Positions 1 through 64,000 of a stretch of 64,000 bases of DNA are shown piece by piece. This stretch comes from Candidatus Thiodiazotropha endoloripes (GTDB lineage: Bacteria > Pseudomonadota > Gammaproteobacteria > Chromatiales > Chromatiaceae): the NCBI GenBank assembly GCA_001709035.1, contig LVKA01000008.1, positions 372,001 to 436,000 on the forward strand. The letters are read 5' to 3'. The notes below the pieces were generated by a model, which was given only the letters and a program-made list of their open reading frames with translations, did not search any database and was not told the origin of the DNA. Every line of letters starts with the position of its first letter. Position 1 is the first letter of the stretch. A program made the position numbers and the translations under genes.

Positions 1-31
1 AATTCACTGGGGCGGTGAGCTTTCCCGTACC

Positions 32-66
32 AAAAAAATGGCCTGAGATGATCAGGCCATTTTATT
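32..66 (-). terminator. Intrinsic terminator, probably bidirectional
   Basis: A perfect stem (arms ATGGCCTGA and TCAGGCCAT, 5-base loop) is flanked by A7 on the left and TTTTATTT on the right. Read on the minus strand the stem is followed by seven T, and it lies just beyond the stop codon of the minus-strand gene ending at 95, so it should end that transcript. It could also stop a plus-strand gene entering from the left. Confidence 0.85.
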
Positions 67-94
67 TCATGTTCGCTTGACTGCTGGAGATGGT

Positions 95-1003
95 TTAGTG
101 ACTGGCAGGATTGCTCCACACGAGCTGGATCATTGCACTGCGCCGTATCTCAATCAGACGATCGGTAAATTCCTCGATGTTCTCATCCAGCAGGTCCGCC
201 AGTTCCAGTTTGCCGATCCGTTCAGTGATCAGCTGGGCTCGCCGATCAAAAAGGTCCTGGATCAACTGCTTATCACGGGCTCTGGAGATAGGAATCACCA
301 GTTCAGATTGAGTGGCTCGGGTTTGTTTGGAGAAAGCCTTGCGGCGCTGCAGCAGTTCCTGGTCAAGCAACAGGATATCAGCATCGATGTTGTCGATGAC
401 TTCCAGTTGTTCATCCATCAGGGCGAACAGATTGTCCACGCCCTCTTCAACCCAGTTTTGGATCTCCTGAAGGTGTTGAGTTTTGATCAGCTGCATGATC
501 TCGAGCGAGTCGGACATTGAGATCAGGTGTTCGAACACCTCGATCCATCCCTCTTCCCGATAGTTGAACATTTTGTGCATGTAGTGCAGCAGCAGTCCAA
601 CTGATTCACTGTAGTCGTAGCTCGGAAAGCTCTGACTCACTGTGTTCAATATGTCGGCAAAGTTGACTGCAGTGCGGGTGAAGGCCCGGTCATTGGTATT
701 GCGCAGGCCCTGAGCGTAGATACTGTTCAAACGCTTCAGCATGCGGCTGTAGCCGTCAGCCCTGAGCTGGCTTTTATTGGAACGGATGAAGCCGGAGACT
801 TCGTTGAGCATATCACGCAGTTGCTCGACGTCGACTATGGCCTCCTGATTCGACAGGGTGCGCTCAAGATAGTCGAAATACTGCTTGATAATATGACACG
901 ACTCATCCTGAGCAAGTGTTGGTAACTGCTCTATGCTGCTGATTCTAAAAGGGGTTACCCCATTTGAGACAGCTTGAGTCTGTGTGTATGTCCTGATATC
1001 CAT
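95..1003 (-). CDS. Hypothetical protein, alpha-helical
   Basis: I do not recognise the family. The protein is about 302 residues from ATG at 1003; a GTG at 1042 in the same frame adds 13 residues, and neither start has a good ribosome site. The sequence is rich in Leu, Glu, Gln and Arg with long predicted helices, and no Cys pairs, signal peptide or membrane segment can be seen, so a cytoplasmic helical protein is likely. It stands alone between a terminator (32-66) and the divergent ammonium transporter gene. The frame is long and uninterrupted, which supports a real gene; the function is unknown. Confidence 0.75.
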   Translation of the reverse strand: MDIRTYTQTQAVSNGVTPFRISSIEQLPTLAQDESCHIIKQYFDYLERTLSNQEAIVDVEQLRDMLNEVSGFIRSNKSQLRADGYSRMLKRLNSIYAQGLRNTNDRAFTRTAVNFADILNTVSQSFPSYDYSESVGLLLHYMHKMFNYREEGWIEVFEHLISMSDSLEIMQLIKTQHLQEIQNWVEEGVDNLFALMDEQLEVIDNIDADILLLDQELLQRRKAFSKQTRATQSELVIPISRARDKQLIQDLFDRRAQLITERIGKLELADLLDENIEEFTDRLIEIRRSAMIQLVWSNPASH

Positions 1004-1042
1004 TGTTCCAGTCGGGCCGTAAGTAGTAAAACACTGCTTCAC

Positions 1043-1290
1043 GGGATACTGTATTAATAATTGCTTATATAGTCAAGTATTTTTGGACAATCCACTCTAT
1101 GGTATTGTTCATCCGCGAACCCACGTGAGGCGTAACGGCTAAATTGGTGGTAACTTTAGTTCCGATCTGCCATTTTGTGACTTTAACTTAATGAATATTG
1201 AGTTAAAGCATTAATTTGTAAAAAAACAGTAAATTGTGTGCTTATTCCTGATCTTGGGAGAGGGGGGAGTAATGACTAGAAGGGGTATTC
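1043..1290. other. Divergent intergenic region upstream of amt, with inverted repeat
   Basis: This AT-rich gap separates the hypothetical gene from amt. It holds an 8-bp perfect inverted repeat, CTTTAACT (1181-1188) and AGTTAAAG (1201-1208), with 12 bases between the arms, a plausible operator. I searched by eye for a sigma-54 (-24/-12) element, as expected for ammonium transporters, and saw no convincing one. Confidence 0.4.
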
Positions 1291-1298
1291 ATGAATAG
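1272..1298 (+). other. Possible 8-codon leader ORF overlapping the amt start
   Basis: ATG at 1272 lies just after a GGGGGGAG run and opens an 8-codon frame (MTRRGIHE) that ends with TAG at 1296-1298, so its last codons overlap the amt start codon at 1291. Ribosomes ending here could restart on amt. This is seen in the sequence only; expression is not known. Confidence 0.25.
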
Positions 1299-2517
1299 TG
1301 CAAATACGGCTTGGATCATGGCGTCAACCGCCCTGGTGTTGTTTATGACGTTGCCGGGGCTGGCGATGTTTTACGGCGGCCTGGTGAGAACCAAGAATGT
1401 TCTCTCCGTACTGATGCAGTGTTTTGCCATTGCCGGTCTGGTGTCAATCCTATGGTTGATTGCCGGCTATAGTCTGGCCTTCGGTGAAGGAAACGCCTGG
1501 ATCGGCGATTTCAGTCGGATTCTCATGGCTGGTGTCGGTAAGGAGACTCTTTCTGGCGATATCCCGGAATCCCTGTTCATGCTTTTTCAGATGACATTCG
1601 CCATCATTACGCCGGCTCTGATTGTCGGTGGTTTTGCCGAACGTATGCGCTTCTCAGCCATGCTGCTGTTCAGTGCCATCTGGCTGATGCTGGTCTATGT
1701 GCCGGTTACCCACTGGGTTTGGGGCGGTGGCTGGCTTGGCAGTATGGGATTGTACGACTTTGCCGGTGGCACGGTGGTTCATATCACCGCTGGCGTGGCC
1801 GCTCTGGTCGCTGCCATGGTGATGGGCCCGAGGCGTGGCTTCGGTACAGCATCCATGATGCCTCACAATATGACCATGACCATTGCCGGTGCCGGCATGC
1901 TCTGGGTCGGCTGGTTCGGATTCAATGGAGGCAGCGCCCTGGCGGCCGATGGCAGTGCCGCGATGGCAATGCTGGTTACCCATATCTCCGCGGCCACCGG
2001 TGCGATGACCTGGCTGGTTCGGGAGTGGATCAAGTTCGGTAAACCCAGTGCGTTGGGTGCGGTTACCGGTATGGTTGCCGGCTTGGGTACGATCACCCCA
2101 GCCTCCGGCTTCGTCGGACCGGCGGGCGCCCTGGTGATTGGTCTGCTGGCCGGGATAATCTGTTTTTCAGCCACCAACTATCTGAAACAGGTGCTTAAAA
2201 TTGATGACTCGCTCGATGTCTTTCCGGTCCATGGGGTTGGCGGGATTTTGGGTACTTTGCTGGCCGGTATCTTCTCCTCCACCTCACTGGGGATCTTTTC
2301 CGGGTACGGTTTTGCGGATGGCATAACCTCCATGGGCGGCCAGCTCTGGGTGCAGTTTATCGGGGTTGTTGTCACCATCGTCTTTACCGCCGTGGTGACC
2401 CTGGGCATTCTCAAGCTGGTGGATGCGTTGATCGGTCTTCGGGTCAACAAGGAAGAGGAGATTGAAGGTCTGGATATCGTTCTGCACGAAGAGCGCGGTT
2501 ACAACGAAATCAGTTGA
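1291..2517 (+). CDS. amtB: Ammonium transporter, Amt family
   Basis: This is an inner-membrane channel that moves ammonium/ammonia into the cell for nitrogen assimilation. The 408-residue protein has the family's usual length and about 11 hydrophobic segments. Family landmarks are visible: FYGGLVRTKN near residue 30, the FGFNGGSALA block near residue 210, and DVFPVHGVGG with its pore histidine near residue 310. The start ATG has AGAAGGGG about 5 bases upstream. No signal peptide of the AmtB type and no glnK partner is seen nearby. The last ~180 bp and the sequence beyond are duplicated at 22,537-23,106, where only a broken amt end remains; this copy is the intact one. Confidence 0.95.
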   Translation: MNSANTAWIMASTALVLFMTLPGLAMFYGGLVRTKNVLSVLMQCFAIAGLVSILWLIAGYSLAFGEGNAWIGDFSRILMAGVGKETLSGDIPESLFMLFQMTFAIITPALIVGGFAERMRFSAMLLFSAIWLMLVYVPVTHWVWGGGWLGSMGLYDFAGGTVVHITAGVAALVAAMVMGPRRGFGTASMMPHNMTMTIAGAGMLWVGWFGFNGGSALAADGSAAMAMLVTHISAATGAMTWLVREWIKFGKPSALGAVTGMVAGLGTITPASGFVGPAGALVIGLLAGIICFSATNYLKQVLKIDDSLDVFPVHGVGGILGTLLAGIFSSTSLGIFSGYGFADGITSMGGQLWVQFIGVVVTIVFTAVVTLGILKLVDALIGLRVNKEEEIEGLDIVLHEERGYNEIS

Positions 2518-2831
2518 TCGCCGGTATTTGATGGGTGCGTCTTGTCATGGCGCATCCATCGATACCCGGTGCGGGTATGGCCATGCGCCGCTGAATCAAG
2601 GCTTTCGATAACTCGCCAATGCGCTGTCGGTTTCATGCGGCGCTACTTCCACCAGCGGAAAGCTGCCGGCTTCGACATAGTCAAAAATCAGCCGTGCAAT
2701 ATTTTCCGCGGTTGGGTTGGTGGACATCAGGGAGACCGACTCAACCACTTCCTGCAGCAGTGGCAATACCGGATCATCAGGATGCAGCAGCATATTCTGA
2801 TTAATCCATTTTTTGACGTAATCGTCAATCT
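2076..2831. repeat. Direct repeat, left copy (amt 3' half plus truncated queD)
   Basis: From about 2,268 to 2,831 this sequence matches 22,537-23,106 in the same orientation, through the amt stop codon, the spacer and the 3' part of queD. A short stretch before it (about 2,076-2,155) matches 22,461-22,536. By eye roughly one base in eight differs. Similarity stops abruptly at about 2,831 in the middle of queD. Confidence 0.85.
2596..2831 (-). pseudogene. queD: queD remnant, 5' part missing
   Basis: On the minus strand this is the C-terminal part of a 6-pyruvoyl-tetrahydropterin synthase/QueD protein, ending in NPTAENIARLIFDYVEAG and HETDSALASYRKP exactly as in the intact gene at 22,858-23,262. 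The N-terminal half with the zinc-binding HLHGH motif is absent, similarity ending at about 2,831. Relative to the intact copy a 10-base piece is missing near 2,796, shifting the frame. It cannot make an active enzyme. Confidence 0.85.
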
Positions 2832-2931
2832 ACGCTCGTGTCATCCCGCATTTACGTAGTTGTTGAGCCTGTCGGCGTTTCTCCTGATTAAAAACTCGCA
2901 GTAATTTTCTTGCGTCTCTTTTCTCTTCCAT
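2830..2931 (-). other. Short frame resembling the start of a helix-turn-helix protein
   Basis: A 33-codon minus-strand frame starts at ATG 2931 and runs into a stop (2830-2832) exactly where the truncated queD begins. Its C-terminal part (RRQAQQLRKCGMTRA) resembles the approach to an HTH of the recombinase/transposase kind. It looks like the 5' stump of a gene cut by the queD junction. There is no clear ribosome site; the identification is an inference from a very short sequence. Confidence 0.25.
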
Positions 2932-3002
2932 GAAGGTGAATACGCCAAATTTTCTTAATCACCGGGTTAATAACAACTATCTAATATTGTTAAATAGTAC
3001 GA

Positions 3003-3016
3003 TTGACACATGTCAA
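3003..3016. promoter_or_regulatory. FNR/Dnr-type box upstream of the hemerythrin module
   Basis: TTGACACATGTCAA is a perfect palindrome of the TTGAC-N4-GTCAA kind bound by Dnr/NNR/FNR-family activators. Its centre is about 61 bases before the ATG at 3071, which allows an activator site near -41 and a short leader. The same half-sites occur before nirS and beside dnr. Confidence 0.75.
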
Positions 3017-3070
3017 GGCCAGAGATCGAAATGCACCGAGAATCAATGTAACGGCAGCGGGAGCATTTCT

Positions 3071-3508
3071 ATGATTAAGATATCTCAAACCATGACCGAA
3101 GATCATCGATGTATTGACCAGGTTTTTGTCGAGATAGAAAAGGCGATTACCAAGTCTGAATGGGAAAATGCCTGGACAATCGCTGATTCATTCGATGAGA
3201 TGATGGAGCGTCATTTTTCTATCGAAGAAGATGTCCTTTTTCCTGCTATTGAGGATGCGACTGCATCTGCCAGCGGCCCAGTCAGAGTCATGACCATGGA
3301 GCATGATCAGATACGATACCTCGTTAACGTTCTGCGAACTGCTATAACCGAGCGGTCACGGGATAATGGACTTAGTGCATCGGAGACACTCCTGATGATG
3401 ATACAGCAGCATAATTCGAAGGAAGAGAATGTGCTCTATCCGATGGCAGACAGAACCGTACAGACGCTAGAGGAGGAGGTGTCGAGGCGGATCTTAGGGG
3501 CATTATGA
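3071..3508 (+). CDS. Hemerythrin-domain (HHE) protein
   Basis: A di-iron hemerythrin-fold protein of 145 residues, a family that binds O2 or NO or responds to nitrosative stress. The expected ligand motifs are in order: TEDHR near residue 10, HFSIEEDVLFP near residue 48, MEHDQ near residue 77 and QHNSKEENVLYPM near residue 115. The start at 3071 is chosen over an upstream in-frame ATG (2930) because GGGAG lies 7 bases before it and because the Dnr-type box at 3003 falls inside the longer version. The stop overlaps the start of the DUF2249 gene by 4 bases (ATGA), so the two are co-translated. Base composition is AT-richer than the flanks. Role in nitric oxide handling is inferred from context. 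Confidence 0.85.
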   Translation: MIKISQTMTEDHRCIDQVFVEIEKAITKSEWENAWTIADSFDEMMERHFSIEEDVLFPAIEDATASASGPVRVMTMEHDQIRYLVNVLRTAITERSRDNGLSASETLLMMIQQHNSKEENVLYPMADRTVQTLEEEVSRRILGAL

Positions 3509-3747
3509 TGGAATGCAAGCTGGATGTACGTGAGCTAGAGCCGCCGGTTCCTCTCGAACGCATCCTCGATATGCTTGACACCTTGTCCAAGGAGGATTGG
3601 CTTTGTGTGCGCCACAATCGAGAGCCCTTTCCGCTCTATTCTCTTCTGAGGCAGATGGATTTTTCATGGGATAGCCGATGGTCGAATGGTGAGTGTTTTA
3701 TTCGCATCTGGCACACAGGGCACCCTCCGGTTACCGATTCGGGCTAG
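3505..3747 (+). CDS. DUF2249-type small protein
   Basis: An 80-residue cytoplasmic protein with the pattern LDVRELEPPVPLERILDMLD, a central DWLCVRHNREPFPLYSLL and an aromatic C-terminus. This matches the DUF2249 family, which commonly sits beside hemerythrins and nitrite/NO genes. It overlaps the hemerythrin gene by 4 bases. Its TAG stop codon (3745-3747) is the first base triplet of the inserted repeat at 3745, so the natural C-terminus may have been slightly different before the insertion. The biochemical function of the family is not established. Confidence 0.75.
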   Translation: MMECKLDVRELEPPVPLERILDMLDTLSKEDWLCVRHNREPFPLYSLLRQMDFSWDSRWSNGECFIRIWHTGHPPVTDSG

Positions 3748-4014
3748 GGCCTGTTAAGACTAATCCAATAGGCCCTGTTGCGTCTGAAAAAGCGCCAATC
3801 AAGGCGCGAGGAGTGTAGTTTGGTTGTTCCAAATGAGCGACGAGCAACGCCGAGTGGTGCTTTTTCAGGCGCAACCCGCAGGGCAGGGACCGTTTTTGTG
3901 CCCATCAGCGTTATCATTCGCTCATATAGCCGGGCTACACCACGCTCATTCTGCTTTGCTGGATACAAAAACAGTCCCAGCAGGGCGTATTGGTTTCGTG
4001 TTAGCAGGCCCTAG
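3745..4014. mobile_element. MITE-like repeat, full copy A
   Basis: A non-coding element of about 270 bp starts TAGGGCCTGTTAAGAC and ends GTGTTAGCAGGCCCTAG, the ends being imperfect inverted repeats of about 30 bp. CTAG occurs at both outer ends (3744-3747 and 4011-4014) and may be a 4-bp target duplication or part of the ends. Inside are nested inverted repeats, for example TGAAAAAGC against GCTTTTTCA, so the transcript would fold strongly. It shares most of its sequence, by eye about three quarters, with 24,878-25,146. It carries no transposase. It lies between two genes that probably formed one operon. Confidence 0.8.
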
Positions 4015-4018
4015 TCAG

Positions 4019-5287
4019 GTGATCAATACATCGGGACTTTCCCTGGAACAAGCGCCGCCATTGTTTGTTCCTTTCAAGTTCTTCTTTAGTGCAGCACTTT
4101 TTTCTGTGGCGATAGGTCTGCTTCTGATCTTCAATGGTCAGGATCTCTACAGTTCGCGCTGGAGTCCGTTGGCGCTGACATTGACACATCTCGTTACAGT
4201 GGGTTTTCTCGCACAGGTCATGACCGGGGCAATGTTTCAGTTACTGCCGGTAGTGGTCGGTACGCCACTGCCTTCTGTGATGCTAGTGAGCAGCATCGTA
4301 AACCTTTGTCTAGCACTGGGTGCAATCTCACTGAGTAGTGGATTTCTCTTTTTCAATCACGAACTGTTAATGCTTGGGGCAGTTTTGATTAGCGTTGGAT
4401 TCTCTGTTTTTCTTGTGGCCGCAAGTCTCACAATAAAAGGAAAGTCCGTACCCATCAAGATCACTTTACAACTGGGGCTGGGTTGGTTTTCAGTGATCCC
4501 AACTGCATTGCTTGGCATACTCCTAGTGCTCGCCTTAGCAGGTAAGGTGGCACTGAATGACATGCAACATGTGATTACCATCCATCTTTCCTGGGGGTTG
4601 ATGGGGTGGTTGGGGATCGTGCTTTTTTCTGTACTGTTCAAGCTCGTGCCAATCTTCTATGTCACTCGCGAAATTCCGCTGCTGTTGCAACAGATTTATG
4701 CGCCATCCATAGTCATTCTATTGACGTTCTTTACACTATCTATCTTTATTGAAGATTCAGTTTTTAAATCAAGTATTACAGCGGTTCTGTTTCTCTTATG
4801 CCTCATGGCAGTAGGAATTCTTGTGATTATTATTCAAAGAAAACGGCCGATTATCGATTCAACCCTTTTGTTCATAGGAACCGGTATCGGGTGCCTTTTA
4901 CTGGCGGCGGCGATATGGATAGTATCGGAGCGGGATGTTGTTATAGGTATTCTGCTTCTAATCGGCGTTGGCTTGACCATCCCAATTGGCATTATCTACA
5001 GGGTTTTGCCTTTTCTATGCTGGTACCATCTGCAGGCGGTTGTGCTTAAAAGAGGCCGTTTTAACGCTCAAATTCCCTCCATGAAGCATTTTATACCTGA
5101 GCGCTCAGCCAGGCGGCATTATATCGTTCATACATCCGCGATTATCCTGCTGTTAGCAGGCGACTTTATAACGCAACCTTTCCCAGCTCTTCCTGGTATT
5201 GTCTTCACAGGGTCAGCGATCTATCTGTCAAGTAATATTGCTAAGGCCTATATGGCTTATCAGCGAGCAATACAAGTGCATTTCTAG
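4019..5287 (+). CDS. NnrS-like / haem-copper-type multi-pass membrane protein
   Basis: An integral membrane protein of about 422 residues with roughly 12 hydrophobic segments. Histidine-bearing segments such as LTHLVTVGFLAQVMTGA and ITIHLSWGLMGWLG recall NnrS and haem-copper oxidase subunit I relatives, which bind haem in the inner membrane and accompany denitrification genes. The open frame reaches back to 3824, but its first ~62 codons are the inserted repeat, so I place the start at GTG 4019, just after the element; no good ribosome site is visible there. With the hemerythrin and DUF2249 genes it forms a module likely to deal with nitric oxide. The exact family is uncertain and expression may be altered by the insertion. 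Confidence 0.6.
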   Translation: MINTSGLSLEQAPPLFVPFKFFFSAALFSVAIGLLLIFNGQDLYSSRWSPLALTLTHLVTVGFLAQVMTGAMFQLLPVVVGTPLPSVMLVSSIVNLCLALGAISLSSGFLFFNHELLMLGAVLISVGFSVFLVAASLTIKGKSVPIKITLQLGLGWFSVIPTALLGILLVLALAGKVALNDMQHVITIHLSWGLMGWLGIVLFSVLFKLVPIFYVTREIPLLLQQIYAPSIVILLTFFTLSIFIEDSVFKSSITAVLFLLCLMAVGILVIIIQRKRPIIDSTLLFIGTGIGCLLLAAAIWIVSERDVVIGILLLIGVGLTIPIGIIYRVLPFLCWYHLQAVVLKRGRFNAQIPSMKHFIPERSARRHYIVHTSAIILLLAGDFITQPFPALPGIVFTGSAIYLSSNIAKAYMAYQRAIQVHF

Positions 5288-5562
5288 TGGGCCACGGCGA
5301 GTAGCGGCCATGGGAGTGCAACTGTTTTTGTCAATGAGACATCACTAAGTAGCGATACCCATCGGCAGAGGCCAGTGCGCCCAGAGTTCAACTCTGGCGC
5401 GTTAAACTTCCGAAGACAAAGCAATATTAACTGAAACCGGGCTTCTGCAAAGTGGCACAGCACAACACACGCAGAACAAATATCCCTATCGTCCGCGATT
5501 TTTGAGCTGCAATACAGGTAGTTGATTCAACTCATACGCTGATTGGTCGATTTCAAATGGAT
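5288..5562. other. Intergenic region with a hairpin, otherwise empty
   Basis: Convergent gap between the NnrS-like gene and the bacteriohemerythrin gene. A stem-loop is visible at about 5377-5401 (CCAGAGTT paired with AACTCTGG) without a T-run. I see nothing else. Confidence 0.4.
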
Positions 5563-6129
5563 TCAGCGGATCCCTTTGTCACGTAAAAACTGGCTATAGT
5601 TTTGATCTGTGCCTGCGATATGGTTGATTAACCAAGTCTTAAGAAAACTGGTCAATTCGTCAATCGTCGCTTCACGGTCCTTTTCATAAGCATCCATGTA
5701 ATTGCTTACTTGCATGATCATTATTTCGTGCTGTTCCTTGTGCGGCTCAAAATCCGGATAGCCGTTGTCCTGCATCAGCTTTTCTTCTCTTGCAAAGTGA
5801 TATTTGGTGTAATCCACTAATTCACTTAACGCTTGACGTTCGAATGCCTCGCCGGTCGGATAGAGTATGGCTGTCTGTAAATTATTGATCAATGAGAGTA
5901 GTTTTTTGTGATCCTCATCGATGACCTCTATTCCTACACTCAGGTTGTCGTCCCAGGCAATAAACTTCCGTGATGTCATTTTCTTATGGATCACGGGTAA
6001 TGCAATGAGTATCGCTATCATGATCCACGGAACCGGATTATCAATACCAAACAGAAAACCGATACCGATAACCAGGAAGGCCAGTACGATAAACAGGGAG
6101 AGTCCGAAAGTCTGTAAGCTCTTGCGCAT
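5563..6129 (-). CDS. Membrane-anchored bacteriohemerythrin
   Basis: A di-iron O2/NO-binding protein. Two hydrophobic segments at the N-terminus anchor a cytoplasmic hemerythrin domain. The domain shows VIDEDHKKLLSLIN, HFAREEKLM, GYPDFEPHKEQH and a C-terminal WLINHIAGTD, covering the expected His/Glu/Asp ligands. The frame extends to a TTG at 6165, but ATG at 6129 has a weak GGGA ahead and gives a normal membrane N-terminus. It is transcribed away from nirS, and the palindromic Dnr-type box at 6277 lies in the shared upstream region, so both genes may respond to the same regulator. Confidence 0.85.
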   Translation of the reverse strand: MRKSLQTFGLSLFIVLAFLVIGIGFLFGIDNPVPWIMIAILIALPVIHKKMTSRKFIAWDDNLSVGIEVIDEDHKKLLSLINNLQTAILYPTGEAFERQALSELVDYTKYHFAREEKLMQDNGYPDFEPHKEQHEIMIMQVSNYMDAYEKDREATIDELTSFLKTWLINHIAGTDQNYSQFLRDKGIR

Positions 6130-6276
6130 GACGAGCATCCCGAAACTGTTGTAAATCAATAACAAAAGGAAGACCGGATACGGATTGGGTCATTTCAATC
6201 TCGCAATAAACCCAAACCGGACTCGGATCAAATACCTTGTCTGGATTGACTATCGGGTAAAACCACATTTTTTGAT

Positions 6277-6290
6277 TTGACATTTGTCAA
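6277..6290. promoter_or_regulatory. FNR/Dnr-type box upstream of nirS
   Basis: TTGACATTTGTCAA has perfect TTGAC/GTCAA half-sites. It lies about 75 bases before the nirS ATG (6359), in the gap shared with the divergent bacteriohemerythrin gene. In denitrifiers nirS is typically switched on by Dnr/NNR proteins through such sites. Confidence 0.85.
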
Positions 6291-6358
6291 GGTTGATGAC
6301 TTGAGCGGGGAGCTTAATTCGTAGTGCGACTATCGACACATGAGCGAGGATTACTCCA

Positions 6359-8008
6359 ATGATTAGAAGTTCTAGGCCAAGCGTGAGGACCGGTATCAGC
6401 GTCAGTACGCTCTCTTTGGCAATCAGCTTGACTATTGGCGGTGCAGGCATTGCTGCCCAAGCCGCAACACCCACACTCAGCGAAGCGGACTTTGAGGCTT
6501 CCAAGACCATCTATTTTCAGCGTTGTGCGGGTTGCCATGGCACCCTGCGTAAAGGCGCGACAGGTAAGAGTCTGGAACCGAAGGAAACGCAGAAACTGGG
6601 ACAGGAGCGTTTAGAAAAGATCATCAAGTTCGGTACCGAAGGCGGTATGAACAACTTCGACGATATCATGACCGCGGATGAGATCAAGAAGATGGCCACC
6701 TACATTCAGATGGAACCCCCGATTCCGCCTGAAATGTCACTGGCCTTGATGAAAGAGCGCCACAAGGTCTTCGTCGACCCGAAAGATTATCCCTCCAAGC
6801 CTCTGCATGGCCGTAACTGGAAGAACTTCTTCCTGGTCATCGAGCGTGACGTGGGTAAAGTGGCTATTATCGACGGCGACAAAAAAGAGGTTGTTGCCCA
6901 CGTACCAACCGGCTATGCGGTGCATGTTCTAAAAGCTGCTGAGCATCATAAGAGCCTGCATGCCAAGGACGCCGGCCGTTTCTGGTATACCCAGGGGCGT
7001 GACGGCAAGCTGACCAAGATCGATCTCTGGCAGACTCCTGACAAGATGAAGGTTGCCGAGGTGCAGATCGCCTATGACGCTCGAGACGTAGCCGTCTCCG
7101 GTGACGGCAAGTATGTGGTGGGCGGCGGTTACTGGCCACCCCACTTCGTCATTGCCGACGCCCATACTATGGAGCCGTTGAAAGTGGTCTCCGCCCGTGG
7201 TGTTAATGTGGATGGCAATTACGTCAACGAGTCACGTGTGGCGGCTATCTACGACACACCTAACCACCCCAGTTGGCTGGTCTCGATGAAGGAGCTGGGG
7301 CAGATGTGGCAGGTCGACTACAGCGACATCGACAATCTGAAGATCACCAAGATGGATACCGCCAAGTTCCTGCATGACGGCTTCTACGATCCGACTGGTC
7401 GTTATTTCCAGATTGCTGCCAATGCCTCCAACAAGATGGTTGTTGTGGACACCGAAACCCAGAAGCTCACCAAGCTTATTGACGTAGACAAGCTGCCGCA
7501 TCCCGGCCCGGGCGCCAACTGGATCGATCCTAAGTGTGGTCCGGTCGGTGGCACCGTGCATCTTGGCGTCGGCAAGGTCACTGCCTGGGGTAACGATCCC
7601 AAGGGTCATCCCGATCAGGCATGGAAAGTCTGCTACGAGACCGAGACCGATGGCCCAGGTGTATTCATCCGGACTCATCCCAAGAGCGATTACGTCTGGG
7701 CTGATCAGACCAAGCATCCTGAACCTGAAGTTCAGCAGTCGGTCCAGGTCATCGATAAGAAGACCCGCGAGATCATCAAGACCATCCGTTTGACCGATAA
7801 GCCCGGCTATGCCGCGGTCCATATGGAGTTCAACGCAGATGGTACTGAGGTCTGGACCTCTGTCTGGAACCGTAAGGACTCGAAGGAGCCAAACGGTGAG
7901 ATCATCATCTTTGATGCAAAAACTCTCGAAGAGAAGGCGCGTGTCAAGGGTCTGTTCGCACCGACTGGCAAGTTCAATGTGCACAATCGGATCAATCACG
8001 TCACCTGA
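6359..8008 (+). CDS. nirS: Cytochrome cd1 nitrite reductase
   Basis: The periplasmic homodimeric enzyme that reduces nitrite to nitric oxide in denitrification. The 549-residue precursor has a signal peptide ending near residue 35 (AAQA), a cytochrome c domain with CAGCH at 56-60, and a C-terminal eight-bladed haem d1 propeller. Two conserved d1-pocket histidines of the family appear in the HDGFYDPTGRYF and MEFNADG regions, and the usual ending GKFNVHNR is present. The start has a GAGGA ribosome site. It heads a same-strand cluster with the NirT fusion, cupredoxin, three-haem cytochrome and peroxidase; the d1 assembly genes lie opposite and downstream. Confidence 0.98.
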   Translation: MIRSSRPSVRTGISVSTLSLAISLTIGGAGIAAQAATPTLSEADFEASKTIYFQRCAGCHGTLRKGATGKSLEPKETQKLGQERLEKIIKFGTEGGMNNFDDIMTADEIKKMATYIQMEPPIPPEMSLALMKERHKVFVDPKDYPSKPLHGRNWKNFFLVIERDVGKVAIIDGDKKEVVAHVPTGYAVHVLKAAEHHKSLHAKDAGRFWYTQGRDGKLTKIDLWQTPDKMKVAEVQIAYDARDVAVSGDGKYVVGGGYWPPHFVIADAHTMEPLKVVSARGVNVDGNYVNESRVAAIYDTPNHPSWLVSMKELGQMWQVDYSDIDNLKITKMDTAKFLHDGFYDPTGRYFQIAANASNKMVVVDTETQKLTKLIDVDKLPHPGPGANWIDPKCGPVGGTVHLGVGKVTAWGNDPKGHPDQAWKVCYETETDGPGVFIRTHPKSDYVWADQTKHPEPEVQQSVQVIDKKTREIIKTIRLTDKPGYAAVHMEFNADGTEVWTSVWNRKDSKEPNGEIIIFDAKTLEEKARVKGLFAPTGKFNVHNRINHVT

Positions 8009-8047
8009 TGACCGCGAGGTCTCACGCACGTAGTTGAAACAAGGTGG

Positions 8048-8068
8048 ACATGAGGCCAAGCCTCATGT
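8048..8068 (+). other. Stem-loop between nirS and the NirT-fusion gene
   Basis: ACATGAGGC and GCCTCATGT form a perfect 9-bp stem around CAA, 40 bases after the nirS stop codon. There is no T-run, so it may be an RNA-stability or processing element separating nirS mRNA from the downstream genes rather than a terminator. Confidence 0.5.
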
Positions 8069-8151
8069 TCGCCTCGTTCGCCAACTTCTACACCACCCGA
8101 CTCACCTGTGTGGTGATTAAGCAGACCATTGTGACCTGAACGGGGAAAGCG

Positions 8152-10944
8152 ATGTATCAGCAGTCTTTATTCAAAAGCCTACTTTCACGCAAAGTCGCCT
8201 TTGGTGCGACACTGGGTGGTGCTGTCCTATTCATGGTCATCGGCGTCATACTCTGGGGCGGCTTCAATACCGTGATGGAAGCCACCAACACCATGGAATT
8301 CTGCATTTCCTGTCACGAGATGGAAGAGAATGTCTATCAGGAGTTCAAAGGCACTGCTCACGACGGTAATCGAAGCGGTGTTGGCGCAAGCTGCCCGGAC
8401 TGCCACGTTCCCCGGCCCTGGGTGCACAAGATTGTCAGAAAGATCAAAGCCAGTAACGAACTCTGGCACAAAATGTTGGGGACCGTAGATACCCCAGAGA
8501 AATTTGAACAACACCGTCTCACCATGGCCCGCCGGGTATGGAAGGCCATGAAGGAGACCGATTCGAGAGAGTGCCGCAACTGCCACGATTGGGACACCAT
8601 GAATCCCGAAAGGCAGAAACCGCGCGCACGCAATCAGCACGTCTTCGCCATGGAGAATGGCAACACCTGTATCGATTGCCACAAAGGCATTGCGCACAAA
8701 CCCGTACATAAGGAGATCAGTGAGGAGGAGCTGGAGGAGTGGGCCAAACCCATTGAGGACTATAAGACCGAGATACCTGTATCCTTCAAACAGGGACTGG
8801 CCAAAGCTGAAGCTGCGGAAGCAGCTGAAGAGGCGGCACGTCAGGAAGAGTCACGAAAAGAGCGTGAACGCCGCCAGGCGCAGGCATTGGCTGTACAGGA
8901 GAAAATTGACGCCGCTGTGGCCCAGGCCCTCGCCGCGGCAAATTCAAAAGACGCTGGAGCCGTTGCCGCACCTGCTGCGATCGCCCATGGCTTTGGTGTC
9001 GACTGGAGCGGATCGCCTGAACGCCTGATTACCCTTTTCTATCCCGGTCAGACCTCCATGGAGTGGACCCTGGTGGGTAAATATCACGGCGGCGCCCGGC
9101 CTTTCCGCGCCGGCGACCGCTGCACGGTCTGCCACGAGAAGGAACTCGCCGATATGGGCAAAAAGATGGTGACCGGCCAGAAGGCGGAACCGACACCGCC
9201 CGAAGGCAAACGCGCGGCCATCCCGGTAACAGTCCAGGCCGCCCATGATGATGAGCACCTCTATCTGCGTTTCCAGTGGGAGGATACGGAACATGTCCCC
9301 GTCCCCTTCGTGGACGGCGGAAAGATGGATCCCGCCAATCAGGTGAAACTGGCCCTGATGCTGGCCACCGATGAGCTGGAGTACGCCTCCCAGGCTGGTT
9401 GCTGGGGCACCTGTCATGAAGATCTGAGAACCATGCCCGGTCATCCTGATGATGCTGCCGCAGCGGGTCTCAACCTGGATCTCTCCAACGGCGTGACCAA
9501 ATATATCAAGGAGTCGCGAACCAAGGTTGAGGAGAAGGGTCGGCGCGGCAAGAAGCTTGGCGGATGGGATAAACTGAAAGACGATGCCGCCATCAAGGCA
9601 GAGCTTGATGCACACAAGGTCATGGACCTGATCCGTTGGAACAGCAGCGGTAAAACGGAAAGCGGCTATGTACTCGAACAGCGCATCATGGACGATGGTG
9701 GCAAGGTGGATGCTCAGGGTTGGCTGGAAGCGGGACTCTGGACTGTGGAAGTGAGACGTCCCTTGAAATCTTCAGGCACGGGTAATATCGCGATAGATCC
9801 GGGCACTGTCTATAATGTCGGTTTCGCCATCCATGATGACTACACCAATGCCCGTTTTCACCATGTCTCGCTCGGCTATAAACTGGCGTTGGATAACGAC
9901 CAGGCCGAAATCAATGCAGTAAAGGCCGAGGTTACAGCCGCTGCCGCTACCACAGTAGCGGCACCACAAAAGGCCGCCTCGCCAGCCGGAGGGGACGTGG
10001 GCAACAACGTTGACTGGTCGAAGGCTGGAGAGCGTCAGATCACCCTCTTCTATCCCGGCCAAACCTCCATGGAATGGACCCTGGTGGGTAAATTTCACGG
10101 CGGTGCTCGACCCTTCCGCGCCGGTGACCGCTGCACGGTCTGCCACGAGAAGGAGCTCGCCGATATGGGCAAGAAGATGGTGACCGGACAGAAGGCGGAA
10201 CCGACACCCCCTGAAGGCAAAAGAGCCGCCATTCCGGTGACGGTGCAGGCGACTCACGACAATGAGCATCTCTATCTGCGATTTCAGTGGGAAGGTACGG
10301 AGCATGTGCCTATTTCCTTCGTGGATGGCGGGAAAATGGATCCCGACAATCAGGTGAAGCTGGCCTTCATGTTGGCAACCGATGAGTTGGAGTACGCCTC
10401 CCAGGCCGGTTGTTGGGGTACCTGTCACGAAGATCTGCGAACCATGCCTGGCCACCCTGAAGATCCGGCTGCGTCTGGGCTTCCACTCGATTTCAGCCAG
10501 GGCGTAACCAAGTACATTAAGGAGTCACGCACCAAGGTCGAGGAGAAGGGCCGGCGTGGTAAAAAACTGGGTGGCTGGGACAAGCTCAAAGACAACGCTG
10601 CCCTGCAGGCGAAAATTGACGCCCATGAAATCATGGATCTGGTGCGGATAAGCAGCGGCAGCGGCAGTGTGGAGAATGGATACATCCTTGAGCAACGCGT
10701 TATGAAAGGCGGCGAAGCGCTACAGGGTAGTATTAAAGAGGAAGCCGGCTACTGGACCGCCACCTTCAAGCGCAAGCTAAAATCTGAATTATCCGGTGAT
10801 GTGGAGATCGAAAAAGGCACCGTCTACAATTTCGGATTTGCGATCCACGATGATTACACCAACAGCCGCTTTCATCATGTCTCACTCGGCTACAAATTAG
10901 GCCTGGACAATCCAGAGGCGGAGATCAACGCAATATCACAGTAA
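8152..10944 (+). CDS. NirT-type tetrahaem cytochrome fused to two EB_dh-like haem domains
   Basis: A 930-residue membrane-anchored multihaem cytochrome, probably passing electrons from quinol to the periplasm. Residues 20-37 form a membrane anchor, followed by a NapC/NirT domain with four haem sites: CISCH (51), CPDCH (81), CRNCH (141) and CIDCH (173). An Ala/Glu-rich helical linker (about 190-280) leads to two copies (283-582 and 620-920) of a domain like the ethylbenzene-dehydrogenase/DMSO-reductase-type haem subunit. Each copy carries CTVCH plus an unusual CWGTCH, so up to eight haems in total. The copies are almost identical over long stretches, showing a recent internal duplication. NirT alone is about 200 residues, so this fusion is far longer. 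Its position right after nirS suggests it feeds electrons to NirS. Confidence 0.85.
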   Translation: MYQQSLFKSLLSRKVAFGATLGGAVLFMVIGVILWGGFNTVMEATNTMEFCISCHEMEENVYQEFKGTAHDGNRSGVGASCPDCHVPRPWVHKIVRKIKASNELWHKMLGTVDTPEKFEQHRLTMARRVWKAMKETDSRECRNCHDWDTMNPERQKPRARNQHVFAMENGNTCIDCHKGIAHKPVHKEISEEELEEWAKPIEDYKTEIPVSFKQGLAKAEAAEAAEEAARQEESRKERERRQAQALAVQEKIDAAVAQALAAANSKDAGAVAAPAAIAHGFGVDWSGSPERLITLFYPGQTSMEWTLVGKYHGGARPFRAGDRCTVCHEKELADMGKKMVTGQKAEPTPPEGKRAAIPVTVQAAHDDEHLYLRFQWEDTEHVPVPFVDGGKMDPANQVKLALMLATDELEYASQAGCWGTCHEDLRTMPGHPDDAAAAGLNLDLSNGVTKYIKESRTKVEEKGRRGKKLGGWDKLKDDAAIKAELDAHKVMDLIRWNSSGKTESGYVLEQRIMDDGGKVDAQGWLEAGLWTVEVRRPLKSSGTGNIAIDPGTVYNVGFAIHDDYTNARFHHVSLGYKLALDNDQAEINAVKAEVTAAAATTVAAPQKAASPAGGDVGNNVDWSKAGERQITLFYPGQTSMEWTLVGKFHGGARPFRAGDRCTVCHEKELADMGKKMVTGQKAEPTPPEGKRAAIPVTVQATHDNEHLYLRFQWEGTEHVPISFVDGGKMDPDNQVKLAFMLATDELEYASQAGCWGTCHEDLRTMPGHPEDPAASGLPLDFSQGVTKYIKESRTKVEEKGRRGKKLGGWDKLKDNAALQAKIDAHEIMDLVRISSGSGSVENGYILEQRVMKGGEALQGSIKEEAGYWTATFKRKLKSELSGDVEIEKGTVYNFGFAIHDDYTNSRFHHVSLGYKLGLDNPEAEINAISQ
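8998..9897 (+). repeat. Intragenic tandem repeat, unit 1 (EB_dh-like domain)
   Basis: This 900-bp unit encodes residues 283-582 of the NirT fusion. It matches 10,009-10,911 at DNA level, with long near-identical runs around the CTVCHEKELADMGKKMVTG segment. The two units are joined by an Ala-rich linker of about 37 residues. Confidence 0.85.
10009..10911 (+). repeat. Intragenic tandem repeat, unit 2 (EB_dh-like domain)
   Basis: Second copy of the domain (residues 620-920). Differences from unit 1 cluster in the last third (after the RRGKKLGGWDKLKD stretch), while the haem-binding parts stay nearly the same. Confidence 0.85.
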
Positions 10945-11004
10945 CTGCTCTTTACTCCAGACCAAGGGATCGTCAGTGGCCACCATGAATCGGAGAGAAC
11001 CATT

Positions 11005-11340
11005 ATGTTTCGATCTAGCATAATTCTGCTGGTGTGGCTGTTTGGCGCACAACAGGCAGTTGCCGGCGGTGACGAAGTAGTCACAGTCATTGCTAAGGAC
11101 TACAAATTCCAACCTGAAGAGATTACCGTCAAAGTGGGTGCCACCGTACGCTGGGAGAACCACGAAAAGCGCCAGTATCACAGTGCCTGGTTTGAAGTCC
11201 TCGGCGAAGAGCCCGGCGACTACTTCTTTCCTGGGGATATCAGGGAACGCACCTTCGAAAAGGCAGGTACTTACCACTATGTCTGCGAGCCTCACCAAGA
11301 GAGCCACCAGATGAAAGGTGTGGTGCACGTTGTAGAGTAG
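11005..11340 (+). CDS. Secreted cupredoxin (type 1 copper protein)
   Basis: A small periplasmic blue-copper electron carrier of 111 residues with a signal peptide ending near AVA-GG (residue 20). Type 1 copper ligands are visible: His59 in YHSAWF, then Cys94, His97 and Met103 in CEPHQESHQM. It lies 60 bases after the NirT fusion on the same strand, so it is well placed to carry electrons to NirS or the peroxidase; no nirM-type cytochrome c551 is present in this cluster. The electron-transfer partner is inferred. Confidence 0.88.
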   Translation: MFRSSIILLVWLFGAQQAVAGGDEVVTVIAKDYKFQPEEITVKVGATVRWENHEKRQYHSAWFEVLGEEPGDYFFPGDIRERTFEKAGTYHYVCEPHQESHQMKGVVHVVE

Positions 11341-11440
11341 GCTGCTGTTGAGTTCTGATTGGTTGCAAGCAACTTCTCAGCTTGGACCGCAAAAGGTTGT
11401 CGACTAAACGCCTCCGCCCAGTTGGGATAACGAAGATAAC

Positions 11441-12286
11441 ATGATCCATAAAAAACAGTTCTGGCTTGTCGGTGTTACTGCCCTTCTGCTGGCATCTCTG
11501 AGCTGTCACTCCGTTGCCGAACAGGAGCGCAGTTTCACACTACTACCCGATTCACTTTCACAGTGGTACAAGCCAGAGAGCAAGAGACAGGTCTGGCTTC
11601 ACACCATGTTTGCGCTTCGGCGGGAACTACAGGCCGTAGATGAGTATGCCGCTGAAGGAGACCTGGAATTAACCCGCAAGTGGACCAATAAGTTCGCCGT
11701 ACACTATCGTAAACTCCCGGAAATGGTGCCCGAGTGGCAGGATGAGGTCGAGCTGGAAGAGACCGAACAACTTGAAGCGGCAGCCCAAACAGGGGATTTC
11801 AAGCGTGTGGCCAGCGCCGTTTCACGGCTGCAACGCAACTGCCGAAACTGTCATCGGGAGTACCGGGCGCTAACCGCGCTCCGATATCGCTCACCGGATT
11901 TTAGCAAGATCGAGATTGATGACGACCTGGGCCAACCGCAGGAATATGGCGATCACATGGAGACCCTCTCCCAAACGGTCAACCGCATCAAGATAGCCAG
12001 TGTGGACAATCGATGGAGCCACGCACAGAAAGCTGTTCAGCAGCTCCGCGGGCAACTTCATCGGCTGGCGGAGAGTTGCGACTCCTGTCATAAAGACGAA
12101 CTGCCCCGTCAACGGATTCTCGGCGATGCAAGCGTAAAAACACTCGATGAACTGGATGAGGCATTGACTCAACAGCAGCCCAAAATGGCCGGCAGAAAAC
12201 TGGGCGAAGCCGCTGTCGTCATCTGCGCCAGGTGTCACGGCGTACACCGATCGTTGAGCGATACCCGATCCTTTCTGTTTGATTGA
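11441..12286 (+). CDS. Periplasmic three-haem c-type cytochrome
   Basis: A secreted protein of 281 residues with an N-terminal signal peptide (to about residue 26) and three haem-binding sites: CRNCH followed by EYR, CDSCH, and a C-terminal CARCH. The spacing and the CxxCHxxYR style suggest helical cytochrome c'-like units joined together. It is in line with the upstream cupredoxin (100-base gap) and the downstream peroxidase (45-base gap). I cannot name a characterised family; a role in electron transfer to or from the nitrite reductase system is inferred from context. Confidence 0.8.
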   Translation: MIHKKQFWLVGVTALLLASLSCHSVAEQERSFTLLPDSLSQWYKPESKRQVWLHTMFALRRELQAVDEYAAEGDLELTRKWTNKFAVHYRKLPEMVPEWQDEVELEETEQLEAAAQTGDFKRVASAVSRLQRNCRNCHREYRALTALRYRSPDFSKIEIDDDLGQPQEYGDHMETLSQTVNRIKIASVDNRWSHAQKAVQQLRGQLHRLAESCDSCHKDELPRQRILGDASVKTLDELDEALTQQQPKMAGRKLGEAAVVICARCHGVHRSLSDTRSFLFD

Positions 12287-12331
12287 AGTTAGGGCTGTGA
12301 ATAGGCAAATCTCCAGCCCTGGGAGCCAAAA

Positions 12332-13333
12332 ATGAAACCCAAGCTCTGTCTCGTCTTTGTCTTGATGGTGTGCCTGTTCACACCCGGCGTGCAGGCAGAT
12401 AAAACCGATCGCTTGATCAAAAAAGCCAACCGCTATTTTACTCCACTGCCTCAGATCATGCCCGGCAGTGAGAATGACACACCGGAACGTGTCGAATTGG
12501 GGAGAGAACTCTATTTCGACCCCCGCCTCTCTATCAATGACAGCCAATCCTGTGCCAGCTGTCATCCGCTAGGAAACGGCAGGGGCGGTATGGATAGCCG
12601 TCCAACATCACCGGGAGCCCGCGGTGAATTCGGAGACCGCAATACCCCGACGGTACTCAATGCCGGATGGCAGCGTTCCCAGTTTTGGGACGGTCGTGCC
12701 AAGGACCTGGCGGATCAGGCACGTCAACCGATACTGAACCCGATAGAGATGGGTATGCCGGATGAAGCGAGCGTGGTGAACAAACTCAGCGCCATTCCCG
12801 ACTATATGGACGCCTTCGAAAAGGCCTTTCCGGAGGACGCCTCACCCCTCTCCTATGACAATATGGCAGAGGCCATCGCAGCTTTTGAGCGCACACTGCG
12901 CAGTGAATCCCGCTTCGATGATTTCATGCGCGGAGATAAAACGGCTTTGAACGTTCAGGAACAGTCAGGGCTGACGCTTTTTATCCGCCATAACTGCGTA
13001 CGCTGCCATGATGGCCCCATGATCGGCGGTACCCTACTAGAGAAACTCGGGGTGAACGCCGAATTTCATAATACGGAAGACCTCGGGCGTTTTCGGGTGA
13101 CCGGTGAAGAGGCCGACCGCATGGTTTTCAAAGTAGCCTCTCTTCGTAATGTGGCGATCACCGGTCCCTGGTTTCATGATGGCTCGGGAAAGGAACTCTC
13201 CGAGGTAGTAAAAATCATGGCAAGAATTCAGCTTGATACCGAACTTAAAGCTCAGGACGCCGAGGCTATCACCGCCTTTCTTCATGCGTTGACTGGTAAG
13301 GACTTTGAAAGCACAGCCGCCGTGAGTCAGTAA
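12332..13333 (+). CDS. Di-haem cytochrome c peroxidase / MauG family
   Basis: A periplasmic di-haem enzyme of 333 residues, the family that reduces hydrogen peroxide with electrons from small c-type cytochromes or cupredoxins. It has a signal peptide (to about residue 22), an N-terminal haem site CASCH with the ELYFDPRLS approach, FWDGRA, and the second haem site CVRCH, followed by LRNVAITGPWFHDGS typical of the C-terminal domain. Length is normal for a CcpA-type peroxidase. It is the last gene of the nirS-side cluster and meets the nuclease gene tail to tail. Confidence 0.9.
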   Translation: MKPKLCLVFVLMVCLFTPGVQADKTDRLIKKANRYFTPLPQIMPGSENDTPERVELGRELYFDPRLSINDSQSCASCHPLGNGRGGMDSRPTSPGARGEFGDRNTPTVLNAGWQRSQFWDGRAKDLADQARQPILNPIEMGMPDEASVVNKLSAIPDYMDAFEKAFPEDASPLSYDNMAEAIAAFERTLRSESRFDDFMRGDKTALNVQEQSGLTLFIRHNCVRCHDGPMIGGTLLEKLGVNAEFHNTEDLGRFRVTGEEADRMVFKVASLRNVAITGPWFHDGSGKELSEVVKIMARIQLDTELKAQDAEAITAFLHALTGKDFESTAAVSQ

Positions 13334-13415
13334 TCTATTTGGTTGACGGGTTAATAGAAACCTTGATTCACTGCCCTCAAAGGGCGGTAATTCGCTCAAA
13401 TTAGCTTGCGAAAGT

Positions 13416-13964
13416 TCAGTCTGAACCGCCAGCCCCTGCCCAAAGGCGAGTTGGTTTCGCCAGCACTCCCCAAAGCCCTCTGCGCTCGCTCTCGGCCTGT
13501 CGTTGCAGCGATTGAAGTGTTGACGACGCCCCTGGCAATGCAATGGCGTAGCCCTCTCCCACCATTCGGGCGTTAATCGAGACGCCGGACTGTGTGAACA
13601 GTTCCCCTGGCTGCCGTCCATACTTGTCGGGCTTCTCCGATTCCCATCTGAGCTCATAGCTGTACCCTGCGGTGATAAGTTTCTTCAGGTGTCCGGTAGC
13701 AATGATGCCTAGTGAGAGTAACGTCTCCTGAGAGAGGCCGGTGCGCTTACTATCAACAGCGAATTTTGGGTTCTCAATATCCTCCGGCGCGTCGATACCG
13801 ATCAATTGTAGCCGCTTGACCTGGTCTGCCACTGTGATCTTAAGCGTATCACCATCCTCTACCTGGATGGCGTCAACTGAAATCATCAGCGGCTCTGCCC
13901 AACTTTTCGTGACCAAAAATAGGAGGCCGACTGCAATGAGTCTGGCAAGGGGTTTCAATTTCAT
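13416..13964 (-). CDS. Secreted thermonuclease-like (SNase) protein
   Basis: A periplasmic nuclease-fold protein of 182 residues with a signal peptide ending near SWA. SNase motifs are present: VEDGDTLKI, LIGIDAPE, DKYGRQPGELF and NARMVGEGYA, which include the Asp/Arg catalytic positions of the family. AAGGTG lies 8 bases before the ATG. It starts 16 bases after the nirN stop on the same strand, so it looks like the last gene of the haem d1 operon, an unexpected companion. It could instead have its own role in nucleic-acid scavenging. Confidence 0.85.
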   Translation of the reverse strand: MKLKPLARLIAVGLLFLVTKSWAEPLMISVDAIQVEDGDTLKITVADQVKRLQLIGIDAPEDIENPKFAVDSKRTGLSQETLLSLGIIATGHLKKLITAGYSYELRWESEKPDKYGRQPGELFTQSGVSINARMVGEGYAIALPGASSTLQSLQRQAESERRGLWGVLAKPTRLWAGAGGSD

Positions 13965-13980
13965 CTCATATTCACCTTGT

Positions 13981-15573
13981 TCAATGGCTGGTCCCTGAAG
14001 AGCGGGTCAACTTGTTGTGTACGTTGTACTTGCCGGACGGCTTCTTCATCGGCAGTCGCTTGACCTCCTCGAGGGTGCGGGCGTCATAGATCACCAAGGC
14101 TCCGTCCTGGTCCCAGACACTGACCAGCGCGTAACGTCCATCCTTGGTGAATTCCACATGCGCCGAGGTCTTTCCCGGTGCCGGATAGAGCGTCTTGACC
14201 ACTTCCAGGCTCTGCTTATCGATCACGTGCATGGCATCCTTGTGCTCACCGAAGAAGACATCCACCCAGGCGTAGGGGCTCTTCTCGTGACTGCGCATGA
14301 AGAAACCCGGCCCGAGGGTTGGAATCTCCTTAATCACCTCCCAACTGTCGGTATCGAGCACAGTCACCTTGCCGGCCTTGATATTGGGAGTGGCCATCAC
14401 ACGGCGTTCACCGATACGCCAGGTGATGCCTGAACTGAGATGGGGCATACCGGGAAGGTCCAAGGCCCCGACGGCGCGTCCCAGATCGAGATCCACCACC
14501 TGTCCCTTGCCATCGCGTGCGGTGCCGGCAATTTGCGTGTAATCCTGATTGATAAAAAAATCGTCGAGATAGTCCCGGGTCCTGATTCGCCGAACCGGAA
14601 AAGGCTCGGTCACTCCCGTTTCCCCCGAATCCGCCCGATAGTCATGAATCCATTGGCCGAATCCTTTCGGCGGAGGAATCTCATAACTGATCTCCCAAAC
14701 CTGAGGAATATCCTTCAACGCGGCAACGAAGGATGAGCGGGGGTCTGCGGTATAAACTGCGCTGACTCTGGAACTCTTGCCCTTTTCATCTTCCACAGGG
14801 ATCACCTTCAACGGTGTTAGATCCCTTGTATCCAACACCACCAGAGTGTGGGGCAGATAGTTGGCCACCATGACAAATCGACCGTCATGTGAAACGGCCA
14901 GATTGCGTGTATTTATGCCCGCTCTTACCTCTGCCGTGTAGGTGAGGTTGAAGGTGTCGAACTTGCTGATCCAGCCATCACGGGAGGCAAAGTAGACATA
15001 GCGCCCTCCCTCTGCATACTTGGGGCCGCCATGAAGGGCGAAACGGGTCTGAAAGCGGTGAATCGGGGTAAAGGTGTCACCATTCAACAGGGTCGCGTGA
15101 TGATCTCCCAGTTCCACCACCACGAAAAGATTATCGATATCGGCCTCGTAGAGCGGCTTGTCCGGCAGGCTGCCATGAGCATGGTGCTCGATTCGGCTGG
15201 CGGCAATCTGTTGCATTTCCCACTCAGGGATATGCTTGAGCGGGGTATAGACATAGTCCACCAGCGCCTGGATCTGATCGGTACTCAGGCGTGTATTGAA
15301 GGGAGGCATCTGGGTCGCGGCACGTCCCTCTGCAATGGTTTTCAAGGCTTTTTTTGGGCGCAGCCTGCGAAGGTTCTCGGGCAGTAGGGCGGGGCCCGTT
15401 CCCCCCAGCCTGTCCGTGCCGTGGCATTCAGCACAGTGCGTGCGATAGAGTTCATCGACTGACACTTCAGGCAGCCCAGCACTGGCATCGGTAACAGCGA
15501 TGGCAAGGAGTAGCGGCATCAGATACGAGGTCTTTCTGACGGTCAGTATGATGTTACTTGCTTTCGCCGACAT
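13981..15573 (-). CDS. nirN: NirN, dihydro-haem d1 dehydrogenase
   Basis: A NirS paralogue that finishes haem d1 by introducing the last double bond and hands the cofactor on in the periplasm. About 530 residues: signal peptide, a cytochrome c domain with CAECH near residue 50, then a d1-type propeller ending in GKYNVHNKLTR as in NirS. The frame extends to 15624, but ATG at 15573 has GGAG 7 bases upstream and gives a proper signal peptide, so I choose it. It differs from nirS (6359) in the short Lys/Pro-rich cytochrome domain and in lacking the nitrite-pocket sequence context. It is in the assembly operon after nirJ. Confidence 0.93.
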   Translation of the reverse strand: MSAKASNIILTVRKTSYLMPLLLAIAVTDASAGLPEVSVDELYRTHCAECHGTDRLGGTGPALLPENLRRLRPKKALKTIAEGRAATQMPPFNTRLSTDQIQALVDYVYTPLKHIPEWEMQQIAASRIEHHAHGSLPDKPLYEADIDNLFVVVELGDHHATLLNGDTFTPIHRFQTRFALHGGPKYAEGGRYVYFASRDGWISKFDTFNLTYTAEVRAGINTRNLAVSHDGRFVMVANYLPHTLVVLDTRDLTPLKVIPVEDEKGKSSRVSAVYTADPRSSFVAALKDIPQVWEISYEIPPPKGFGQWIHDYRADSGETGVTEPFPVRRIRTRDYLDDFFINQDYTQIAGTARDGKGQVVDLDLGRAVGALDLPGMPHLSSGITWRIGERRVMATPNIKAGKVTVLDTDSWEVIKEIPTLGPGFFMRSHEKSPYAWVDVFFGEHKDAMHVIDKQSLEVVKTLYPAPGKTSAHVEFTKDGRYALVSVWDQDGALVIYDARTLEEVKRLPMKKPSGKYNVHNKLTRSSGTSH

Positions 15574-15577
15574 TGAA

Positions 15578-15815
15578 TCACTCCGCCACGCGATCGATAC
15601 GGTAAGCCGCATGACAACTGACACAGTTGTCCAGTACCTGGGTTAACTGTTGGAGACTCAACTGCATGTCATCCATCTGTCCCGCGTCCAACGCCATCTG
15701 ATCGAACCGCCAATGGGTCCGGTGTGACATCTCCTTGCAGTATGAATCTGTAAACCAGTCCACCTGATACAACCAGGAGTAGCAAGGCGACAATACAGCA
15801 AGTTAAGCGTTGCAT
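15578..15815 (-). pseudogene. Small monohaem cytochrome, frameshifted or internally deleted
   Basis: ATG at 15815 opens a normal membrane/signal start (MQRLTCCIVALLLLVVSGGL) that ends after 48 codons. In a different frame the same stretch encodes FDQMALDAGQ, LTQVLDNCVSCHAAYRIDR, the C-terminal half of a small c'-like cytochrome with one haem site. Together they look like one gene of normally about 150 residues that has lost its middle and shifted frame. A TTG start at 15793 would make a 71-residue version without a signal peptide, which could not be matured. A sequencing error is possible but would not restore the missing middle. It lies between nirJ and nirN. Confidence 0.6.
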
Positions 15816-15837
15816 ACTCCAGCTAAGCACAATGGGC

Positions 15838-17016
15838 TCAACAGGCAGCCAGTGTGTTGGGTTCGGATTTCAGATCGATCTCCTCATCGGTTAGATAGCA
15901 ACCGGGATCCTCTGACCAGGGGTTACCGGTCATTCTCCAGGCCCGGGTCCGGCTGTTACCACCGCAGATGGACTGCCGACCGCAGCCTGCACAACGTCCC
16001 TCAAGGGGCCTTTGTGGTTGCTTCAGTCCTGCCATCAGCGGATCTGAGAGGTCCTGCCAGATCTCGGAGAAAGGTCTCTCCTTGACACTACCGAGGGTGT
16101 AGTCCCACCACATAGTGTCCGGGTGTACGCGACCCTCGTTGTCGATGTTGGCGATATTGACACCGCTCGCGTTACCGCCCCAACGATTCAGCATCTCCAG
16201 CAGGCGCTCATAGTGTTGCGGCAGTTGCCTGGCCACCCAATGAAGAAGGTAGACGCCATCGGCATCGTTGTTGCCGGTAACAAATTCACGCTGCCTTCCC
16301 TGCTCCACATCCTGCCAACAGGTGGTAAAGAGTAAATCCATCGCCTCTCGCGTCATTTGATGGTGGACATCATCACGACGGTTCTTGTAACCGCGCCCGG
16401 CGTAGTTAAGATGAGAAAGATAAAACTTTTCGACCCGCTCTCGCTCCATCAAATTCAGCAGGCCAGGCAGCTCGGCCGCATTGTCTTGTGTGAGCGTAAA
16501 CCGCAAGCCCACCTTGAGGCCGGCCTCTGTGCAGAGCTTTATGCCTCGGAGTGCCTCATCGAAGGCACCCTGTTTACGCCGGAATTGGTCATGGGTCTCG
16601 CGCAAGCCGTCGATGCTGATGCCTACATAGTCGTATCCTATATCCGCAATCCTGCCGATGGAGTCCTCATCGATTAGCGTGCCGTTGGTGGAGAGACCGA
16701 CATAGAAACCCTGTGATTTGGCGCGTCTCGAGATGTCGTAAATATCCGGACGCATCAGCGGTTCGCCACCGGAGAGAATCAGTACCGGAACATCGAACCC
16801 CTTCAGATCATCCATCACATCGAAGACCTGTTGCGTGTCCAACTCCCCCGGGAAGTCCTTGTCGGCGGAAGTGGCGTAACAGTGTTTACAGGTCAGATTG
16901 CAGCGGCGTACCAGATTCCAGATCACCACCGGGCCGGTTGGTTTGGCTGGCCGTTGCGGCTTACCGTCACCCGGTGATTTGTGCAATGCATGCAGATAGC
17001 GACTGATTCGGAACAT
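15838..17016 (-). CDS. nirJ: NirJ, radical SAM enzyme of haem d1 synthesis
   Basis: Cytoplasmic radical SAM protein that removes propionate side chains and installs the oxo groups on the haem d1 precursor. The 392-residue protein has the radical SAM cluster motif RRCNLTCKHCY (Cys39, 43, 46), the LSGGEPLMRPD stretch, and a C-terminal SPASM-like cysteine set (GRCAGCGRQSICGGN). AGGAG lies 6 bases before the ATG. It follows the NirD/L-type genes by 9 bases on the same strand. Confidence 0.95.
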   Translation of the reverse strand: MFRISRYLHALHKSPGDGKPQRPAKPTGPVVIWNLVRRCNLTCKHCYATSADKDFPGELDTQQVFDVMDDLKGFDVPVLILSGGEPLMRPDIYDISRRAKSQGFYVGLSTNGTLIDEDSIGRIADIGYDYVGISIDGLRETHDQFRRKQGAFDEALRGIKLCTEAGLKVGLRFTLTQDNAAELPGLLNLMERERVEKFYLSHLNYAGRGYKNRRDDVHHQMTREAMDLLFTTCWQDVEQGRQREFVTGNNDADGVYLLHWVARQLPQHYERLLEMLNRWGGNASGVNIANIDNEGRVHPDTMWWDYTLGSVKERPFSEIWQDLSDPLMAGLKQPQRPLEGRCAGCGRQSICGGNSRTRAWRMTGNPWSEDPGCYLTDEEIDLKSEPNTLAAC

Positions 17017-17025
17017 GGCTATCTC

Positions 17026-18012
17026 CTAGAGATTCAATCGCATGCCGGTCTTCTTCAGCACCGCCGAACTGAACAGGACCTCGTGACCCTGATGGTAGGG
17101 TTTCAGGACCTGGCCCATCTCAATCAGTTTTTCCTTCACATCGTCCCGGTCCCGACCATGCACCATGGCGAACAGGTTGTAGGGCCAGTCGGGTAGATGG
17201 CGAGGCCGGGAGTAGCAGTGGCTGACATAGTCGAGTGAACCTAGTCGCAGTCCCGCTTCGCGTAGCTGTTCATCCGGGATGTTCCAGACGGTCATGCCAT
17301 TGCCGCGAAAGCCAAGGCGGTAGTGGTTGGGCACCAACCCGGTTCGGCGTATGACCCCCTTTTCCTGCATACCGTTCATACGCTCGATCACCTCGCTGGG
17401 CCAGCAACCGACGCGTTCAGCCACCTGTTCGCAGGGATCGTGACTCACCGGAAGACCGGCCTGGGTTTCAGCGATAATACGGCGGTCAAGCTGATCAAGG
17501 TGGTGACTGCCACAGGATGTACCAGCGGGGATGGAGCGAGTAGTGAATCCGCCATCCTCCCCAATTTCGAACCAAAGGCCGAGATAAAACTCCTCCTGTT
17601 TGGGAAAGGCGTATACCCGCAGACTGGTTATCCCTTCGATGTGGCTGATAATGCTGGCCATGCTCTCGTTGGAATCAGTGGCCAGTACAAACCACATATT
17701 CAGCCAGTGGTCACGTCGATAGTTGTGAGCCACCTCCGGCAGAGCATTCACCTGCTCCACCACATCGTCAAACACCGCTTCAGGGACAGCCATGGCGGCA
17801 AGGGCCAGGCTTCCCCCCAGGCGTTCAGCGTTATAGAGGGGGCCGAATCGTGAAAGCCAGCCGTCGTCCAGCAGACGTTGCACCGCCTCCATCACCTCGG
17901 ATTCATCCGAGTCGACTAGCCTGGCCATCTGCTGGAAGGGTCTGTCGGACAGGTCGACACCGCCCTGGAAACGGTTGATCAGTTGGCGATCGAGCAATGA
18001 CAGGCTGGACAT
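17026..18012 (-). CDS. nirDL: Fused siroheme decarboxylase (NirD-L type)
   Basis: A 328-residue two-domain protein that, with the neighbouring homologues, decarboxylates siroheme to didecarboxysiroheme in haem d1 synthesis. The N-terminal half is of NirD/NirG kind (AHNYRRDHWLNMWFVLAT), the C-terminal half of NirL/NirH kind (HCYSRPRHLPDWPYNLFAMV). Each half begins with an Lrp/AsnC-like winged helix. In Pseudomonas these are separate genes; fused NirDL proteins are known elsewhere. By gene order (after F, D, L) it may correspond to nirG-nirH, so the letter assignment is open. It starts 4 bases after the upstream gene. Confidence 0.88.
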   Translation of the reverse strand: MSSLSLLDRQLINRFQGGVDLSDRPFQQMARLVDSDESEVMEAVQRLLDDGWLSRFGPLYNAERLGGSLALAAMAVPEAVFDDVVEQVNALPEVAHNYRRDHWLNMWFVLATDSNESMASIISHIEGITSLRVYAFPKQEEFYLGLWFEIGEDGGFTTRSIPAGTSCGSHHLDQLDRRIIAETQAGLPVSHDPCEQVAERVGCWPSEVIERMNGMQEKGVIRRTGLVPNHYRLGFRGNGMTVWNIPDEQLREAGLRLGSLDYVSHCYSRPRHLPDWPYNLFAMVHGRDRDDVKEKLIEMGQVLKPYHQGHEVLFSSAVLKKTGMRLNL

Positions 18013-18016
18013 GGTG

Positions 18017-18574
18017 TCACTCCACAGTCAATGAGGTTTGGCAGGGGACAGGGTCTCGACTCTCCTTTTCCGTCACATAACGCGCGCCACACTGCTTGAA
18101 GCGCCGCCGGCTGAAAAGTACCTCGTGTTCTATTGTCTCGAGACCACATTTTTTGATCAGCGCCTGGAGGTTATTCAGTACGCCTTCGCGGCTGCGGCCG
18201 TGGATCATGCAGAAAAGGTTGTAGCGCCAACGTCCAGGGCGACGTGGTCGACGGTAACAGAGGGTTACGCATGATTGACGGCCGATCAGCCGACCAATTT
18301 TCGATACTCGCTTGTCATTTACATCCCAGACCACCATGGCATTGGCGCGATAGCCTAACTCCCGATGTCTGACCACGACTCCGAAACGGCGAATGTCGCC
18401 AATCTCGAGCAACCGCTCCAGCCGTCGAATTACTTCAGTTTCGCTCGTACCGAGCTGCTCGGCGATCGCTGCATAGGGATTGACCACGAGAGGAAGTCCG
18501 CCCTGAACAGCCTGTACAAGCTCCCGATCCAGGGGATCACTGACCAGGCTTTCAGTGTTACCGATCATACCCAT
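18017..18574 (-). CDS. nirL: Siroheme decarboxylase subunit, NirL/NirH type
   Basis: A 185-residue AsnC-like protein with the L/H-type signature CYRRPRRPGRWRYNLFCMIHG and the ending EVLFSRRRFKQCGARY. It acts with the other Nir D/L/G/H proteins on siroheme in the cytoplasm. Its start overlaps the end of the preceding gene by 10 bases. The choice of nirL rather than nirH rests on gene order only. Confidence 0.85.
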   Translation of the reverse strand: MGMIGNTESLVSDPLDRELVQAVQGGLPLVVNPYAAIAEQLGTSETEVIRRLERLLEIGDIRRFGVVVRHRELGYRANAMVVWDVNDKRVSKIGRLIGRQSCVTLCYRRPRRPGRWRYNLFCMIHGRSREGVLNNLQALIKKCGLETIEHEVLFSRRRFKQCGARYVTEKESRDPVPCQTSLTVE

Positions 18575-19047
18575 TGCAGGGGAAACCCGAGATTGATGTG
18601 GAAGTCCTCTATCATGGGCAGGTCGATCACTTCCAGTCCGGTTATATGCTCGATTTCTTGCAGAACACTCTCAAGCATGTCCCGGTTGGCCGCGGTGACG
18701 ACGAACCACAGATTCAGCCGGTGTTCGCGCTCGTAGTTGTGGTTGACTTCGCCGTATCCATTGACGATATCGGCAACCGCCTGCAGACGATCAAGCGGGA
18801 CTTCCATCGCCGCCAGGGTGCTGGCACCGACCCGATTGGGGCGAAATACCGGCCCAACACGGCTAATCAACTGATGTGACTGCAACTGTTGCAGGGTGCA
18901 CATGGCTTCATCCTCCGTACAACCCACGCGTTCCGCAATGGTGTGGAAGGGGCGCGAGGTGAGTGGGAAACCCTCCTGGAAATCGTTAAGCAGCCTGCGC
19001 TCAAGCTCATTCAAAGGGCGATCAAGAATAGACTCTTTCTGTGCCAT
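18565..19047 (-). CDS. nirD: Siroheme decarboxylase subunit, NirD/NirG type
   Basis: A 160-residue AsnC-like protein with the D/G-type signature VNHNYEREHRLNLWFVVTA and the DFHINLGFPLQW ending. It forms part of the siroheme decarboxylase set for haem d1. It directly follows nirF (1-base gap) and overlaps the next gene. nirD versus nirG is assigned by position after nirF. Confidence 0.85.
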   Translation of the reverse strand: MAQKESILDRPLNELERRLLNDFQEGFPLTSRPFHTIAERVGCTEDEAMCTLQQLQSHQLISRVGPVFRPNRVGASTLAAMEVPLDRLQAVADIVNGYGEVNHNYEREHRLNLWFVVTAANRDMLESVLQEIEHITGLEVIDLPMIEDFHINLGFPLQWV

Positions 19048-19048
19048 C

Positions 19049-20221
19049 TCAGAGACCTGTACGATGTGCTCGGGCGCTCAGGAAGATCCCGGATGGTTTT
19101 TCCGCCGGTCGATCGGCCAGCATGTTGAAATCGGATGTGTCGTAAACCTGCAGCCGGTCGATATCACGCACTGAGATCCAGACTTCGCCACCCCTGGGCT
19201 CGAACTCCATGTGCAACACGCCTTTACCTGGTTTCAATGTCTCGACCAGTTTCAGGTCGCGGGTATCGATGACCTGTATGGTGTCGTTATTCGGGAATGC
19301 GAAGTTGACCCAAACCTGACGTCCATCGGGCCTCGCTATGACAAAGACGGGTTGTCCGTGCACGTCGAGCCTGCCGATCTCCTGCCAGTTGTCGGTATCG
19401 ACCACCAACACCTGATGCTGTCCCACGGCTGGTATGAATAGATGGCGCCCGGCCTTTGCCCAACCCTCCAGGTGCGGCATCTTGTAGACAGGTAGCTTCT
19501 GCTCCCCCTTTCCGTAGTCGTTCAGAATCCGCTTAACCCCGCGTTCCGGATACCAGAGATCGAGTAACGCGAGTCCGTCCTCACCATAGAGACCCGCGAT
19601 GTAGTAGCGACCGTCAGGTGTGATCAAGGCATCGTAGGGATTCTTACCCACGTTAGGGTATTTGGTAATGGCCGGGTTCTCTGGATCGCTCATCCCCACA
19701 CTCCAGATTTCACCGGCATCCCATAGACTGAAGATGAATCGGTTACCGGGAGCATCCACCAGACCGACGACCTTCGATCGTTGGCCCTCTGCGTAATCCG
19801 CAGGGATGTCCGCTACAGGGTCCAGCGTCTCAGCGTCAAAGATACGGACCCCACCCGGTTCATAGTTGGATACCGCAATCAGGCGGCCGTCTTGGGAGAT
19901 GGCGCCACCGATGCTGTTGCCAGACTGTATGACTCGGGCAACAACTCGACGTTCGAGCACATCGACCTTGGTCAGCCCTCCATCTCTGCCGAATACATAG
20001 GCGTAGCGCTCGTCTCTGGAGAAGACCACGGAGGCGTGCGATAAATCACCCAGGCCGTCGATTCTCCCCAGCACGCTATTCCCGCTGGTCTCGATCACCT
20101 GCAGACTGCCTTTGGCGCGCTCGACCACCACACCCAAATCACCGGTGCCGCGCAACTCGCCGGCCTCTATCGGAATAGCAGAAAACAACATTAACAGCGG
20201 GAATATCAGCCAGCGGCTCAT
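19049..20221 (-). CDS. nirF: NirF, haem d1 biosynthesis protein
   Basis: A propeller protein related to the NirS d1 domain, required late in haem d1 synthesis; in characterised species it is periplasmic or membrane-tethered. This one is 390 residues with an N-terminal signal peptide (MSRWLIFPLLMLFSAIPIEA) and no cytochrome c domain. The HASVVFSRDERYAYVFGRDG and LHMEF segments match the family. Its start overlaps the nirC stop by 4 bases. Confidence 0.93.
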   Translation of the reverse strand: MSRWLIFPLLMLFSAIPIEAGELRGTGDLGVVVERAKGSLQVIETSGNSVLGRIDGLGDLSHASVVFSRDERYAYVFGRDGGLTKVDVLERRVVARVIQSGNSIGGAISQDGRLIAVSNYEPGGVRIFDAETLDPVADIPADYAEGQRSKVVGLVDAPGNRFIFSLWDAGEIWSVGMSDPENPAITKYPNVGKNPYDALITPDGRYYIAGLYGEDGLALLDLWYPERGVKRILNDYGKGEQKLPVYKMPHLEGWAKAGRHLFIPAVGQHQVLVVDTDNWQEIGRLDVHGQPVFVIARPDGRQVWVNFAFPNNDTIQVIDTRDLKLVETLKPGKGVLHMEFEPRGGEVWISVRDIDRLQVYDTSDFNMLADRPAEKPSGIFLSARAHRTGL

Positions 20222-20535
20222 TGCACCCCCTCCTTGATACGTTGGGCAAGCCAGTTTGCTTCACCTTCGGACAGGAATGGACGCCATGGAGGCATCGGTG
20301 TTCCGCTGCGCCCGTAGAGAATGGTGGCGGTGATATATTCGATCGGCTTTTGCCGTAATACATCTGGAGTCAGCGCAGGGCCCAAGCCCCCCTTCAGGGA
20401 CAAACCATGACAAGAACCACAATCGTGTTTGAGTAGATTTAAAAGCTCTGATTCCCGCGCCGAAGAGATATCGGAAGCCTGTGCAACTTGTGCACTAGAG
20501 ATCAGACTAAAGGCGATCAAGGCAGTGCGCTTCAT
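20218..20535 (-). CDS. nirC: NirC-like monohaem cytochrome c
   Basis: A 105-residue periplasmic cytochrome with signal peptide (to about residue 20), haem site CGSCH and a C-terminal Met-bearing GTPMPPW loop for the sixth ligand. NirC serves as an electron shuttle in maturation or reduction of NirS. It overlaps nirE by 29 bases and nirF by 4, so the three are translationally coupled. Confidence 0.88.
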   Translation of the reverse strand: MKRTALIAFSLISSAQVAQASDISSARESELLNLLKHDCGSCHGLSLKGGLGPALTPDVLRQKPIEYITATILYGRSGTPMPPWRPFLSEGEANWLAQRIKEGVQ

Positions 20536-21295
20536 TGCGGCCCTCCTCCGTCACGAACCAGTCGAGTCGATCTGCAAGCGATACGGTCTCACCGACAATA
20601 ATGATGACAGGAGAGCGGAGCCCTTCTTCCTTGACTGCCTTCTCCAACGTCCCCAACGAAGCGATCACTCTACGCTGGCGGGGAGTGGTTCCATCCTGAA
20701 TCGCTGCTGCGGGCGTTGATGCTTCACGCCCTGCTGCGATCAGGCTTTGTGAGATCTTAGCCAGGTTGGAGAGCCCCATGTAGATCACCAGTGTTGCGCT
20801 GGGATCGGCAAGCTTCTGCCAGTCGAGTTCCAGGCTATCGCCCTCCTGTAAGTGGCCGGTTATCAACCTGACGCCACGGCACATTGAGCGATGTGTCAAA
20901 GGAATGCCAGCGTAGGTGCTGACAGCCGATGCCGCTGTGATTCCCGGAACAACTTCGAATGGGATGCCCCGCGCTTCGAGATGGAGCGCCTCCTCGCTGC
21001 CGCGACCGAAGACGAAAGGATCACCACCCTTAAGGCGAACAATATTTCTGGATTTCCGCGCCAGGCTGGCCAGTAACTCATTGATCTCCTGTTGCGGTAC
21101 ACAGTGCAGACCGGGTGCCTTACCCACGGCGATTCGTGATATACCCGGGGGTATGAGATCCATGATCTCGGTCGAGACGAGCCGATCATAGACCACCACA
21201 TCGGCTGACTGCATCAGTCTCAGCGCCTTTACGGTCAGCAGGTCAGGATCACCGGGTCCCGCGCCAACCAGATAAACAACCCCTTTTGGTTTCAT
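20507..21295 (-). CDS. nirE: Uroporphyrinogen-III C-methyltransferase (NirE/CobA)
   Basis: SAM-dependent cytoplasmic enzyme making precorrin-2 from uroporphyrinogen III, the first dedicated step to siroheme and haem d1. The 262-residue protein has VYLVGAGPGDPDLLTVKA at the start, VRLKGGDPFVFGRG, and VPGITAASAVSTYAGIPLTHR, all typical. As first gene of the haem d1 operon it is best called nirE; a siroheme role for nitrite or sulfite assimilation is also possible. The Dnr-type box at 21,446 lies about 150 bases upstream. Confidence 0.93.
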   Translation of the reverse strand: MKPKGVVYLVGAGPGDPDLLTVKALRLMQSADVVVYDRLVSTEIMDLIPPGISRIAVGKAPGLHCVPQQEINELLASLARKSRNIVRLKGGDPFVFGRGSEEALHLEARGIPFEVVPGITAASAVSTYAGIPLTHRSMCRGVRLITGHLQEGDSLELDWQKLADPSATLVIYMGLSNLAKISQSLIAAGREASTPAAAIQDGTTPRQRRVIASLGTLEKAVKEEGLRSPVIIIVGETVSLADRLDWFVTEEGRNEAHCLDRL

Positions 21296-21445
21296 ATTTG
21301 GCCCGCCTCGCTGGGGAATCAGAATTCGCCTGGCTTGGCGAACTCACCTCTCTCGTTTGATCAAGCACCCTCTGTGAAGGTCTTGTCCTGAGTAATGCCT
21401 TGCTTCTTTCTTGTTGACACTTTAAGTCTCCCGCTCGTGCCCTCC

Positions 21446-21459
21446 TTGACTAAGGTCAA
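21446..21459. promoter_or_regulatory. FNR/Dnr-type box between nirE and dnr
   Basis: TTGACTAAGGTCAA has perfect half-sites of the same kind as at 3003 and 6277. It lies midway (about 150 bases each way) between the divergent nirE operon and the dnr-like regulator, so it could control either or both, including autoregulation. Confidence 0.75.
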
Positions 21460-21609
21460 ACGACTTTTACTCCAATTAGGACAATATTGCCCACAGATAG
21501 CCATACCCATGGCGTTAGCTCCAAGACAAGGCGCGGGATGTGACTGAATTGAGGTGTGATGTGAGAAAAGCCCAGGCTTTGCTAATGCCTATACCCGGAA
21601 TAGCAAGAT

Positions 21610-22329
21610 ATGAACATCGATATCAGATCTGCACATCTGTTTTCATCATTGAATGATCATCAGGTCACGCAAGTGCTTGAAAGCAGCCATATCAGCACAC
21701 TGATAGATGGCGAATCCCTGTTTGAGACTGGTGACGATGCAAATCGTTTTTTTCTCGTGATTGGCGGTCAGATTAAGCTCTTTCGAGTCTCATCTAATGG
21801 TGATCAGAAAATCATCGATATCATCCAGCCCGGTAACACATTCGCTGAAGCTCTGATGTTTATGGAACATCCGATCTACCCAGTCAGCGCCGAGGCATTA
21901 GGACCTGCACGTATAATCTCGTTCGACAGCAAACGCTTCCTTCATATACTGAGTGAATCGATTGAGGTCTGCTTTAGAATTATGGGTACGATGAGTCAGC
22001 GCTTGCGCGGCCTGATTAAAGAGATCGATGATCTGACGCTGCAAAGCGCCACGACAAGGATGTGCGCCATGTTGCTAAGACGCATGGATGAAGTTGGAAT
22101 GTCCAGATTCGCCCTACCGGCTGCCAAAGGAGTGTTGGCCGCCAGGTTATCAATGAAGCCGGAGACATTTTCACGGATTCTGCAAAATCTCTCATCAAAG
22201 AATATTTTAAAGCTAAAAGGCAGCGAAATCGAGATCATTGATGTGCCGCTTTTACGCTCTCTCGCCCACGTTGAATCGATCTACGGACTGGAACCAGAGA
22301 TGCCTTGCAGAGTAAGAAACTCGCTGTGA
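21610..22329 (+). CDS. dnr: Dnr-type Crp/Fnr family regulator
   Basis: A 239-residue transcription factor: N-terminal cyclic-nucleotide-binding-like beta domain (FETGDDANRFFLVIGGQIKL), a long dimer helix, and a C-terminal winged helix with the recognition region ARLSMKPETFSRILQNL. It lacks the N-terminal cysteine cluster of FNR, as Dnr/NNR proteins do; these sense nitric oxide through haem. Being inside the nir island, with TTGAC-N4-GTCAA boxes before its targets, it is most likely the NO-responsive activator of nirS and the d1 operon. The gene is AT-richer than neighbours. Confidence 0.85.
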   Translation: MNIDIRSAHLFSSLNDHQVTQVLESSHISTLIDGESLFETGDDANRFFLVIGGQIKLFRVSSNGDQKIIDIIQPGNTFAEALMFMEHPIYPVSAEALGPARIISFDSKRFLHILSESIEVCFRIMGTMSQRLRGLIKEIDDLTLQSATTRMCAMLLRRMDEVGMSRFALPAAKGVLAARLSMKPETFSRILQNLSSKNILKLKGSEIEIIDVPLLRSLAHVESIYGLEPEMPCRVRNSL

Positions 22330-22460
22330 TTCATAAGTCAGTTTAACCCTGTCAGTGGAGATGACCAAGACAGTCGTAGCACTGGTATTGCCATCCAGTC
22401 TCGGTCAGATCTTTTGTTCTTGATATGCAAGCCTCTGCTCTAGTGGGTCATTGATTCAGG

Positions 22461-22779
22461 TATGGGGGAGATCACTCCAGTCTCTGGTTTCGTCTGACCG
22501 GCGGGCGTCCTGGTGATCGATCTGCTGGTGGGGATCTTCTCCTCCACCTCACTGGGCATCTTTTCCGGATGCGGCTTTGCGGATCGCATAACCTCCATGA
22601 GCGGTCAACTGGGTACAGTTCATCGGGGTGTTGTCACCATCGCCTTTACCGCCATGGTGACCCTGGGCATTTTCATGCTGGTGGATGCGTTGATCGGTCT
22701 TCGGATCAACAAGGAAGAGGAGATTGAAGGCCTGGGTATCGTTCTGCACCAAGAGCGCGGTTACAACGAAATCAGTTGA
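22461..22779 (+). pseudogene. amtB: Ammonium transporter 3' remnant
   Basis: This is a broken second copy of the end of amt. It starts abruptly, has TGA (22,495-22,497) where the intact gene has a Gly codon, and lacks about 114 bases corresponding to 2,155-2,268. The deletion lies between two GCTGGCCGG repeats in the intact gene. The ending EEEIEGLGIVLHQERGYNEIS is preserved. It cannot encode a transporter. Confidence 0.88.
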
Positions 22780-23106
22780 TCACCGATATTTGATGAATGC
22801 GTCATCGCGTGCTGCATCCATTAATACCCGTTGCGGGTATGGCCATCAGCCGCCGAATCAAGGCTTTCGATAACTCGCCAATGCGCTGTCGGTTTCATGC
22901 AGCGATACTTCCACCACCGGATAGCCGCCAGCTTCGACATAGTCAAAAATCAGTCGTGCAATATTTTCCGCGGTCGGGTTGCTGGACATCACATAGACCG
23001 ACTCGCCGGCTTCCTTCAGCAGGGGTAATACCGGATCATCACTGTGCAGCAGCATATTGTGATCCAGGTTCTGATTGATCCATTTTTTGACGTAATCGCC
23101 AATCTC
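22461..23106. repeat. Direct repeat, right copy (amt remnant plus queD 3' part)
   Basis: Counterpart of the left repeat (2,076-2,831), same orientation. Here amt is broken and queD intact, the reverse of the left side, so the two copies are reciprocal truncations enclosing the 20-kb nir island. Confidence 0.85.
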
Positions 23107-23262
23107 CGAGAAATCGCAGACCATCCCCAGCTCATCGAGCTGTGCGGACTCCAGGCGGATCACTGCCGTTGCGTTATGGCCGTGTAGATGGCGGCATTTT
23201 CCCTTGTGGTTCAATAGCCTATGGCCGTAGCAGAAGTGGATCTCTTTGGTAACCGTATACAT
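22858..23262 (-). CDS. queD: 6-carboxytetrahydropterin synthase / 6-PTPS family (QueD)
   Basis: Zinc enzyme converting dihydroneopterin triphosphate to 6-carboxytetrahydropterin on the way to queuosine and other 7-deazaguanines. The protein is about 134 residues from ATG 23,262 (a TTG 33 bases upstream is in frame). Zinc-binding histidines appear in HFCYGHRL and HLHGH, with DHNMLL, NPTAENIARLIFDYV and VEVSLHETDSALASY following. It is the intact partner of the remnant at 2,596-2,831. Its neighbours are unrelated to queuosine synthesis. Confidence 0.9.
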   Translation of the reverse strand: MYTVTKEIHFCYGHRLLNHKGKCRHLHGHNATAVIRLESAQLDELGMVCDFSEIGDYVKKWINQNLDHNMLLHSDDPVLPLLKEAGESVYVMSSNPTAENIARLIFDYVEAGGYPVVEVSLHETDSALASYRKP

Positions 23263-23413
23263 TGTCTGGGTCAGATGAGTAAAAACAGTCGGCAAGTATA
23301 CGGGGTGGTGGTTAGCTTCGCCAGCTTGAAGCCGTTGGTGTGCCGGCAGGAGGTGGTAAAGGAATTTCCGTGCATGCCGTTAGTAGTATCAGGCCTGTAA
23401 CTAGCATATTCCC

Positions 23414-23887
23414 ATGAGTGATATTGAAAATTGCGAGTTTTTGGATGCTGCCAGAGAAGCTGTTCAACAGCTGAAGAAGCTGTCCAAGGAGTATCCCCAT
23501 CTGACCACCCAGCCGGTACGTCATGCCCTGGAGAACTGGAACGAGGATATGTTCCGACGGGGAGAGCTGATCTGGGAAGCCTATCAGAAGGTGCTGGCGG
23601 AAAAGAGTGCGGTTGAAACGCGCCTCACAGAGTTGATAGACAGCTATCATGTGGATGATGCAATCGATATCATCAATAGCGAATTCGGTAAGGATATGAA
23701 CTACTACGATCTGATCGACGTGGTTGGCAAGGATCGCTATATCGCCGCCTTGAATCGTGAAGCGGTTGAGTTGCAGATCAATTGCATCTCCCCGGAACAG
23801 ACCGCCGATCTGTGGAATGGCAGCGGTAAGCCGACAGTTGGCGGTGAACGGTGGACGGCTACCGCGGTATCCGTACTCATGGGTTGA
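23414..23887 (+). CDS. Hypothetical protein, cytoplasmic, 157 residues
   Basis: I do not recognise this protein. It is acidic and helical in the first 80 residues, with AREAVQQLKKLSKEYP and ELIWEAYQKVLAEKSAVETRLTELID suggesting a helical hairpin. A more mixed C-terminal part contains FGKDMNYYDLIDVVGKDRYIAALNREA. No signal peptide or membrane segment is seen. The start ATG lacks an obvious Shine-Dalgarno site. It is flanked by divergent queD and convergent phosphopantetheinyl transferase genes and appears to be transcribed alone. Confidence 0.7.
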   Translation: MSDIENCEFLDAAREAVQQLKKLSKEYPHLTTQPVRHALENWNEDMFRRGELIWEAYQKVLAEKSAVETRLTELIDSYHVDDAIDIINSEFGKDMNYYDLIDVVGKDRYIAALNREAVELQINCISPEQTADLWNGSGKPTVGGERWTATAVSVLMG

Positions 23888-23902
23888 ATCAGCCCAGATC
23901 CC

Positions 23903-24553
23903 TCAGTCGCTCGTCAGATAGCACCCTGTATAAAGATGGCTCTCACTCATCATGAAGCGTCCGTGGAATTTCAGTTCTGCCGGGAAAGGGATGGTGTTTT
24001 CTGCTGACGGGATGAATTCAAAGCTCATACTATCCGCATTAATACTCAGAGATACGGATTGAAATCCCATATGTTCCCCGATCAGCGGGTAGTAGCACTT
24101 ATAGATGCTCTCCTTGGCGCTGAAAATCAAACGCTCCGGCAGTGAGCTGTCTGTTGTCATGGTTGCCTGGTCTTGAGGTGTGTGGATGTATTGGTCGACC
24201 CCCTTAGGCAGCGGTTCGAGTGGTTCCACATCGATGCCCAGGCTGGCCAGTTCAGTGGTTTTTGCGCACACCGCCACGCATTCGCCACGGCAGTGACTGA
24301 TACTGCCGCGAAAACCTGTGGGCCATAAAGGCTGACGTTTTTCATCGCGTAACAGCGGTTCCCAGGGGGCGCTCAACTTTTCCAGGGCCAGGTGGGCAGC
24401 ATGGCGTCCTGCTCGAAACTCCTGTTGACGCTTCTGCACAGCGGTTTCGATCAGTTTCTCCTCTTCCTCGCACAGCGGGGTAGTCCACATGGCCTGGTCG
24501 GCCTTGACCAGTATGGCGCAGGATGGAAACAGCTCGGCAAGTTCAATCTTCAT
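23903..24553 (-). CDS. 4'-phosphopantetheinyl transferase (Sfp/EntD type)
   Basis: Transfers phosphopantetheine from CoA to carrier proteins. About 216 residues with the family's three blocks: GSISHCRGECVAV, the metal-binding GIDVEPLEPLP, and FSAKESIYKCYYPL. No polyketide or peptide synthetase lies nearby, so its carrier-protein target cannot be inferred from context. GTG-ATG is seen at the start; I choose the ATG. Confidence 0.88.
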   Translation of the reverse strand: MKIELAELFPSCAILVKADQAMWTTPLCEEEEKLIETAVQKRQQEFRAGRHAAHLALEKLSAPWEPLLRDEKRQPLWPTGFRGSISHCRGECVAVCAKTTELASLGIDVEPLEPLPKGVDQYIHTPQDQATMTTDSSLPERLIFSAKESIYKCYYPLIGEHMGFQSVSLSINADSMSFEFIPSAENTIPFPAELKFHGRFMMSESHLYTGCYLTSD

Positions 24554-24705
24554 CACGGTGAATCGGTACTTAAAAACTGGATTGTAACAGCTGGATGCGT
24601 TTATCCCTGCATATCGGGCTGTGTGTTACAGAATTTACTGCATGTCCCACTCGATTGATCGATAACGGCTTGACCTCAAGCTTCCATCCATGCAATGCTC
24701 AACCC

Positions 24706-24801
24706 ATGAATCAGATCAAACCGACCAACAAGATGGTGATTATGCGCCGACTGTTCCTCTGGGCAGTGGGTGATCCGTCTGTGGTCAGAAGATCCGGTTA
24801 A
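24706..24801 (+). other. Possible 31-residue ORF or small RNA ahead of an orphan terminator
   Basis: The 590-base gap between the phosphopantetheinyl transferase and EamA genes has no recognisable protein on the plus strand, yet ends in a strong terminator (24,833). The only in-line frame is a 31-codon ORF, basic and containing MVIMRRLFLWAVGDPSV. A TTGACC motif at 24,670 could be a -35 element, but no good -10 or ribosome site follows. A small RNA is an alternative. Nothing else is seen here. Confidence 0.2.
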
Positions 24802-24832
24802 ACGACAGTTTAAATCTTAGGATTTTTAATAA

Positions 24833-24864
24833 GGCCGCAGATGGAAACATCTGCGGCCTTTTTC
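24833..24864 (+). terminator. Strong intrinsic terminator
   Basis: GGCCGCAGATG and CATCTGCGGCC form a perfect 11-bp stem with a GAAA loop, followed by TTTTTCGTT. It is positioned to end a plus-strand transcript, though no convincing gene precedes it on that strand. Confidence 0.85.
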
Positions 24865-24877
24865 GTTATGGAGGGTA

Positions 24878-25146
24878 TAGGGCCTCCTAAGACTAATCGA
24901 ATCGGCCCTGTTACCCCTGAAAATGCGCCAATCAAGGCGCGAGGAGAGAAGTTTGGTGATTCCAAATGAACGACGAGCAACGCTGAGTGGCGCTTTTTCA
25001 GGGGTAACCCAAAGGGCTGGAGCTATTTTTCCGCCCAGCGGCGTTATCATTCGCTCATGTAGATTTACTACACGACGCCCATTCTGCCTTGCTGGACAAA
25101 AAAATAGATCCAGCCGGGCCGATTCGATTAGTCTTAGGAGGTCCTA
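24878..25146. mobile_element. MITE-like repeat, full copy B
   Basis: Second full copy of the element at 3,745. Terminal inverted repeats are nearly perfect over 30 bp: the left end starts TAGGGCCTCCTAAGAC and the right end finishes GTCTTAGGAGGTCCTA. The interior again carries nested stems (AAATGCGCCAATCAAGGCGCG; GGCGCTTTTTCAGGGG). The right end contains AGGAGG (25,136-25,141), which serves as the ribosome site for the next gene. No coding capacity is evident. Confidence 0.82.
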
Positions 25147-25148
25147 AC

Positions 25149-26057
25149 ATGTCTGTGCCAGCAGCCTATGTCGGGGTATTGCTGATTTGGGGTACTACGC
25201 CCCTGGCCATTCAATGGAGTGGTCAGGGCGTTGGCTATCTGTTTGGAGTAACGGGGCGTATGGTAATCGGTGTAGTACTGGCCTTGTCCCTGTTGCGTCT
25301 GATCGGACTGCGACTGGCATGGCATAAGACAGCGCGACACACCTATATGGCGGCTGGTCTGGGTATCTTCATCGCCATGACCTCAGTCTACTGGTCTGCA
25401 CAGTACATCCCTTCCGGCTGGATATCGGTGATCTTTGGTCTGTCGCCAATCATTACCGGTCTGATGGCCCGCTATTGGTTGAACGAAAGAGGCATCGACG
25501 CTTCGAGACTGGTGGCCGTATTGATCTCACTGTCCGGTCTGGTCGCCATCTTCAGTGTCGGCATCAAAGCGGGTCCTGAATTTGCGCTGGGCCTGTGTGG
25601 CATGCTGGTCTCGGTGATAACCCACTCCGCCAGTGCCGTCTGGGTAAAACGGATCGATGCTCAACTGCATGGACTGGTGGTGACAGCGGGCGGTTTACTG
25701 GTCGCAGTACCCCTGTTTCTGCTGAGTTGGTTCATACAGGGGGAGAGTTGGCCCCAGGTGATTGGAGAGCGGGCCCTGGCATCGATCATCTATCTCGGGA
25801 TCATCGGCTCAGTGCTTGGGTTTGCCCTCTACTTCTATATTTTGAAGAATGTGGAGACCACCAAGGTTGCACTGATCACGCTGATCACTCCGCTGTTCGC
25901 CCTGCTGGCCGGGCAGTGGCTTAACGGTGAACAGATTGATCAGCGGGTCTGGTTGGGTACCGGGTTGATCCTGCTGGGATTGGCGCTATTTGAGTTTTGG
26001 GGTAGAGGCTTGCCTCAATTCCGGTTCAGCAGGGCAAGAGAGAGTGAGGGCCAGTAG
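25149..26057 (+). CDS. EamA/DMT family transporter
   Basis: An inner-membrane exporter-like protein of 302 residues with ten hydrophobic segments in two EamA repeats, typical of drug/metabolite transporters. The substrate is unknown. ATG 25,149 is chosen because AGGAGG lies 7 bases upstream; that site belongs to the right end of the inserted repeat, and the open frame further upstream (from 25,089) is only repeat sequence. The 3' end overlaps the convergent dctM gene by 43 bases, an unusually deep tail-to-tail overlap. Confidence 0.88.
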   Translation: MSVPAAYVGVLLIWGTTPLAIQWSGQGVGYLFGVTGRMVIGVVLALSLLRLIGLRLAWHKTARHTYMAAGLGIFIAMTSVYWSAQYIPSGWISVIFGLSPIITGLMARYWLNERGIDASRLVAVLISLSGLVAIFSVGIKAGPEFALGLCGMLVSVITHSASAVWVKRIDAQLHGLVVTAGGLLVAVPLFLLSWFIQGESWPQVIGERALASIIYLGIIGSVLGFALYFYILKNVETTKVALITLITPLFALLAGQWLNGEQIDQRVWLGTGLILLGLALFEFWGRGLPQFRFSRARESEGQ

Positions 26058-27289
26058 GTGATCACCAATACCGCGCCGAAAAGGAGCAGAAACCAGGGAA
26101 GGGTGGCGCGGTATATCTCGGCGATCGGTTTGCCGAACCGGTAACTGGCGATGAACAGATTCATACCCACTGGGGGTGTGAAATATCCGATCTGCATATT
26201 GGCCAGAAAAATGATGCCCAAGTGGATTGGGTCGATACCATACTCCACCGCAACCGGTAGCAGCAGTGGTACCATCAACACCAAAGCGGAAAAGATATCC
26301 AGCATGGTGCCGAGTATCAGCAGAAAGATATTCAGCAGGATCAGAAAGGTGAGTGGGTCGTGGACCCTCTCATGCAGCCAATTGAATAGCATCCCAGGTA
26401 CATCGCTATCGATCATATAGTTGGTGGATGCCAGGGAGAGGCCGAGTATGACCAATATGCCGCCGACCAATAGCATGGCCTCATGCATGATGCGGGGCAT
26501 CTGATTCAGCGAGATGTCTCTGTGGACCACCAGCTCGACAAACAGTACATAGAGTGCAGTGACTGCGGCTGCCTCAGAGATGGCGAAATATCCGCTATAG
26601 ATACCGCCAAGCAGGATTACCGGCAAGGGTAGCTCCCAGGCCGCATCCTTTATTGCGCCGCGGGCTTCCACCAAGGAGAACGTGGTGAGTTGCAGGTGGC
26701 GACCGGAGTAGAGTCCCCAAGCCATGAGGATGAACAGCATCAGCAGTCCGGGCAGAATGCCGGCGAGAAACATATCGTCCACTGTAATCGATCCACCAAT
26801 ACCCAGCTGTTGGGCTACCACAGCATACAAAATCAATGGCAGTGCCGGTGCGAACAGCAGACCCAGGCTGCCTGAGGTTGTTACCAGACCGAGGCTGAAA
26901 TTCTTGTTGTAGCCGGCCTCTTTCAATGCCGGATAGAGCAGAGCACCCAGCGCCACGATGGTCACACCGGAAGCACCGGTGAAGGCGGTAAACAGGGCGC
27001 AGGCGATCAGGGCGACAAAGGCCATTCCCCCCGGCATCCAGCCGAGCAGGGATTGGGTCAGTCTGACCAGGCGACTGGGGGCATTACCTTCACTCAACAG
27101 ATAACCTGCAAAAGTGAACAGGGGGATGGCGAGCAGAACGGGGGTCTCCGCCAGTCTGAAAAACTCGATGCCGACTACGGACAGGTCGATTTCAGATTGA
27201 TAGAAACCCCAGAGGGCGCCTGCACCAATCACCGCAAACAGCGGTGCACCACTCAGTGCCAGCAGGATCAGGCCGATGGTAACGATCAT
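26015..27289 (-). CDS. dctM: TRAP transporter large permease (DctM)
   Basis: Membrane subunit that imports organic acids with the sodium or proton gradient. About 424 residues and about 12 membrane segments; start is ATG 27,289 (MIVTIGLILLALSG), overlapping the dctQ stop by 4 bases, whereas upstream in-frame sequence belongs to dctQ. The GASGVTIVALGALLYPALKEAGYN and YFTPPVGMNLFIAS stretches are typical. The operon also encodes DctQ, DctP and TatT. Confidence 0.92.
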   Translation of the reverse strand: MIVTIGLILLALSGAPLFAVIGAGALWGFYQSEIDLSVVGIEFFRLAETPVLLAIPLFTFAGYLLSEGNAPSRLVRLTQSLLGWMPGGMAFVALIACALFTAFTGASGVTIVALGALLYPALKEAGYNKNFSLGLVTTSGSLGLLFAPALPLILYAVVAQQLGIGGSITVDDMFLAGILPGLLMLFILMAWGLYSGRHLQLTTFSLVEARGAIKDAAWELPLPVILLGGIYSGYFAISEAAAVTALYVLFVELVVHRDISLNQMPRIMHEAMLLVGGILVILGLSLASTNYMIDSDVPGMLFNWLHERVHDPLTFLILLNIFLLILGTMLDIFSALVLMVPLLLPVAVEYGIDPIHLGIIFLANMQIGYFTPPVGMNLFIASYRFGKPIAEIYRATLPWFLLLFGAVLVITYWPSLSLALLNRN

Positions 27290-27777
27290 GATGCGGTTTC
27301 CCTTTCCATCAGATGCAGCGGGATGTTGACGATGAAACGGATGGTCATGATGGCAAAGCCGATCGGTATGATGATCTCTCCGATCCAGGCCGGCAGTATG
27401 GAGAACAGCTGGGTGCCGTCCTGCCACTCGAAGTAGACAAAGCGGGCTGAGTGCCAGGCGATCAAGCCGCAGACCAGGGCACTGAACAGATCATGCACCA
27501 CGCTCAACAGGGATTGACCGTGTTTTGGGAGTACATGGGATAGCAGGTCAATACGTATATGGCGATTCTCTCTGGTGGCTGCAATGGCGCCCAGCAGGGC
27601 GACCCACAAAACCATGATACGTAAGCTGGGGTCTGCCCAGATCAGACCGGAATCAAACAGATTACGCAGTACGATCTGACTGCCTGCCAACAGTATCATG
27701 CCACCCAGCAGTATTGCCGTGAGCAGCTCTTCAAACCGATGAATGATCTGGCGAATGGTCTGGAGCAATTTTGTCAT
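27286..27777 (-). CDS. dctQ: TRAP transporter small permease (DctQ)
   Basis: The four-helix small membrane subunit, 163 residues, with the usual pattern GMILLAGSQIVLRNLFDSGLIWADP and ATRENRHIRIDLLS. It pairs with DctM (4-base overlap). Confidence 0.9.
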   Translation of the reverse strand: MTKLLQTIRQIIHRFEELLTAILLGGMILLAGSQIVLRNLFDSGLIWADPSLRIMVLWVALLGAIAATRENRHIRIDLLSHVLPKHGQSLLSVVHDLFSALVCGLIAWHSARFVYFEWQDGTQLFSILPAWIGEIIIPIGFAIMTIRFIVNIPLHLMERETAS

Positions 27778-27972
27778 GGGGATCGATTATAGCGGCATAT
27801 CAAGAGAGATAGTTATTCCGGTTTGTAACAGATGCATCACACAGGATGTGTAACCGGCATCTATGTCTTTACGCCCAGTCATTCTAGGTGTGACCGTTTG
27901 CGATCGATGTCGATTCCACGCGCTGTTTTTCAGCAATCGGGAATGATGCATTCCGGCAGAGCGGAAATGGGA

Positions 27973-28275
27973 TTAACGTATATGCACCGTAAGCCAGATA
28001 CAGTGAGGTTGGTGGCTGGTTGTCAGCACACGATGGGGCGTGTTGGCTGGGATCATGACACAATCCCCACGATGAAGATTGTGTTGTGTGTCATCCATTT
28101 CCAATTTTGCGCTACCCTGCAGAATGCTGATCCACTCGTCATGTGGCTGCTGCAGAATCTCAGTAACACTATTCGGCGGACTCAGGATACGCTCGATCGT
28201 GACGTTTTTCCTGCTCAGCAGTGTTTCCAGAGCCTCCTTCTCTCCATCAGCCCTATCTGGTTTAAACAGATTCAT
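27973..28275 (-). CDS. Small cupin-domain protein
   Basis: A single beta-barrel cupin of about 100 residues. Motif 1 is seen as HDEWISILQGSAKLEMD and motif 2 as HRGDCVMIPANTPHRV, giving the His/Glu metal ligands. Start could be ATG 28,284 or 28,275; the latter begins MNLFKPD, as is common in this group. It lies between dctP and dctQ on the same strand, about 195 bases from dctQ. The substrate is unknown. Confidence 0.82.
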   Translation of the reverse strand: MNLFKPDRADGEKEALETLLSRKNVTIERILSPPNSVTEILQQPHDEWISILQGSAKLEMDDTQHNLHRGDCVMIPANTPHRVLTTSHQPHCIWLTVHIR

Positions 28276-28311
28276 TTCCGGCATGGCTTGCGATACCTGC
28301 AGTGTGAGTGA

Positions 28312-28530
28312 TTGGTTTAAGGATATCGGCTGTTATCTACCGATGATCAAATCCATCGGTCCTCAGTTGGATATCCTTTGCAACGATACTCAGTTGCAGG
28401 GAGAGTGACATTCTCGCTGCATCGGTTATCCACTGCAAGCCTCACCTTGAGTGAAATACCAGACAGTTTGTCGATAATGTGCTCGATGTTGGTCAGGTTG
28501 GGCTACCGCCGGTGCCAGTCCCGCCTCTTA
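28312..28530. other. Intergenic region without visible features
   Basis: The gap between the cupin gene and dctP shows no open frame that looks real and no clear hairpin with a T-run. Confidence 0.3.
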
Positions 28531-29610
28531 CTAAAGTGAGTGGGTCTCATTTAAACTCGATTTGAGTGCGGTATCGCGACGATTGATCATTATGTCTTCA
28601 GTCTGTTTTGTGACTGGATTCGAATCGCGCTGCTGCCTGATCAGATTCTGCATCTCTTCCAATAGTTCGATTGAGACGACACCATCATTGCGCAAGCTCT
28701 TCAGCGTTACGTTGGCATGCTGCTCCCAAGCCTGTTGCTGTTGTTCAGTCGGGCTGATGAACTCTATGCCCTGTTTTTTGAGGGCAGAGAGGGCGGCGAT
28801 ATTGTCTTTACGATTCTGTTGGTTGAGTTTGATGAAGGTGGATTGGAGAGTCTGTTTCACCAGCTCCCGGTCAGCTTCAGTGAGTTTGTTGAACGCCTTC
28901 TCCTTGATCACCAACGTGGCATAGAGATAGGCGAGCGGAACCTGAGTCAGATAGTTGACCCGGGTATGCCACTGCAGTGCTATCGCACCGATGGGGGCAC
29001 TGGCGATGGTATCGATCAAGCCGGTTTGAAGGCCGGTCAGTACATCGGTCAACGGCAGGGGGATCGGCGAAATACCCAGTTTACTGAAGATCTCCGCGTT
29101 CACCGTGTCGCCTTCCGGTATCCAGATCTTGAGGCCTTTCATGTTATCGGTGGTCTTAACCGGGGAGTTGGAGAGCAGGTAGGCGAATCCTCCTTCACTC
29201 AGGCCGAAGCTGATGAAGCCCTTCTTTTGCAAGCCATCGATGATCCGTTTATCCATCACCTCACGTACCGCATCCACCTCTTCAAGGTTGCGGAACTGGA
29301 ACGGCAGTGTGTAGATCTGTGCGTCTGAGTAGATGCTGCTCAAGCCACCACCGGTGATGGCGCCACCCTGCAGCTGGCCGATACGGATTTTGCGCAGCAC
29401 GCTGTTGTCGTTCCCCATCACCCCGCCGGGGTAGAAGCGGATTTTCACCCGTCCTTCACTCTTTGCATGAATCTCTTTCGCCGCCGCCCGCATCTGTTTC
29501 ATCCAGCTGGTGCCATCCGGCGCCAGAGTGGCGATTTTCAAAGTGGTCGTGGCATGACTGACTGGGACCAGTATAAGTGTCATGATGAGTATGGCCAGAA
29601 GGCGGAGCAT
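28531..29610 (-). CDS. dctP: TRAP transporter substrate-binding protein (DctP)
   Basis: Periplasmic receptor of the TRAP importer, about 359 residues from ATG 29,610, which has GAGG 8 bases upstream and a clean signal peptide ending SHA. The longer frame to 29,709 lacks support. The family block LKIATLAPDGTSWMKQMR and the conserved Arg region around LKIWIPEGDTVNAEIFSKLG are present. The C-terminus is extended and polar. Ligand not predictable; the DctP/TatT combination suggests a lipophilic or carboxylate ligand. Confidence 0.9.
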   Translation of the reverse strand: MLRLLAILIMTLILVPVSHATTTLKIATLAPDGTSWMKQMRAAAKEIHAKSEGRVKIRFYPGGVMGNDNSVLRKIRIGQLQGGAITGGGLSSIYSDAQIYTLPFQFRNLEEVDAVREVMDKRIIDGLQKKGFISFGLSEGGFAYLLSNSPVKTTDNMKGLKIWIPEGDTVNAEIFSKLGISPIPLPLTDVLTGLQTGLIDTIASAPIGAIALQWHTRVNYLTQVPLAYLYATLVIKEKAFNKLTEADRELVKQTLQSTFIKLNQQNRKDNIAALSALKKQGIEFISPTEQQQQAWEQHANVTLKSLRNDGVVSIELLEEMQNLIRQQRDSNPVTKQTEDIMINRRDTALKSSLNETHSL

Positions 29611-29831
29611 GTGTGTAATCCTCAAAGGTGAACGAGTGAAGTTGGTATTAAAGCTCTGTAGTTGATACGTGAGACTGATCCGATTGGACTCATCCAGGTT
29701 GTATGTCATTGGGATTTTTGGGGTTAATGCTCATTTACCCCAAGGCGCTATCCACTTTGCGGTGCACTCAGTTGATCCAACTACCGTAGTATAGATGCTC
29801 ACTGTTTACAAGATGTTGCACTTTATGGATT

Positions 29832-30689
29832 CTAAAAATAATCTTCTTTAATCAATGACTTGGCTTGTTGCTGCGCCATGATGTTACTTAATGTCAGGCC
29901 GTTTATCACCGGGTCGGCCTGCAACACCTCATTAAGTAGCCTGTCATGTAGAGTTTTATCAAAAACCAAACGGGCATAGTGTCGAGCGTATTCCAGTTTC
30001 ACCATCAGGTCCTGGCCTTCGGAGTAGTTCAAAGCCGACTCAAAATGTTGCTTGCCAAGTTCCGGTTTGCCGCCCAGCGCAGGAGGAATCTGACTGCGTA
30101 TAACGCCCAGATAGAGCTGGGCGCGACCCTGTTCATAGCCCGGTTCCTGTTCGACCACCCGTAGCAGCAGGGACTCGGCTTTGGCCAGATCGGCAACCGC
30201 ATTCCAGTCATCGCTGTGTGCCTGAATCCAGCCTGCCCAGGTAGCGCCATAGAGATAGAGGTCCTCCAGCTCGGGCGCTTCAGTCCTGGCCAGGGTGGCG
30301 GCAAACTGCTCATATGGCTTGCTGCTGTCACGGCAGATTTCCGGTTCAGCTTCACAGAATCCTGTGGTGGCGTAGTCCATTGCTTTTTGGCTGAGGTTTT
30401 TCTGCCGCTCTGGATCTTTGACCAGTCCACCTGCGTAAGCACCGTAGAGCCTGGCACCGGCGTAGAGCAGATCACGATCGTTCGGGCTCTCCGCAATGAA
30501 TGAGTCGAGCAGCAGCAGATAGGCCGGTGCACCATGCCGCACCAGCTCAGGATCCGTTTGATTGAGCATGGCATTGGAGAGGTTGGTTGCCAGGCGACTG
30601 GTTGACAGTGAGCTGCAGCCGCTATCCAGGAGTAGTGCGGCTGCGCAGAGCAGTGAGACAGTGATAAGGCGACGACGGTTCTTGGTCAT
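29832..30689 (-). CDS. TRAP-associated TatT-like TPR lipoprotein
   Basis: About 285 residues from ATG 30,689. The N-terminus is a lipoprotein signal with Cys in LLDSGCSS, followed by helical repeats with YLYGATWAGWIQAHSDDWNAVADL, matching the TatT family that forms trimers and docks the TRAP receptor. Being upstream of dctP on the same strand supports that. Upstream in-frame sequence to 30,848 overlaps the preceding gene and is not part of it. Confidence 0.85.
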   Translation of the reverse strand: MTKNRRRLITVSLLCAAALLLDSGCSSLSTSRLATNLSNAMLNQTDPELVRHGAPAYLLLLDSFIAESPNDRDLLYAGARLYGAYAGGLVKDPERQKNLSQKAMDYATTGFCEAEPEICRDSSKPYEQFAATLARTEAPELEDLYLYGATWAGWIQAHSDDWNAVADLAKAESLLLRVVEQEPGYEQGRAQLYLGVIRSQIPPALGGKPELGKQHFESALNYSEGQDLMVKLEYARHYARLVFDKTLHDRLLNEVLQADPVINGLTLSNIMAQQQAKSLIKEDYF

Positions 30690-30708
30690 CCGCCGATTGT
30701 GACAGATT

Positions 30709-31071
30709 TCAGCGATGTTTTCTGCCGACCTGTTCCATGTGATGCAGCCAGCTTGTGAACAGGTTGCCGACAGAGCCGCTACCCGATCTGCGCCCTTTGA
30801 AAGTATGGAAGCATCCCTCCTCCTCCTCTTCAAATCGGGCCGCGCCAATGTTGAGGAACAGAAAGATCAGGAACAGATCCAGAATCAGTGCCCCAACCAC
30901 CACAGGAACATGGATCACCGCATCGGTTTTCATCCAGCTGATGACTTCGGAATGGTTGCTGACCACCAGATAGAGCGTACCGAACAGCAGTGCAACCGCC
31001 AATAAAGAAAACAGATCTGCTACACGCTCATGTTTTCGGGAGTATCCCTTAAGACTTTTACAGACAGACAT
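30709..31071 (-). CDS. Small membrane protein of the TRAP operon
   Basis: About 120 residues with two hydrophobic segments (LFSLLAVALLFGTLYLVV and VPVVVGALILDLFLIFLFLN) and a soluble, Gly/Ser-rich, basic C-terminal tail containing an EEEEE run. I do not recognise the family. It ends 20 bases before the TatT gene, so it is likely co-transcribed. Start could be 31,086 or 31,071. Confidence 0.65.
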   Translation of the reverse strand: MSVCKSLKGYSRKHERVADLFSLLAVALLFGTLYLVVSNHSEVISWMKTDAVIHVPVVVGALILDLFLIFLFLNIGAARFEEEEEGCFHTFKGRRSGSGSVGNLFTSWLHHMEQVGRKHR

Positions 31072-31296
31072 GGATTCATTCACCAAATTTATTTGGATGC
31101 AATCAGTATCAGGTTAGTCTTCAACGACAATAATCTCAAGCAAAATGGGTGATTTGGGATTTTTACCGCAAACTTGTGAGTGTGTATAGTAGGTTGCGGA
31201 AGTATCGTGTGAGATCCCGCAAGGTGCATGGCGATTCACTTCGAAAATGTCCTAATTACCTGCCATGCAACATAAAAACATATAAGGGGGTATGCA

Positions 31297-32655
31297 GTGG
31301 AACTAATCAAAGAACTGATCGGCGGGCTGAACAGCATTGTCTGGGGACCTGTCATGCTGGTGCTGATTCTGGGTACCGGGCTTTTCCTGATGATCGGCTT
31401 GAAGCTGATGCCATTGGCACGGCTCAAATATGGATTTCAAATGCTCTGGGGAGGCCGCGAAGGCCGTGGGGAAGGGGAGATCACCCCGTTCAATGCCCTG
31501 ATGACCTCGCTCTCCGCAACCATCGGCACGGGTAATATCGCCGGGGTTGCCACCGCCATCGCTCTGGGTGGCCCTGGGGCTCTGTTCTGGATGTGGTGTA
31601 CCGCGCTGGTCGGTATGGCCACCAAGTACGCGGAAGCGGTACTGGCTGTCCGTTACCGGGAAGTGGATGAGAACGGCAACCACGTCGGTGGTCCCATGTA
31701 CTACATCAAGAATGGACTGGGCAGCAAGTGGGCCTGGCTGGGTACCCTGTTTGCCGTCTTCGGTGCATTGGCCGGGTTTGGTATCGGTAATACCGTACAG
31801 GCCAATTCGGTTGCTCAGGCACTGCTGAAAAATGAGAGTCTCGGTATCGATCCGGCCGTTACCGGTGGGGTGATGGCGGTGCTGGCCGCGCTGGTGCTGA
31901 TCGGCGGTATCCGTCGGATCGCGGAAGTGGCCGGTAAACTGGTGCCCCTGATGGCAATCGCCTATCTGTTGGCCGGGGGTGTGATCATCATTCTCAATAT
32001 TTCCGAGATTCCGGCGGCTATCGGTCAGATCATAGAGTATGCCTTTACCCCGGTTGCCGCCACGGGTGGATTTGCCGGTGCTGCGGTTTGGGCTGCAATT
32101 CGCTTTGGTGTGGCCAGGGGGGTCTTCTCCAATGAGGCTGGACTTGGTAGTGCGCCAATCGCACACGCCGCTGCGGCAACCGACAGTCCGGTGCGTCAGG
32201 GCACGGTTGCGATGCTGGGAACCTTTATCGATACCCTGATCGTCTGTTCGGTCACCGGCCTGGCGATCGTTGTCACCGGGGTCTGGACCACGGGCGAGAC
32301 CGGGGCGGCACTCTCTTCTGCCGCTTTTGAGATGGCGCTGCCTGGTGTTGGCGGTCTGGTTGTCAGTGTGGGTCTGGCGGTGTTTGCCTTCACTACCATT
32401 CTGGGCTGGAGTGTCTACAGTGAACGTTGCGTTGAGTACCTTGCGGGTATTAAGGCGATTGTTCCATTTCGCGTACTTTGGATCATCATGATCCCGGTTG
32501 GCGCGCTGGCGCAGGACTATCTTAACTTTGTCTGGCTGGTGGCGGATACGCTGAATGCCCTGATGGCCATTCCGAATCTAGTTGCGCTGCTGATGCTCAG
32601 TCCGGTGGTTTTCAAATTGACTCGGGAATATTTTGAGCAGAATTCATTGAAGTAG
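31297..32655 (+). CDS. Alanine/glycine:cation symporter (AGCS family)
   Basis: Inner-membrane sodium-coupled amino acid importer, 452 residues with about 10-11 membrane segments. The family signatures LSATIGTGNIAGVATAIALG, GGPMYYIKNGLG and GVFSNEAGLGSAPIAHAAA are present. The start is GTG 31,297 with AAGGGGG 6 bases upstream. It is a single gene; a stem-loop follows at 32,677. Confidence 0.93.
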   Translation: MELIKELIGGLNSIVWGPVMLVLILGTGLFLMIGLKLMPLARLKYGFQMLWGGREGRGEGEITPFNALMTSLSATIGTGNIAGVATAIALGGPGALFWMWCTALVGMATKYAEAVLAVRYREVDENGNHVGGPMYYIKNGLGSKWAWLGTLFAVFGALAGFGIGNTVQANSVAQALLKNESLGIDPAVTGGVMAVLAALVLIGGIRRIAEVAGKLVPLMAIAYLLAGGVIIILNISEIPAAIGQIIEYAFTPVAATGGFAGAAVWAAIRFGVARGVFSNEAGLGSAPIAHAAAATDSPVRQGTVAMLGTFIDTLIVCSVTGLAIVVTGVWTTGETGAALSSAAFEMALPGVGGLVVSVGLAVFAFTTILGWSVYSERCVEYLAGIKAIVPFRVLWIIMIPVGALAQDYLNFVWLVADTLNALMAIPNLVALLMLSPVVFKLTREYFEQNSLK

Positions 32656-32676
32656 GCGGTTGTTGGAGTTTCATCC

Positions 32677-32699
32677 GGCTCCCCCATTGCGGGGGAGCC
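32677..32699 (+). terminator. Stem-loop after the AGCS gene
   Basis: GGCTCCCCC and GGGGGAGCC form a 9-bp stem, 22 bases after the stop codon. Only TCTCATTG follows, so termination may be partial. Confidence 0.5.
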
Positions 32700-32820
32700 T
32701 CTCATTGTCTGCACCGACAACGCTGCAACACGGCCCCTGTTCTGCTTGGGTGGCTCACTCGGGAACAGGATTGTTGTTAACCATGGTTGCTGCTGAGGAT
32801 CGATTGCGCTCCTGGTTGAT

Positions 32821-33183
32821 TCAAGCGGTGTGATCTTTCACAACGTCATCCGGGGTTGCAAAATTCTGTCTGAGATAGCGGATGATGTCATCCGATTCAT
32901 AGAGCCAGCGGTCACCATCCTGTTGCTGAATTTTCAAGCAGGGTGTTTGCAACTTTCCACCAAAGTGCTGCAGCTCGCCAGCCCAGTTCGAATCGCTGGC
33001 TGCATTCCGTTGTTCGATCTTCAGGTTTAACTTGCGTATGACTCGGTTGACTTTGATGCAGAATGGGCAGAGGGGGAAGTGGTAGAGTGCCAAGCGACTG
33101 GTCTCTTGATCAACCTGTCGCTGGCGCGCCGGATCGCGCTGCAGTGGTTTGGAGATGAGACTGGTGAGCCAGTGCAACATCAT
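32821..33183 (-). CDS. Glutaredoxin-like protein
   Basis: A 120-residue thioredoxin-fold protein. After an N-terminal extension of about 30 residues comes LYHFPLCPFCIKVNRVIRKL with a CPFC redox site, then QTPCLKI with the cis-Pro and ESDDIIRYL, as in glutaredoxins and GST N-domains. It starts 3 bases after the bolA-like gene on the same strand, recalling the known BolA-glutaredoxin partnership, although that involves CGFS-type proteins. Confidence 0.85.
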   Translation of the reverse strand: MMLHWLTSLISKPLQRDPARQRQVDQETSRLALYHFPLCPFCIKVNRVIRKLNLKIEQRNAASDSNWAGELQHFGGKLQTPCLKIQQQDGDRWLYESDDIIRYLRQNFATPDDVVKDHTA

Positions 33184-33186
33184 TCG

Positions 33187-33510
33187 CTAGCTCTGTTTTG
33201 AACCACCCAGACACTCAGGTGAAGCGGGTACGGTGCCGCCATGGTTGAACCAATCCTCCGGCGTCAGGGTATGCAGTGCCAGGGCGTGAACACCTCCCTC
33301 GCTCAACTCTTCCGCCAAAACCTTGTTGACCCTACGGTGGCGTTGGATCAGCTTCTCCCCTGCAAAAGCCTCACTGACCAGTACCACCTTAAAATGGGAT
33401 TCTGCCCCATCCGGTACACTATGATTATGGCTCTCATCGATCACTTCCAGGTGGAGCGGCTTGAAGGATTCCTGCAGCTTTTTTTCGATGATCTTTTGTG
33501 TGGTTGTCAT
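33187..33510 (-). CDS. bolA: BolA family protein
   Basis: A 107-residue BolA-fold protein involved in iron-sulfur/stress responses. The family pattern LEVIDESHNHSVPDGAESHF, VVLVSEAFAGEKLIQRHRRV and HALALHTLTPEDW is clear. It is followed within 3 bases by the glutaredoxin-like gene. Confidence 0.92.
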   Translation of the reverse strand: MTTTQKIIEKKLQESFKPLHLEVIDESHNHSVPDGAESHFKVVLVSEAFAGEKLIQRHRRVNKVLAEELSEGGVHALALHTLTPEDWFNHGGTVPASPECLGGSKQS

Positions 33511-33559
33511 ATCACTACCTAGTTTGAGTATTTACATACCCTTGGATCAGGGTTCTATG

Positions 33560-34240
33560 TCATAGTTTCAGCGCTTCCCGGACAAAGGGTATAGTGAGTT
33601 TACGCTGGGCTGCAAGTGAAGCCTGGTCGAGTCGATCCAGCAGAATGGTCAGGAAGTGGATATCTCTGGGGGTTCTCTGTAACAGAAATTGAGCGGTTTC
33701 AACGCTCATCGACAGCCCCCGCAGTTCTGCATTACTCATCAGCAGCTCGAGTCGCTCCTCATCATTCAGTGGAAACAGATGGTAACAGGGTCCCCAGGTC
33801 AGCCTGGAGGCCAGATCGGCCAGATGCAGGGAGAGTTGCCCAGGCGGGCGGTCGCAGGCGACGATCAGTTTGGCGCCACGCTCCTGCAGTAGGTTGTAGA
33901 GATTGAAGATTGCCAATTCCCAGGCCCGCTCCCCGGCGAGTACCTGAAGATCATCCAGACAGACCAGGGAGAAACCATCCAGTCCTTCCAGCATCTCCGG
34001 TTGCAGGCCGTGTTCCGATTTGAATGGCAGATAGGCCGGCTGCTCTCCGTTGGACTGGGAGTGCTGACAGGCTGCCTGCAACAGGTGGCTTTTGCCTGAA
34101 CCCGAGTCTCCCCAGAGGTAGATATAGGGATCCTGTTCGCCACGCAGGCGGGAGACCGCTTCACCGTTTCTGCCGATCACGAAATGGGCGAAATCGATCC
34201 GCGGTCTGATGCTCAGGCCGAGAGGCAGCTGGATGGGCAT
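33560..34240 (-). CDS. hda: DnaA regulatory inactivator homologue (Hda)
   Basis: AAA+ protein related to DnaA domain III that stimulates DnaA-ATP hydrolysis to limit replication initiation. About 226 residues from ATG 34,240 (MPIQLPLGLSIRPRIDF), with Walker A WGDSGSGKSHLLQAA, Walker B LVCLDDLQVLAGE and the sensor region DLASRLTWG. The N-terminal QLPLGL clamp-binding motif of Hda is kept. It follows wrbA by 4 bases; the longer frame to 34,384 is wrbA antisense-of-frame sequence. Confidence 0.92.
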   Translation of the reverse strand: MPIQLPLGLSIRPRIDFAHFVIGRNGEAVSRLRGEQDPYIYLWGDSGSGKSHLLQAACQHSQSNGEQPAYLPFKSEHGLQPEMLEGLDGFSLVCLDDLQVLAGERAWELAIFNLYNLLQERGAKLIVACDRPPGQLSLHLADLASRLTWGPCYHLFPLNDEERLELLMSNAELRGLSMSVETAQFLLQRTPRDIHFLTILLDRLDQASLAAQRKLTIPFVREALKL

Positions 34241-34244
34241 GGGA

Positions 34245-34884
<640 letters not shown>

Positions 34885-34897
34885 GGCCTGCCCGGGA

Positions 34898-35245
34898 TCA
34901 GAGGATCTCCAGAACCTTTTCCGGTGGTCGACCGATGGCCGCCTTGCCGTTTTTGATGACAATCGGTCGTTCGATCAGCTTGGGATGAGCGACCATCGCC
35001 TCGATCAACTGCTTGCGGGTCAACTCAGGATTGTCGAGCTGATTCTGTTTGTACTCCGGCTCTTTGCGACGCATCAGTTCGCGTGGTTCCAGGCCGAGCA
35101 TGTCGAGAATTGTCTCCAGGGTCTTACTGTCCGGCGGGGTTTTCAGGTATTCAACAATCTCTGGTTCCACGCCCTGGTCCTCCAGCAACTGCAGGGTCTG
35201 TCTCGACTTGCTGCAGCGCGGATTGTGATAGATCTCTGTGGTCAT
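34898..35245 (-). CDS. arsC: Arsenate reductase, glutaredoxin-coupled ArsC
   Basis: A 115-residue thioredoxin-fold enzyme that reduces arsenate to arsenite with glutathione. The catalytic Cys11 lies in HNPRCSKSRQTL, and RPIVIKNGKAAIGRPPEKVLEI carries the conserved Arg region. No arsenite exporter or arsR lies nearby, so a house-keeping role or a related YffB-like function is possible. It heads the arsC-wrbA-hda strand. Confidence 0.93.
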   Translation of the reverse strand: MTTEIYHNPRCSKSRQTLQLLEDQGVEPEIVEYLKTPPDSKTLETILDMLGLEPRELMRRKEPEYKQNQLDNPELTRKQLIEAMVAHPKLIERPIVIKNGKAAIGRPPEKVLEIL

Positions 35246-35518
35246 TCTGATTTCCTGTTTTATGTTGTTTGATGTTCATTGTATCCGGATGGTGATGGTC
35301 GCTCCATAATAATCCAGCGAGCAAGCGATCCATCCCTATCAAAATGGCGGCTTAATCGCATGTGGCCCACTAGTGGCCATAAACCTGCATTGGATGGTGT
35401 TATTGTCCTGCCGGGAAATGCCTGGGCTGGCAATCTTTCGTGATCTTTATCCCCTTCATGGTTTAATAGTGAGCAGGGTCTGTTGTAAATGCGGGATACC
35501 GAATCAGCCGGTTTATCA

Positions 35519-35573
35519 CGCGAATCCAAACGGCCCTGTTGCCCTGAATAAGCGCCAACCATGACGCGAGAAG
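35519..35573 (+). repeat. Partial left end of the MITE-like element
   Basis: The sequence CGGCCCTGTTGCCCTGAATA continuing to AGCGCCAACCATGACGCGAG matches the left part of copies A and B. It stops just before yihY and may carry that gene's upstream signals (GAGAAGGA). Confidence 0.55.
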
Positions 35574-35583
35574 GAAACCAGTA

Positions 35584-36840
35584 ATGAATCTACAGGACGC
35601 CAAACAGACCCTCTCTTCGAGCCTACGGCATGTTCGCGCCTTTCTGCGCCTGGTGTTCCACCATTTCGCGACCGATGGGGGGATACAGCATGTTGCCGCG
35701 CTGACCTATACCACGCTGCTCTCTCTGGTGCCGCTGATGACGGTGGTGCTGGCCCTGTTTTCGGTTTTTCCGGCCTCCGAGCGAATGTCGGAGCAGATCG
35801 AGAATTTTCTGTTTCAGAATTTTGTCCCGGCAGCCGGTGAGGCTGTGCAGGAGCATCTGAGGAATTTCAGTCAGAAAGCGGCCAAGCTGACCGGTGTGGG
35901 GTTTGTCTTTCTGGTGCTTGTCGCCCTGTTGTTGATGAGTAATATCGATAAGGCCTTCAATACCATCTGGCATGTCAGGAAGCCGCGTCCACCCCTGGCA
36001 AAGTTCACCGTCTACTGGGCAATCCTCTCGCTCGGACCAATCCTGATCGTGGTCAGCGTCGGTGTCACCTCCTACCTGGTCTCCATACCGTTACTCGAAC
36101 AGGCCCAGGCCGTGGTGATGGTAAGATCGAAGCTGTTCAGTATGATGCCGGTACTGATTTCCGCTCTGGCTTTCAGTCTGCTCTATGCGCTGGTACCCAA
36201 TCGATCTGTTCCCATGCGCCACGCCTTGCTGGGTGGCCTGCTGGCAGCCCTGCTGTTTGAGCTGTCAAAGCGGGGATTTGCTCTCTATGTGACCACCTTT
36301 CCAACCTATGAAGCGATCTACGGCGCACTTGCCGTGGTACCGATCTTTCTCATCTGGATCTATCTCTCCTGGCTGGTAACCCTGCTTGGGGCTGAGTTCA
36401 CTTACTGTCTGGGTATCTATCGTGAGAATTGGCAGGAGCATGCACAGCAGCGGGGCGGTCCCTTTCTGTTGGCGCTGCGACTGCTTGGCCAATTAAGGGA
36501 TGCTCAGCGGCAGGGTCTCTCCATGACCACCCGTCAGCTTCAGAGCCGCATCGCTGGTACTACGGAAGAGCGCATCGAAGCGTCACTGAGCAGTCTCTAC
36601 AATGCCCACCTGGTACTCAAAGCGGATGAGAAAGGCTGGGCTTTGGCCCGAGACCTGAGGCAGGTGATGCTGAAGGATCTCTACCAGTCGGCCGCCTATG
36701 TGATCCCCGACAGGGATGAGCTGGCCGACATACCCATGGCCCTCGAGGAGCTGCTTGAGAGCTTGAACCTGACCCTTGAGCAGACCATGGACCGTCCGTT
36801 GGAGGCGTTACTGGACGAGCAGCACGGGTCAGCGGATTAA
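35584..36840 (+). CDS. YihY/BrkB family inner-membrane protein
   Basis: A 418-residue protein with six hydrophobic segments in the first 290 residues, matching YihY (formerly ribonuclease BN/BrkB). Signature parts are HVAALTYTTLLSLVPLMTVV, YLVSIPL and FPTYEAIYGALAVVPIFLIWIY. A cytoplasmic C-terminal extension has a winged-helix look (LSMTTRQLQSRIAG). Its function in any bacterium is unclear. The ATG has GAGAAGGA upstream, formed partly by the repeat remnant. Confidence 0.88.
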   Translation: MNLQDAKQTLSSSLRHVRAFLRLVFHHFATDGGIQHVAALTYTTLLSLVPLMTVVLALFSVFPASERMSEQIENFLFQNFVPAAGEAVQEHLRNFSQKAAKLTGVGFVFLVLVALLLMSNIDKAFNTIWHVRKPRPPLAKFTVYWAILSLGPILIVVSVGVTSYLVSIPLLEQAQAVVMVRSKLFSMMPVLISALAFSLLYALVPNRSVPMRHALLGGLLAALLFELSKRGFALYVTTFPTYEAIYGALAVVPIFLIWIYLSWLVTLLGAEFTYCLGIYRENWQEHAQQRGGPFLLALRLLGQLRDAQRQGLSMTTRQLQSRIAGTTEERIEASLSSLYNAHLVLKADEKGWALARDLRQVMLKDLYQSAAYVIPDRDELADIPMALEELLESLNLTLEQTMDRPLEALLDEQHGSAD

Positions 36841-36862
36841 ATTCAACCGGGTGACCAAATCG

Positions 36863-38476
36863 TTACACACTCTTGATTCGAAAGCGCTCGAAATGAGCTG
36901 TGGTTTCAAGTTGTTGCAGTGGGCTGATACTCGGGGAGGGGATCATCTCCTCGATCCGATACTCCTGACCGATGACGAAGAAATGTTTGGGCACGATGAG
37001 TGAGCTGCGGTTGTTGTGGCCCTGATCGATGAATATCCCGCCGTGATCTGGATTTGAGTCTTCTTCAGTCTGTTTATTGGCGAGTCGTAGGGTAATGGGT
37101 TCCAACTTACCTGCGACAAACTGTACACCGACTTCCAGCAGGCTGTCGCCACAGTTCATGGCCCGTTTGACGACACCCAGTTTCCAATCACTGCCCTGTT
37201 TGGTCTCATGGGTTGAGATCAGAATCAATTGTCCGATCAGTTCATTCGATACAGCCTGTCGCGGTATGCGCAAAGCGACGCCGGAACGACTTTGATTGCT
37301 GCGCAGTGCGAGAATTCTGTTGCTGCCGATGCTGTCGGCCGAATCTCGCATGCCAACCGGTTGAGTCATGGTGATCTCCTCATCACCAGGCTCTTTATTG
37401 GCGGTCTGTCCGAGCAGATATTGATAGGCGTTCTGTACCCCGATCCATACCATGATCTGGCCAGAGGTGTTATGTCTTTCACTGTCTCGCTTGAGTCGTA
37501 TGTGCCAGGATTTGAGCATCCGGGCCAATAGATTGTTGGCCTCTTTGGTGGTTAGTCGATTCATGCAGGCCGGTTTGCTCTGTTCCGACTGTTCCATCCG
37601 GCGTAGCTGTTGGTGCAGCACTTTACTGACGGGACTCAGGTCGAACAGGGTAAACCTGGGCAGCGGCAGGTTTTCCAGGCAGTCTGGATGGTAGAGGTAG
37701 GGTGGCACCTCACCCAGCCGATCGATTACGTAGCGACCGGTAGCATCCTCATCCTTATCCGGTGCGATGACGTTGGCTTCATCGGCGAGTTCGTTCAGAT
37801 AGTCAAAGCAGATTCTGGGTTCCCCCTCCTGCAGATGGCAAGGGTCCAACAGCAGCAGCAGGAGAAAACGGCTGTACTGATGGGATATCGTCGCCTGATG
37901 GGGTTCGCTCAGGTCATGATCCTCCATCTCCAGCAGATGCAGATTCTGTTCCCAGGCGTAGGTCATCAACCTTGAGGTATGCTGATAGGGGGAGACGCAA
38001 CGGCAATCAAAATCCTCACAGGCCAACAGGTATTCGAGAACGAAATATTTGTTTGCGTCGTAGATTGCCTGCCCGAGTCGCTGCGCTGTTTTTTTATTCT
38101 GCTTACCGCTGATGCTCTGATTGACGATATGGCAATACCCATAAGCCATCTCCAGCATAACCCGTCGCACCAGGCTGATCGGTGCCTGTTGTTTGCGCTG
38201 GGACATGCCGTGTGCCAGCCGTATGGCCGGGGTGACATAGATCTGCATCAGCTCATCGCGTTTTTTTACCTGGCCGGGATAGCGGTTCAGGCGGCTCAGG
38301 CTGGTGATCACGTTTTCAGCTAGCTGCTGAGGGTTGGCGAAGGGAAGCGCGGTTGCCCACTGGGCTAATTGGTGCGGATCGGTCTCAACCAACGGATTTT
38401 CAAATGGGTCGGCCTTGGGCACAAAGAACTGAGGTTGCTTTGGTACAGGGGTCCGCTGGCTGAAAAAATCAAACAT
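36863..38476 (-). CDS. Hypothetical protein with C-terminal PilZ-like segment
   Basis: A 537-residue cytoplasmic protein. The first ~370 residues are helical with no motif I recognise. Around residues 395-465 a beta-rich part reads LRSNQSRSGVALRI (the N-x-S-x-x-G pattern of PilZ domains) and later LEVGVQFV, hinting at cyclic-di-GMP binding; a clear RxxxR arm is not evident. A YcgR-like or novel c-di-GMP effector is possible. It meets yihY tail to tail, 22 bases apart. Confidence 0.55.
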   Translation of the reverse strand: MFDFFSQRTPVPKQPQFFVPKADPFENPLVETDPHQLAQWATALPFANPQQLAENVITSLSRLNRYPGQVKKRDELMQIYVTPAIRLAHGMSQRKQQAPISLVRRVMLEMAYGYCHIVNQSISGKQNKKTAQRLGQAIYDANKYFVLEYLLACEDFDCRCVSPYQHTSRLMTYAWEQNLHLLEMEDHDLSEPHQATISHQYSRFLLLLLLDPCHLQEGEPRICFDYLNELADEANVIAPDKDEDATGRYVIDRLGEVPPYLYHPDCLENLPLPRFTLFDLSPVSKVLHQQLRRMEQSEQSKPACMNRLTTKEANNLLARMLKSWHIRLKRDSERHNTSGQIMVWIGVQNAYQYLLGQTANKEPGDEEITMTQPVGMRDSADSIGSNRILALRSNQSRSGVALRIPRQAVSNELIGQLILISTHETKQGSDWKLGVVKRAMNCGDSLLEVGVQFVAGKLEPITLRLANKQTEEDSNPDHGGIFIDQGHNNRSSLIVPKHFFVIGQEYRIEEMIPSPSISPLQQLETTAHFERFRIKSV

Positions 38477-38932
38477 GGTGTGGTGTCGGTCCGTTTCCTT
38501 TATGCGGGTGACTAGGGCCTGTTAACAGGCCCTGGCGGAAACTATATCATTATTGGCTGCTGCAGGGATGATTAATCATCAACGCAGCATTGTCCCGCAA
38601 TAGGTCTTTTTGTCAGTGGTTTATTTGATCGTAGTACAGATGAAGTATAATTCATGCGCCCTCTGAAAGGCCCCTGTTTTTTAGACAAAGTTATTGTATT
38701 TTAGTAGGTTAATTCTTGAATGTACCTGTATTGACATCTGCCATGGATAGCCTGGGATCCTCCCGCGCTTTGCTCAAGCTCTGATCCGTTTCAGGTTGTC
38801 GATTATGGTTTACCTCAATTGAACTTATCGGAATTAAGCATGAAAATGGCGGTCTGAAAGATCGTCCAAACCAGGGCTGATTGAATGAGTGACAACAGGC
38901 CCTAGACGAATACCGATCCACTGGAGAGATCT
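38477..38932. other. Intergenic region with repeat footprints
   Basis: It contains the 20-bp palindrome at 38,514-38,533 and a solo MITE-like end AACAGGCCCTAG at 38,894-38,905. Otherwise I see no gene or terminator; the remainder is AT-rich and may hold the tlpA promoter. Confidence 0.4.
38514..38533. repeat. Perfect 20-bp palindrome made of joined element ends
   Basis: AGGGCCTGTTAACAGGCCCT equals the left end (AGGGCCTGTTAA) and right end (TTAACAGGCCCT) of the MITE-like element joined without interior. It looks like a deletion product of a full copy. Confidence 0.6.
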
Positions 38933-39415
38933 ATGCATTGCAACAATCCCCTGAGCCGTATCCTGTTGATCTGTGGATTGTGGCTGTTTATCCAACCGGT
39001 CGTGGCCGAGCCGGTGGATTTTGAACTGCCGGGCCTGGATGGCAAAAATTACCGCCTTTCCGACTATCGCGGGAAATGGGTCCTGGTCAACTACTGGGCT
39101 ACCTGGTGTCCTCCGTGTCGCGAGGAGCTGCCGGAACTGGAGGTGTTCCACAACAATCACAAAGATAAGGATGCGGTGGTATTGGGTGTGGCCATGGAGC
39201 GTATCGATCCGCACCGCTTGAAGACCTTCGTCGACGAACAGTTTCTCAGCTATCCGATCCTGTTGACCAAGCCGGCGGCACGTACCGAGCTGGGGCGGGT
39301 ACCCGGTCTGCCAACCTCATTTCTGGTTAATCCTCAAGGTGAGTTGGTTGCCCGTCAGGTTGGACCGGTCACCCTGGAGGATCTGGAGACTTTCATAAAT
39401 GAAGAGACCAACTAG
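38933..39415 (+). CDS. TlpA-family periplasmic thioredoxin
   Basis: A secreted disulfide-handling protein of 160 residues: signal peptide ending VVA, then FELPGLDGKNYRLSDYRGK, the active site WATWCPPCREELP, and cis-Pro region GLPTSFLV. It likely reduces cytochrome or other periplasmic substrates. It heads a same-strand set with a second thioredoxin-like protein, TolC, an adaptor and acylphosphatase. Confidence 0.88.
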   Translation: MHCNNPLSRILLICGLWLFIQPVVAEPVDFELPGLDGKNYRLSDYRGKWVLVNYWATWCPPCREELPELEVFHNNHKDKDAVVLGVAMERIDPHRLKTFVDEQFLSYPILLTKPAARTELGRVPGLPTSFLVNPQGELVARQVGPVTLEDLETFINEETN

Positions 39416-39449
39416 GGACAAGTGATTTGCAAGCCCTAAGGAGCGATAG

Positions 39450-39983
39450 ATGATACGAACCATCCTGATGCTGGTTTTGTTCTGCCTGACGCTTGCCGAG
39501 GCATCTGCTGCAACCCGGGATCCGGGGGAGCACTTTTTCAATCAATCTCTAGGGGATTTCAGTGAAGAGCTGATGGTCGCCAGGGAGGAGGGGAAAAAGG
39601 GTGTATTGATCATGTTTGAAATGGATGAGTGTCCCTTTTGTCACCGTATGAAGAGCCGTGTGCTCAACCAGGTGGCGGTACAGGACTACTTTCAGCAGCA
39701 TTTCCAGATCTATACCGTGGATATCGAAGGTGATGTGGAGATTTCCGACTTCAAAGGAAATCCGATTAAAGAGAAGGATTTTGCCTTCAGACACTTCAAG
39801 GTAAGAGCAACTCCGGTGTTCGCATTTTTTGATCTCGATGGCAAATTGCTGACCCGTTTTACTGGCGCGACCAATAGCGCCGATGAGTTTATGTGGCTGG
39901 GTGAGTTCGTTGTGGACGGCCACTACAAGTCGACCAACTTTTCCCGGTACAAAAGAGCCAAGAAAAAGGAAATGCGCAAGTAG
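39450..39983 (+). CDS. SoxW-like periplasmic thioredoxin-fold protein
   Basis: 177 residues with a signal peptide (to about residue 20) and a thioredoxin fold with active site DECPFCHRMK, then IYTVDIEGDVEI and RATPVFAFFDLDG. It resembles SoxW-type and similar thioredoxins. The C-terminal tail is strongly basic. Its stop codon overlaps the next gene's GTG by one base. Confidence 0.82.
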   Translation: MIRTILMLVLFCLTLAEASAATRDPGEHFFNQSLGDFSEELMVAREEGKKGVLIMFEMDECPFCHRMKSRVLNQVAVQDYFQQHFQIYTVDIEGDVEISDFKGNPIKEKDFAFRHFKVRATPVFAFFDLDGKLLTRFTGATNSADEFMWLGEFVVDGHYKSTNFSRYKRAKKKEMRK

Positions 39984-41293
39984 TGGTTAGGTTGTCGAAC
40001 AGAGCCTGTTGCAGGCGATTGCTGCTGTTTCTGCTGAGCACGATTTGCGGCTGGGCAATGGCGGTGGAGCCCCTGCCTTCCCCGCTGACGCTGGAGTATG
40101 CCCTGAGTCTGGCCGATGCGGAACATCCGGATCGCACACTGGCTGATGCAGACCTGGCCCAGGCTGAAGCCGCCAGACACCTGGCCGATTCACAAGATGA
40201 TCTGCGTGTCGACCTGAGTGCCGAACTGCGTGCCATCGAGCCCTCGGAAATCGCCGTCTATCAGACCCACAACGACAGCCTGGCAAGGCTCAAAATCAGT
40301 AAACAGCTGTACGATTTTGGACGCACCGCGCACGCCCTGGAAGCTGCGGATGCGGATCTGGAGTCCCGTCGCTGGCAGCTTATGGCGGTACGTCAGCAGC
40401 GCAGGCTCGATGTTATGGCCCGCTACTTCAATGTGCTGCTGGCCGATCTGGAGAATGCCCGCGACACCGAGGCTCTGTCGATCGACTACATCCGCTTCGA
40501 TCGGGCTAGAACCAAAAATGAGCTCGGCAGGGTCTCCGACGTGGAGATGCTTGAGCTTGAAAGCCGCTACCAGCAAAGCAGAAGAAAGGTGACGTTGAGC
40601 GGTAACCGTCAGCGTATCACCCGCTCCCAGTTGGCAATCAGTCTGAACCGTCCCCTCGATCTTCCCGCTGAGCTGGAAATGCCCAATTTCGAAGCGCAGG
40701 ACGAAGTAGGGGATGTTGATGAATTGGTGGCCTTGGCGTTGACCGGTAATCCGGGGATGCAGAAACTGAGAGCGGAGCTTCAGGCGGCACAAAAGCAGCT
40801 GCAGGCGAGTGAATCGGAAAGCAATCCAGTGATTCGTGCCCAGCTGGAGGCGGCGGCCTATGAGCGGAAACTTGGTGGACGGAATCCGCTGACCGCAGCG
40901 CTGGTGTTTGAAGTGCCTCTCTATCAGGGTAGTCGTGTGGACGCGGATACCGCCAGACAGCGGGCCAGAGTGCAACAGAAGCAGGCTGAGCTGGCGGCTT
41001 ATGAGCTTGCCCTTCGACAGCAGGTTCTGGACTATTGGATGGAACTCAATCAACTGCGCGTGGCCGGAGAGGAGATCAGTGTCACCGGGGATTACAGGGA
41101 TCTCTACCTGGATCGCAGTCGCACCCTGTATGAGCTCGATCTCTCTTCAGATTTGGGTGACTCGATGACCCAGATTGCCGATATCCAGTTCCAGCAGGCG
41201 AAGAATACTTATCAAATACAGTTGGCGTTGGCCCACCTCAAGGCATTGACGGGTGGCTTGCTGGAACAGCAAACCGGTACCGGGAAGCCTTAG
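39983..41293 (+). CDS. TolC-family outer-membrane protein
   Basis: Outer-membrane channel component of tripartite exporters, about 436 residues. GTG 39,983 overlaps the preceding stop; a signal peptide runs to about AMA. Long coiled-coil helices appear in two repeats (for example NDSLARLKISKQLYDFGRT and AALVFEVPLYQGSRVD), typical of TolC. AAAGGA lies about 14 bases upstream. The adaptor gene follows after 190 bases. Confidence 0.85.
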   Translation: MVRLSNRACCRRLLLFLLSTICGWAMAVEPLPSPLTLEYALSLADAEHPDRTLADADLAQAEAARHLADSQDDLRVDLSAELRAIEPSEIAVYQTHNDSLARLKISKQLYDFGRTAHALEAADADLESRRWQLMAVRQQRRLDVMARYFNVLLADLENARDTEALSIDYIRFDRARTKNELGRVSDVEMLELESRYQQSRRKVTLSGNRQRITRSQLAISLNRPLDLPAELEMPNFEAQDEVGDVDELVALALTGNPGMQKLRAELQAAQKQLQASESESNPVIRAQLEAAAYERKLGGRNPLTAALVFEVPLYQGSRVDADTARQRARVQQKQAELAAYELALRQQVLDYWMELNQLRVAGEEISVTGDYRDLYLDRSRTLYELDLSSDLGDSMTQIADIQFQQAKNTYQIQLALAHLKALTGGLLEQQTGTGKP

Positions 41294-41323
41294 GGCCTGA
41301 GCGTAAAGGCCTGTACCGGCCTT
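41291..41323 (+). other. Hairpin and solo MITE-like end after tolC
   Basis: TAGGGCCTGA at 41,291 matches the element's left end and includes the tolC stop codon. AAGGCC and GGCCTT (41,306-41,323) form a short hairpin without a T-run. Confidence 0.4.
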
Positions 41324-41483
41324 GAACAGGACGGCAGTTTAGTCAACCATTGACTTGCCACAGTTGAGTGGTTTTTTCAGCCGCAACAGAGATTCTGTTA
41401 TCCCAGTAAGTTTGTCGTGGCTGACGAGTGGTGGCCTGGCTGGGTAAGTGGATAAAATCTAATAAGTGTAAGGGGGGGTAGTC

Positions 41484-42248
41484 ATGAGGGTGCTGATGAT
41501 AATCTGTCTGTTGTTCAGTGGACAGTCTGTGGCCCTGGATCTGGAAGCGGTGACCAACTGGTATCAGCAGGTTGAGCTGAGTACTACAGTGGATGGCATG
41601 GTCAGTCGTGTGAATGTCGGGGTGGGCGAGAAGGTCAGTCGCGGAACCATACTGATCGAACTGGACCAGCGGGTCTATACAAGCCGCCTGGCAGCCGCCG
41701 AGTCGAGACTGGAGGCGGCTACGCAGCAGAATGCGGAGGCTAAAAGAGAGTTGGATCGCTCGCTTGAACTCTACGATCGAACACTGCTGTCCGACCATGA
41801 GCGTAAGCAGGCTGAGATCGAAGCGGCAGAGTCTGATGCGGCTTTTCGGGAGGCGGATGCGCAACTGGCCAAGGTTCGATTGCATATCGATTACAGCCGT
41901 ATCACCGCGCCGTTTGATGGTATTGTAGAGGAGATCCACGTCCAGCCCGGCCAGGCGGTAGTAAACCGCCAGCAGGCACAGTCGCTGCTCAATCTTTGTC
42001 ACACCGGGCGAATGAAGGTCACTACTGATGTCACTGTTCAGCAGGCTGATGCCCTGAAGCCGGGCATTAGCGTGCAGATCGGCGTGCGAGGTCAATGGTT
42101 GAACGGTGAGATTTCCAGAGTGGGTCTGAAGCCGGTAGCTGAAGATGCGAATGGTGCCCGATATCGGCTTGAAGCGACTTTTCAACCGCCCGAGTCGGTG
42201 GTGATCCGGGCTGGTGAGAAGGCTGTATTGAGGATAGCAGATGAGTGA
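41484..42248 (+). CDS. Periplasmic adaptor (HlyD/RND membrane-fusion type)
   Basis: A 254-residue membrane-fusion protein. After a short signal (to about residue 18) come the lipoyl-like halves (VDGMVSRVNVGVGEKVSRGT and FDGIVEEIHVQPGQAVV) around a helical hairpin (about 60-140), then a beta-barrel part. It is shorter than most RND adaptors and lacks the usual membrane-proximal domain. No inner-membrane pump follows: the next gene is acylphosphatase, which it overlaps by 8 bases. Confidence 0.85.
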   Translation: MRVLMIICLLFSGQSVALDLEAVTNWYQQVELSTTVDGMVSRVNVGVGEKVSRGTILIELDQRVYTSRLAAAESRLEAATQQNAEAKRELDRSLELYDRTLLSDHERKQAEIEAAESDAAFREADAQLAKVRLHIDYSRITAPFDGIVEEIHVQPGQAVVNRQQAQSLLNLCHTGRMKVTTDVTVQQADALKPGISVQIGVRGQWLNGEISRVGLKPVAEDANGARYRLEATFQPPESVVIRAGEKAVLRIADE

Positions 42249-42531
42249 TCGAAACAGCACCGGAGAGATCTGTGTGCGGTGTTTTGTTGGTGGTCGGGTG
42301 CAGGGAGTCTTCTATCGGGCTTCCGCCAGGCATGAAGCCCAGCGATTGGGGATTACCGGGTTTGCCAAGAACCTGAGTGACGGGCGTGTGGAAGTCGTTG
42401 CCTGTGGCCGTGCTGATGCCTTGGATGAACTCAAGGATTGGCTGCGTAAGGGGCCTTCAGGCGCCAGCGTTTCCGGAGTCTCCTGTGAGGTGCTCGATCA
42501 GCATAACTATGGTGACTTCACCATAGGTTAA
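42241..42531 (+). CDS. acyP: Acylphosphatase
   Basis: A 96-residue enzyme hydrolysing acyl phosphates. The catalytic pattern CFVGGRVQGVFYRASARHEA includes the active-site Arg, and GFAKNLSDGRVEVVACG the active-site Asn. The start overlaps the adaptor gene. It ends near a solo MITE-like end GTGCTAACAGGTCCTAG (42,535-42,551). Confidence 0.92.
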   Translation: MSDRNSTGEICVRCFVGGRVQGVFYRASARHEAQRLGITGFAKNLSDGRVEVVACGRADALDELKDWLRKGPSGASVSGVSCEVLDQHNYGDFTIG

Positions 42532-42719
42532 TTTGTGCTAACAGGTCCTAGCGTCTCCTAAATGGACACTAAGGCCAGCAGACAAGCTTCCGGATCAATA
42601 GGAATTCAAAGTTGCGCCTTGATCCCTGCCAGCGCTCATTGATGGCAGGCTGTGATGCCGCGTGATTCGGCCGGCCGTTAGCTTCGTTGGGTCAGTTTTT
42701 TCCAGCTGACCGGTAGCCA

Positions 42720-43385
42720 CTATTGAGAGTAACCGGGTTGGTCCAGGGGTCTGAACTTCATGGTTGGATCAACGGGAACCTGGGTTTGTTGCTGGTATCC
42801 CTGGGCGGCAGATGGTGCAGGGTTGCCGTAGTAAGCTGAGCCACCTTGAGGTTCGGCAATCTGAGGTTGAGCATAGGTGGGGGTGGTTGGCTGAGCCAAA
42901 CTCTGCATCGTCGATGGTTGATCCATGGGTCGGAACTGGAACTGCTCCTGGGGCGCGTTGGCGTAGGGGGTTGCCTGTGGCATCGCCGGTTGTGGCTGTT
43001 GATAGACGGGAGCGGCCTGCTGCTGGTAGGCGGGAGTCTGCGGTGCTGGTTGGCTGGGCTGCTGATAAGCGGGGTTGGCTGGATACTGGGTTGATGGCGC
43101 TGCATAACCAGCCGGAGCCTGAGGGTAGCTTGTGCCCGGATAGGCGCCATATCCCTGGGGGTAGTAGGGATAGGCCTGGGGGGCATAGTAGGGTGCGTCG
43201 TAGTTGTCGTAATAACCTCCCTGGTTTCTGTCATAGCCACCGAACATGTTGCGCATCGGGTTCATCATGCCACCCATCATGTTGCCTGGATTGACATTGA
43301 ACTGCCGGGTATCCCCTTCAGCATGAAGATCCGTAGATCCCAGGATGATCAGTGTGCAAAGTGAAAGCCATTTCAAACGTCTCAT
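42720..43385 (-). CDS. Secreted Pro/Gln/Tyr-rich low-complexity protein
   Basis: About 221 residues from ATG 43,385, which follows AGAGGT and gives a signal peptide ending LHA. The mature part starts with Met/Gly-rich GNMMGGMMNPMRNMFGGY. A long run of Tyr-Pro-Ala-Gln repeats follows, such as YPYYPQGYGAYPG and AYQQPSQPAPQTPAY, ending with two FRPLDQP-like units. No catalytic motif is visible. It may be an unstructured cell-surface or periplasmic matrix protein; no homology can be stated. It is transcribed divergently from sfsA. Confidence 0.7.
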   Translation of the reverse strand: MRRLKWLSLCTLIILGSTDLHAEGDTRQFNVNPGNMMGGMMNPMRNMFGGYDRNQGGYYDNYDAPYYAPQAYPYYPQGYGAYPGTSYPQAPAGYAAPSTQYPANPAYQQPSQPAPQTPAYQQQAAPVYQQPQPAMPQATPYANAPQEQFQFRPMDQPSTMQSLAQPTTPTYAQPQIAEPQGGSAYYGNPAPSAAQGYQQQTQVPVDPTMKFRPLDQPGYSQ

Positions 43386-43542
43386 GTTGTGATACCTCTG
43401 GTGGGGTGGTCGTTTTATCGGCATGTGGTACTTATTGTTTTTTACGATATTACTACCACATCTTATTCCTACATGATAATACACCAAGCGGATTGGCGAT
43501 AAACCCGGCATAGTCCGAATTATTTACCCTGGAGATTGAGAA

Positions 43543-44253
43543 ATGCGCCTGCCGCCTTTGACCGATGGCCATATCATCAAACGATACAAACGATTTCTGG
43601 CCGATGTGGAACTCTCGGGTGGTGAGGTGATTACCGTGCACTGCCCAAATACCGGCAGTATGTCGGGATGTTGGGAACCGGGGGCAGCGGTACAGATCAG
43701 TCACAGCGACAACCCTCGCCGAAAACTCCCCTGGACCCTGGAACGGGTGGATATGGGGCAGGGTTGGATCGGGGTCCATACCGGTCGAACCAATCCGGTC
43801 ATCGAGGAGGCGCTTCGGTCTGGGGCGTTGGCGCCGTTCTCTGATTATCCCGAGGTCAGACGTGAAGTCGCTCATCAGAGTCAGGGAGTACGCTCCAGAT
43901 TTGATTTTATGCTGCCGGGAGGAGAGAGGCAGGATGTCTGGATTGAAGTGAAAAACGTCACCTTATGGGAGCAGGATTGCCTCTGTTTTCCTGATGCGGT
44001 GACAACCCGCGGACGCAAACATCTGCAGCAACTGGCCCAGTTATGCGATGCGGGACAGCGGGGTGTGATGATCTATGCACTGAATCGCCCTGAAGGTGAC
44101 TGTTTCAAACCGGCGGACCATATTGATCCGGAGTATGGTCAGTTGTTGCGGCAGGTGGTGCAAAAGTCTGGGGTGGAGCTGATGGCGCTACGTATTGGCC
44201 ATAGCGATGAGGCGATGAAGGTTACAGGTGAGGTGCCTATCAGGCTGGATTGA
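43543..44253 (+). CDS. sfsA: SfsA family protein
   Basis: A 236-residue DNA-binding-like/nuclease-fold protein named for sugar fermentation stimulation. Family blocks LPPLTDGHIIKRYKRFLADV, HCPNTGSMSGCWEPG, SRFDFMLPGG and WIEVKNVTLW and ARG/Lys-rich parts are present. Single gene, 7 bases from the convergent cpdA. Confidence 0.92.
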   Translation: MRLPPLTDGHIIKRYKRFLADVELSGGEVITVHCPNTGSMSGCWEPGAAVQISHSDNPRRKLPWTLERVDMGQGWIGVHTGRTNPVIEEALRSGALAPFSDYPEVRREVAHQSQGVRSRFDFMLPGGERQDVWIEVKNVTLWEQDCLCFPDAVTTRGRKHLQQLAQLCDAGQRGVMIYALNRPEGDCFKPADHIDPEYGQLLRQVVQKSGVELMALRIGHSDEAMKVTGEVPIRLD

Positions 44254-44260
44254 AGTGGTT

Positions 44261-45112
44261 TCAGTAACCCATGGAAGCCAGATCGAGTCCCGAGGGGATC
44301 TCCGGGAGGGCATTCAGACCGCTGACGACTTCACCATCAGCCTGCAGACTCAACCAGCGATACCCGGGGGGAGCCGGATCGATGGCAAAGTCATCTTCAC
44401 CGGCGGTGAATTGTACGCAGGTCGAGGGGCTGCCGAGAATTTTCAGACCCTGGTAGGTGGTTTCAAAATTCTGATGGATATGACCGCAGAGTATACCCTT
44501 CACCTGGGGGTGCTTCTGCAGCAAATCAAAGAAGGCCTGAGGTTGCTCCAATACCATGGTATCCATCCAGCGGCTGCCCACTGGCAGTGGGTGGTGGTGC
44601 ATGGAGATCAGGGTGTGTTTGTCCGGGTGTTGTTCGAGAAGTTGTTTCAGCAGGGCCATCTGCTTCTTATCGATGCGGCCGCCGTCACTGCCCGGAATGG
44701 TGGAATCGAGAAACACCAGCGACCAGCCTTTGGACTGCACACTGGGGATACAGTGAACATTGTCCTGGTTCAGCAGCTGAGTCATTTTTCCTGGCTGGTC
44801 ATGATTACCGGGCAGACAGTAGGTTGGGATTTCGGTCAGTTTGAATCTGCCGAGCAACCTTTTGTAGCCACTGTCGGAGGCGTCATGCACCAGGTCGCCG
44901 GTGGCCATGATCAGGTCGGGTCTGCCCGCCTCCCGCAATGCCTGTTCCAGGATCTGGTCGAATGTTTCAAGGGTATTGATACCCAGCAGACAGCGTGAAG
45001 GGTCCGCATAGAGATGACAATCCGTGATCTGAAGTACGTTCAATCCATCAGCAGGCATTTGCCGGAATATTTCTGGCTTGTTGTCGGGATGGCTACTCAT
45101 AGAGCGTTTCAT
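44261..45112 (-). CDS. cpdA: 3',5'-cyclic-AMP phosphodiesterase (CpdA/Icc)
   Basis: A metallophosphoesterase of about 283 residues that hydrolyses cAMP in the cytoplasm. Metal-binding motifs are in order: ITDCHLY (Asp, His), ATGDLVHD, LPGNHDQPG, MHHHPLPVG and CGHIHQNFE. Starts at 45,139, 45,112 and 45,100 are possible; 45,112 is used. It lies divergent to oxyR. Confidence 0.9.
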   Translation of the reverse strand: MKRSMSSHPDNKPEIFRQMPADGLNVLQITDCHLYADPSRCLLGINTLETFDQILEQALREAGRPDLIMATGDLVHDASDSGYKRLLGRFKLTEIPTYCLPGNHDQPGKMTQLLNQDNVHCIPSVQSKGWSLVFLDSTIPGSDGGRIDKKQMALLKQLLEQHPDKHTLISMHHHPLPVGSRWMDTMVLEQPQAFFDLLQKHPQVKGILCGHIHQNFETTYQGLKILGSPSTCVQFTAGEDDFAIDPAPPGYRWLSLQADGEVVSGLNALPEIPSGLDLASMGY

Positions 45113-45339
45113 CTTTATGTTTTTCAAGCTGACGAGCAATTTGATTCTCCAGGCCCCAGCAGGATGATCATTATTATATTGTCATAATATTAGATCAGGA
45201 ATCATCAAATCTAAAACTGATATTTTGCTTCAATGTCCTAAACTTAGGAATTGTTCCACATTCTGCGTCGAATTCTGTTGATAGGTTAACAGTTTTACGC
45301 CAATTAATTTTTTCTATTGCCTCGTCTACAATATAGATT

Positions 45340-46296
45340 ATGACGCTTAATGAACTACGATACATCGTTGCTGTGGCCCAGAAACGACACTTTGGCCACG
45401 CGGCCGAGGCTTGTTACGTCAGCCAGCCTACACTCAGCGTAGCAGTTAAGAAGCTGGAAGAGGAGTTGGGAGTCGGGCTGTTTGAACGGGGGCAGGGTGA
45501 GGTCTCACTGACGGCAGCGGGAGAGCGCATTGTGGCCCAGGCCCAGCGGGTATTGGAAGAGGCCGGAACCATCCGGCAACTCGCCAGCCAGAGCGTGGAT
45601 CAGCTGGATGGCCCCCTGCGGGTCGGCGCCATCTACACCGTCGGCCCCTATCTGTTTCCCAAACTGATACCTGTTCTGAATTCCCGTGCAGGGCATATGA
45701 GCCTGATTATCAAAGAGAATTTTACTGCGAATCTAACTGAGCAGCTGAAGCAGGGAGAGCTCGATGTGGTGGTGATCTCGCTACCCTATGAGGAGCCCGG
45801 GATCGTCACCAGACCACTCTATGAGGAGTCCTTCTCTGTGCTGATGCGGGTCAATCATCCGCTGGCCGCACACGAAACCATCTCAGTGGACCAGTTGGAG
45901 CAGGAGTCGGTATTGATTCTCGGTGAAGGCCACTGCTTCCGGGAGCAGGTGAAAGCGATCTGTCCCGGATGTCTGCAACACACCAACGGAGAAGTCAGTC
46001 TGCAGAAGAGTCTTGAAGGCGGATCGCTGGAGACCATCCGTTACATGGTGGCCAGCGGCATCGGGATCTCGATCCTGCCCGATTCCGCCATTGGCGGGGA
46101 GTCGCTGCGCTGGGATCTGTTGACTACCCGTCCATTGACTCAGGAATCGCCCAAACGCTGTATCGCCATGGCCTGGCGCAAGAGCTTTCCCAGACCCCGG
46201 GCTGTTGAACTGCTGGGGAAATCGATCAGGGCCAGTGATCTGAATGGGGTCACTCTGGTGGAGGGAGAGCCGACCGTGGAGTTGGCTGTCGGCTGA
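45340..46296 (+). CDS. oxyR: Hydrogen-peroxide sensor regulator OxyR
   Basis: LysR-type regulator of 318 residues. The N-terminal helix-turn-helix contains HAAEACYVSQPTLSVAVKKL. The redox cysteines fall at Cys199 and Cys208 (GEGHCFREQVKAICPGC), the same numbering as E. coli OxyR, so it should form the disulfide switch under peroxide. Likely targets in this window cannot be named. It converges on the aldolase/dehydrogenase gene. Confidence 0.95.
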   Translation: MTLNELRYIVAVAQKRHFGHAAEACYVSQPTLSVAVKKLEEELGVGLFERGQGEVSLTAAGERIVAQAQRVLEEAGTIRQLASQSVDQLDGPLRVGAIYTVGPYLFPKLIPVLNSRAGHMSLIIKENFTANLTEQLKQGELDVVVISLPYEEPGIVTRPLYEESFSVLMRVNHPLAAHETISVDQLEQESVLILGEGHCFREQVKAICPGCLQHTNGEVSLQKSLEGGSLETIRYMVASGIGISILPDSAIGGESLRWDLLTTRPLTQESPKRCIAMAWRKSFPRPRAVELLGKSIRASDLNGVTLVEGEPTVELAVG

Positions 46297-46338
46297 GTCC
46301 TCACCACCCGGCCACTGACTGAGCGATCAAAAACAAAC

Positions 46339-48306
46339 TCAGATGACCCGGTCATTTCCTCCGTCGATGGGAATCTGGGCGCCAGTGGTTTTACTGAATC
46401 GCAGATCACAGAGTTCCGCTACCAACTCAGCCACATCATGGCTGGTTATCTCACACCCCAGCAGATTGCGTTTTTTATACGCTTCCACCGACAGGTCATA
46501 GTGTTTGGCTCGGATCTCCAGTACCTCAGGTGTCCAGATACCGGTGTCGAAGACCGCATCAGGATGCAGGCTGTTGATTCGGATATTGTCCCTGGCCCAC
46601 TCCATGGCAATGATTCTGGCCAGCTGGTTGAGTGCTGCCTTGGAGGCGGAGTAGGCTGCCGCACCTTGTCCGGGCGCAGGAACATTCTTTGAGCCAATGA
46701 CCACCACCCGTCCCTGCCTGGCGGCGGATTTGAGATAGGGGTGTGACTCCCGCAACAGGGCCAGATTGGCATCCAGGTTGACCTGCATTACCTGACGCCA
46801 GTTGGCATCTTCAAGTTCGGCAATATCACAGCCGGACGGGAAGATACCCGCATTCAGCACCAGCATGTCGAGGCCGCCGAATTTCAAGCAGGTGTCTGAA
46901 AGTGCCTGTTGCAGTGCCAGGGTATCGGTAACATCGCATTGAATGCCGAGAAAGGCCTGCTCGGAAAACAGCTGAGTGATCGCCGGATTCCGGTCGAGTC
47001 CCACCACCGCAGCACCCCGTTGTAACATGGAGGCTGCGCAGGCTTTGCCGATGCCGGATGCAGCACCGGTGATCAGTGCCACTTCACCCTGGAAAGCGGG
47101 CGCACTACCGGCCTTGCGCAGCTTGGCCTGCTCCAGTTCCCAGTACTCCACATCAAAAATGTCCTGGCTCGACAGGGCTTGCCATTGATCCAACATCTCC
47201 GCCCGTTGAATGATGCTCATGGTATGCCGATAGATATCAGCCACGATGCTTGCCTGAGCACTGTTTTTTCCAACGCTGAGCATGCCTAGATCGGGATCAA
47301 GCACCACCCTCGGCGCCGGATCGAGCATCTCCACCGGGGTGCGGGCAAGTGGTGCATGTTGTTCGAAATAGCGTTGATAGTTGCCAACATAGTCGATCAC
47401 TTCACAGCCGATCATCGGCAGTTGTTTGGTGCGCAGCACATGATCCGGAGTGGCCGGCCCACGGCTGGCGATCTGCTCAAGGTCGGCGCGCTGGCAGAAG
47501 CTGAGCACCTGCTCTGTGCGGTGGCTCTGCAGGATCATCGGGGTGCCGGCGACATCGGAGATCTCCTTGCGCAAGCGGGCCAGGCGTTGCGGCTGGACTT
47601 CGCTCTGCTGCAGCTGTGGGGAGATCTCCCAGGCACTGTTTTTTTGCAGGTATTGTTCTGCTTCGTCGACCAGCTGGATCATCCTTTCATAGGATTGTCT
47701 GGCGTCATCGCCAAAGCTGAAAATGCCATGATTCATCAACACCATACCCAGGGTCTGATCGTTCGCCTGCTGGGAAAATTGCTCGGCCACCGTACGCGCC
47801 AGATCAAAGCCCGGCATCACATAGGGGATGACGACGACCCGTTGCTGATAGAGCTCTCTGATGCGCTGCTCGCCCTGAGGGGTATTGGTCAGGGTGATGA
47901 TTGCATCCGCATGGGTGTGATCCACATATTTGTAAGGCAACACGGCATGCAGAATGGCTTCAACCGAGGGGGTAGGTGCGCTCGCCAGGGTCTGATGGGT
48001 CTTCAGCTGGTTGACCATCTCACTGTCACTGAGGGACTCAAGCTGAGCAAGGCGTAACAGGTGATCCATACGCACCGGGGTGAACCCAGGCGCTTCGATG
48101 CTGGCCAGATCCCAGCCACTGCCTTTGACGTAGAGGATCTGCTGATCCTCTCCGAACAGGTCCGGCTCCACGATCTTGACGGAGGTGTTACCGCCACCGT
48201 GAAGTACCAGCGTGGGATCTGAACCGAGTAAGCGGGAGGTGTAGACCCGTAGCGACAACTCATTTTCGCAGGCCGCCGCTTCAGTTGGGTTCCATTGGCT
48301 CTTCAT
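46339..48306 (-). CDS. Bifunctional class II aldolase / short-chain dehydrogenase
   Basis: A 655-residue fusion. Residues about 20-330 are a class II aldolase domain (HGGGNTSVKI, HTHADAI with metal His, GMVLMNHGIFSFG). Residues about 400-655 are a short-chain dehydrogenase (GAASGIGKA nucleotide loop; catalytic Ser and YSASKAALNQ; ending DGG). Related fusions act in rhamnose or other deoxysugar catabolism; the exact substrate here is not known, and no sugar pathway genes are next to it. Confidence 0.92.
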   Translation of the reverse strand: MKSQWNPTEAAACENELSLRVYTSRLLGSDPTLVLHGGGNTSVKIVEPDLFGEDQQILYVKGSGWDLASIEAPGFTPVRMDHLLRLAQLESLSDSEMVNQLKTHQTLASAPTPSVEAILHAVLPYKYVDHTHADAIITLTNTPQGEQRIRELYQQRVVVIPYVMPGFDLARTVAEQFSQQANDQTLGMVLMNHGIFSFGDDARQSYERMIQLVDEAEQYLQKNSAWEISPQLQQSEVQPQRLARLRKEISDVAGTPMILQSHRTEQVLSFCQRADLEQIASRGPATPDHVLRTKQLPMIGCEVIDYVGNYQRYFEQHAPLARTPVEMLDPAPRVVLDPDLGMLSVGKNSAQASIVADIYRHTMSIIQRAEMLDQWQALSSQDIFDVEYWELEQAKLRKAGSAPAFQGEVALITGAASGIGKACAASMLQRGAAVVGLDRNPAITQLFSEQAFLGIQCDVTDTLALQQALSDTCLKFGGLDMLVLNAGIFPSGCDIAELEDANWRQVMQVNLDANLALLRESHPYLKSAARQGRVVVIGSKNVPAPGQGAAAYSASKAALNQLARIIAMEWARDNIRINSLHPDAVFDTGIWTPEVLEIRAKHYDLSVEAYKKRNLLGCEITSHDVAELVAELCDLRFSKTTGAQIPIDGGNDRVI

Positions 48307-48431
48307 CGCGCCTCTCGCTGATTGGTACAGTTTATATGTTACACCGCACTAGGCTTCGAGGCGTGTTTGATACTCTGACGGATCGTTACACCTTATGCCG
48401 TGGAATTTTAGCTGGGAAGAGGTGGCTAACA

Positions 48432-48947
48432 CTAAAAATTGTCGGTCGAGGTGAACAGCCCGACCCGCAGATCCTTGGCGGTATAGATCTCCCGGCCATC
48501 GACCTTCATGACACCGTCGGCCACACCAAGTACCAGCTTCCGGGTAATGACCCGTTTGACGTCGATCTGGTAGGTGACTGACTTGGCTGAGGGCAATACC
48601 TGACCGGTAAACTTAACCTCGCCTACGCCCAATGCCCGACCGTGGCCCGGATTGCCGATCCAGGCAAGAAAGAAACCGACCAGCTGCCACATGGCATCCA
48701 GGCCCAGACAGCCAGGCATTACCGGGTCTCCGGGGAAATGGCAATCAAAAAACCATAAATCGGGATTGATATCCAGCTCCGCCTGGATCTCCCCCTTGCC
48801 GAACTCACCACCCTGATCTGCAATCTTGGTGACGCGATCCATCATCAGCATATTCGGGGTAGGCAGTTGTGCATTGCCCGGGCCAAACATATCGCCGCTG
48901 CCGCAACTCAACAACTCATCGCGGTTAAAAGAACTCTGTTTGGTCAT
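48432..48947 (-). CDS. fabA: 3-hydroxydecanoyl-ACP dehydratase/isomerase (FabA)
   Basis: Enzyme that makes unsaturated fatty acids in the type II pathway. About 171 residues: the active-site stretch [20 protein letters not shown] includes His and the helical Asp, then [26 protein letters not shown] 48,947 is preferred; a nearer upstream ATG (48,956) sits too close to GAGAGG. No fabB is adjacent. Confidence 0.95.
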
Positions 48948-49058
48948 TCTGCTCATGCCTCTCAATTTAGCGATCCACCCGGCCGGGGCGGAAAAACCCC
49001 GTAGTGTCCTAGTTCGGATAGGGTTGTGTCAATCGCTCTGATGTAATTGTTGTTCAAA

Positions 49059-50792
49059 TTATCTATTCATTAACACTGAGCTTATGTGATTGACGATGTC
49101 CGTCACAGGAATGAACTGGTTTTCCGAATCACCGCGCCCCCGATATTCCACCTGGCCCTGGTCGAGGGATTTGTCGCCAACCACGATTCGATGGGGTATG
49201 CCGATCAGTTCCATATCGGCAAACATAAAGCCGGGTCTGACGTCACGATCATCCAGCAACACCTCAATGCCGACAGCATTCAGCTGCTCATAGAGTTTTT
49301 CCACCGTCTTCTTGACCCGTTCAGACTTACTCATTTTCATTGGGCAGAGCGCCACCTGAAACGGGGCCAGTGAGGTCGGCCAGCTTATACCCCGGTCGTC
49401 ATGATGCTGTTCGATCGCGGCGGCCACCACCCGGGTGACGCCGATACCGTAACACCCCATGGTCATCACCACGGCCTTGCCGTTCTCGTCCAGCACTGTG
49501 GCATTCAGCGCCTGGCTGTATTTGTCCCCGAGCTGGAAGATATGGCCGACCTCGATTCCCCGGGCAATGGTCAGTGTGCCCTGACCATCCGGACTCGGAT
49601 CCCCTGCCTGGACATTACGCAGGTCGGCAACCCTGGCAGGTTGTTCGAGGTCCCGTCCCCACTGGATGTGAAACAGATGTTTGCCATCCTGATTGGCGCC
49701 GGCGCTGAAGTCTTTCATCTGTGCCACACTGCGATCCACAATGATGGGTATCGGCAGATTGACCGGACCCAGTGATCCGGGGCCGGCTCCCAGGCTTTCG
49801 CGGATCTCCTCCTCGGTGGCGAAACAGAGGGGTGTGGCGACCTCTTCAAGCTTTTCCGCCTTGATCTCATTCAGTTCGTGGTCTCCTCTGACCAGCAGGG
49901 CGATCAAGCTCGAATCACTCTCCTCGGCCGCTTTGACGACCAGGGTTTTCACCGTGTGGTCGATCGCTTGGTCGAACTGCTCCACCAGCTCTTGAATGGT
50001 TTTCGCATCTGGCGTATCCACCAGAGACATCGGCTGATCCCCGTCGCTGTTTGCCTGCGCCACCGCGACCGCTTCCGCCAGCTCAATATTTGCCGCATAG
50101 TCACTGCCACTGGAAAATGCGATCGCATCCTCTCCGGACTCGGCCAGTACATGAAACTCGTGGGAGGCGTTGCCACCGATGCTGCCGGTGTCAGCGGCCA
50201 CCGGACGGAAATCGAGTCCGCAGCGGGAGAAGATACGGCTGTAGGCCTGATGCATCTGATCGTAGGTCTGTTGCAGTGACGACTGATCGAGATGGAAGGA
50301 GTAGGCATCCTTCATGAGAAATTCCCGGGCACGCATGACACCGAACCTGGGACGGACCTCATCGCGAAATTTGGTCTGGATCTGATAGAAGTTGACCGGT
50401 AGCTGTTTATAGCTGCGCAGTTCATTGCGCGCCAGGTCGGTAATGATCTCTTCATGGGTGGGGCCATAGCAGAAATCCCGCTGATGGCGATCATGAAGAC
50501 GCAGTAACTCCGGGCCATACTGTTCCCAACGGCCCGACTCCTGCCACAGCTCTGCAGGTTGAATCGTCGGCATCAACACCTCGAGGGCGCCCGCCCGGTT
50601 CATCTCCTGGCGAACGATCCGTTCAACTTTACGCAGCACCCGTAAGCCCAGGGGCAGCCAAGTGTAGAGTCCGGATGCCAGTTTTCTGATCAGACCGGCA
50701 CGCAGCATCAACTGGTGGCTGGCGGTTTCGGCATCCGCCGGGGTCTCCTTGACGGTGTGGAGTGGAAACTGGGAAGTACGCATGAGTAGCAT
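49059..50792 (-). CDS. proS: Prolyl-tRNA synthetase
   Basis: Class II synthetase of 577 residues with the bacterial insertion (editing) domain. Motif 2 and 3 regions include [20 protein letters not shown] and [25 protein letters not shown] lies 5 bases before ATG 50,792, so the MLLMRTS start is used. The Cys/Lys editing INS domain around residues 230-400 shows KTLVVKAAE. Confidence 0.97.
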
Positions 50793-50821
50793 TCAGCCTT
50801 AAGTGTGAAAAAAGCGTGATT

Positions 50822-51070
50822 CTATCCCGCATTGTCTGGCGGGTCACCATTAGACTCTGTTGCGGGTGTTGAAAGGGAGACTTTTTTGGCTTGTCGGTCG
50901 GTGATCGGCCGGTAAGCTTCGATGGTATTCCAGCATCCGGGCATAGTGGCTATCTGACCCTGCAGACGCTGCTTGACCCGACTGGCGGCAACAAAGGCAC
51001 TCTGTCCTCTCGAGTCGATTGATTGCGCAGGGCAAGTGACCCGCTCAACCCTTAGGCCGACAGCCGTCAA
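50822..51070 (-). pseudogene. Uncertain small frame, possibly frameshifted gene
   Basis: An 82-codon minus-strand frame (TTG 51,070) reads AFVAASRVKQRLQGQIATMPGCWNTIEAYRPITD in its middle. A strong AAGGAGG followed by GTG (about 51,097) lies just upstream but its frame ends after 10 codons and is one step out of register. So a small gene with a frameshift is possible; I recognise no family and a chance frame is also possible. Confidence 0.25.
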
Positions 51071-51146
51071 TGAGTGTCTGGCTCTGCAGCCTGAAGCACT
51101 CTGCCCTCCTTGGCCTCAGCCACTGGCCGTTCTACGGCCCGTCAGG

Positions 51147-51857
51147 CTATGGTTCATCCTTCATGGCAATTGCATGAGTCTCTTCAATGTAGGCGATCTC
51201 GGCTTCGGTCAACTCGATGTTGTCGTAACCGGTCATCATGGTCTTGATGTAGTGGGTGGGTGTCTTGCCGGTTGTAGTCATGTAGATATGGATGATCACA
51301 AAGGTACCCATCAGGAATGCCGCCGCGGTATGGATGAAGGCGATCAGAGTCAAGCCATCAGCCGACCAGCTATGGCCGCTCCACAGGTCGTACACCAGGT
51401 AGATGATGCCGGAGGCCCAGAGGGCGGGACCGATCAGCACCATGAACGCCATATAGGCCATCGACTGGAGGGCATTCTGTTTCCTTTGCAGTCCTTTCTT
51501 GTAAGGGTGAGGTTCACCGGCAAGAATGCCGTAGGCATAAAATCGGATTACCTTCAGTACACCTTCTTTGAACAGATATTGCCGCCATTGGCCGGTGGTG
51601 AAATTCCAGAAGGTGGTGAAGATCCAGAGCACGATCAACGCCAATGCACCGTAGGTATGGATCACCACAGCGGTCTGAAAATCGAGCAGGCTATGGGTGC
51701 CGTGCAGGCCCAGTCCGGTGTAGAACAGGGTGAAAATCAGTATCGCCTGAGACCAGTGCCAGAAGCGCTCGTAACGGGTGTAGATCATGACATAGTGTTT
51801 TTCACCCCGTGTCTTAATCTTGGTGTTGTGGCTTGAGTTGTTGGTTTGACTGCTCAT
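51147..51857 (-). CDS. Cytochrome b, partner of the octahaem cytochrome
   Basis: A 236-residue di-haem cytochrome b561-like membrane protein with four hydrophobic segments; membrane histidines appear in RYERFWHWSQA, VVIHTYGA, AFIHTAAAF and FVIIHIY. It would take electrons from the quinone pool. Its start overlaps the stop of the upstream octahaem cytochrome gene by 4 bases, which indicates a complex. Confidence 0.9.
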   Translation of the reverse strand: MSSQTNNSSHNTKIKTRGEKHYVMIYTRYERFWHWSQAILIFTLFYTGLGLHGTHSLLDFQTAVVIHTYGALALIVLWIFTTFWNFTTGQWRQYLFKEGVLKVIRFYAYGILAGEPHPYKKGLQRKQNALQSMAYMAFMVLIGPALWASGIIYLVYDLWSGHSWSADGLTLIAFIHTAAAFLMGTFVIIHIYMTTTGKTPTHYIKTMMTGYDNIELTEAEIAYIEETHAIAMKDEP

Positions 51858-53548
51858 TGTGCACCTCCCTGTGATAGTTTCTTGCTGAAGATCTTGCGCA
51901 ACAGGGCATGCAGCAGTACCCCAAGCAAGGCACCGCCGAGTGCGAGATAACCCAGAATATCGAGCCAGCCGAAGCTGTCCCGCCCAGGCATGTAAAAACC
52001 GTTCAGATCCGCCAGCCGTCCCTCCCTGCTATGGCAGTCGGCACATCCCATGGCGTCCTCTTTAGGGGCCACCATGTGGGTGATTGGCCAGAATGAGTAG
52101 GTCTCGACGAAATCGAACTCACCGCTGTAGGGTACATTGTTCTTTTTCATCCCCACCTTGATGGCCCGGCCGAAATCGTAGTTGCCCCAATAGGCGTCAT
52201 CGTCTTCACCCCACAGGTGCATATAGACCATGGTGTTGTTGCCTTTGTCATAGGGCTGGATGGTATGCATGCGTTTGAACGGCCAGATGCGGGATTTGCC
52301 GTCGTTGTGGCTACCCTGATAGCCGTTGATCTCAACCGGTCCCTGGCTGGGATCGAATTTGGTTTCGATGGTGGTGTAGTTCATCTGGCCGTCAAACCAA
52401 TCGTAATGGGGTGCCAGGTTTTCCGCGTATTCAAAGCTGCCCTTGATCGATTTATAGGTGGCCCGATGGGCACCATTGGCCTGGGTGTAGTTTTTCTCCT
52501 TGAAGCCGGCGCCATCCTTGGTTTTACCCGCAGTACGCCAGTCCCAGTCCACCATGGTGGCAACGCCACCGCGGGCGATGGTTGGGATATGACAGGTCTG
52601 ACAGGCGATTTTATCGGTATGACCGTTTAGCTTAATGCCGACCAGTGAGCTGTAGTTGTGAGGCGCTTCACTATGGCAGGATTCGCATGTGGCCACATCC
52701 CGACGCTCACCGGGCAGACCCAATCCCTCGGTATCATGTGCGATCACGTTATAGCGGCTGCCAGCCCAGATATGCTGTCGGGTAACATGGCAGGTTGTAC
52801 AGGCGAAGTTGAGACCTTCGGCGTCCATATGCACATCCAATTCCCGGCTGGGTCGCTTCAGGGATGAATCCAGGTCGCCATGTTTGACCCCATCACCGCC
52901 ACCGCCATAGAAGTGGCAGGAGCCGCAGTTTTCCCGCCCAGGTTTTCCCACACTCTGGGCCACCTTGCTCCAATCGATCGGCTTTTTGCCCTCAAACATG
53001 ATTGAGCAGGCTTTGTTACCGGTTGAGTTGGGGGTTTTGTAGTAGCTGCCGGTTCGGTCGTGACACACCAGGCAGTCGATATTCTCCTGTTTGGAGAAAT
53101 CAAAATTCTCATCCTTCCAGCCATAGCCGGCATGACATTGAGCGCACATCCCCTCATTGCCTTTTGCGTTGGTGCAGAAGGTGTTGATCAGGGTCTTCTT
53201 ACCCAGCTTCTGGCCGCTGCTTGGATGATCGTACTCCCAGGTCCAGTGAATCGACTGCATGAAGTGACGACCCGCTTCGGTGTGACATGAAAGGCAGGCT
53301 TCCGTCACTTCCGGACCGTTGTTGAAATTCTTCTGCAGGATCTCGAATTTACTATGGTCTGCGGTCGACTCCCCATCGTCCCGGATACTCGGTCCGGTAT
53401 CCTCGACGATGCGAAAATTCATATCACTGTCCACCGCTTGACTGCTGTGATCTTCGGCAGCCTGGGTGGTGTGGGGCAGGAGTAGCATCAGGGCGCACAC
53501 GCCAGCTCTGATACTGGACTTGGCAGCCAGTAAGTGTTGTTTATGCAT
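51854..53548 (-). CDS. Octahaem c-type cytochrome, tetrathionate reductase (OTR)-like
   Basis: A periplasmic multihaem protein of about 564 residues from ATG 53,548. The signal peptide ends near TQA; eight haem sites follow: CLSCH, CAQCH, CLVCH, CGSCH, CTTCH, CESCH, CQTCH and CADCH. The C-terminus has one membrane segment (WLDILGYLALGGALLGVLLHALL) and a Lys-rich tail. The family reduces tetrathionate, nitrite or hydroxylamine; which applies here is not known. The partner cytochrome b is encoded with a 4-base overlap, unlike NrfA systems, so a quinol-linked membrane complex is likely. Confidence 0.88.
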   Translation of the reverse strand: MHKQHLLAAKSSIRAGVCALMLLLPHTTQAAEDHSSQAVDSDMNFRIVEDTGPSIRDDGESTADHSKFEILQKNFNNGPEVTEACLSCHTEAGRHFMQSIHWTWEYDHPSSGQKLGKKTLINTFCTNAKGNEGMCAQCHAGYGWKDENFDFSKQENIDCLVCHDRTGSYYKTPNSTGNKACSIMFEGKKPIDWSKVAQSVGKPGRENCGSCHFYGGGGDGVKHGDLDSSLKRPSRELDVHMDAEGLNFACTTCHVTRQHIWAGSRYNVIAHDTEGLGLPGERRDVATCESCHSEAPHNYSSLVGIKLNGHTDKIACQTCHIPTIARGGVATMVDWDWRTAGKTKDGAGFKEKNYTQANGAHRATYKSIKGSFEYAENLAPHYDWFDGQMNYTTIETKFDPSQGPVEINGYQGSHNDGKSRIWPFKRMHTIQPYDKGNNTMVYMHLWGEDDDAYWGNYDFGRAIKVGMKKNNVPYSGEFDFVETYSFWPITHMVAPKEDAMGCADCHSREGRLADLNGFYMPGRDSFGWLDILGYLALGGALLGVLLHALLRKIFSKKLSQGGAQ

Positions 53549-53688
53549 CTTGATTCCGTGATGACGGTTGTGACCGCGACACATAAACAGCTTCGGCCCG
53601 GTCCTGTTTATTCCTACCTGAAGGCTTAGATTCAGGTGCTCAATTAATGGGATGTTTTGTCCCTGTCGGGCTGAGCGTACTCGGCTTC

Positions 53689-53841
53689 CTACCCCATGAC
53701 ATTGATAATTCCCAATGCCTGTGCCAGCAGCACGCCAAGTTTCCAGGTCATGCCGATTGTCAGGGGTACGAGTAGAAAGTGGTAGCGCGCGGTGAGTGCG
53801 AACTACCAGCGTGACAGCTCTTTCATCATCGGGTCCAGCAT
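53689..53841 (-). pseudogene. cydA (cytochrome bd oxidase subunit I) relic
   Basis: A minus-strand frame with AGGAGG upstream of ATG 53,841 reads MLDPMMKELSRW, then a stop, then FALTARYHFLLVPLTIGMTW, which is the start of CydA except that the conserved Gln codon (CAG) is TAG. After about 30 residues the match fades to unrelated sequence and ends at 53,689. It is a small remnant of a cytochrome bd gene with its ribosome site preserved. Confidence 0.65.
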
Positions 53842-54493
53842 GCGATGCCTCCTGCTAATTGAATGAGCTCAGCCTCAGTCAACTTCAGCAATCTCTGCTC
53901 CATTCACTCAGCTGTTTGGGTGTAAGCACAACAGGTTTTGTTTAAAAACTGACTGAGATGCTGACTGGGCCTCACCCCCATGGGTTGTGTGATCTGCTCT
54001 CTAACCGAATGGTGGATCACAATCAGAGGGTCTTGGCCCAGTCAGTATGAACAGCATTCAAGTCTCCGCAGAGTGAGATGATGAATGCTGTAGAGCAAGC
54101 ACGATAGGGAGCAAACAGGGCTGTGGTCATGGATGGTCCGCAAAAACTACATGAACTGTAAGCGTTTGTTGTTATTGATAAAAATAAAAACTGGGCGTAT
54201 TTGTGCGCGATACCCTATCCGTTGTAGTTCCTGGCAGATCTCTATTTAAAATGCAGTCCACAAATGAACGCGAATAGACGCAAAGGGTGAGTTGCCTGTG
54301 AGCTGAGCCTGATCTGGCAGATTTCTCAATGCTGGAGCCACTCTGTGCCGGATGGCTTGGGTCGAAATTATCGAGACCTGCGTTCTGATTGACGAGGGTT
54401 CGTGGTGCTTCGCGTTCATTCGCCGCGAATCGAAGTTACGCCTGCCACAGAGCAATGCTCGTTCGCTCGAATGGTGGGTCTATCGGTGGCCCA
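53842..54493. other. Intergenic region without a supported gene
   Basis: About 650 bases, AT-rich near 54,170-54,200. The stretch 54,246-54,460 has phrases like AATGAACGCGAATAGACGC and TTCGCGTTCATTCGCCGCGAAT that echo each other in inverted form and a similar AATGAACGC stretch occurs after argG (60,272). These look like degenerate non-coding repeats. I see no gene. Confidence 0.4.
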
Positions 54494-54838
54494 TTAGAAT
54501 GTTGCTGAATCCCATCCCCACAGATGGCGCTCTGCGGAGCTGAATTCGATATAGACTCTGTCTTCCGGGATGTGCAGCTGCTGTTGCATCAGTAGGCAGA
54601 GCAGCTTGGAGAAATCCCCGGTGCGATCCCCGGGAAGTCCGATGCTTTTCAGTTCCAGGTAGGCAGTGCTGGCGCTGTTACCGCTGAATATCATGTGAGG
54701 ATTGTGGACGAAGTCGATCATCACATAACGCTCCGGCTTTCCCAGCATCTCGGCGACTGTTGCCGAGGCGATTTTCAGCACCTCTTTCAGTTGCTCATCA
54801 TCGACGGTTCGATTGGTGGTGATTCTGAGTAGTGGCAT
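54494..54838 (-). CDS. MIF-like tautomerase family protein
   Basis: A 114-residue protein with the MIF/phenylpyruvate tautomerase pattern: Pro2 as catalytic N-terminal residue (MPLLRITTN), MLGKPERYVMIDF, and DRVYIEFSSAERHLWGWDSATF at the end. It forms a trimer in related proteins. It starts 6 bases after the DUF4124 gene on the same strand. Confidence 0.88.
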   Translation of the reverse strand: MPLLRITTNRTVDDEQLKEVLKIASATVAEMLGKPERYVMIDFVHNPHMIFSGNSASTAYLELKSIGLPGDRTGDFSKLLCLLMQQQLHIPEDRVYIEFSSAERHLWGWDSATF

Positions 54839-54844
54839 ATCGGT

Positions 54845-55285
54845 CTATTTACAATACTCTTCGATCTGTTGTTGCGCTTTCTCAATCCGCTCCTGCTTCT
54901 GCTCATCCGAGAGTCGCAGATACTCGTCGCCGGCTTTATAGAGACGGTTACCCAGGCTCTTCAGGGTCTGTAGATTTGACCTGGCCGCCTTGCAGTTCTC
55001 TTCGCGCAGCTTCCGGCTCTCCTGACTCTCCTTCTGTTCAGCCTTTTTCAGGGCTCTGTCCTCTTCCCGGTCTGCCAGATCCTGGCGTAACTTCTGTAAA
55101 CGCTGTTTGGCCGCCGCCGCATCGCTGGAGGGGGCGCTGTAGGTCTTGACCACATCGGCTTTACCCTCCGGAGGGGGCGTTTGAGAGTAGGTGACGACAC
55201 CATCCTCGTTTACCCAGCGGTAGGTTTCTGCGGATATTGCGGTAGAAATCAGTAACAGAAGCATGAGGAGGATTCTTGATTGCAC
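54845..55285 (-). CDS. DUF4124-domain secreted protein
   Basis: About 146 residues from GTG 55,285, which gives a short signal peptide ending AISA; the frame could extend to 55,372. The mature start TYRWVNEDGVVTYSQTPPPEGK is the DUF4124 pattern; the rest is a charged coiled coil (residues about 60-140) ending in EEYCK. Two Cys may form a disulfide. Function unknown. Confidence 0.8.
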   Translation of the reverse strand: MQSRILLMLLLLISTAISAETYRWVNEDGVVTYSQTPPPEGKADVVKTYSAPSSDAAAAKQRLQKLRQDLADREEDRALKKAEQKESQESRKLREENCKAARSNLQTLKSLGNRLYKAGDEYLRLSDEQKQERIEKAQQQIEEYCK

Positions 55286-55394
55286 TGCAGGTTCCCTATC
55301 AATCCGGTTGCAAGATTGATTGATATTATGGGGCATGGGTGGCTGATGGCAAGCCACAATCAGTGAAATCACAACATGACAGGGGTATATCCGC

Positions 55395-55423
55395 TTGACC
55401 TGTTAGTGGAGTATTAGTATTTT
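55395..55423 (+). promoter_or_regulatory. Candidate promoter of ilvB-ilvH
   Basis: TTGACC (55,395-55,400) is followed after 17 bases by TATTTT (55,418-55,423). It lies about 60 bases before the GTG start of ilvB. No leader peptide with branched-chain codons is evident. Confidence 0.4.
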
Positions 55424-55483
55424 GCACTGTTTCGATATTGTTTTTGCGCTCGACGGTCAAATCGGCGCAACTGGAGGCATCAC

Positions 55484-57202
55484 GTGGAACTAAGCGGTGG
55501 CGAGATCATCGTTCAATGTTTGAAAGATGAAGGCGTAGAGCATGTTTTCGGTTACCCAGGCGGGGCCGTTCTGCATATCTATGATGCATTCTTCAAACAG
55601 AAAGAGCTGAAGCATATTCTGGTACGTCATGAACAGGCTGCCGGACATGCCGCGGACGGCTATGCCCGTGCCACCGGCAAGCCCGGTGTGGTACTGGTAA
55701 CCTCAGGACCGGGCGCGACCAATGTAGTCACCGGCGTTGCCACTGCCTTTATGGATTCCATTCCAATGGTGGTGTTGACCGGACAGGTGCCGACACCGGT
55801 GATCGGCAGTGATGCCTTTCAGGAGGTTGATACGGTTGGTATCACACGCCCCTGTGTGAAGCACAATTTTCTGGTCAAGCGGCTGGAGGATCTTGCGGAT
55901 ACCATTAAAAAGGCGTTCTATATCGCGACCACCGGGCGACCTGGTCCCGTGGTCATCGATATCCCCAAGGACATTACCGACCCCGGCATCAAGATCCCCT
56001 ACCACTATCCGAACAAAGTGAAGATGCGTTCCTACAATCCGGTGGTGAAGGGGCATCTGGGGCAGATCAAGAAGGCGGTCAAGATTCTGATGGAAGCGGA
56101 ACGCCCGGTCTTCTATACCGGTGGCGGTGTGGTGCTGGACGATGCGGCCAAGCCGCTCACCGACCTGGTGGATACCCTCGGTTTCCCGATTACCCAGACC
56201 CTGATGGGACTGGGCGCCTACCCAGGCAGCGGCAAGAACTTTCTCGGCATGCTGGGGATGCATGGTACCTATGAGGCCAACATGGCGATGCATGAGACCG
56301 ATGTGTTGATCGCGGTCGGCGCTCGCTTCGATGACCGGGTCACCGGCCACGTCAAGCAGTTCTGTCCCGATGCGACGATCATCCATGTGGATATAGATCC
56401 ATCCTCCATATCCAAGAATGTGCGGGTCGATGTGCCGATTGTCGGACCGGTCAAGCAGGTGCTGAAGGATATGCTCAAGGTGGTCAATGAGGGTGACAAG
56501 AAGCCGAAACAGCAGGCGCTGAAAAAGTGGTGGAAGCAGATCGACAAATGGCGCGCCATGGACTGCATGAAGTACGACAAAAAGAGCGAGCTGATCAAAC
56601 CCCAGCAGGCGGTTGAGATGCTGCACAAGGTGACCAAGGGCGATGCCTATGTGACCTCCGATGTGGGGCAGCACCAGATGTTCGCCGCTCAGTTCTATCG
56701 CTTCGACAAACCCCGTCGCTGGATCAACTCCGGTGGTCTGGGCACCATGGGCTTCGGTCTGCCGGCGGCGATCGGTGTACAGATGGCCCATCCCAAGGCG
56801 GAAGTGGCGGTGGTCACTGGTGAGTCGAGTATTCAGATGTGCATCCAGGAGCTTGCCACCTGTCTGCAGTACGATCTGCCGATCAAGATCATTTTGTTGA
56901 ACAATGGTTACATGGGTATGGTTCGTCAGTGGCAGGAGTTCTTCTACGACAGTCGCTACTCCCAGTCGGGGATGAGCGTGACACCGGATTTCGTCAAGCT
57001 GACCGAGTCCTATGGACATATCGGCATGCGTGTCGAGAAGTCGGAGGATCTGGAAGGGGCCATGAAAGAGGCCTTCTCCCATAAAGACCGTCTGGTGTTC
57101 CTGGATGTGGTGGTCGACCCGTCTGAAAATGTCTACCCGATGATTGCGGCGGGCAAGGGGCATCACGAGATGTATCTGTCACCTGGGAGTGAGTTGGTCT
57201 GA
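55484..57202 (+). CDS. ilvB: Acetolactate synthase large subunit
   Basis: Thiamine-diphosphate enzyme for branched-chain amino acid synthesis, 572 residues. GTG start with GGAGG 7 bases upstream. Landmarks: GVEHVFGYPGGAVLHIYDAF, RHEQAAGHAADGYAR with catalytic Glu, FAD and substrate blocks, and LLNNGYMGMVRQWQEFFY. The ThDP motif usually read GDG/GEG is here GES (VVTGESSIQMCIQEL); the acidic residue stays but the second Gly is Ser. It overlaps ilvH by one base. Confidence 0.95.
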   Translation: MELSGGEIIVQCLKDEGVEHVFGYPGGAVLHIYDAFFKQKELKHILVRHEQAAGHAADGYARATGKPGVVLVTSGPGATNVVTGVATAFMDSIPMVVLTGQVPTPVIGSDAFQEVDTVGITRPCVKHNFLVKRLEDLADTIKKAFYIATTGRPGPVVIDIPKDITDPGIKIPYHYPNKVKMRSYNPVVKGHLGQIKKAVKILMEAERPVFYTGGGVVLDDAAKPLTDLVDTLGFPITQTLMGLGAYPGSGKNFLGMLGMHGTYEANMAMHETDVLIAVGARFDDRVTGHVKQFCPDATIIHVDIDPSSISKNVRVDVPIVGPVKQVLKDMLKVVNEGDKKPKQQALKKWWKQIDKWRAMDCMKYDKKSELIKPQQAVEMLHKVTKGDAYVTSDVGQHQMFAAQFYRFDKPRRWINSGGLGTMGFGLPAAIGVQMAHPKAEVAVVTGESSIQMCIQELATCLQYDLPIKIILLNNGYMGMVRQWQEFFYDSRYSQSGMSVTPDFVKLTESYGHIGMRVEKSEDLEGAMKEAFSHKDRLVFLDVVVDPSENVYPMIAAGKGHHEMYLSPGSELV

Positions 57203-57693
57203 TGAGGCATATCATATCTATTCTGATGGAGAACGAGTCCGGTGCACTGGCGCGGGTGGCCAATCTGTTTACCGCCCGGGGCTACAATATCGAGTCCCTC
57301 ACCGTGGCGCCGACTGAGGATCTGAGTCTGTCCCGCATGACCCTGGTCACCAGTGGCAGTGATGAGATCATCGAGCAGATCACCAAACAGCTGAACAAGC
57401 TGGTGGATGTGGTGAAGTTGGTTGATCTCACCGAAGGCGGTCATCTCGAGCGGGAGATGATGATGATCAAACTGCGTGCTGAGCGCACCCAGCGGGAGGA
57501 GATCAAACGACTGGTCGATATCTTCCGCGGCAAGATCATCGATGTCACCGACACCAGCTACACCGTTGAACTGACCGGTGCGGCCAGTAAACTTAACGCC
57601 TTCATCGAGGCGGTGAACGAAGAGCTGATCATCGAAGTGGTGCGAACCGGCCCTTCCGGCATCGGTCGCGGTCCAAAAGGCTTGAGTCTGTAA
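57202..57693 (+). CDS. ilvH: Acetolactate synthase small (regulatory) subunit
   Basis: 163-residue ACT-domain subunit giving feedback inhibition by valine. HIISILMENESGALARVANL and ARGYNIESLTVAPTEDLSLS are typical. It is translationally coupled to ilvB. Confidence 0.95.
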   Translation: MRHIISILMENESGALARVANLFTARGYNIESLTVAPTEDLSLSRMTLVTSGSDEIIEQITKQLNKLVDVVKLVDLTEGGHLEREMMMIKLRAERTQREEIKRLVDIFRGKIIDVTDTSYTVELTGAASKLNAFIEAVNEELIIEVVRTGPSGIGRGPKGLSL

Positions 57694-57791
57694 ACGGATC
57701 GATCTGCGCCGGGGGAAACTGTTGCTGGTCCGGGATGATCGACCGGCAGCCTACCGGTGAATGATGGACTCTGGCACAATCGGCCCGTTAA

Positions 57792-58850
<1,059 letters not shown>

Positions 58851-58862
58851 TCCTTGCTGATT

Positions 58863-58891
58863 CTGGCCCGGTTATCTTTGAGCCGGGCCAG
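58863..58891 (+). terminator. Stem-loop after ilvC
   Basis: CTGGCCCGG and CCGGGCCAG form a perfect 9-bp stem with an 11-base loop, 12 bases after the stop. No T-run follows. Confidence 0.5.
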
Positions 58892-58971
58892 TCTGACTCC
58901 CCGCCTGCTGCAGAGACGCCATCCAGTCACTCATTATCCTGTTAGTCCAATAAAACCTGGCCGGAATGGAT

Positions 58972-58998
58972 TTGATCTGGGGCAGAATCGTCTATAAT
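58972..58998 (+). promoter_or_regulatory. Candidate promoter of argG
   Basis: TATAAT at 58,993-58,998 is preceded by TTGATC at 58,972-58,977 with a 15-base spacer. It lies about 38 bases before the ATG of argG. Confidence 0.45.
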
Positions 58999-59035
58999 GG
59001 CGGGTTTTCCAAGCTTCTTTTGTGGGAGATTCCGG

Positions 59036-60256
59036 ATGTCCAAAGCGGATGTTAAAAAGGTCGTACTGGCCTACTCAGGCGGTCTTGATACCTCGATCAT
59101 CGTCAAATGGCTGCAGGATGAGTATCAGTGTGAGGTGGTGACCTTCACCGCCGATGTTGGTCAGGGTGAAGAGGTCGAGCCGGTTCGCGCCAAGGCCGAA
59201 GCCGCCGGTATCAAAGAGATCTATATCGAGGATCTGACCGAAGAGTTCGTGCGTGACTACGTCTTCCCCATGTTTCGCGCCAATGCGATCTATGAGGGTG
59301 AGTATCTGCTCGGCACCTCCATTGCCCGCCCGCTGATCGCCAAGCGGCTGATCGAAATCGCCAATGAGACCGGCGCAGACGCCATCTCCCATGGAGCCAC
59401 AGGTAAAGGTAACGATCAGGTCCGTTTCGAACTTGGGGCCTATGCGCTGCGCCCGGATATCAAGATCATCGCTCCCTGGCGGGAGTGGGATCTCAATTCC
59501 CGTGAAAAACTGCTGGCCTATGCGGAGGATCACGGCATCTCCATCGAAATGAAGCGCGAGGGCAAAAAGTCCCCTTACTCAATGGACGCCAATCTGCTGC
59601 ACATCTCCTACGAGGGCTACGATCTGGAAGATCCCTGGACCGAGCCGGGCAATGAGATGTGGCGCTGGTCGGTCTCACCCGAGGAGGCGCCGGATCAGGC
59701 AACCACCATCGAGATCGGTTTTGAACAGGGTGACCCGATCTCCATCGACGGTGAGCGTCTCTCACCCGCAGCACTGCTGCTCAAGCTGAATCAGCTGGGT
59801 GGCGCCAACGGCATCGGCCGGGCGGACATCGTGGAGAACCGCTATGTGGGCATGAAGTCACGGGGCTGCTATGAGACCCCCGGCGGCACCATTCTGCTGA
59901 AGGCCCATCGGGCGATGGAGTCCCTGACCCTGGATCGGGAAGCGGCCCACATGAAAGATGAGCTGATGCCCCGCTATGCCAAACTGATCTACAACGGTTA
60001 CTGGTTCGCCCCGGAGCGGGAGATGCTGCAGGCCGCCATCGACAAGACCCAGTCCGTGGTGAACGGTGTGGTACGGCTCAAACTCTACAAAGGCAATGTC
60101 GGCATCGTCGGTCGCAAGTCTGAAACCAACAGCCTGTTCGACGAGTCGATCGCCACCTTTGAAGACGATGCGGGCGCCTACAACCAGCAGGATGCGGAGG
60201 GCTTCATCAAGCTCAACGCGCTGCGACTGAGAGTTGCCGCCAGTAAAGAAGATTGA
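59036..60256 (+). CDS. argG: Argininosuccinate synthase
   Basis: 406-residue enzyme joining citrulline and aspartate using ATP. ATG 59,036 follows GGGAG; in-frame sequence to 58,997 is upstream promoter. The ATP-loop [26 protein letters not shown] and [16 protein letters not shown] blocks are present. Confidence 0.97.
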
Positions 60257-60346
60257 AGGTATTTTTAGTCCGCAAATGAACGCCTATAAGAGATAAGCCT
60301 AAAGGCCATATGGAACAGACCTGAATGGTGCTTACTCAAACCCTGC

Positions 60347-60411
60347 TTGGTGGGGCATGGCCCCACCCTACACCCTGAAATTAATGGTAGGGTGGGGCCA
60401 TGCCCCACCAA
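60347..60411. repeat. GTGGGGC palindromic repeat pair (REP-like)
   Basis: GGTGGGGCATGGCCCCACC and its inverse GGTGGGGCCATGCCCCACC lie head to head around a 17-base spacer, so about 24 bases on each side pair. Each unit is itself a palindrome. Confidence 0.75.
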
Positions 60412-60664
60412 ATACGCTTGGATTAAATACAGTCGCACTGATTTTTTCCGGACAGCAGTGGGCGCATACCGGGATCCTGAAAAATCAAACTCAGTGTCTC
60501 ACCCCATATATTCGAGCCAAGGTGGAGTTATGCTGCTCCTTACTTCAAGGCATTGTTTTTGAATTGCGCATCAGGGCCTCACACCGGGGCTCGGCAATAC
60601 CATCAAACCGTTAAGCCGGTAGTCGCAACAGTTCCATTTGCGGTCTAAAAACTACCATTGAGTT

Positions 60665-60695
60665 CAGGGTGTAGGGCGGGGCCATGCCCCACCAA
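60665..60695. repeat. GTGGGGC palindromic repeat, single unit
   Basis: AGGGCGGGGCCATGCCCCACC within TTCAGGGTGTAG..., the same unit and flank as in the pair at 60,391, lies just before the dusA 3' end. Confidence 0.7.
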
Positions 60696-60712
60696 GTACA
60701 CAAAAAACGCAT

Positions 60713-61678
60713 CTACTCAATAACCTGAGCGGCGGCACGCAGGATCAGGCTGCTGTCGGCACCGGCTTTATGCGCCTCTTCGCTGAGCATCCGGCGCCAC
60801 TTCTTAGCCCCTGGCAGGCCTTGAAACAGTCCCAGGATATGGCGGGTGATCCGGTTGATCGGAGTGCCCGCTGAGAGCTCCTGATCGATATAGGGGATCA
60901 TCGACTCAATGATCTGGTGACGGCTTGATGGGCTTCCCTCAGAACCATAAATCAGACTGTCCGCCTGAGAGAGGATCCACGGATTATGGTAAGCCTCCCG
61001 GCCGATCATCACTCCATCCACATGCTCAAGGTTCTGCTCGACCTGTTCCAGGGTGGTGATGCCGCCATTGATGATGATCTCCAGAGCAGGGAAATCCTGC
61101 TTTAGCTGATGCACTGTCTCATAGTGCAGAGGAGGGATCTCTCGGTTCTCCTTAGGACTTAATCCCTGCAACCAGGCTTTGCGCGCATGCACGATAAAAG
61201 TGTGGCAGCCGGCTTCTGAGACCTTGCCGACAAACTCACAAAGCGCCTGGTAGCTGTCCTGGTCGTCCACGCCGATGCGGTGTTTTATCGTGACATCGAC
61301 CGCGACCTGATCGCGCATCGCCTTGACGCAATCCGCGACCAACTCCGGGGTCAGCATCAGACAGGCGCCGAAGCGGCCTGACTGGACCCGGTCGGAGGGG
61401 CAGCCCACATTCAGATTGATCTCATCGTATCCCCACTGTTCTGCCAGCTTGGCGCACTGGGCCAGCGCCTCGGGATCACTGCCACCCAGCTGCAGTGCCA
61501 GCGGATGTTCGCTGTTGTCGAAGTCGAGAAAACGGGTGCGATTGCCGTGCAGTATGGCGCCGGTGGTCACCATCTCCGTATAGAGAAGCACATGGCTGGA
61601 GATCAAACGCAAAAAATAGCGGCAGTATCGATCGGTCCAGTCCAGCATGGGGGCGATGGAGAGTTTTCGGTCAGGCAC
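60713..61678 (-). CDS. dusA: tRNA-dihydrouridine synthase A
   Basis: 321-residue FMN enzyme reducing uridine 20/20a in t[41 protein letters not shown] with catalytic Cys, and KHRIGVDD are family markers. It stands alone on the minus strand. Confidence 0.95.
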
Positions 61679-61802
61679 GGAATCAGTTCAGTTGATGCTA
61701 GTTAGTGGTGGCTCAAGGCCAGGGGGAGCGACTAAGTTCTGAGAATTTTCGAGTAAAAAGGGCTAAAAGACAAATGTGATTTTGTGTAACTGAAAGGGGG
61801 GA

Positions 61803-61821
61803 GGTGGGGCTGAGCCCCACC
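61803..61821. repeat. GTGGGGC palindromic repeat, single unit
   Basis: GGTGGGGCTGAGCCCCACC, the third location of the family, 20 bases after the hypothetical gene's 3' end (61,842 on the minus strand). Confidence 0.6.
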
Positions 61822-61841
61822 AGGCGAACGCGGGATTTGGT

Positions 61842-62402
61842 TTAAACGGCGCCCCAGCCCTCTCTCTTTACATCTGTGGCGCCTGCGATGACATCATCAA
61901 GTGGTGCGGCGGGATATTTCGGTTTGTAGCGCTTCAACTCATCCAGCAGGGTAACCAGCTTGTCGGCGGATGACTGCCCCTTGAAGTCGCTCTTTTCCAG
62001 GGCCAGCTCATCGATAACCTCGTTCCAGGGTACGCCCTGAACCAGAGGAATCAGCACAAAGGTGATGCCCTCGATCTCCACCTGGGCCGGTGATTCGATA
62101 TTCACCACATAGAGCAGCGCCTTCATCTCCGGTGAAAAGAGATCCTGATATTTTTCGATTAGGGTGTTGATCGAAGTGACGTCGTCGATGGCGCCGACCA
62201 GCAGTTTCAATTTCTCGTCACCGAGCAGGACAGCGCCACGCATCACTTCGACAGGGGGTTTTGTGTGACCTTTTTCATCGGCAATCTCCCCTTCGACCAG
62301 CACCAGTTCGCCGCGATAGGCGTAGAGCCCTGAGGTGGAAGTCTGATCCAGGAAGTTGCTATTGAAGAGCAGGCCCTCTTCTTTGAATTGCTGCAGTGGC
62401 AT
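61842..62402 (-). CDS. Hypothetical protein, 186 residues
   Basis: I do not recognise it. Soluble, acidic, mixed alpha/beta; no signal peptide. Central VMRGAVLLGDEKLKLLVGAIDDV and LLYVVNIESPAQVEIEGITFVLIPLVQG have the look of an enzyme-less binding fold. The C-terminal part is Lys/Pro-rich. Starts at ATG 62,402. No neighbours to suggest a role. Confidence 0.7.
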   Translation of the reverse strand: MPLQQFKEEGLLFNSNFLDQTSTSGLYAYRGELVLVEGEIADEKGHTKPPVEVMRGAVLLGDEKLKLLVGAIDDVTSINTLIEKYQDLFSPEMKALLYVVNIESPAQVEIEGITFVLIPLVQGVPWNEVIDELALEKSDFKGQSSADKLVTLLDELKRYKPKYPAAPLDDVIAGATDVKREGWGAV

Positions 62403-62605
62403 GGTTTAACTCCAATTAAATTGTGGTTAATGCCAGTGAGCAATCTTGGTGCCAATCAGATCATGATTTGGAATTGTTAATGATTACAAAGACTAAGCTG
62501 GTTGTGGTTTCGTCTTCAAGCGGGCTTTGTTGAGTATGCGACAACCTCGACTCGACCAATGTCGAGTCTCTTCCAAGCAGATCAAAGCGGTGCACCCACA
62601 CTGAG

Positions 62606-63481
62606 TCAGTTTTGCGCCAGAGACTCGCGGATAAACCGCTTCCAGTCATCGAATCGCTTCTGCAACAGCAGCATGCCATCAAAATAGGGCACCACCTGGT
62701 TGTTGCGAATAATCTCACGGCCCTTGGGGCCCAGAGCGAATTGGATAAAACGGTCCGATTCCTTGCTGTTGGGGGAGCTTTTACTGAGTACCAGGTAGAG
62801 CGGGCGATAGAGCAGGTAGTCGCCGGTGCGGATGTTTTCAAAGCTTGGATCCCGGTCTTCGAGTTTGAGGATCTTGAAATCCCGTTTGTAGGCACTGGCG
62901 ACACCGGTGACTGCAATCGCATTGGGATTCACTTCGACGTTCTTCTCCAGTGGTCCTGAAGAGGGGAACTCCTGGTGGCCGATAAACACCGCTTTCGGGT
63001 CCTCGAACAGGTGCTTGCGCAGGGTGTAGCCAACACCGGAGATTTTTCCCTGGCGGATCAGCAGCTCCAATGGCTGTTTTTTGCCACCGAGTTGAGACCA
63101 GTTGGTGATCTTGCCCTGGTAGAGACTGCGCAGCTGAGAGAGGCTGATCGACTCGATGGGATTGGATTTGTGTACCACAACCACCAGCGCGTCCCAGGCA
63201 ACCGGGACCATGGTGGCTGCCGCCTCTTCCCGGGACATGTCCAGGGTGAAGCGACAGGCGCCCCCGATATCGGCCTGTTTGCTGGTGATGGCACGGATCC
63301 CTTTGGTGGCGCCGCCACCGGAGATATTGATATTGACGCCGGTCTTCTCATAGTAGGCATTTGCCAGATCGGCCATGAAGGCATTCCGGGTGATACCGCA
63401 GCCGACCCAGGAGAGTTCCACCGCCTGTGCCGGGACATAGAGTAGGGTTAGTATCAATAAGCTAATGATTTTATTACGCAA
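62606..63481 (-). CDS. PstS-like periplasmic substrate-binding protein
   Basis: 291 residues with signal peptide ending AQA. The family pattern VGCGITRNAFMADLANAYYE, SGGGATKGIRAITSKQADIGGACR, and LYQGKITNWSQLGG is that of phosphate-type binding proteins. No pst permease genes are next to it, so the ligand (phosphate or another oxyanion) is uncertain and it may be an orphan receptor. Confidence 0.85.
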   Translation of the reverse strand: MRNKIISLLILTLLYVPAQAVELSWVGCGITRNAFMADLANAYYEKTGVNINISGGGATKGIRAITSKQADIGGACRFTLDMSREEAAATMVPVAWDALVVVVHKSNPIESISLSQLRSLYQGKITNWSQLGGKKQPLELLIRQGKISGVGYTLRKHLFEDPKAVFIGHQEFPSSGPLEKNVEVNPNAIAVTGVASAYKRDFKILKLEDRDPSFENIRTGDYLLYRPLYLVLSKSSPNSKESDRFIQFALGPKGREIIRNNQVVPYFDGMLLLQKRFDDWKRFIRESLAQN

Positions 63482-63776
63482 AACGGGCCTCTTCTCGGTT
63501 TAAGGGTCACTATCATAAGCTTCCTTCGAATGACAGGGTATTTTGGTAGGGTAAAGAGTAGTCAAAAAAAATTAATTGTACGTTGTATAAGGAATTAATT
63601 TCCCGATTTGACCTGAAAATTGTTTTGAATTTGATCTTCAGCTCAAAACAGAGATGCTACAGGAAGGAGGGTCATAGGCTGGCTTGCATGCTGGACGATG
63701 AAGGACTATGTCTTGCTTCAGAAAGAGCTCGGCAGGGGCAGTTCATGAATCAATATCAATTGGACCACGGGGAGCT

Positions 63777-64000
63777 ATGTTTCGGAAATTCCTGATTCTG
63801 TTAGCACTGATTATGTCGGTTTCATCGACCTGGTCGGCTAAGCGGGTCGAGCAGGACCGGGTGCTTGATCTGCATGGTGATCAGCTGGGTGGTGATTTCA
63901 CCCTGCAATCGAGCCAGGGTGAGTTCTCTTTGCAGCAGCTGAGAGGCAAGGTGGTTCTGCTGTTTTTTGGTTACACCAAGTGTCCGGATGTCTGTCCCTC
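63777..64000 (+). CDS. SCO1/SenC family protein (5' part)
   Basis: The start of a copper chaperone for cytochrome oxidase assembly. ATG 63,777 gives a signal peptide (MFRKFLILLALIMSVSSTWS), followed by VLLFFGYTKCPDVCP with the copper-binding CxxxC. The frame is cut by the window edge. Confidence 0.85.
   Translation, partial: MFRKFLILLALIMSVSSTWSAKRVEQDRVLDLHGDQLGGDFTLQSSQGEFSLQQLRGKVVLLFFGYTKCPDVCP

Follow-up and report, generated by a model that had tools for sequence, protein, structure and literature searches.

A conserved NirT–NirB–NirB fusion encoded directly behind nirS is a known electron-supply pair in doubled form

Architecture of the fused gene

Directly 3' of nirS, and like it on the + strand, the window (the whole stretch of 64,000 nucleotides that was analysed) encodes a single chain of 930 residues in which a NapC/NirT tetrahaem domain is joined to two tandem NirB-type di-haem domains. 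No new system is seen here: the fusion is conserved and carries a known electron-supply pair with its NirB part doubled. It is a single chain, follows nirS, occurs together with one NirS group and has invariant NirB haem motifs. It probably acts as a membrane-anchored octahaem wire that leads from the quinol pool through NirT and the two NirB modules to NirS, possibly via a cupredoxin. The source organism is close to sulfur-oxidising symbionts of lucinid clams. The features of the locus are as follows.

6359..8008, +: nirS, cytochrome cd1 nitrite reductase (PF02239, 401.9 bits; N-terminal cytochrome c Pfam matches; CAGCH and d1 domain)
8152..10944, +: NirT–NirB–NirB fusion, uninterrupted ATG frame of 930 codons, eight haem motifs
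8212..8286, +: predicted N-terminal membrane anchor helix, residues 21-45 (hydrophobic stretch; helix in the low-confidence AF2 model)
8224..8706, +: NapC/NirT tetrahaem domain, residues 25-185 (PF03264, 235.7 bits, cut-off 24.1)
8302..8316, +: haem motif CISCH51, NirT 1 (sequence motif)
8392..8406, +: haem motif CPDCH81, NirT 2 (sequence motif)
8572..8586, +: haem motif CRNCH141, NirT 3 (sequence motif)
8668..8682, +: haem motif CIDCH173, NirT 4 (sequence motif)
8779..8943, +: Ala/Glu-rich linker between NirT and the first NirB, long predicted helix, residues 210-264 (AF2 full-length model)
8992..9927, +: NirB domain 1, EB_dh fold, residues 281-592 (PF09459; AF2; 2ivf_C, Z 14.7)
9067..9615, +: apparent homogenised tract of NirB 1, residues 306-488 (four-lineage tract scan)
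9121..9135, +: haem motif CTVCH324 of NirB 1 (sequence motif)
9400..9417, +: haem motif CWGTCH417 (CX3CH) of NirB 1 (sequence motif; CX3CH second in 119/119 pairs)
9928..9999, +: Ala/Pro-rich linker between the NirB domains, residues 593-616 (sequence; block pLDDT 25-63)
10003..10941, +: NirB domain 2, residues 618-930 (PF09459, 98.7 bits)
10078..10626, +: apparent homogenised tract of NirB 2, residues 643-825 (corresponds to 306-488 at an offset of 337)
10132..10146, +: haem motif CTVCH661 of NirB 2 (sequence motif)
10411..10428, +: haem motif CWGTCH754 (CX3CH) of NirB 2 (sequence motif)
11005..11340, +: cupredoxin directly downstream of the fusion (PF13473/PF00127 over cut-off)
12332-13333, +: MauG/MbnH-like enzyme near the fused gene
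13981-15624, -: NirN-like protein near the fused gene

A reading made earlier from the sequence only had described a NirT cytochrome followed in one chain by two tandem EB_dh (ethylbenzene-dehydrogenase-like) domains, and this is borne out by the single 930-residue frame and by the Pfam matches, with 235.7 bits to PF03264 for the NirT part and 107.8 and 98.7 bits to PF09459 (cut-off 33.3) for the two EB_dh stretches. The NirT part carries four CX2CH motifs, at residues 51, 81, 141 and 173, behind a hydrophobic N-terminus whose helix is predicted to anchor the protein in the membrane, and the CTVCH and CWGTCH motifs ascribed to each EB_dh domain are present at 324/417 and 661/754. In the full-length AF2 model the linker helix of residues 210-264 has block pLDDT values of 81-86 at 201-230, which go down to 46 by 251-260; with an overall pLDDT of 61.5 and a pTM of 0.48 this model is too weak for statements on contacts between modules.

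Family membership of the domains

At 254.5 bits the fusion falls below the cut-off of the NCBIfam model TIGR02161 napC_nirT (310.6 bits), and its NirT part is therefore filed under the Pfam family, not under the narrower subfamily model. The TorC pentahaem cytochrome also combines, in one chain, a NapC-like quinol dehydrogenase with an extra C-terminal haem domain, but its C-terminal domain and its partner enzyme differ from those of the fusion; the match to the TorC model TIGR02162 is confined to residues 28-202 and remains below the cut-off (230.6 vs 478.2 bits). The genome holds four further strong NapC/NirT matches and a weaker sixth over the cut-off, which weigh against assuming specificity of the fusion's NirT.

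The earlier label 'EB_dh-like' was right as to family and fold, but the domains are no exotic recruit: judged by their sequence they are NirB-type di-haem cytochromes, as is cytochrome c-552, and the separate-gene form follows nirT in denitrifiers. Such a separate gene stands behind nirT beside nirS at L098, L099 and L123, among others, the L123 protein matching the window domain with 43% best-segment identity. The AF2 model of NirB domain 1 (pLDDT 84, pTM 0.87) resembles 2ivf_C (Foldseek E 4.2e-09, TMq 0.42 / TMt 0.60; Z 14.7, rmsd 3.4, 185 aligned) and 7b04_C (Z 13.3, rmsd 3.5, 179 aligned), so that the predicted domain has the EB_dh fold in common with EbDH gamma (2ivf_C) and NxrC. Both of these are subunits of Mo enzymes, and EbDH gamma binds its haem b non-covalently, whereas the NirB domains of the window carry c-type haem motifs. 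A function as ethylbenzene dehydrogenase is rejected, since the fusion scores 34.5 bits, far below the cut-off of 169.85 bits, with TIGR03477 (DMSO reductase type II haem b subunit), the kind to which EbDH gamma belongs; the nine proteins profile-scanned around the fused gene include no Mo subunit.

The CX3CH haem sites

The second NirB motif is CX3CH in all 119 motif pairs, which come from frames found by phmmer with the window's own domains, too-distant EB_dh proteins lying outside the set, and in which pairing always begins at the CX2CH site; seven motifs stayed unpaired in cut or broken frames or at a match edge (one each at L021, L128 and L031, two each at L058 and L127). Because of this invariance CX3CH is very probably a genuine haem site, as had been supposed, on grounds of sequence and not of chemistry, and it would be expected to be loaded with haem. 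His312, 328, 422, 561 and 570 are invariant in 69/69 aligned NirB domains, a set that would suffice to give each of two haems a pair of His ligands. The literature matches listed contain no chemically proven CX3CH haem in NirB; purple-bacterial homologues have been the subject of protein-sequencing work. The motif matters for haem counting and annotation, for a count of CXXCH alone gives six haems for the fusion and not eight.

Known NirT and NirB systems

According to the cited passages on Stutzerimonas, NirT and the di-haem cytochrome c-552 (NirB) follow nirS (PMC13086519, PMC8954225), nitrite reduction in strain ZoBell requires NirT, and NirTB occurs with NirS clade 1b, not 1a (both PMC13086519). 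An order NirT, NirB, NirS has been proposed (PMC8954225), and a fused NirTB in Halomonas sp. 2A is already in print (PMC13086519); the passages cited from the Stutzerimonas study settle no role for NirT or NirB (PMC13086519). A double NirB fusion does not appear among the literature matches listed.

By its description, the Stutzerimonas/Pseudomonas stutzeri pair likewise consists of a tetrahaem NapC/NirT and a di-haem NirB that are encoded right after nirS and tied to one NirS group, but as two proteins with one NirB, whereas the window has one chain with two. The fused NirTB of Halomonas sp. 2A and the single fusions found here also have NirT joined to NirB in a single protein encoded behind nirS, and in the single fusions of Ruegeria and Azospirillum a cupredoxin follows as it does in the window; they differ in having one NirB and six haem motifs, as against two NirB and eight motifs.

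Distribution and linkage to nirS

A search for the fused architecture in other nirS genomes, as the earlier reading had advised, found the order nirS–NirT–NirB(–NirB) in many Gamma- and some Alphaproteobacteria. Within the window's genus the double fusion is present in 14 of 22 genomes, and other lineages have it too; the remaining eight of the genus lack an intact double fusion, which implies that two NirB copies are dispensable. Single fusions with one NirB occur in Azospirillum brasilense Sp7, Ruegeria, Defluviimonas and Sedimenticola MAGs; Betaproteobacteria, Thauera terpenica (L123) among them, and Magnetospirillum have nirT and nirB as separate neighbouring genes next to nirS.

In 62 of the 68 fused frames sampled, less than 250 nt separate the end of a same-strand NirS frame from the open frame of the fusion that follows it, a count made without the window and L002 and with some genomes counted twice; as to the six misses, L049, L025 and L045 have no NirS match on the examined DNA, and L078, L010 and L009 begin too near to the gene or inside it. 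When a class sample of 274 genomes was screened for EB_dh and NirS, an EB_dh domain was found in every one of the 18 genomes with a NirS that shares 72-100% identity with that of the window (its own genome included), in 15 of them beside nirS on the same contig with 0.9-1.2 kb between the matches. It was found in 6 of the 34 genomes with only more distant NirS, two of which have NirT and NirB (fused in G094, L025; separate in G162, L014), and in 18 of the 222 without NirS at that threshold, a figure that comprises all EB_dh, NirB-like and other having been told apart only for individually read loci; archaeal control genomes contain EB_dh as well. By these counts the fusion goes along with one NirS group.

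A cupredoxin lies downstream in 27 of 51 frames with at least 700 nt of downstream sequence; this count takes in L002 of the window and doubly counted genomes, and leaves out the cupredoxins that are annotated at L143 and L144. Annotations place one behind the single fusion of a Ruegeria and of an Azospirillum plasmid too, and the cupredoxin is possibly a further electron carrier of the same cassette. Fnr/Dnr boxes were absent near nirS at up to one mismatch; the four matches in the window are at chance level, 20 of 100 shuffles reaching four.

Electron supply to NirS

In the classical scheme, soluble c551 or azurin brings electrons from bc1 to NirS. The NapC/NirT domain with its four haems would instead draw electrons from the quinol pool, an activity suggested by its family, and these would cross the stiff linker to the tethered pair of NirB modules, each with two haems, which would pass them on to NirS, the cytochrome cd1 nitrite reductase of the periplasm, perhaps with the neighbouring cupredoxin as a relay; the transfer to NirS, the order of modules in the chain and any independence of bc1 are what we infer. 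The suggestion of a new electron route to the nitrite reductase thus stands in so far as a NirT with extra haem domains lies beside nirS and most likely feeds it, but not as to novelty, a NirT–NirB route having been proposed already.

A rather unlikely alternative is that the chain serves as a reductive activator, switching on oxidised, inactive cytochrome cd1 with low-potential electrons, while bc1 would provide the steady supply by way of soluble carriers, for instance the cupredoxin. Cupredoxins are a usual type of soluble donor, and one does follow the fused gene, but eight haems and two tethered modules would hardly be needed for activation. Less likely still, the tethered NirB could serve another periplasmic acceptor, or the assembly of NirS or haem d1 (for instance with NirN or the MauG-like enzyme), the linkage to nirS being mere co-regulation. 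The NirN-like protein, the MauG/MbnH-like enzyme and haem d1 genes near the fused gene fit such a role, as do adjacent separate NirT and NirB frames without a NirS match in two sampled genomes (L011 of G037, L022 of G179) and, in the passages cited, Rhodocyclus species with NirB and no nitrite reductase genes (PMC8954225). Against it stand the NirS frame directly ahead of the fused gene in 62/68 frames and the joint retention of nirS, single fusion and cupredoxin in Ruegeria and Azospirillum, where the other neighbours differ.

The wire from quinol to NirS, as the preferred reading, bears on the open question of how electrons are fed to NirS in denitrifiers and why some of them accumulate nitrite, for which NirTB is a named suspect in the passages cited (PMC13086519). 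A natural fusion that physically joins the donor parts and tracks one NirS group makes the NirT–NirB–NirS route testable with one protein.

Divergence and gene conversion of the two NirB copies

The DNA of the two domains, earlier held to be almost the same, proved clearly diverged: codon-aligned, the copies are 73.1% identical over 312 codons (80.1% for residues 281-482, 60.4% beyond), with a dS of about 1.9 and silent sites near saturation by a simple NG86/JC count. The proteins agree at 244/309 positions, and the sole gap-free direct repeat found measures 300 nt at 85%. That nirT and nirB are in truth separate, or NirB single, and were joined through a sequencing or assembly error has next to no chance: alike copies could confuse an assembly, and L042 and L092 carry a reading-frame break inside the second copy, but the copies differ by 27% of bases and stop-free full-length double frames exist in many assemblies made independently of each other, among them those of isolates such as Sedimenticola selenatireducens, so that the double form in 14/22 genus genomes and other lineages excludes a frameshift or misassembly.

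A recent duplication, one of the two origins offered for the likeness of the copies, is rejected for the window by the dS and the trees; gene conversion, the other, is supported, yet as an old process that left a mosaic tract. Within residues 306-488 copy-specific columns make up 5 of 54 informative ones, as against 18 of 29 outside, a tract score reached by 0 of 1000 shuffles in a scan whose four lineages were picked after the trees had been viewed. The tree cut at residue 482 came from the window alignment, a caveat that the AU p-values share, and the AU tests covered 16 of 27 double proteins. In the tree of the later part (115 columns, 77 rows; program warnings on few columns and long branches) the first-copy group has a support of 92/90, not starred, and also includes five single-NirB proteins. 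The NirB duplication seems to predate the split of several lineages, and residues 306-488, which contain both haem sites, seem to have been homogenised inside each lineage, whereas the sequence on either side retains differences specific to each copy, a pattern that marks old gene conversion. This combination is the new observation, and with its mosaic of copy and lineage one reading frame neatly illustrates partial concerted evolution.

As a tentative extension, for which the chances are modest, repeated gene conversion might keep the haem cores of the two NirB interchangeable while the flanks have specialised, the first copy docking towards NirT and the second onto NirS or else the cupredoxin, giving one NirS group a private, bc1-independent supply. 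Near-identical NirB copies exist at locus L010, at 97.3% and a dS of 0.02.

The fused protein and its surroundings

The fused protein is a true and conserved one, a doubled and fused form of the known NirT/NirB pair. A single ATG frame (8152-10944, + strand), separated by 143 nt from nirS (6359-8008) on its 5' side, encodes 930 residues, in which Pfam scores over cut-off are reached by a NapC/NirT domain (residues 25-185) and by two EB_dh stretches. Eight heme motifs line the chain, four CX2CH in NirT and one CTVCH plus one CWGTCH in each C-terminal domain, which bears out the sequence-only reading of NirT joined to two EB_dh-type heme domains in one chain. The genes that follow are:

11005-11340, + strand: small cupredoxin, directly 3' of the fused gene
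11441-12286, + strand: c-type cytochrome with a cytochrome c' match, 3' of the cupredoxin
12332-13333, + strand: MauG/MbnH-like di-heme protein, 3' of the c-type cytochrome

The succession of the latter two after the cupredoxin recurs in a number of Thiodiazotropha loci. The order nirS, fusion, cupredoxin is also annotated on plasmids of Ruegeria sp. THAF33 and Azospirillum brasilense Sp7, there with a single instead of a double fusion, and a cupredoxin lies within 400 nt in 27 of the 51 fused frames with enough flanking sequence, an undercount by this method. Near nirS, a predicted multi-span membrane protein (3824-5287, + strand) appears NnrS-like by eye, and at E 0.001 neither Pfam nor NCBIfam gave a match for it; upstream of nirS, two proteins (2930-3508, + strand; 5563-6165, - strand) are hemerythrin-like by eye. 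Further away, one chain (17026-18012, - strand) exceeds the cut-offs of both siroheme decarboxylase subunits, AhbA and AhbB, as an NirDL-type fusion.

Within its own genome, EB_dh is confined to the two domains of the fused gene, which is also one of five strong NapC/NirT matches; a sixth is weaker and still over cut-off. Three strong cytochrome d1 matches are read here as one NirS, one NirN and one NirF-like protein.

The C-terminal domains and their heme sites

EB_dh is a fold-level name for these domains. The AF2 model of the first one (pLDDT 84, pTM 0.87) matches the folds of ethylbenzene dehydrogenase gamma (Z 14.7) and NxrC (Z 13.3). Identity as a type II DMSO reductase heme b subunit was rejected, the score of 34.5 bits falling far below the model cut-off of 169.85. 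According to excerpts of two papers, Stutzerimonas carries nirT-nirB, encoding a tetraheme and a di-heme protein, immediately 3' of nirS (PMC13086519; PMC8954225), and this arrangement is matched by the separate two-gene form beside nirS in related loci.

Among relatives found by the window domains, all 119 distinct motif pairs consist of a CX2CH followed by a CX3CH that always starts Cys-Trp; seven motifs without a partner lie close to a match edge or on frames that are truncated or broken. All 69 aligned domains share both motif histidines and His 312, 561 and 570 (window numbering), a conservation pattern that would fit two hemes per NirB module with two histidines each. Putative atypical CX3CH motifs are reported for CymA and ImcH homologues (PMC6295460), so that such sites are treated as heme sites elsewhere.

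Distribution

The closest named relatives belong to Candidatus Thiodiazotropha and other gammaproteobacterial clam symbionts, many at 88-95% over the best segment; a Chromatiales MAG (L073) reaches 96% on the same measure. The search for the architecture elsewhere was rewarded. In the genus survey (22 genomes, the window's own counted), 14 hold the two-domain frame, including G279, where it is cut at a contig end; a single-domain fusion is present in two (G280, G290), and in G274 the double fusion is broken by a frame shift. The only match in G285 is a different EB_dh protein, and the remaining four genomes (G275, G288, G289, G294) gave none. Of 70 named loci, 20 carry NirT-NirB-NirB (L060-L079) and 15 the single fusion (L080-L091, L093, L095, L096; L095 cut by a contig end); L092 is a double fusion with a disrupted second copy, and the remainder show separate adjoining genes (e.g. 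Thauera L123, several Magnetospirillum), an NirB-like gene without NirT, or contig-end cuts. In L042, as in L092, the reading frame shifts near the start of the second NirB copy and divides the double fusion, through either a sequencing error or a true break. The single NirTB fusion is already in print, as an excerpt of PMC13086519 indicates; among the literature matches listed, no published mention of the double fusion was found.

Association with NirS and a possible electron route

In 62 of 68 fused frames (genomes other than the window's, some entered twice), the end of a NirS frame on the same strand lies under 250 nt to the 5' side. Crossing the EB_dh list (42 genomes) with the NirS list (52) of a 274-genome class sample placed EB_dh in all 18 genomes whose NirS is 72-100% identical to the window's (own genome counted), beside nirS on the same contig in 15 and on other contigs of fragmented assemblies in three. 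EB_dh occurs in six of the 34 genomes with only more distant NirS (G061, G082, G094, G162, G177, G214; NirT and NirB fused in G094, separate in G162) and in 18 of the 222 without NirS. This tie to one NirS group parallels that of Stutzerimonas nirTB to NirS clade 1b, as described in part of PMC13086519. For a Thiodiazotropha symbiont, a complete denitrification pathway is stated to be encoded and expressed (excerpt of PMC11171427).

NapC/NirT proteins oxidize quinol at the membrane. The fused chain most likely forms an electron route from quinol to NirS; the architecture is observed, and every electron-transfer step along it we infer. Quinol would be oxidized at the membrane by the NapC/NirT domain. 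The AF2 model predicts a helix some 55 residues long (210-264), with confidence over its first half only; this helix may keep the first NirB off the membrane, and the Ala/Pro-rich linker between the NirB domains (residues 593-616) could allow the second to swing, such that electrons would run along the chain to NirS, directly or via the cupredoxin. A role of the chain as reductive activator of cytochrome cd1 seems unlikely. NirT and NirB frames that are separate but lie side by side in two of the 18 EB_dh genomes with no NirS match (G037, locus L011; G179, locus L022), together with Rhodocyclus, which has NirB and no nitrite reductase according to an excerpt of PMC8954225, indicate that the pair can serve without NirS; that the fused chain itself serves another acceptor or assembly is more doubtful still.

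Probable gene conversion between the two NirB copies

The DNA of the two domains, once taken to be almost identical, is 73.1% identical with dS about 1.9 (protein 244/309). Gene conversion, proposed at the same time as a reason for their likeness, has held up: conversion of the heme-bearing core with retention of copy-specific flanks explains best the mosaic pattern in trees of 27 double and 23 single proteins, built separately for the parts before and after residue 482, with lineages and cut picked after looking. In the later part, the first copies of Thiodiazotropha, L038, L071, L069 and L070 cluster together, separately from their own second copies; support is 98/98 when the tree is reduced to 16 double proteins and 92/90 in the full tree, where five single-NirB proteins fall inside the cluster. 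Trees of the earlier part pair the copies by lineage (Thiodiazotropha 99/92, L071 100/98, L069 with L070 96/92). For this part the AU test rejects a tree that unites all first copies (p 0.0006), and for the later part it rejects the converse groupings (p 0.019, 0.015, 0.003). A column scan of four of these lineages delimited a lineage-specific tract at residues 306-488, with 5 of 54 informative columns copy-specific inside versus 18 of 29 outside, a score reached in 0 of 1000 shuffles. The seven informative columns at 552-587 tend towards the lineage pattern as well, and the tract therefore does not account for everything.

Copies from doubles of the Sedimenticola kin, L009, L015 and L010 fall outside these groups, through either separate duplications or fuller conversion, which the trees do not distinguish. 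Thiodiazotropha copies cluster for the most part by position, before as well as after residue 482 (exception: the L051 first copy, earlier part), so copy exchange is not frequent in that lineage now. Unlike the window, L010 (G084) has NirB copies with 97.3% identical DNA (dS 0.02), a likeness due to recent duplication or conversion.
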